In this document: piece after piece, positions 1-10,794 of the stretch
Position numbering within the stretch: the stretch's first letter is position 1
Layout: each line of letters starts with the position of its first letter
Source: an uncultured Solirubrobacterales bacterium
GTDB lineage: Bacteria; Actinomycetota; Thermoleophilia; Solirubrobacterales; Solirubrobacteraceae
DNA: 10,794 nt
Assembly: GCA_903830015.1 (NCBI GenBank)
Contig: CAIKSH010000049.1
Coordinates: 1-10,794, forward strand
Direction: 5' to 3'
Made by a program: the position numbers and the translations under genes
Notes under the pieces: model-generated
What the model was told of the DNA's origin: nothing
Seen by the model: the letters and a program-made list of their open reading frames with translations, nothing else
Databases searched by the model: none

Positions 1-828
1 GGTGGTCTGGTCGACGATCACCGCGCGGGGCGTCAGGCCGAGCTCGTCGGCCTTCTCGCGGGTCATCAGCGGCACCGCGGCGGCGCCGTCGGAGATCTGC
101 GAGGCGTTGCCCGCGGTGATCTTGCCGTCCGGCTTGAAGGCCGGCTGAAGCTCGCTGAGCTTCTCGAGGGTCGTCTCGGGACGGATGCCCTGGTCGGTGA
201 CGATCTTCTCGCCGTCGATCTCCATCACGACCATCTCGCGCTCGAACTTGCCCTCCTCGGTGGCCTTGTGGGCCAGCTGGTGGGAGCGCAGGGCGAGCTC
301 GTCGAGCTCGGAGCGGGGGATCTCCCACTGGTCGGCGATCATCTCGGCGCCGAGCCCCTGGCCGACGATGTTGTGCTTCTCCATCAGCTTGGGCGTGAAG
401 GCTCCTCCGTACTCCTGCTGGATCTTCATGCCGTCACCGAACGGGTTGTGGCCCATGTGCTCGACCCCGGAGCCGATCACCACGTCGTGGATGCCCGAAG
501 CGACCAGGGCGGCGCCGTAGTTGGTGGCCTGCTGGGCCGAGCCGCACTGCGTGTCGACCGTCGTGGCCGCCGCTTCGATCGGCAGGCCCTCCTGGAGCCA
601 GGCGTTGCGGCCGATGTTGAAGGCCTGCTCGCCGTACTGCTGGACGCAGCCGGCGATCACGGTCTCCACCTCGCCGGCGTCGATCCCGCTGCGCTCGATG
701 ATCTCCGTGTAGCAGGAGCCGAGAAGGTCGTTGGGGTGGGTGTCCTTGTAGTAGCCCTTCTCGCGGTGCCCGCGCCCGACCGGCGTGCGGACTGCTTCGA
801 CGATGACTACTTCACGGCCGTTCTTCAT
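1..828 (-). CDS. Acetyl-CoA acetyltransferase / 3-ketoacyl-CoA thiolase, 3'-truncated by window edge
   Basis: A thiolase condenses two acyl-CoAs or, in reverse, cleaves a 3-ketoacyl-CoA with CoA. The first 276 residues are visible, against about 390 for the family; the C-terminal domain with the second catalytic Cys and His lies beyond base 1. The N-terminus reads MKNGREVVIVEAVRTPVGR, the usual thiolase opening. The nucleophilic Cys95 sits in VDTQCGSAQQA, and a GNASQISDGAAA motif lies near base 100. The QCGSAQQA form resembles FadA5-type (steroid or fatty-acid) thiolases more than biosynthetic PhaA. ATG at 826-828 is chosen because it begins the conserved N-terminus and has an AAGGGG Shine-Dalgarno about 10 bases upstream. 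The divergent hydroxyacyl-CoA dehydrogenase implies paired control of a beta-oxidation or ketoacyl pathway. Family assignment is sure; the exact substrate is not. Confidence 0.95.
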   Translation of the reverse strand, partial: MKNGREVVIVEAVRTPVGRGHREKGYYKDTHPNDLLGSCYTEIIERSGIDAGEVETVIAGCVQQYGEQAFNIGRNAWLQEGLPIEAAATTVDTQCGSAQQATNYGAALVASGIHDVVIGSGVEHMGHNPFGDGMKIQQEYGGAFTPKLMEKHNIVGQGLGAEMIADQWEIPRSELDELALRSHQLAHKATEEGKFEREMVVMEIDGEKIVTDQGIRPETTLEKLSELQPAFKPDGKITAGNASQISDGAAAVPLMTREKADELGLTPRAVIVDQTT

Positions 829-855
829 TGGAGGTCTGCCCCTTCGTTCGATTGG

Positions 856-869
856 ACCTGCCGGCAGGT
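856..869. promoter_or_regulatory. 14-bp perfect palindrome (possible operator) upstream of thiolase
   Basis: ACCTGCCGGCAGGT is fully self-complementary. It overlaps the putative −10 (TAACCT, 866-871, − strand) of the thiolase promoter, so a bound repressor would block that gene. Its centre is 26 bp from the centre of the second palindrome. No regulator gene is visible in the window. It could be chance in GC-rich DNA, but its place in a control region favours function. Confidence 0.4.
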
Positions 870-880
870 TACCCGCTCCA

Positions 881-896
881 CTGACCGGCCGGTCAG
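881..896. promoter_or_regulatory. 16-bp perfect palindrome, TetR-type operator candidate shared by divergent genes
   Basis: CTGACCGGCCGGTCAG is a perfect inverted repeat between the divergent thiolase and dehydrogenase genes. Palindromes built on GACCGG/CCGGTC are typical of TetR-family repressors of acyl-CoA metabolism (established for that family in general). The site overlaps the −35 positions of both inferred promoters: the CTGACC half for thiolase, the GGTCAG half for the dehydrogenase. A single repressor dimer could therefore control both. The responsible regulator is not in the window. Confidence 0.55.
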
Positions 897-914
897 CCCC
901 TGCGCCGGGCGTCG

Positions 915-922
915 TATAGCCT
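915..922 (+). promoter_or_regulatory. −10 region of the hydroxyacyl-CoA dehydrogenase promoter
   Basis: TATAGCCT contains both TATAGC and TAGCCT, and the latter ends 8 bases before the ATG at 931. Transcription would start at or just before the start codon. There is no Shine-Dalgarno, so a leaderless mRNA is likely. The matching −35 position falls in the palindrome at 881-896. Confidence 0.5.
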
Positions 923-930
923 GACGCGCC

Positions 931-1728
931 ATGCCTGACGAGAAGATCGCCGTAATCGGCTCCGGAGCAATTGCGTGCGGCGTAGCGGCCGTAGCCACCA
1001 ATACCGGGGACGTAACCCTGCTGGCCCGCAGCGAGGAGTCCGCCGAGCGTGCCCGTGGCACCGTGGCCAAGAACATCGAGCGAATGGGCGACGAGGCGGG
1101 CTCCGGCGAGGTTACGGTCACCACCGAGGCCGGCGACCTGGCCGGCTCCACCTACTTCATCGAGGCGGTCGCCGAGGACGCGGGCGTCAAGGCCCAGGTC
1201 TTCGAGCAGGTGCTCCCCCACGTAGGGGACGACGCGATCCTGGCTACCACCACCTCCTCGCTGGCGGTGGGCGAACTGGCGGCGGCCAGCGGCATCCCCG
1301 AGCGGTTCGCCGGCCTGCACGTCTTCAACCCGGTCACCAAGATGGCGCTCGTCGAGCTCGCCTTCCCCGACCAGGCCAGCGAGGAGACCCGGGAGCGCTC
1401 GGCGGCGCTCTGCGAGGCGCTGGGCAAGACCGCGGTGCTCGTTCCCGACCTGCCGGGCTTCGTGGTCAACCGCCTGCTCTTCGACTACCTGTTCACCGCC
1501 GTCGCCTACATGGAGGAGACCGGGCTGGAGCCCGAGGCGATCGACGAGGCGATGAAGCTCGGCGCCGGCCATCCGATGGGACCGATGGCCCTGCTCGACT
1601 TCGTCGGGCTCGACGTCTCGGCGGCCATCGGCGACCAGATCGGCTGCACGCCGCCGCAGACGGTCAGGGACCTCATCGCCGAGGGCAAGCTCGGCCGCAA
1701 GAGCGGCGAGGGTTTTTACACCTACTGA
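931..1728 (+). CDS. 3-hydroxybutyryl-CoA / 3-hydroxyacyl-CoA dehydrogenase (HBDH/FadB2/PaaH type)
   Basis: This enzyme oxidises L-3-hydroxyacyl-CoA to 3-ketoacyl-CoA with NAD(P), or reduces it in the biosynthetic direction, one step before thiolase. The 265-aa protein has an N-terminal Rossmann domain with a nucleotide loop GSGAIACG (residues 10-17), then TTTSS (106-110) and the signature LHVFNPVTKMALVEL with catalytic His130, Asn133 and Glu142. A PGFVVNRLL helix (Asn180) leads into the C-terminal dimerisation domain, which has GHPMGPMALLDFVGLDV and ends LGRKSGEGFYTY. It is slightly shorter than the usual 280 or so residues, and the dinucleotide loop lacks the common GxGxMG methionine. The ATG has a −10 box 8 bases upstream and no SD. 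Its divergent partner is the thiolase at 1-828, and the two probably act in the same pathway. Confidence 0.93.
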   Translation: MPDEKIAVIGSGAIACGVAAVATNTGDVTLLARSEESAERARGTVAKNIERMGDEAGSGEVTVTTEAGDLAGSTYFIEAVAEDAGVKAQVFEQVLPHVGDDAILATTTSSLAVGELAAASGIPERFAGLHVFNPVTKMALVELAFPDQASEETRERSAALCEALGKTAVLVPDLPGFVVNRLLFDYLFTAVAYMEETGLEPEAIDEAMKLGAGHPMGPMALLDFVGLDVSAAIGDQIGCTPPQTVRDLIAEGKLGRKSGEGFYTY

Positions 1729-1789
1729 GCGACGTCCTGAAGCCGTGCAGAGCGCCGATTCAGGCCCTGCGCAGGCGATTACAGATTTG

Positions 1790-1855
1790 TCACGAAACCT
1801 TTAGGGAGTCTTCAGGCTCGTATCCGAATATGCCGATTGCGAACTTGGTTCGCAT
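1790..1855 (-). CDS. Possible 21-aa small ORF with strong Shine-Dalgarno (unknown function)
   Basis: The reading frame encodes MRTKFAIGIFGYEPEDSLKVS. It is preceded by GGGAGGAGGTGCAC directly before the ATG, which is the best Shine-Dalgarno in the window, although most neighbours have none. The start codon lies in a perfect 7-bp hairpin (1838-1854). The stop is TGA at 1790-1792. Third codon positions are less GC-rich than in the neighbouring genes (CGA, GCA, ATA, GGA, CCT, CTA, GTT occur), so this may be a leader peptide, a regulatory RNA or chance rather than an ordinary gene. It lies downstream of the CorC-like gene on the same strand, past a hairpin at 1877-1905. I recognise no family. Confidence 0.35.
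   Translation of the reverse strand: MRTKFAIGIFGYEPEDSLKVS
1838..1854. repeat. Perfect 7-bp inverted repeat with 3-nt loop over a start codon
   Basis: TGCGAAC-TTG-GTTCGCA can fold in RNA of either strand. On the − strand it begins within the ATG of the 21-aa ORF, just after an AGGAGGT Shine-Dalgarno, so it could mask translation initiation. On the + strand it lacks a T-run, so it does not look like an intrinsic terminator for the dehydrogenase. Confidence 0.5.
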
Positions 1856-1876
1856 GTGCACCTCCTCCCAGAACGC

Positions 1877-1905
1877 ACCGACCGGCCCGCCTAGTGCGGG
1901 TCGGT
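1877..1905. terminator. Hairpin immediately after the CorC-like stop codon
   Basis: ACCGAC and CCGC (1877-1890, with a 4-nt CGGC bulge) pair with GCGGGTCGGT (1896-1905) around a CTAGT loop. It abuts the TGA of the CorC-family gene (1906-1908). No U-tract follows on either strand, so a GC-type terminator or an mRNA 3'-end stabiliser is more likely than a classical intrinsic terminator. It could also serve the convergent dehydrogenase. Confidence 0.4.
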
Positions 1906-3249
1906 TCAGTTCTGGAGGCCGTTTTCGCCCGCGTCGGGGCCGGCCGCTGCCGGGAGGGGGCGGATCCGGACCGCGGTGACCCGGTTCTCGCGGACCGAAT
2001 CGACGCGGAGCGAGAAGCCGTCGATCTCGATCACGTCGCCGCGCCGCGGCAGCCGGCCCAGCTCGGAGAAAACCAGGCCTCCGACCGAGTTGTAGGCGTC
2101 GTTGTCGTCGGGCAGGTCGATCCCGTAGTCGGGCAGGTCGGAGAGCGCCACGTGGCCGCGCACGTACCACTCGCCGGTGGCCAGCTGCCGGATGGAGCCG
2201 GCGGCCGGGTCGGTCTCGTCGTCGATCTCCCCCACCACCTCTTCGACGACGTCCTCCACGGTGACCACTCCGGTAGGGCGGCCGTACTCGTCGACGATCA
2301 CCGCGAGCGTGGAGCGCTCGCGCTGCAGGTCGGCCAGCAGGTCGTCGAGCGGCTTGGTCTCGGGCAGGATCACCGCCGGCTTGACCAGGCCCCGCAGGTC
2401 AGCCTTCGGTCCCCGCTGCATGTACTGGCGCACGAGCGAGTTGGCGTGCACGGTGCCGATCACGTTGTCGGGGTTGTCCTCCTCGAGGACCACCAGCCGC
2501 GTGTGCCCCGAGTCGACGCACCGCCGCAGGGCGGTTTCGACGTCGTCGGTGTCGTCGACGGTGACCACGGCGGGGATCGGGGTCATCACCTGCCTTGCCT
2601 CCTGCTCGTGGAGGTGGAAGACCCCTTCGAGCATGTCGGCCTCGTTCTCGTCGAGCGTGCCGCCGGTCTCGGCCTGGGTGATCAGCAGCTTGATGTCCTC
2701 GGGAGTGCCGCCCTCCTCCAGGCGCTGGGACGGGTCGACCCGCAGGACGCGCAGGATCACGTTGGCGCTCCCGGTGAGGACGATGATGAACGGCCGCATC
2801 GCCAGCTCGAACACCCCCAGCGGCCCCGAGCAGAAGCGGGCCACCCGCTCGGCATGGACGATCGCGAACACCTTCGGCACCAGCTCCGAGCCGACGACGG
2901 TCACCGCCGTTACCACCAGGTAGGCCAGCGCGATCGAGATGATCAGGCCGGCGGTATCGGAAGGCTGGACGCCGAAAAGGTCCTCGAAGAGGCTCGCCAC
3001 CGCCGGCTCGCCCAGGAAGCCCAGCCCCAGCGAAGCGAGGGTGACGCCCAGCTGGCAGGCCGACAGGTAGCGGGTCAGCTCCTCGCGCTGGTGGAGCGCG
3101 CGGCGGGCCGAGCGGGCGCTACGGCCGCCCTCTTCGGCGATCAGCTGCAGCCGGCCGACGTTGGCCCGCACGAGCGCGAACTCAGCGCCCACGAAGAAGG
3201 CGTTGATGGCCAGGAGCGGGATGACGCCGAAGAGCAGGAGGGCGGTCAT
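1906..3249 (-). CDS. CNNM/CBS/CorC-HlyC family membrane protein (hemolysin C-like)
   Basis: The 447-aa protein has the full three-part architecture. A CNNM/DUF21 membrane domain (about 1-185) starts with a hydrophobic helix and carries the conserved FFVGAEFALV and SELVPKVFAI segments. A tandem CBS (Bateman) pair follows (about 205-345), with VMTPIPAVVTV and IVDEYGRPTGVVTVEDVVEEVVGEI. A CorC_HlyC domain (about 352-432) closes it, with GGLVFSELGRLPRRGDVI. Relatives are linked to Mg2+/Co2+ homeostasis or divalent-cation export; the old name hemolysin is misleading. The CBS pair probably senses adenine nucleotides. ATG at 3247-3249 has AGGGG 9 bases upstream and a TAGCAC −10 candidate at 3268-3273. 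It appears to be monocistronic, 98 bases downstream of the dehydratase gene. Family assignment is firm; the transported ion is not. Confidence 0.93.
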   Translation of the reverse strand: MTALLLFGVIPLLAINAFFVGAEFALVRANVGRLQLIAEEGGRSARSARRALHQREELTRYLSACQLGVTLASLGLGFLGEPAVASLFEDLFGVQPSDTAGLIISIALAYLVVTAVTVVGSELVPKVFAIVHAERVARFCSGPLGVFELAMRPFIIVLTGSANVILRVLRVDPSQRLEEGGTPEDIKLLITQAETGGTLDENEADMLEGVFHLHEQEARQVMTPIPAVVTVDDTDDVETALRRCVDSGHTRLVVLEEDNPDNVIGTVHANSLVRQYMQRGPKADLRGLVKPAVILPETKPLDDLLADLQRERSTLAVIVDEYGRPTGVVTVEDVVEEVVGEIDDETDPAAGSIRQLATGEWYVRGHVALSDLPDYGIDLPDDNDAYNSVGGLVFSELGRLPRRGDVIEIDGFSLRVDSVRENRVTAVRIRPLPAAAGPDAGENGLQN

Positions 3250-3258
3250 CGCCGGTAG

Positions 3259-3273
3259 CCCCTGGCGGTGCTA
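3259..3273 (-). promoter_or_regulatory. Candidate −10 and Shine-Dalgarno of the CorC-like gene
   Basis: On the − strand, TAGCAC (3268-3273) is a possible −10 and AGGGG (3259-3263) is a ribosome site 9 bases before the ATG. The rest of the 98-base gap to the dehydratase stop (3250-3347) holds another −10-like TAGCAT near 3315 but no further recognisable element. Unlike most genes here, this one appears to be leadered. Confidence 0.3.
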
Positions 3274-3347
3274 CTTCGGGGAAGGTCGTCGTCGGGCACT
3301 TGGTGACAGGTGATGCTATCGACGCCGCGGGCGGCAGTCGAGGCAGT

Positions 3348-3626
3348 TCAGGCCAGCTCGTCGATCTGGCGGGCGAGCTTGAGGTCGGCGTCGGTTACGC
3401 CGCCCTCGCTGTGGGTCCAGCAGGTCACCCGCACCTTGTTCCATGAGTGCACGAGAAGGTCCGGGTGGTGATTGGCCACCTCGGCGATCCCGGCCACGCG
3501 GTTTACGTACTGGATTGCCTCCTCGAAGCCGCCGAACTCCTGGTCGAGGATGATCGTGTCGCCCTCCTGCTTCCAGGAGGTGCTCTCCAGTTCGGAGCGG
3601 ACGAAGTCTGAATCGAGCTTGGCCAC
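3348..3626 (-). CDS. Pterin-4a-carbinolamine dehydratase (PCD/DCoH)
   Basis: This enzyme dehydrates 4a-hydroxytetrahydrobiopterin, recycling the pterin cofactor of aromatic amino-acid hydroxylases; some bacterial homologues act in molybdopterin metabolism. The 92-aa protein has the normal length and the signature EVANHHPDLLVHSW (His53, His54, Pro55, Asp56), followed by WTHSEGGVTDADLKLARQID with the third conserved His72. GTG at 3624-3626 is preferred. The frame stays open upstream, but an earlier start would run into the divergent gene, the family begins about here, and a TACACT −10 lies 6 bases before the GTG. There is no Shine-Dalgarno, so the mRNA is probably leaderless. No pterin-dependent hydroxylase is in the window, so its partner is unknown. 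Confidence 0.93.
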   Translation of the reverse strand: MAKLDSDFVRSELESTSWKQEGDTIILDQEFGGFEEAIQYVNRVAGIAEVANHHPDLLVHSWNKVRVTCWTHSEGGVTDADLKLARQIDELA

Positions 3627-3632
3627 ACCGCG

Positions 3633-3638
3633 AGTGTA
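3633..3638 (-). promoter_or_regulatory. −10 box of the dehydratase gene (leaderless)
   Basis: TACACT on the − strand ends 6 bases before the GTG at 3626, which places the transcription start at the start codon. It lies 6 bp from the −10 of the divergent gene, so both −35 regions must lie in the neighbour's coding sequence. Confidence 0.5.
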
Positions 3639-3644
3639 CGGCCC

Positions 3645-3650
3645 TAGGAT
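3645..3650 (+). promoter_or_regulatory. −10 box of the cobalamin-binding-like gene (leaderless)
   Basis: TAGGAT on the + strand ends 7 bases before the GTG at 3658, with no Shine-Dalgarno between. The spacing fits transcription starting at the GTG. It is back-to-back with the dehydratase −10 at 3633-3638. Confidence 0.5.
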
Positions 3651-3657
3651 CCGCGGC

Positions 3658-4545
3658 GTGAGGATCGTCAGCCTCGTGCCCCACGCCACCGAGCTGTGCT
3701 TCGCCCTCGGGCTGGGCGACCAGGTCGTCGGCGTCACCCACGAGTGCGACTTCCCTCCCGAGGCCGCGCAGGCCACGGCGGTCACCGCCGACCTGCTGCC
3801 CGACGGCCTGGACAGCGCCGGGATCGACGCGGCCGTGAAGGAAAAGACCGGCGGCGGCGAGGCGATCTACGCGCTGGACGCCGAGGCGCTCAAGGAGCTG
3901 GAGCCGGACCTGATCATCACCCAGGCCCTCTGCCCCGTCTGCGCCGTCGGCTACGACGACGTGGCCGCGGTGGCCGCGGAGATGGAGGAGCCACCGAAGA
4001 TCGTCTCGCTCGACCCCCACACCTTCGGCGAGACGATGGTCGACATCCGCACCGTCGCCCAGGCCACCGGAACCGAGCGCGAAGCCCTCGCCCTGATCGC
4101 CAGCCAGCGTGAGCGGGTCGACGCCGTGGTCGCCGCCGTCGCCGACGAGCCGATCGTCAGCTGCGTCGCGATCGAGTGGCTCGACCCGGTCTTCGTGGCC
4201 GGCCACTGGACACCGCAGCTGATCGAGATGGCCGGCGGCGATGACCCGCTCGGCCTCCCGGGGGAGGCTTCCCCCCAGCTCGACTGGGAGACGGTGGGCG
4301 CCGCCGAACCGGAGGTCGTGGTGGTCATGCCGTGCGGTTTTGACGCCGCGCGTTCGCTCGAGCTGGCCGAGGAGTTCCGCGAGCCGCTGCTCGCCACCGG
4401 CGCCCGGAAGATCGTCTGCGTCGACGGTTCGGCGACCTTCTCGCGCCCGGGGCCCCGGCTCGTGGACGGGCTGGAGAACCTCGCCCACATCCTGCATCCC
4501 GGTGCCGTCCCGCTGGCCCCGGGCCCGATCCTCGAACTTCAGTAG
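3658..4545 (+). CDS. BtuF-like cobalamin-binding protein without signal peptide
   Basis: The 295-aa protein belongs to the periplasmic-binding-protein fold of BtuF/FepB relatives (COG0614 type), often annotated as cobalamin-binding protein. It opens directly with the mature-domain motif RIVSLVPHATELCFALGLGD, then VGVTHECDFP (Cys30), PDLIITQALCPVCAV (CxxC at 92-95), EWLDPVFVAGHWTPQLIEMAGG (about 173-194) and a C-terminal RPGPRLVDGLENLAHILHPG. No signal peptide, lipobox or ABC transporter genes accompany it, so it probably stays in the cytoplasm and may not be a transport component. GTG at 3658 is chosen because the family motif starts there and a TAGGAT −10 is 7 bases upstream. The 3' end overlaps the convergent rhomboid gene by 7 bases. 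The fold assignment is strong; the ligand (cobalamin, heme or metal) is unproven. Confidence 0.87.
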   Translation: MRIVSLVPHATELCFALGLGDQVVGVTHECDFPPEAAQATAVTADLLPDGLDSAGIDAAVKEKTGGGEAIYALDAEALKELEPDLIITQALCPVCAVGYDDVAAVAAEMEEPPKIVSLDPHTFGETMVDIRTVAQATGTEREALALIASQRERVDAVVAAVADEPIVSCVAIEWLDPVFVAGHWTPQLIEMAGGDDPLGLPGEASPQLDWETVGAAEPEVVVVMPCGFDAARSLELAEEFREPLLATGARKIVCVDGSATFSRPGPRLVDGLENLAHILHPGAVPLAPGPILELQ

Positions 4546-5393
4546 CCAGCGGGCCCGACGGCGGCGTTGGCCACCACGATGGCCGCGACCACCGCTCCGA
4601 CTCCCACGGCGCCGCAGATTCCCCAGCCCAGGGCGGGCATCGAACGCCGCTCGGCGGCCACGAAGCCCAGCCCGACCAGGGCGCCGGCGGCCAGCCCGCC
4701 CAGGTGCCCGCCGATCGAGACGTTGGAGAGCAGGAAGCTGAAGACGAGGTTGAACAGCAGCAGCAGGCCGATCCCGGTCTGGAACGGGTTTATGCCCCTC
4801 GAGTAGAGGATCACCGAGGCCGCGCCCATCAGGCCGAATATCGCCCCCGAGGCGCCGACGGTGAGCGCGTCGGGCGAGAGGAGCAGCGCTCCGAAGGCGC
4901 CCCCGAGCAGCGAGACGAAGTAGATCGCCGCGAACCTGGCGTGGCCGAGCGCCGGCTCCATCTGGAAGCCCAGGAACCAGAGCAGGATCATGTTGAAGGC
5001 CAGGTGGAGCAGCCCGGCGTGAAGGAACCCGGTGGTCACCAGCCGCCAGTACTGGGCGTCGACTGCTACCGGGACGGCGTTGAGGCCGCCCTCGTAGAAG
5101 AGTCGCCCCTGGCCGCCGGTCAGGGCGAGCCCGTCGGTTATGAAGAACGAGACCACGCAGGCGATGATCAGGGCGATCGTCACCACCGGTGCTTCGGTGC
5201 CCGCCTGCACGGCGGCCACTGCGCGCTTGCCGGGTGTCCGGCCGGCACACTCCGGGCAGCGCATGCCGACCGGGCTCGCCGTCATGCAGTCGGTGCAGAT
5301 CGGGCGCCCACAGCCCGAGCAGGAAACGCCGGTCTGGCGACCCGGGTGGCGGTAACAGGTGGTCGTGGAGGCGGCTTCCATCTGCAGGGGCAC
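4539..5393 (-). CDS. Rhomboid-family intramembrane serine protease with N-terminal zinc finger
   Basis: Rhomboids cleave transmembrane segments inside the lipid bilayer. This 284-aa protein begins with a B-box-like zinc-binding region (Cys13, His16, Cys25, Cys28, Cys33, Cys36, Cys46, Cys49). About six membrane helices follow, between residues 70 and 278. YWRLVTTGFLHAGLLHLAFNM (115-135) is the loop-1/TM2 signature with His130 and Asn134. GASG (180-183) supplies catalytic Ser182, and SIGGHLGG supplies catalytic His230, so the protease should be active. GTG at 5391-5393 is preferred, since AGGGGGG lies 7 bases upstream; an ATG at 5381 lacks a ribosome site. It is the last gene of a co-directional cluster, 18 bases after a single-TM protein that could be its substrate (inference). 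The gene overlaps the convergent BtuF-like gene by 7 bases. Confidence 0.93.
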   Translation of the reverse strand: MPLQMEAASTTTCYRHPGRQTGVSCSGCGRPICTDCMTASPVGMRCPECAGRTPGKRAVAAVQAGTEAPVVTIALIIACVVSFFITDGLALTGGQGRLFYEGGLNAVPVAVDAQYWRLVTTGFLHAGLLHLAFNMILLWFLGFQMEPALGHARFAAIYFVSLLGGAFGALLLSPDALTVGASGAIFGLMGAASVILYSRGINPFQTGIGLLLLFNLVFSFLLSNVSIGGHLGGLAAGALVGLGFVAAERRSMPALGWGICGAVGVGAVVAAIVVANAAVGPAGY

Positions 5394-5400
5394 CTTGGCG

Positions 5401-5407
5401 CCCCCCT
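5401..5407 (-). promoter_or_regulatory. Ribosome binding site deciding the rhomboid GTG start
   Basis: AGGGGGG on the − strand lies 7 bases before GTG 5393, in the 18-base gap after the upstream stop codon. It favours GTG over the ATG four codons later. A TAGCCT overlapping the upstream TAG stop (5409-5414) could be an extra internal −10, but it may be chance. Confidence 0.45.
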
Positions 5408-5411
5408 GAGG

Positions 5412-5759
5412 CTAGCCGCGGGTGCGCCGCTGGATCTCGCGGGAGATGGTGGTCGCCGCCTCGCCGAGGAAGCGGACGGGATCGGCGCCCTTGGGCTGCG
5501 CGCGCCGGCGGCGGCTGGAGACGCCGAGGATCGCCACCGCGCCGGCGGCCAGCGTGCCGGCCGCCACGGCCGCCGCGGGCTTGACCCAGGTGCGCGGGTC
5601 GTGGAGGGCGTCGGCCTGCCAGGAGTCGAGTTCGTCGCTGGAGAGGTCGACGATCCGCTGCAGGTCATCCTCGAGCTTCTCGGCGAGCGTGTCCGGCGGC
5701 TCCACCGGCCGCAGGGCCATGCGCAGGAGCGTCTCGATATCGGGCTGCTGGCTGCTCAT
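5412..5759 (-). CDS. Small single-pass membrane protein coupled to the ECF sigma factor (anti-sigma candidate)
   Basis: The 115-aa protein has no recognised domain. Residues 1-58 are acidic and probably helical, and LRMALRPVEPPDTLAEKLEDDL resembles the pre-membrane part of some anti-sigma proteins. One Ala/Gly-rich membrane helix spans about 61-80, and a basic tail follows (RRRR at 83-86, ending REIQRRTRG). No zinc-anti-sigma HxxxCxxC motif is present. The positive-inside rule predicts N-out/C-in, the opposite of a classical anti-sigma but the orientation of many rhomboid substrates. Its ATG follows the sigma TGA by one base, with GGGAG inside the sigma gene's end, so translation is probably coupled. 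The rhomboid gene follows after 18 bases. The role as sigma regulator is inference from context. Confidence 0.8.
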   Translation of the reverse strand: MSSQQPDIETLLRMALRPVEPPDTLAEKLEDDLQRIVDLSSDELDSWQADALHDPRTWVKPAAAVAAGTLAAGAVAILGVSSRRRRAQPKGADPVRFLGEAATTISREIQRRTRG

Positions 5760-5760
5760 C

Positions 5761-6285
5761 TCAGACTCCCGCCTCGGCGGCCACGATTCCCTCGAGCTGC
5801 TTGATGGCGCGATGGATCAGCACCTTGGTGGCGCCGTCGCTCTTGCCCATGGCCCGGGCGATCTCCCGGTTGTTCATGCCCAGGGCGAACCGCATGATCA
5901 GGGCATCGCGCCGGTCGTCGGGAAGCTGCTGGACCGACTCGAGCACGTGGCGCAGCTCCTCGCGGCCCTCGACAAGCTCCTCGGTCGTGTGGAGGTCCCC
6001 CGGCTCGGCGATGGCGTCGAGGTTGGCCTGGGGCTTGCGGGCCTTGTCCCGGTAGTAGTTGGCGGCGAGGTTGTGGGCGATGCGGATCAGCCACGGCCGC
6101 AGCGGGCGCCCGTTGGACTCCTCCAGAGCGCGCCCGAAGTGCCGGTAGGCCTGAAGGAAGGTCTGCTCGGTGAGGTCCTCGGCGTCGTGATGGTTGCCGA
6201 CCCGGTAGTACGAGTAGGAGTAGACGTCCCTGAGGTGGGCGCGGTAGCACTCGGTGAACCGCTCGTCGAGTTCCTCCTTCTCCAC
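5761..6285 (-). CDS. ECF-type RNA polymerase sigma factor (sigma-70 family)
   Basis: This alternative sigma factor would direct RNA polymerase to a stress or envelope regulon. The 174-aa protein has only regions 2 and 4, as ECF sigmas do. Region 2 (about 8-80) includes VYSYSYYRVGNHHDAEDLTEQTF and the −10-recognition segment PWLIRIAHNLAANYYRD. Region 4 (about 115-168) includes LPDDRRDALIMRFALGMNNREIARAMGKSDGATKVLIHRAIKQL with its helix-turn-helix. GTG at 6283-6285 is used because it opens the conserved N-terminus and a TAGGCT −10 lies 9 bases upstream, without a Shine-Dalgarno. It sits 27 bases after the PlsC-GpsA gene and 1 base before a single-TM protein, then a rhomboid protease. It probably has its own promoter as well as read-through from the lipid gene. 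Confidence 0.92.
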   Translation of the reverse strand: MEKEELDERFTECYRAHLRDVYSYSYYRVGNHHDAEDLTEQTFLQAYRHFGRALEESNGRPLRPWLIRIAHNLAANYYRDKARKPQANLDAIAEPGDLHTTEELVEGREELRHVLESVQQLPDDRRDALIMRFALGMNNREIARAMGKSDGATKVLIHRAIKQLEGIVAAEAGV

Positions 6286-6294
6286 TGCGCAGGG

Positions 6295-6300
6295 AGCCTA
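6295..6300 (-). promoter_or_regulatory. −10 box of the ECF sigma gene
   Basis: TAGGCT on the − strand ends 9 bases before GTG 6285, inside the 27-base gap after the PlsC-GpsA stop. No GGAAC-type ECF −35 is evident upstream, so autoregulation is not supported by what I can see. The box suggests a separate, near-leaderless sigma transcript. Confidence 0.45.
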
Positions 6301-6312
6301 TCCCGGGCATCG

Positions 6313-8019
6313 TCAGACCACCCGCGCCCCGACTATCCGGCGCGGCTCGGTAACCGAGCGCGCGAAGGCTTCGGCATCCTCGGACCCGGTGACCACCCCG
6401 GCGAGCCCCCGCAGGGCCGGGCAGCGGCCGCCGGCGGCTTCGATCCCGTCGGCCAGCGGCCCCACGCTCTCCAGCGCCTCGGCCACCTGGCCGAGCTCCT
6501 CGCGAACCTCATCGGCGCCCTTCCCCTCGGCCAGCAGCTCGCCGGCCCGGCGGTTGCGCCCGCCCTCGGCAACCACCGAGGCCATCAGGTCACCGGCACC
6601 GGCCAGCCCGGTCCAGCTCCCGGAGCTGGCGCCCAGCTGCTCGGAGAACGTCGCGATCTCGCTGAACACCTTGCCCGCGGCCGCCCCGGCGGCGTTGGGG
6701 CCGGCGACGGCGGCCGTCATTCCGGCCAGGACGGCGGCGTTGACCGCGATGCCGGCCATCTCGACCCCGGCCACGTCCCGGCTGGCCTCGACATCCAGGC
6801 CGGCGTCGGCCAGGGCCCGGCGCAGCTGGGCCAGGAAGGTCACGTCGTCGCCGGCGATGACCACCGAGGCGCCGTGGTCGAGCGAGTCGGCGGAGTGGGC
6901 CGGCCCGCCCAGGCAGGCGACCGGGTGGCCGGGAAGGCGCTCGCCACAGAAGGCGGTGGGGGTCTGGCCGGTGCCGGGCACGAGGCCCTTGGACATCACG
7001 ACCAGGCCGGTGTGAAGACCCAGCCTCGGGGCCAGTTCGCCAACCGCGGCCGGCAGGTCGGCGGCCGGCACGGCGAGCAGCACGACGTCCATGTGGGTGA
7101 GGTCGATGTCCTCGGCCGGCCCGACCTCGATGCCCGGCTCGAGCGGGTACCCGGGCAGGTAGCGCTCGTTGGAGCCAGCGCCGCTGATCTGCTCGGCCTC
7201 GGCGGCCGTCCGGGCGCCGAGCGCCACGTCGAGGCCCGAACGCCGGAGCATCACCGCCAGCGAGGTTCCCCACGAGCCGGCGCCGATCACCGTCGCGCGC
7301 CGCAACGGCGCCGTGCCGCCGAAGCTCTCCCAGAGCAGCTCGACCTGAGGCCAGATCCGCGAGGTGACCGCGGCCGCGAGCTCGCGGTCGGGGTGCTCGG
7401 TCTTCGGGAACGTCATCGGCTTGCCGGCGCGGATGGTGATCTTGCGGGGGTAGATCCGCCAGCCGCGACGGACGTTCTCGGTCCCGTAGACGGCCACCGG
7501 CACTACGGGAGCGCCGGTTTCGAGGGCCAGGCGCCCAACCCCGCTGCGCGGGTGGCCGAGCGGGCCGGGGCGCACCCGGGTTCCCTCCGGAAAGATCATC
7601 ACCACCTCGCCACGCTCGATCAGCTCGCGGGCCGTGGCCATCGATTCCTCGTCGCCGACGCCGCGGTCGATCGGGAAGGCGCCGAGGTTGCTGATGAACC
7701 AGCTCGCCACCCGGCCGTAGAGGCCGGGCTTCTCGAAGAGCTCACGCTTGGCCACGAAGAAGGCCTGGCGGCGGGTTAGGCCGACGATCAGGAACGGGTC
7801 CAGGAAAGAGCGGTGGTTGAGGGCGACGATCACGCCGCCCTTCTTCGGGATGTTCTCCCTGCCGATGCCGCGGAAGCGGAAGTAGAGTCGGGCCGGCGGC
7901 TCGAGGATCGCGCGAGCCAGCCAGTAGAAGGGCTTGTTTACGCCGCGGACCTTGGCCCGCGCGAGCAGCTCCTCACGGGTCTCCTCCCCGGCTTTTGCGT
8001 GTCGTACCTCTTCGCCCAC
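6313..8019 (-). CDS. PlsC-GpsA fusion: 1-acyl-glycerol-3-phosphate acyltransferase + glycerol-3-phosphate dehydrogenase
   Basis: One 568-aa frame joins two phospholipid-precursor enzymes. The PlsC half (about 30-232) has NHRSFLDP (His69, Asp74), GAFPIDRG, FPEGTR (143-148) and VPVAV, all the acyltransferase motifs. After about 8 residues the GpsA half (241-568) begins with ATVIGAGSWGTSLAVML, then ERYLPG, VVMSKGL (Lys344), GGPAHSAD, GAGDL (474-478) and GGRNRRAG. The Lys normally found in GpsA GALKN is Val426 here (GIAVN), and the SGPxxAxE motif is altered, so dehydrogenase activity is doubtful. GpsA makes glycerol-3-phosphate and PlsC adds the second acyl chain; the intermediate PlsY/PlsB step is absent. 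GTG 8019 is preferred, with AAGAGAG just upstream. A TTG extension to 8085 would overlap the divergent gene. It leads the sigma/rhomboid cluster. Confidence 0.92.
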   Translation of the reverse strand: MGEEVRHAKAGEETREELLARAKVRGVNKPFYWLARAILEPPARLYFRFRGIGRENIPKKGGVIVALNHRSFLDPFLIVGLTRRQAFFVAKRELFEKPGLYGRVASWFISNLGAFPIDRGVGDEESMATARELIERGEVVMIFPEGTRVRPGPLGHPRSGVGRLALETGAPVVPVAVYGTENVRRGWRIYPRKITIRAGKPMTFPKTEHPDRELAAAVTSRIWPQVELLWESFGGTAPLRRATVIGAGSWGTSLAVMLRRSGLDVALGARTAAEAEQISGAGSNERYLPGYPLEPGIEVGPAEDIDLTHMDVVLLAVPAADLPAAVGELAPRLGLHTGLVVMSKGLVPGTGQTPTAFCGERLPGHPVACLGGPAHSADSLDHGASVVIAGDDVTFLAQLRRALADAGLDVEASRDVAGVEMAGIAVNAAVLAGMTAAVAGPNAAGAAAGKVFSEIATFSEQLGASSGSWTGLAGAGDLMASVVAEGGRNRRAGELLAEGKGADEVREELGQVAEALESVGPLADGIEAAGGRCPALRGLAGVVTGSEDAEAFARSVTEPRRIVGARVV

Positions 8020-8066
8020 GTCTCTCTTACCACCGGCGGTGGTCCCGGTTACACGCCGCGCGCGTA

Positions 8067-8072
8067 TAGGTT
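8067..8072 (+). promoter_or_regulatory. −10 box of the 8079 membrane-protein gene (leaderless)
   Basis: TAGGTT, within TATAGGTT (8065-8072), ends 6 bases before GTG 8079. No Shine-Dalgarno is present. The 59-bp gap to the divergent PlsC-GpsA start holds nothing else clear. Confidence 0.5.
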
Positions 8073-8078
8073 GCCGGC

Positions 8079-8585
8079 GTGGCAATCGACCTGAAGAGAA
8101 CCGCGCGGGGCGCCCTGGCCGGGGCGATCGCCGCCGGCGTGTGGGCGATCCAGCAACCGATCGACAAGCGGCTCTTCGGCGTCCCCTACGACGACGTAGA
8201 GCTGCTCGGCAAGTTCGCCACCCGCGGACGGGCGTGGCCGCTGGCCGGCACCGCGATGCACCTGCTCAACGGCGCGCTCTTCGGCGCGCTCTACGCCAAC
8301 GTCGCCCCCTACGTGCCGCTCCCGGCGTGGGCCAAGGGGCCGGCGGCGGGAATGGCCGAGCACCTGGCCTCGTGGCCCGGTGTGAGGATGATCGGGAAGA
8401 TCCACCCGGCCGCCGGCGACTTCCCGCCGCTCTGGGGCGACCACATGGCCTTCGCCCAGGCCACCTGGCGCCACCTGCTGTTCGGGCTGGTGCTCGGCGA
8501 GGCCGAGCGGGCGCTCAACCCGCCGGCGCCGGCCGCTTCCGAAGCACCCGCTCCGGCGCCCGCCGACGCGGCCAGCGCCCGCTAG
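8079..8585 (+). CDS. Small multi-pass membrane protein, unknown function
   Basis: The 168-aa protein is not recognised as a named family. It has three to four likely membrane segments (about 8-26, 54-74, perhaps 84-98, and 122-141), with GALAGAIAAGVWAIQQPIDKRLFG at the first and AMHLLNGALFGALYANV at the second. Five His residues (61, 95, 109, 122, 132) lie in or near the helices, and GDHMAFAQATWRHLLFGLVLGE looks like the conserved core of the last one. The C-terminus (148-168) is a low-complexity Pro/Ala tail, probably cytoplasmic. GTG 8079 is chosen because a TAGGTT −10 lies 6 bases upstream; there is no ribosome site. The tRNA-Thr gene starts 13 bases after its stop. High GC at third positions supports real coding. 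Confidence 0.8.
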   Translation: MAIDLKRTARGALAGAIAAGVWAIQQPIDKRLFGVPYDDVELLGKFATRGRAWPLAGTAMHLLNGALFGALYANVAPYVPLPAWAKGPAAGMAEHLASWPGVRMIGKIHPAAGDFPPLWGDHMAFAQATWRHLLFGLVLGEAERALNPPAPAASEAPAPAPADAASAR

Positions 8586-8588
8586 TGT
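8583..8588 (+). promoter_or_regulatory. Possible tRNA-Thr −10 box overlapping a stop codon
   Basis: TAGTGT starts on the TAG stop of the membrane-protein gene and ends 10 bases before the tRNA 5' end, which would give a very short 5' leader. No clear −35 was found upstream. Read-through from the gene at 8079 is the alternative. A 12-bp palindrome GGCGCCGGCGCC (8590-8601) runs into the tRNA acceptor stem. Confidence 0.35.
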
Positions 8589-8598
8589 CGGCGCCGGC

Positions 8599-8672
8599 GC
8601 CGGAGTAGCTCAGCTGGTCAGAGCACCTGTCTTGTAAACAGGGGGTCGCCGGTTCGAATCCGGCCTCCGGCT
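8599..8672 (+). tRNA. tRNA-Thr (anticodon TGT)
   Basis: A complete cloverleaf can be drawn. The acceptor GCCGGAG (8599-8605) pairs with CTCCGGC (8665-8671), discriminator T8672. The D stem is GCTC/GAGC (8608-8611, 8621-8624). The anticodon stem CCTGT/ACAGG encloses loop CTTGTAA with anticodon TGT at 8633-8635, which reads ACA (Thr). The variable loop is GGGTC, and the T arm is GCCGG-TTCGAAT-CCGGC (8648-8664). The 3' CCA is not encoded. A T5 run at 8677-8681 may mark the transcript end. Confidence 0.96.
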
Positions 8673-8706
8673 TGGGTTTTTCCGGGTAGGCGGTGACGCT
8701 GCGGTG

Positions 8707-8712
8707 TAGTCT
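8707..8712 (+). promoter_or_regulatory. −10 box of the 29-aa microprotein gene (leaderless)
   Basis: TAGTCT ends 6 bases before GTG 8719, the same geometry seen at other starts here. There is no Shine-Dalgarno. It lies 34 bp after the tRNA-Thr gene. Confidence 0.45.
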
Positions 8713-8718
8713 CGCCGC

Positions 8719-8808
8719 GTGAACGCGAAAACACCCTGGTGGGCCTTTGTTCTGGCCGGTGTGGTCGGCGGCGCCGTATTTTTCGGCCTGGATCGTCTTT
8801 TCGGATAG
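8719..8808 (+). CDS. 29-aa single-pass membrane microprotein, unknown function
   Basis: The short frame reads MNAKTPWWAFVLAGVVGG then AVFFGLDRLFG (initiator GTG, stop TAG 8806-8808). It has a Lys/Trp-Trp interface, a hydrophobic helix (about 9-23) with small residues, and a DRLFG end, all of which look like a real membrane peptide. Support comes from the TAGTCT −10 6 bases before the GTG, the codon choice (AAC, GCG, CCC, GGC, CTG, with several T-ending codons), and its fit in the otherwise empty gap between tRNA-Thr and the convergent HMG-CoA reductase gene. It is below the size limit of most gene finders. Function unknown; chance remains possible at this length. Confidence 0.6.
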   Translation: MNAKTPWWAFVLAGVVGGAVFFGLDRLFG

Positions 8809-8821
8809 CCGGCTGGCCGGC
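8808..8821. terminator. Weak hairpin between convergent microprotein and HMG-CoA reductase genes
   Basis: GCCGG-CTGG-CCGGC is a perfect 5-bp stem with a 4-nt loop in the 21-base gap between the two converging stop codons. No U-tract follows on either strand. It may act as a bidirectional GC-type terminator. Confidence 0.3.
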
Positions 8822-8829
8822 CTCCGGCT

Positions 8830-10020
8830 TCAGGGCCGGTTGCGCCCGAGCTCGTCGTGGGCGGTCACCCACTCGTCGGCGACGATCGCCGCCTGGAGCG
8901 AGATGTCGCCGCACAGGACGGTCGCCGCGACGATCTCGGCGAGCTTGCCCACCTTCCCCTCTCCGTAGCAGCCGAGCATCTCGAGGCACTCGCGCTGGGT
9001 GGCCAGGCCCGTCCCGCCTCCGTACGTGGCGACGATCAGCGAAGGGAGCGTCACCGAGCGGTAGTAGTCGCCGTTGGGGAGCACCTCGGAGAAGTCGTAG
9101 GCCGCCGATGACTCGGCGACGTTGGCGGCGTCCTGGCCGGTGGCGATGAAGATCGCGGCGACCGCGTTGGCGGCGTGCGCCCCGTTGTTAACCGTCCCGG
9201 ACATGAACGAGCCCAGGTTGGCCATCAGCCGCGCGCGGAAGCTTCGGCGGGAGTCGACCCGCAGCTCGCTCTCCAGCAGGTCGGCCGGCAGCGTGATCTC
9301 GGCCACCACCCGCTTGCCGCGCGTGTGAAGCATGTTCACCGTCGAAGACTTCTTGTCGGAGGCGAAGTTGGATTCCAGGGCGAAGTTCTCGATCTCCGGG
9401 CGCTGGGAGGCGATCCACTTGCAGGCCGCGGCGGTGGCCTTGCTGGTCATGTTCTGGCCGGCGGCGTCGCCGGTGGTGAAGTTGAAGCGCGTGTAGACGA
9501 GCCGACTGGCCGGGAACTGCTGGATGTCGCGCAGGCGGCCGGAGTTCGTGGTGGCCTCGGCGTGGCGCTTGATCTCGTCGAAGTTCTCGACCAGCCAGGC
9601 GCTGAAGTCCCGGGCCTCCCGGGCACTGTCGAAAGCGAAGACCGGTGCGCGCTGCATGGCGTCGTCGATCACCGTCGTCCTGACGCCACCGGCCAGGCGG
9701 GCGAGCTTCATCCCGCGGCTGTAGCTGGCGACCAGCGTTCCCTCGGTGGTGGCGAGGGGAACGTAGAACTCGCCCTGGGCGTGCTCTCCGTCAACCAGCA
9801 GCGGCCCGGCGACCCCGACCGGCACCTGCGCCGCCCCGATGAAGTTCTCGATGTTCCCGGGCAGAGTGCCCGGTTCCAGCGAGTGGGCGGTGAGTGTTTC
9901 CAGCTCGGCCCCGGTCGCCTCCCGCAGGAAGGTCGTCCGGGCCGCTGCCGCATTCGGCGAATAGTCGTCTTCGGGATCCCGTGGGACCCTGCCCCGCCCG
10001 TCGGCATCCTCCACGCCCAT
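8830..10020 (-). CDS. Hydroxymethylglutaryl-CoA reductase, class I-like
   Basis: HMG-CoA reductase makes mevalonate from HMG-CoA with NAD(P)H, the committed step of the mevalonate isoprenoid route. The 396-aa soluble protein carries ENFIGAAQVPVGVAGPLL (58-75), TTEGTLVASYSRG with catalytic Glu93, a cofactor motif GDAAGQNM (184-191; GDAMGMNM in typical class I enzymes), ASDKK with catalytic Lys223, ATGQDAANVAES with catalytic Asp297, GGGTGLATQ, and a C-terminal AHDELGRNRP with catalytic His388. There is no membrane anchor, as expected in a bacterium. ATG 10020 has a TAGGGT −10 8 bases upstream; AGGGTGA could also serve as a weak ribosome site. No other mevalonate gene is in the window. The upstream neighbour on the same strand is an FAD monooxygenase, with a hairpin between. 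Confidence 0.95.
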   Translation of the reverse strand: MGVEDADGRGRVPRDPEDDYSPNAAAARTTFLREATGAELETLTAHSLEPGTLPGNIENFIGAAQVPVGVAGPLLVDGEHAQGEFYVPLATTEGTLVASYSRGMKLARLAGGVRTTVIDDAMQRAPVFAFDSAREARDFSAWLVENFDEIKRHAEATTNSGRLRDIQQFPASRLVYTRFNFTTGDAAGQNMTSKATAAACKWIASQRPEIENFALESNFASDKKSSTVNMLHTRGKRVVAEITLPADLLESELRVDSRRSFRARLMANLGSFMSGTVNNGAHAANAVAAIFIATGQDAANVAESSAAYDFSEVLPNGDYYRSVTLPSLIVATYGGGTGLATQRECLEMLGCYGEGKVGKLAEIVAATVLCGDISLQAAIVADEWVTAHDELGRNRP

Positions 10021-10028
10021 GGCCGTTC

Positions 10029-10034
10029 ACCCTA
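10029..10034 (-). promoter_or_regulatory. −10 box of the HMG-CoA reductase gene
   Basis: TAGGGT on the − strand ends 8 bases before ATG 10020. It fits the leaderless pattern, though the overlapping AGGGTGA could instead act as a Shine-Dalgarno on a longer transcript. Confidence 0.45.
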
Positions 10035-10048
10035 TTGCGCCGCGGTCC

Positions 10049-10071
10049 TTGCGAAAGCGACCGTCGCGCAA
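10049..10071 (-). terminator. Hairpin after the FAD monooxygenase gene
   Basis: On the − strand TTGC-GCGA-CGG-TCGC-TTTC-GCAA can form an 8-bp stem with a TTTC bulge, starting 7 bases after the monooxygenase TAA. No U-tract follows. It sits between that gene and the HMG-CoA reductase −10 box, so a transcript boundary or an operator is plausible. Confidence 0.3.
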
Positions 10072-10078
10072 CGGGCGA

Positions 10079-10794
10079 TTAACGCCAGGCCCCGTAGACG
10101 AAGCGGTCGGGGCGAATGAGCGCCTTCGTGGCCCGCCCGCGGCGCAGGAAGGCCGAAAGCTCGCCCCCCGGGTCGCCGATGGCCAGCTCATCGCCCTCAC
10201 TGGTGCCGGGTGGCAGGTCGATCCGCAGGACCACGACGCCGAAGCGCGTGGCCAGCTCGCGCACGCCGTGCGGCACGCCCGCCCAGGGGTTCGGTCCGCT
10301 GGCCAGAAGGGCAAAGCGCGGGCCAACCAGGTCGTCCAGGCGGACGCCTTGGCCGTCGGGTCCCGTGACCTCGGGCTGCGGGACCTGCCGGCCAACTATT
10401 CCGAACGGCCGGGGACGACGGCCCAAGAGCCCGCCGCGCAGGCGCGGATCGGGCTTGAACGAGCCGCTGTCGATCCAGCGTCGCGTCACCGGAATGGCCG
10501 AGACCAGATCAAAAAACCTGTCCCGGACGGCAGCGACGCCGGGCTTCACCGTCTGGACGACCGACCCGAGCCTCACCGCCAGGTCGATCAGCTCCTTGGT
10601 GTGGCGCCGGCGCTCGGCCTCGTAGGTTTCGAGAATTTCGATCGAAGCTGCGCCGCGCTCTACGGCGGCGATCTTCCACCAGATGTTCCCGGCGTCCCGT
10701 ACGCCGGCGTTCATGCCCTGGCCGGCGAAGGGCGGGGTGACGTGGGCCGCATCACCGAGCAGGTAAACCCGGCCCCGCCCCCAGTCCGAGGCAA
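10079..10794 (-). CDS. FAD-dependent aromatic-ring monooxygenase (MhpA/PheA-TfdB type), C-terminal part
   Basis: The visible 237 residues are the C-terminal part of a class A flavoprotein hydroxylase; the N-terminal FAD-binding GxGxxG region lies beyond the right edge. The fragment begins with the second FAD/ribityl-binding signature, GRVYLLGDAAHVTPPFAGQGMN then AGVRDAGNIWWK, characteristic of the FAD_binding_3 family. A helical YEAERRRHTKELIDLA segment follows. A thioredoxin-like C-terminal domain (about residue 130 on) has GQGVRLDDLVGPRFALLASG and ends ALIRPDRFVYGAWR, as in 3-(3-hydroxyphenyl)propionate hydroxylase relatives. Stop TAA is at 10079-10081. The internal ATG at 10714 is not the start, since conserved sequence continues upstream of it. 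The substrate is unknown, probably a phenolic or polyketide ring. Confidence 0.9.
   Translation of the reverse strand, partial: ASDWGRGRVYLLGDAAHVTPPFAGQGMNAGVRDAGNIWWKIAAVERGAASIEILETYEAERRRHTKELIDLAVRLGSVVQTVKPGVAAVRDRFFDLVSAIPVTRRWIDSGSFKPDPRLRGGLLGRRPRPFGIVGRQVPQPEVTGPDGQGVRLDDLVGPRFALLASGPNPWAGVPHGVRELATRFGVVVLRIDLPPGTSEGDELAIGDPGGELSAFLRRGRATKALIRPDRFVYGAWR

Follow-up and report, generated by a model that had tools for sequence, protein, structure and literature searches.

A probably self-driven ECF sigma factor operon with membrane-lipid enzymes in the order Solirubrobacterales

In the order Solirubrobacterales (delimited here by the names of related records), the genes of an ECF sigma factor, SIG, and of a small one-span membrane protein, TMP, form a conserved pair. 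The cluster PlsC(-GpsA)/SIG/TMP is headed by the promoter consensus TGTAAC-N15/16-GKGTA, which is reported here as new. We consider it fairly probable that SIG, TMP and PlsC(-GpsA) are a self-driven ECF sigma operon of this one order, under SIG's own promoter. SIG itself probably switches on the operon together with the membrane-lipid enzymes, and TMP is likely a regulator of SIG. A rhomboid protease gene found near the pair may belong to the same circuit, or may be only a neighbour.

Results

The gene cluster

The window, i.e. the whole analysed stretch of 10,794 nucleotides from an uncultured Solirubrobacterales bacterium, contains the features listed in Table 1. SIG, TMP and the rhomboid gene are co-directional, and their gaps of 1 and 18 nt, given in an earlier note on this DNA, were confirmed. 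Its reading of the products as an ECF sigma factor, a one-span protein and a rhomboid with Ser182/His230 agrees with the Pfam matches, the single hydrophobic segment and the invariant residues. The same gene order is found again in relatives, and thus the cluster is not due to chance. The end of PlsC-GpsA is 27 nt from SIG. The longest open reading frame of PlsC-GpsA starts at 8085; an in-frame GTG at 8019 stands 8 nt past the promoter -10. The rhomboid gene starts with GTG at 5393, with ATG at 5381 as an alternative. The coordinates of the earlier note did not take in the operon head (the promoter-like site at 8053-8028 and GTG 8019, before PlsC-GpsA). A scan for sigma-70 promoters and terminators yielded no promoters and one terminator, which is the chance level.

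Table 1. Cluster features in the window
Feature	Coordinates	Strand	Basis
Predicted ECF promoter TGTAAC-N15-TGGTA, operon head	8028..8053	-	exact site; motif conserved in relatives
PlsC-GpsA, fused acyltransferase and glycerol-3-phosphate dehydrogenase	6313..8019	-	Pfam PF01553, PF01210, PF07479
SIG, BldN-like ECF sigma factor, 174 aa	5761..6285	-	Pfam/NCBIfam; 6dxo_A (BldN), E 1.6e-19
TMP, putative partner of SIG in the membrane, 115 aa with one hydrophobic segment (residues 62-80)	5412..5759	-	family, charge, AF2
Rhomboid (intramembrane serine protease), 284 aa, zinc finger at the N-terminus	4539..5393	-	PF01694, 2.3e-31; conserved residues

SIG contains Sigma70_r2 (PF04542, 2.1e-15) and Sigma70_r4_2 (PF08281, 4.3e-13), and no region 3 family was found in it with Pfam. 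Thus it has Sigma70 regions 2 and 4 only, as ECF sigma factors do. BldN is its best solved relative. The top NCBIfam match is the BldN-family model TIGR02952, at 114.1 bits against a cut-off of 206.45; by its sequence, SIG is BldN-like and, being below the BldN equivalog cut-off, not BldN. At E 1e-20 this model matches SIG alone in the window's genome (the assembly is 85% complete). SIG is 65-82% identical across 50 rows of the order. Elsewhere in the class, 20 of 22 loci matching the BldN model are 28-35% identical to SIG, and these loci had neither a TMP match nor a rhomboid match next to them.

The promoter

GTAAC was found before PlsC in all 89 regions (mean of shuffles 12.1, maximum 20; opposite strand 6). 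The full -35/-10 pattern precedes PlsC in 85 of them, as compared to 0/89 on the opposite strand and 0-5 in 20 Markov shuffles. The spacer is 15 nt in 69 loci and 16 nt in 15 loci. GpsA is present in 63 of the 89 promoter loci, and in the other 26 PlsC stands alone. Six loci have neither PlsC nor GpsA upstream (L036, L048, L049, L136, L137, L145), and there the same site precedes SIG, the -35 box standing 57-145 nt before it. The site is absent from three further loci where PlsC was not found (L078, L141, L144; 260-444 nt upstream of SIG checked). It occurs both with and without the SIG2-RskA genes described below. The position of the site before PlsC, and before SIG in PlsC-less loci, makes it probable that SIG drives its own lipid-enzyme operon. 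The lipid link at which the earlier note had hinted is supported, as PlsC-GpsA shares the predicted promoter. Another candidate promoter before PlsC, CTTGCC...GTCGTA, was rejected, since what is conserved there is the coding sequence of a divergent gene (8079-8585).

A wider regulon was sought in 60 stretches of one relative's genome (G008), together 1.11 Mb of its roughly 2.0 Mb. Neither the strict nor the middle pattern gave a site there; the relaxed pattern gave three, one of them the head of the genome's own operon, against 2, 4 and 3 in controls. With counts at the control level, a regulon beyond the operon was not seen in these stretches.

Conservation of the locus

Gene order, the genes themselves, the promoter, and the active-site and zinc-ligand residues of the rhomboid are conserved. 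Among 113 unique loci, SIG stands directly before TMP in 111, and the remaining two start at contig ends. The gaps range from -23 to 89 nt, most commonly -4 (40 loci) and -8 (25 loci); in 106 of the 111 loci TMP starts -23 to 25 nt from the end of SIG. The distance from TMP to the rhomboid gene varies by kilobases. The latter lies downstream on the same strand in 106/113 loci. All seven misses are at contig ends, two of these genomes (G019, G049) have a close rhomboid relative on another contig, and the rhomboid is present at every SIG-TMP locus whose sequence continues for more than 1.54 kb past TMP.

In 30 of the 106 loci with the rhomboid, SIG2, a second sigma factor gene, and/or RskA, both named by reading the sequences and not by a family scan, lie between TMP and the rhomboid; in 76 they do not. 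In 28 of 29 loci the rhomboid gene follows RskA at a distance of 19-78 nt, and in nine loci with TMP and SIG2 0.5-2.4 kb apart it remains with RskA. The SIG2 state has changed at least 17 times on a quick tree of 98 rows, and the rhomboid remains where SIG2-RskA is missing. RskA is absent from all 17 genomes of the window's genus. In G017 and G035 the rhomboid stays behind TMP, and an RskA-like gene is found elsewhere.

Other neighbours served as a control of synteny. PBP, on the other strand, is retained in 62 of 67 loci and CNNM in 56 of 67, and thus regional synteny explains the nearness of the rhomboid about equally well. Tree distances were compared in 42 of the 113 loci, the PLSC values being unusable, as the hits cover different parts. 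Over these loci the SIG-TMP link is nothing special (partial r 0.09), and the TMP-rhomboid link (0.21) is below that of TMP and PBP (0.40). TMP and the rhomboid are fused in frame in two cases, L065 and P0010, which are 44% identical. An open frame in G587, of length 403, was rejected as a further such fusion, as SIG2-RskA lies between; P0009 was rejected as a natural SIG-TMP fusion, as both its ends look frame-shifted; and P0006 looks chimeric.

TMP

In the order, 195 of 232 genomes encode a member of the TMP family, mostly as a single copy. TMP has no Pfam family at E 0.1. Its AF2 model has helices at 8-15, 23-51, 59-84 and 94-114 (mean pLDDT 72). The N-terminal part is acidic and conserved, the span is rich in Ala and Gly, and the tail is basic. 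Conservation is highest in the N-terminal helix pair around PVEPP, which may resemble anti-sigma domains. The charge bias predicts the N-out/C-in topology in 108 of 112 proteins, the other four being equal; the bias of RskA, taken as a control, is opposite in 29 of 30, with one equal. Classic rhomboid substrates are N-out/C-in. The predicted topology thus suits a rhomboid substrate, unlike an N-in membrane anti-sigma factor, and would place the acidic part outside, where it could not contact SIG.

No match of TMP to RsbN or another anti-sigma factor was found in PDB by profile (E 10), nor a fold match by Foldseek with the low-confidence TMP model, whose single match in the fold search has E 7.7. 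The AF2 model of a read-through SIG-TMP chain has pTM 0.47, with region 2 modelled poorly; its 11 matches at E <=0.001 are all sigma factors, 6dxo_A first. This pTM, the absent anti-sigma similarity, the predicted N-out topology and the SIG-TMP partial r weaken the self-driven operon with TMP as the putative membrane partner of SIG. A weak TMP-like match outside the order (L187) lies in a stretch where a sigma match stands on one strand and a short zinc-finger match on the other, which is a different arrangement.

The rhomboid

Ser182 and His230, as well as the zinc-finger residues C13, H16, C25, C28, C33, C36, C46 and C49, are invariant in 50 aligned rows. With its rhomboid fold and catalytic Ser/His, the protein is a predicted protease. 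The N-terminal zinc finger is B-box-like, with a score of 18.7 bits, below the Pfam cut-off of 24.1. Close relatives exist outside the order in the same class, the match taking in the zinc finger, and in 0/19 of their loci was a SIG, TMP, SIG2 or RskA match found beside the gene. Streptomyces rhomboids of families A and B also have zinc fingers, according to PMC4467639. Thus the zinc finger is no special sensor, and its proposed role as a sensory input was dropped. A rhombosortase was also rejected (43.3 bits against a cut-off of 84), as was the tripartite sorting signal of GlyGly-CTERM-type partners in TMP (MYXO-CTERM 12.7 against 20, PVV-CTERM 14.1 against 27). In one genus without TMP (G528, G530) the rhomboid is retained, with SIG not adjacent. 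The window's genome also encodes two M50 (S2P-type) proteases.

Discussion

In the self-driven operon that we favour, SIG would recognise TGTAAC-N15/16-GKGTA before PlsC, to which GpsA is fused, as here, or which it follows in most relatives. Transcription from the leaderless-looking start would yield the enzymes of phosphatidic acid synthesis, SIG and TMP, and in the window's genus also the rhomboid. TMP would be produced right after SIG through overlapping or nearly touching frames; it is most likely the membrane partner that restrains SIG and reports on the membrane, so that phospholipid synthesis would come under feedback control. The rhomboid at the cluster end would be the older element, a zinc-finger rhomboid found class-wide, and its removal of TMP, releasing SIG, is a possible step. 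The reading of the promoter by SIG, the binding of SIG by TMP, the signal and the direction of control are what we infer.

The probabilities given to the alternatives do not exclude that of the self-driven operon. One of them, proposed in the earlier note, is a refinement of it: TMP is the membrane anti-sigma factor of SIG, and the rhomboid cuts it within the membrane, freeing SIG. Such cleavage is plausible, if rather unlikely. The conserved SIG-TMP pair, the rhomboid on the same strand with misses at contig ends only, its persistence without SIG2-RskA, its complete active site, the topology and Ala/Gly-rich span of TMP, and the two fusions speak for it. However, the nearness of the rhomboid is not specific: the whole region is syntenic, SIG2 and/or RskA may stand between with the rhomboid hugging RskA, the rhomboid occurs without TMP in G528 and G530, and the tree-distance link is weaker than that with PBP. 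Moreover, the predicted N-out topology is at odds with an N-terminal sigma-binding domain, and two S2P-type proteases are at hand. Among titles and abstract openings, with subscription journals mostly outside the search, none on a rhomboid cutting an anti-sigma factor was found. A narrower version appears quite unlikely: the rhomboid, and not an S2P metalloprotease, would cut TMP, a new regulator specific to the order that is N-out/C-in and touches SIG with its basic tail rather than its N-part, and freed SIG would drive the phosphatidic acid operon, coupling membrane-lipid state and sigma activity in a single loop.

The same synteny, the class relatives with none of the four genes beside them, the retention in two genomes without TMP and the M50 proteases make it a serious possibility, a little short of probable, that the rhomboid has a general housekeeping role and is a mere neighbour, and TMP controls SIG through S2P, lipid binding or stoichiometry; the two fused frames and the rhomboid's presence in every sufficiently long SIG-TMP locus argue against this. 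One could also take the original partner of the rhomboid to be the RskA-type anti-sigma factor of SIG2, the nearness to TMP being a remnant after the loss of SIG2-RskA. This would agree with the short RskA-rhomboid gaps, the nine loci where the rhomboid stays with RskA, and the absence of RskA from the window's genus, but we think it improbable: the rhomboid persists in the 76 loci where neither SIG2 nor RskA intervenes, it stands behind TMP in G017 and G035 despite an RskA-like gene elsewhere, and the characterised RskA is a substrate of Rip1, an S2P protease (PMC10202637). Finally, TMP may be no anti-sigma factor at all, but an N-out protein (an ectodomain shed by the rhomboid, or a helper of PlsC-GpsA) merely lying in the operon. 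The charge bias opposite to that of RskA, the lack of anti-sigma matches and of SIG-TMP distance coupling would fit; we consider this unlikely, given the tight spacing to SIG as opposed to the variable distance to the rhomboid, and the conserved helix pair around PVEPP.

One of the closest known systems is that of Streptomyces, where RsbN is the membrane-anchored anti-sigma factor of the ECF sigma factor BldN (PMC8103513). SIG resembles BldN in its nearest solved relative and top family model. Like the BldN site CGTAAC-N16-CGTTGA (PMC2375139), the operon promoter has a GTAAC core, and the spacing GTAAC-N17-GT is common to both. However, SIG is well below the family cut-off, TMP has no similarity to RsbN, which is of the ASDIII type, the -10 box is GKGTA and not CGTTGA, and the promoter here heads a lipid-enzyme operon. 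The family A rhomboids of Streptomyces (PMC4467639), likened here by layout, have a cytoplasmic zinc finger, N-terminal as it is here, and Ser and His 46 residues apart (48 here); their gene adjoins that of a peptidyl-prolyl isomerase, whereas the rhomboid considered here is behind SIG-TMP. The SigK-RskA/Rip1 pairs similarly have a sigma factor followed by a one-span partner, and a sigma/RskA-like pair is present within this very cluster in the 30 loci mentioned above; however, TMP is a shorter protein without a Pfam domain and with the opposite charge bias, and the protease nearby is a rhomboid. TatA of Providencia is an N-out/C-in one-span rhomboid substrate, which is the topology predicted for TMP. 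AarA and TatA are a validated pair of rhomboid and substrate (PMC8899591); unlike TatA, TMP has no TatA family match in Pfam and is a candidate substrate only.

Natural substrates of rhomboids are not known for most bacteria, according to PMC8899591. TMP is a small, conserved, mostly single-copy candidate, present in the named species Patulibacter minatonensis, Patulibacter medicamentivorans, Svornostia abyssi and Conexibacter sp. S30A1. Alongside it stand a sigma factor whose promoter is predicted and a lipid-synthesis operon that could serve as read-out.

Distribution and gene order

The genes of an ECF sigma factor (SIG), a protein with one membrane span (TMP) and a rhomboid are present in the window and placed as the earlier note described. 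The best solved relative of SIG is BldN (6dxo_A, E 1.6e-19), and among NCBIfam models that of the BldN family ranks first, at 114.1 bits, below the cut-off of 206.45. The Pfam scan identified PF01694 in the rhomboid (E 2.3e-31), with a B-box-like zinc finger scoring under Pfam's cut-off, and found no family for TMP.

With TMP as query, matches were found in 55 of 61 genomes (the window's own and 60 relatives). A profile of 111 rows detects TMP in 195 of 232 genomes from the order, and in 103 of 112 when the better genomes are taken alone; the order is Solirubrobacterales, as deduced from names on related records. The names on the best 80 of 109 related loci are mostly Solirubrobacterales, Solirubrobacteraceae, Thermoleophilaceae, Patulibacter and Conexibacter; the remainder are just Actinomycetota or similar, and, doubtfully, four Bifidobacterium breve. 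The latter, MAG records carrying the cluster (L090, L094, L113, L129), have TMPs identical to those that relatives of the window (G014, G003, G012 and G026) carry on their contigs, and thus the titles look wrong. In a phylum sample of 396 genomes, with 11 candidates scored per genome, 16 of 20 TMP matches came from the order; the other four had E 6e-5 or worse. One stretch from the same phylum (L187, genome G382) has a weak TMP-like match; it also contains a match to an ECF sigma and, on the opposite strand from it, a zinc-finger frame resembling the N-part of the rhomboid.

Across the order, SIG shares 65-82% identity with the window's copy (50 of 54 rows). The BldN model yielded 22 loci in other families of the class, 20 of them with a SIG match (identity 28-35%); beside SIG, none of these 20 has a TMP or rhomboid match.

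The window was pooled with 54 loci from genomes and 80 named ones, and merging by TMP residues 6-60 left 113 unique loci. In 111 of them SIG is immediately upstream of TMP; in the other two (L063, L166) the locus starts at a contig end. The rhomboid follows TMP downstream on the same strand in 106, and the remaining seven have 67-1533 nt of contig left. Adjacency of the whole triad, which the earlier note wished surveyed, is less uniform: TMP and rhomboid are within 250 nt in 61 of the 106 loci, but are separated in 30 by members of a second sigma/anti-sigma-type pair (SIG2 and/or an RskA-type gene, named from sequence reading) and in 15 by a larger gap lacking SIG2.

A second ECF sigma within the cluster was seen in L035, L072 and 28 other loci, mostly overlapped by 4 nt by the RskA-type gene. 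Where RskA intervenes, it is 19-78 nt from the rhomboid in 28 of 29 loci (2176 nt in L034); in nine loci TMP and SIG2 are 487-2369 nt apart and the rhomboid remains beside RskA. By this survey, the tight triad of the window is the cluster minus SIG2-RskA. This second sigma seems to have been lost many times: a quick tree of 98 of the 113 loci implies at least 17 changes of SIG2 presence, a count that many weak forks may inflate. No RskA match occurs in the 17 genomes of the window's genus; RskA-like matches lie away from the cluster in, for example, G017, G035, G037, G040 and G050.

Candidate promoter upstream of the lipid genes

The gene of a fused acyltransferase/glycerol-3-phosphate dehydrogenase (PlsC-GpsA) precedes SIG. 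A first motif pair before PlsC was rejected, as it is coding sequence of a divergent gene, whose coding conservation mimics a promoter motif.

A region spanning -320 to +40 relative to the PlsC reference point exists in 89 of the 113 loci (63 with PlsC and GpsA, 26 with PlsC alone before SIG). The BldN site is given as CGTAAC-N16-CGTTGA (PMC2375139), and its core GTAAC recurs in all 89 regions, against a mean of 12.1 and a maximum of 20 in 30 shuffles. Control counts were 6 on the opposite strand, 9/110 before SIG, 8/106 before the rhomboid and 0/34 before SIG2. The aligned site consists of T (68/89) GTAAC, a spacer of 15 (69) or 16 (15), and GGGTA (38) or GTGTA (24). The full pattern was derived from the very regions in which it was then counted; it occurs in 85 of 89, never on the opposite strand and 0-5 times in 20 shuffles. 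The next ATG or GTG is 4-12 nt below the site in 76 of 85 loci, and thus the transcripts look leaderless.

Among 22 SIG loci outside the 89, six have no PlsC/GpsA match upstream, and in these the site stands a short distance ahead of SIG. It precedes PlsC in L092 and L158. Nine loci start within PlsC or GpsA, and L140 and L161 have less than 210 nt before SIG. The site is absent from the 260-444 nt checked before SIG in L078, L141 and L144. The 84 distinct sites in 2.22 Mb of sequence comprise 70 known, six before SIG, three further ones before PlsC (L092, L158, L275) and five strays. In 1.11 Mb of genome G008 (about 2.0 Mb), strict and middle patterns gave no sites; the relaxed pattern gave three, same as controls, one being G008's own operon head.

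Features upstream of and at the start of PlsC-GpsA in the window
Feature	Position	Strand	Remark
Divergent gene, 168 aa, without Pfam family	8079-8585	+	found in 43 of 85 loci
Predicted promoter site	8053-8028	-	pattern match
In-frame GTG start after the predicted site	8019	-	8 nt below the -10; transcript looks leaderless

Sequence and topology of TMP

TMP has the consensus ExLLRxALxPVEPPxxLxxRLExTL, then AADELxxWELxAMRDPRNWVRPAAA; an Ala/Gly-rich span comes next, and the tail is basic. P18, P21, P55, W58, A64 and A71 are invariant (alignment, 111 of 113 rows). AF2 folds TMP alone into helices 8-15, 23-51, 59-84 and 94-114 (mean pLDDT 72, pTM 0.37). The read-through SIG-TMP chain of L054 gave pTM 0.47 from one fused, eight SIG and 50 TMP rows, and is uninformative on binding.

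The 20 residues after the span are richer in K/R than those before it in 108 of 112 proteins, with four equal (means 6.3 vs 3.0). This excess predicts an N-out/C-in orientation; RskA has the opposite bias in 29 of 30. The fusions of TMP to the zinc finger of the rhomboid, which is described as cytoplasmic in Streptomyces family A (PMC4467639), agree with N-out/C-in. The predicted orientation is hard to reconcile with a cytoplasmic sigma-binding domain at the N-terminus; this is the main point of conflict.

The rhomboid and its neighbourhood

A TMP-rhomboid fused frame was found in genome G051 (L065; contig shared with L148), and a second in P0010 (412 aa, 44% identical), one of two matches, with P0009, when the TMP part was scored against 7995 candidate fusion-length proteins. 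Both fused frames count for a TMP-rhomboid link, although an internal Met retained at the rhomboid's usual start makes separate translation possible in L065. In the database proteins P0006 and P0009, TMP pieces are joined to unrelated or frame-shifted sequence, resembling assembly errors.

Co-residence, however, is the rule in this region. In 67 loci with sufficient sequence past the rhomboid, the neighbour genes PBP (other strand), CNNM, pterin dehydratase and HADH are found in 62, 56, 50 and 34, respectively; PlsC(-GpsA) is upstream in 78 of 85. Beyond the order, other members of the class also have close relatives of the rhomboid; none of the 19 loci read there has an adjoining SIG, TMP, SIG2 or RskA match. 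Distance correlations over 42 loci (partial r 0.21 for TMP and rhomboid, below 0.40 for TMP and PBP; 0.09 for SIG and TMP) add no support for either link. The rhomboid-driven circuit of the earlier note, in which the rhomboid may cut TMP, is partly supported: downstream position and fusions speak for it, these controls against it. The window's genome encodes one further rhomboid and two M50 proteases, the latter, by their presence, being candidate alternative cutters of TMP.

In genus g21, none of the four genomes listed (G036, G528, G529, G530) has TMP. G528 and G530 keep the rhomboid adjoining PBP with other genes upstream, and that stretch has no SIG match; full-length rhomboid was not found in G036 and G529. 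The SIG search, in G036 alone, gave a best match 33% identical. Identity of the G528 and G530 rhomboids is 36-41%, and the frame upstream of them resembles a different sigma factor. In L274 (G530:C388) a zinc-finger rhomboid adjoins a frame resembling peptidyl-prolyl isomerase, as family A rhomboid genes of Streptomyces are reported to do (PMC4467639); this is possibly a foreign contig within the assembly.

Possible regulation

The most likely reading is a SIG-driven operon with TMP holding SIG at the membrane. SIG would drive PlsC-GpsA, itself, TMP and, in the window, also the rhomboid, and TMP would restrain SIG. In Corynebacterium glutamicum, double deletion of rhomboids is reported to raise phosphatidic acid, PG, PI and diacylglycerol (PMC8899591), which, though from a different species, would fit a lipid link. 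New here are the SIG-TMP pair across the order, the reversed charge pattern of TMP and the conserved candidate promoter ahead of the lipid-enzyme genes, as well as the second sigma pair splitting the triad in 30 of the 106 loci.
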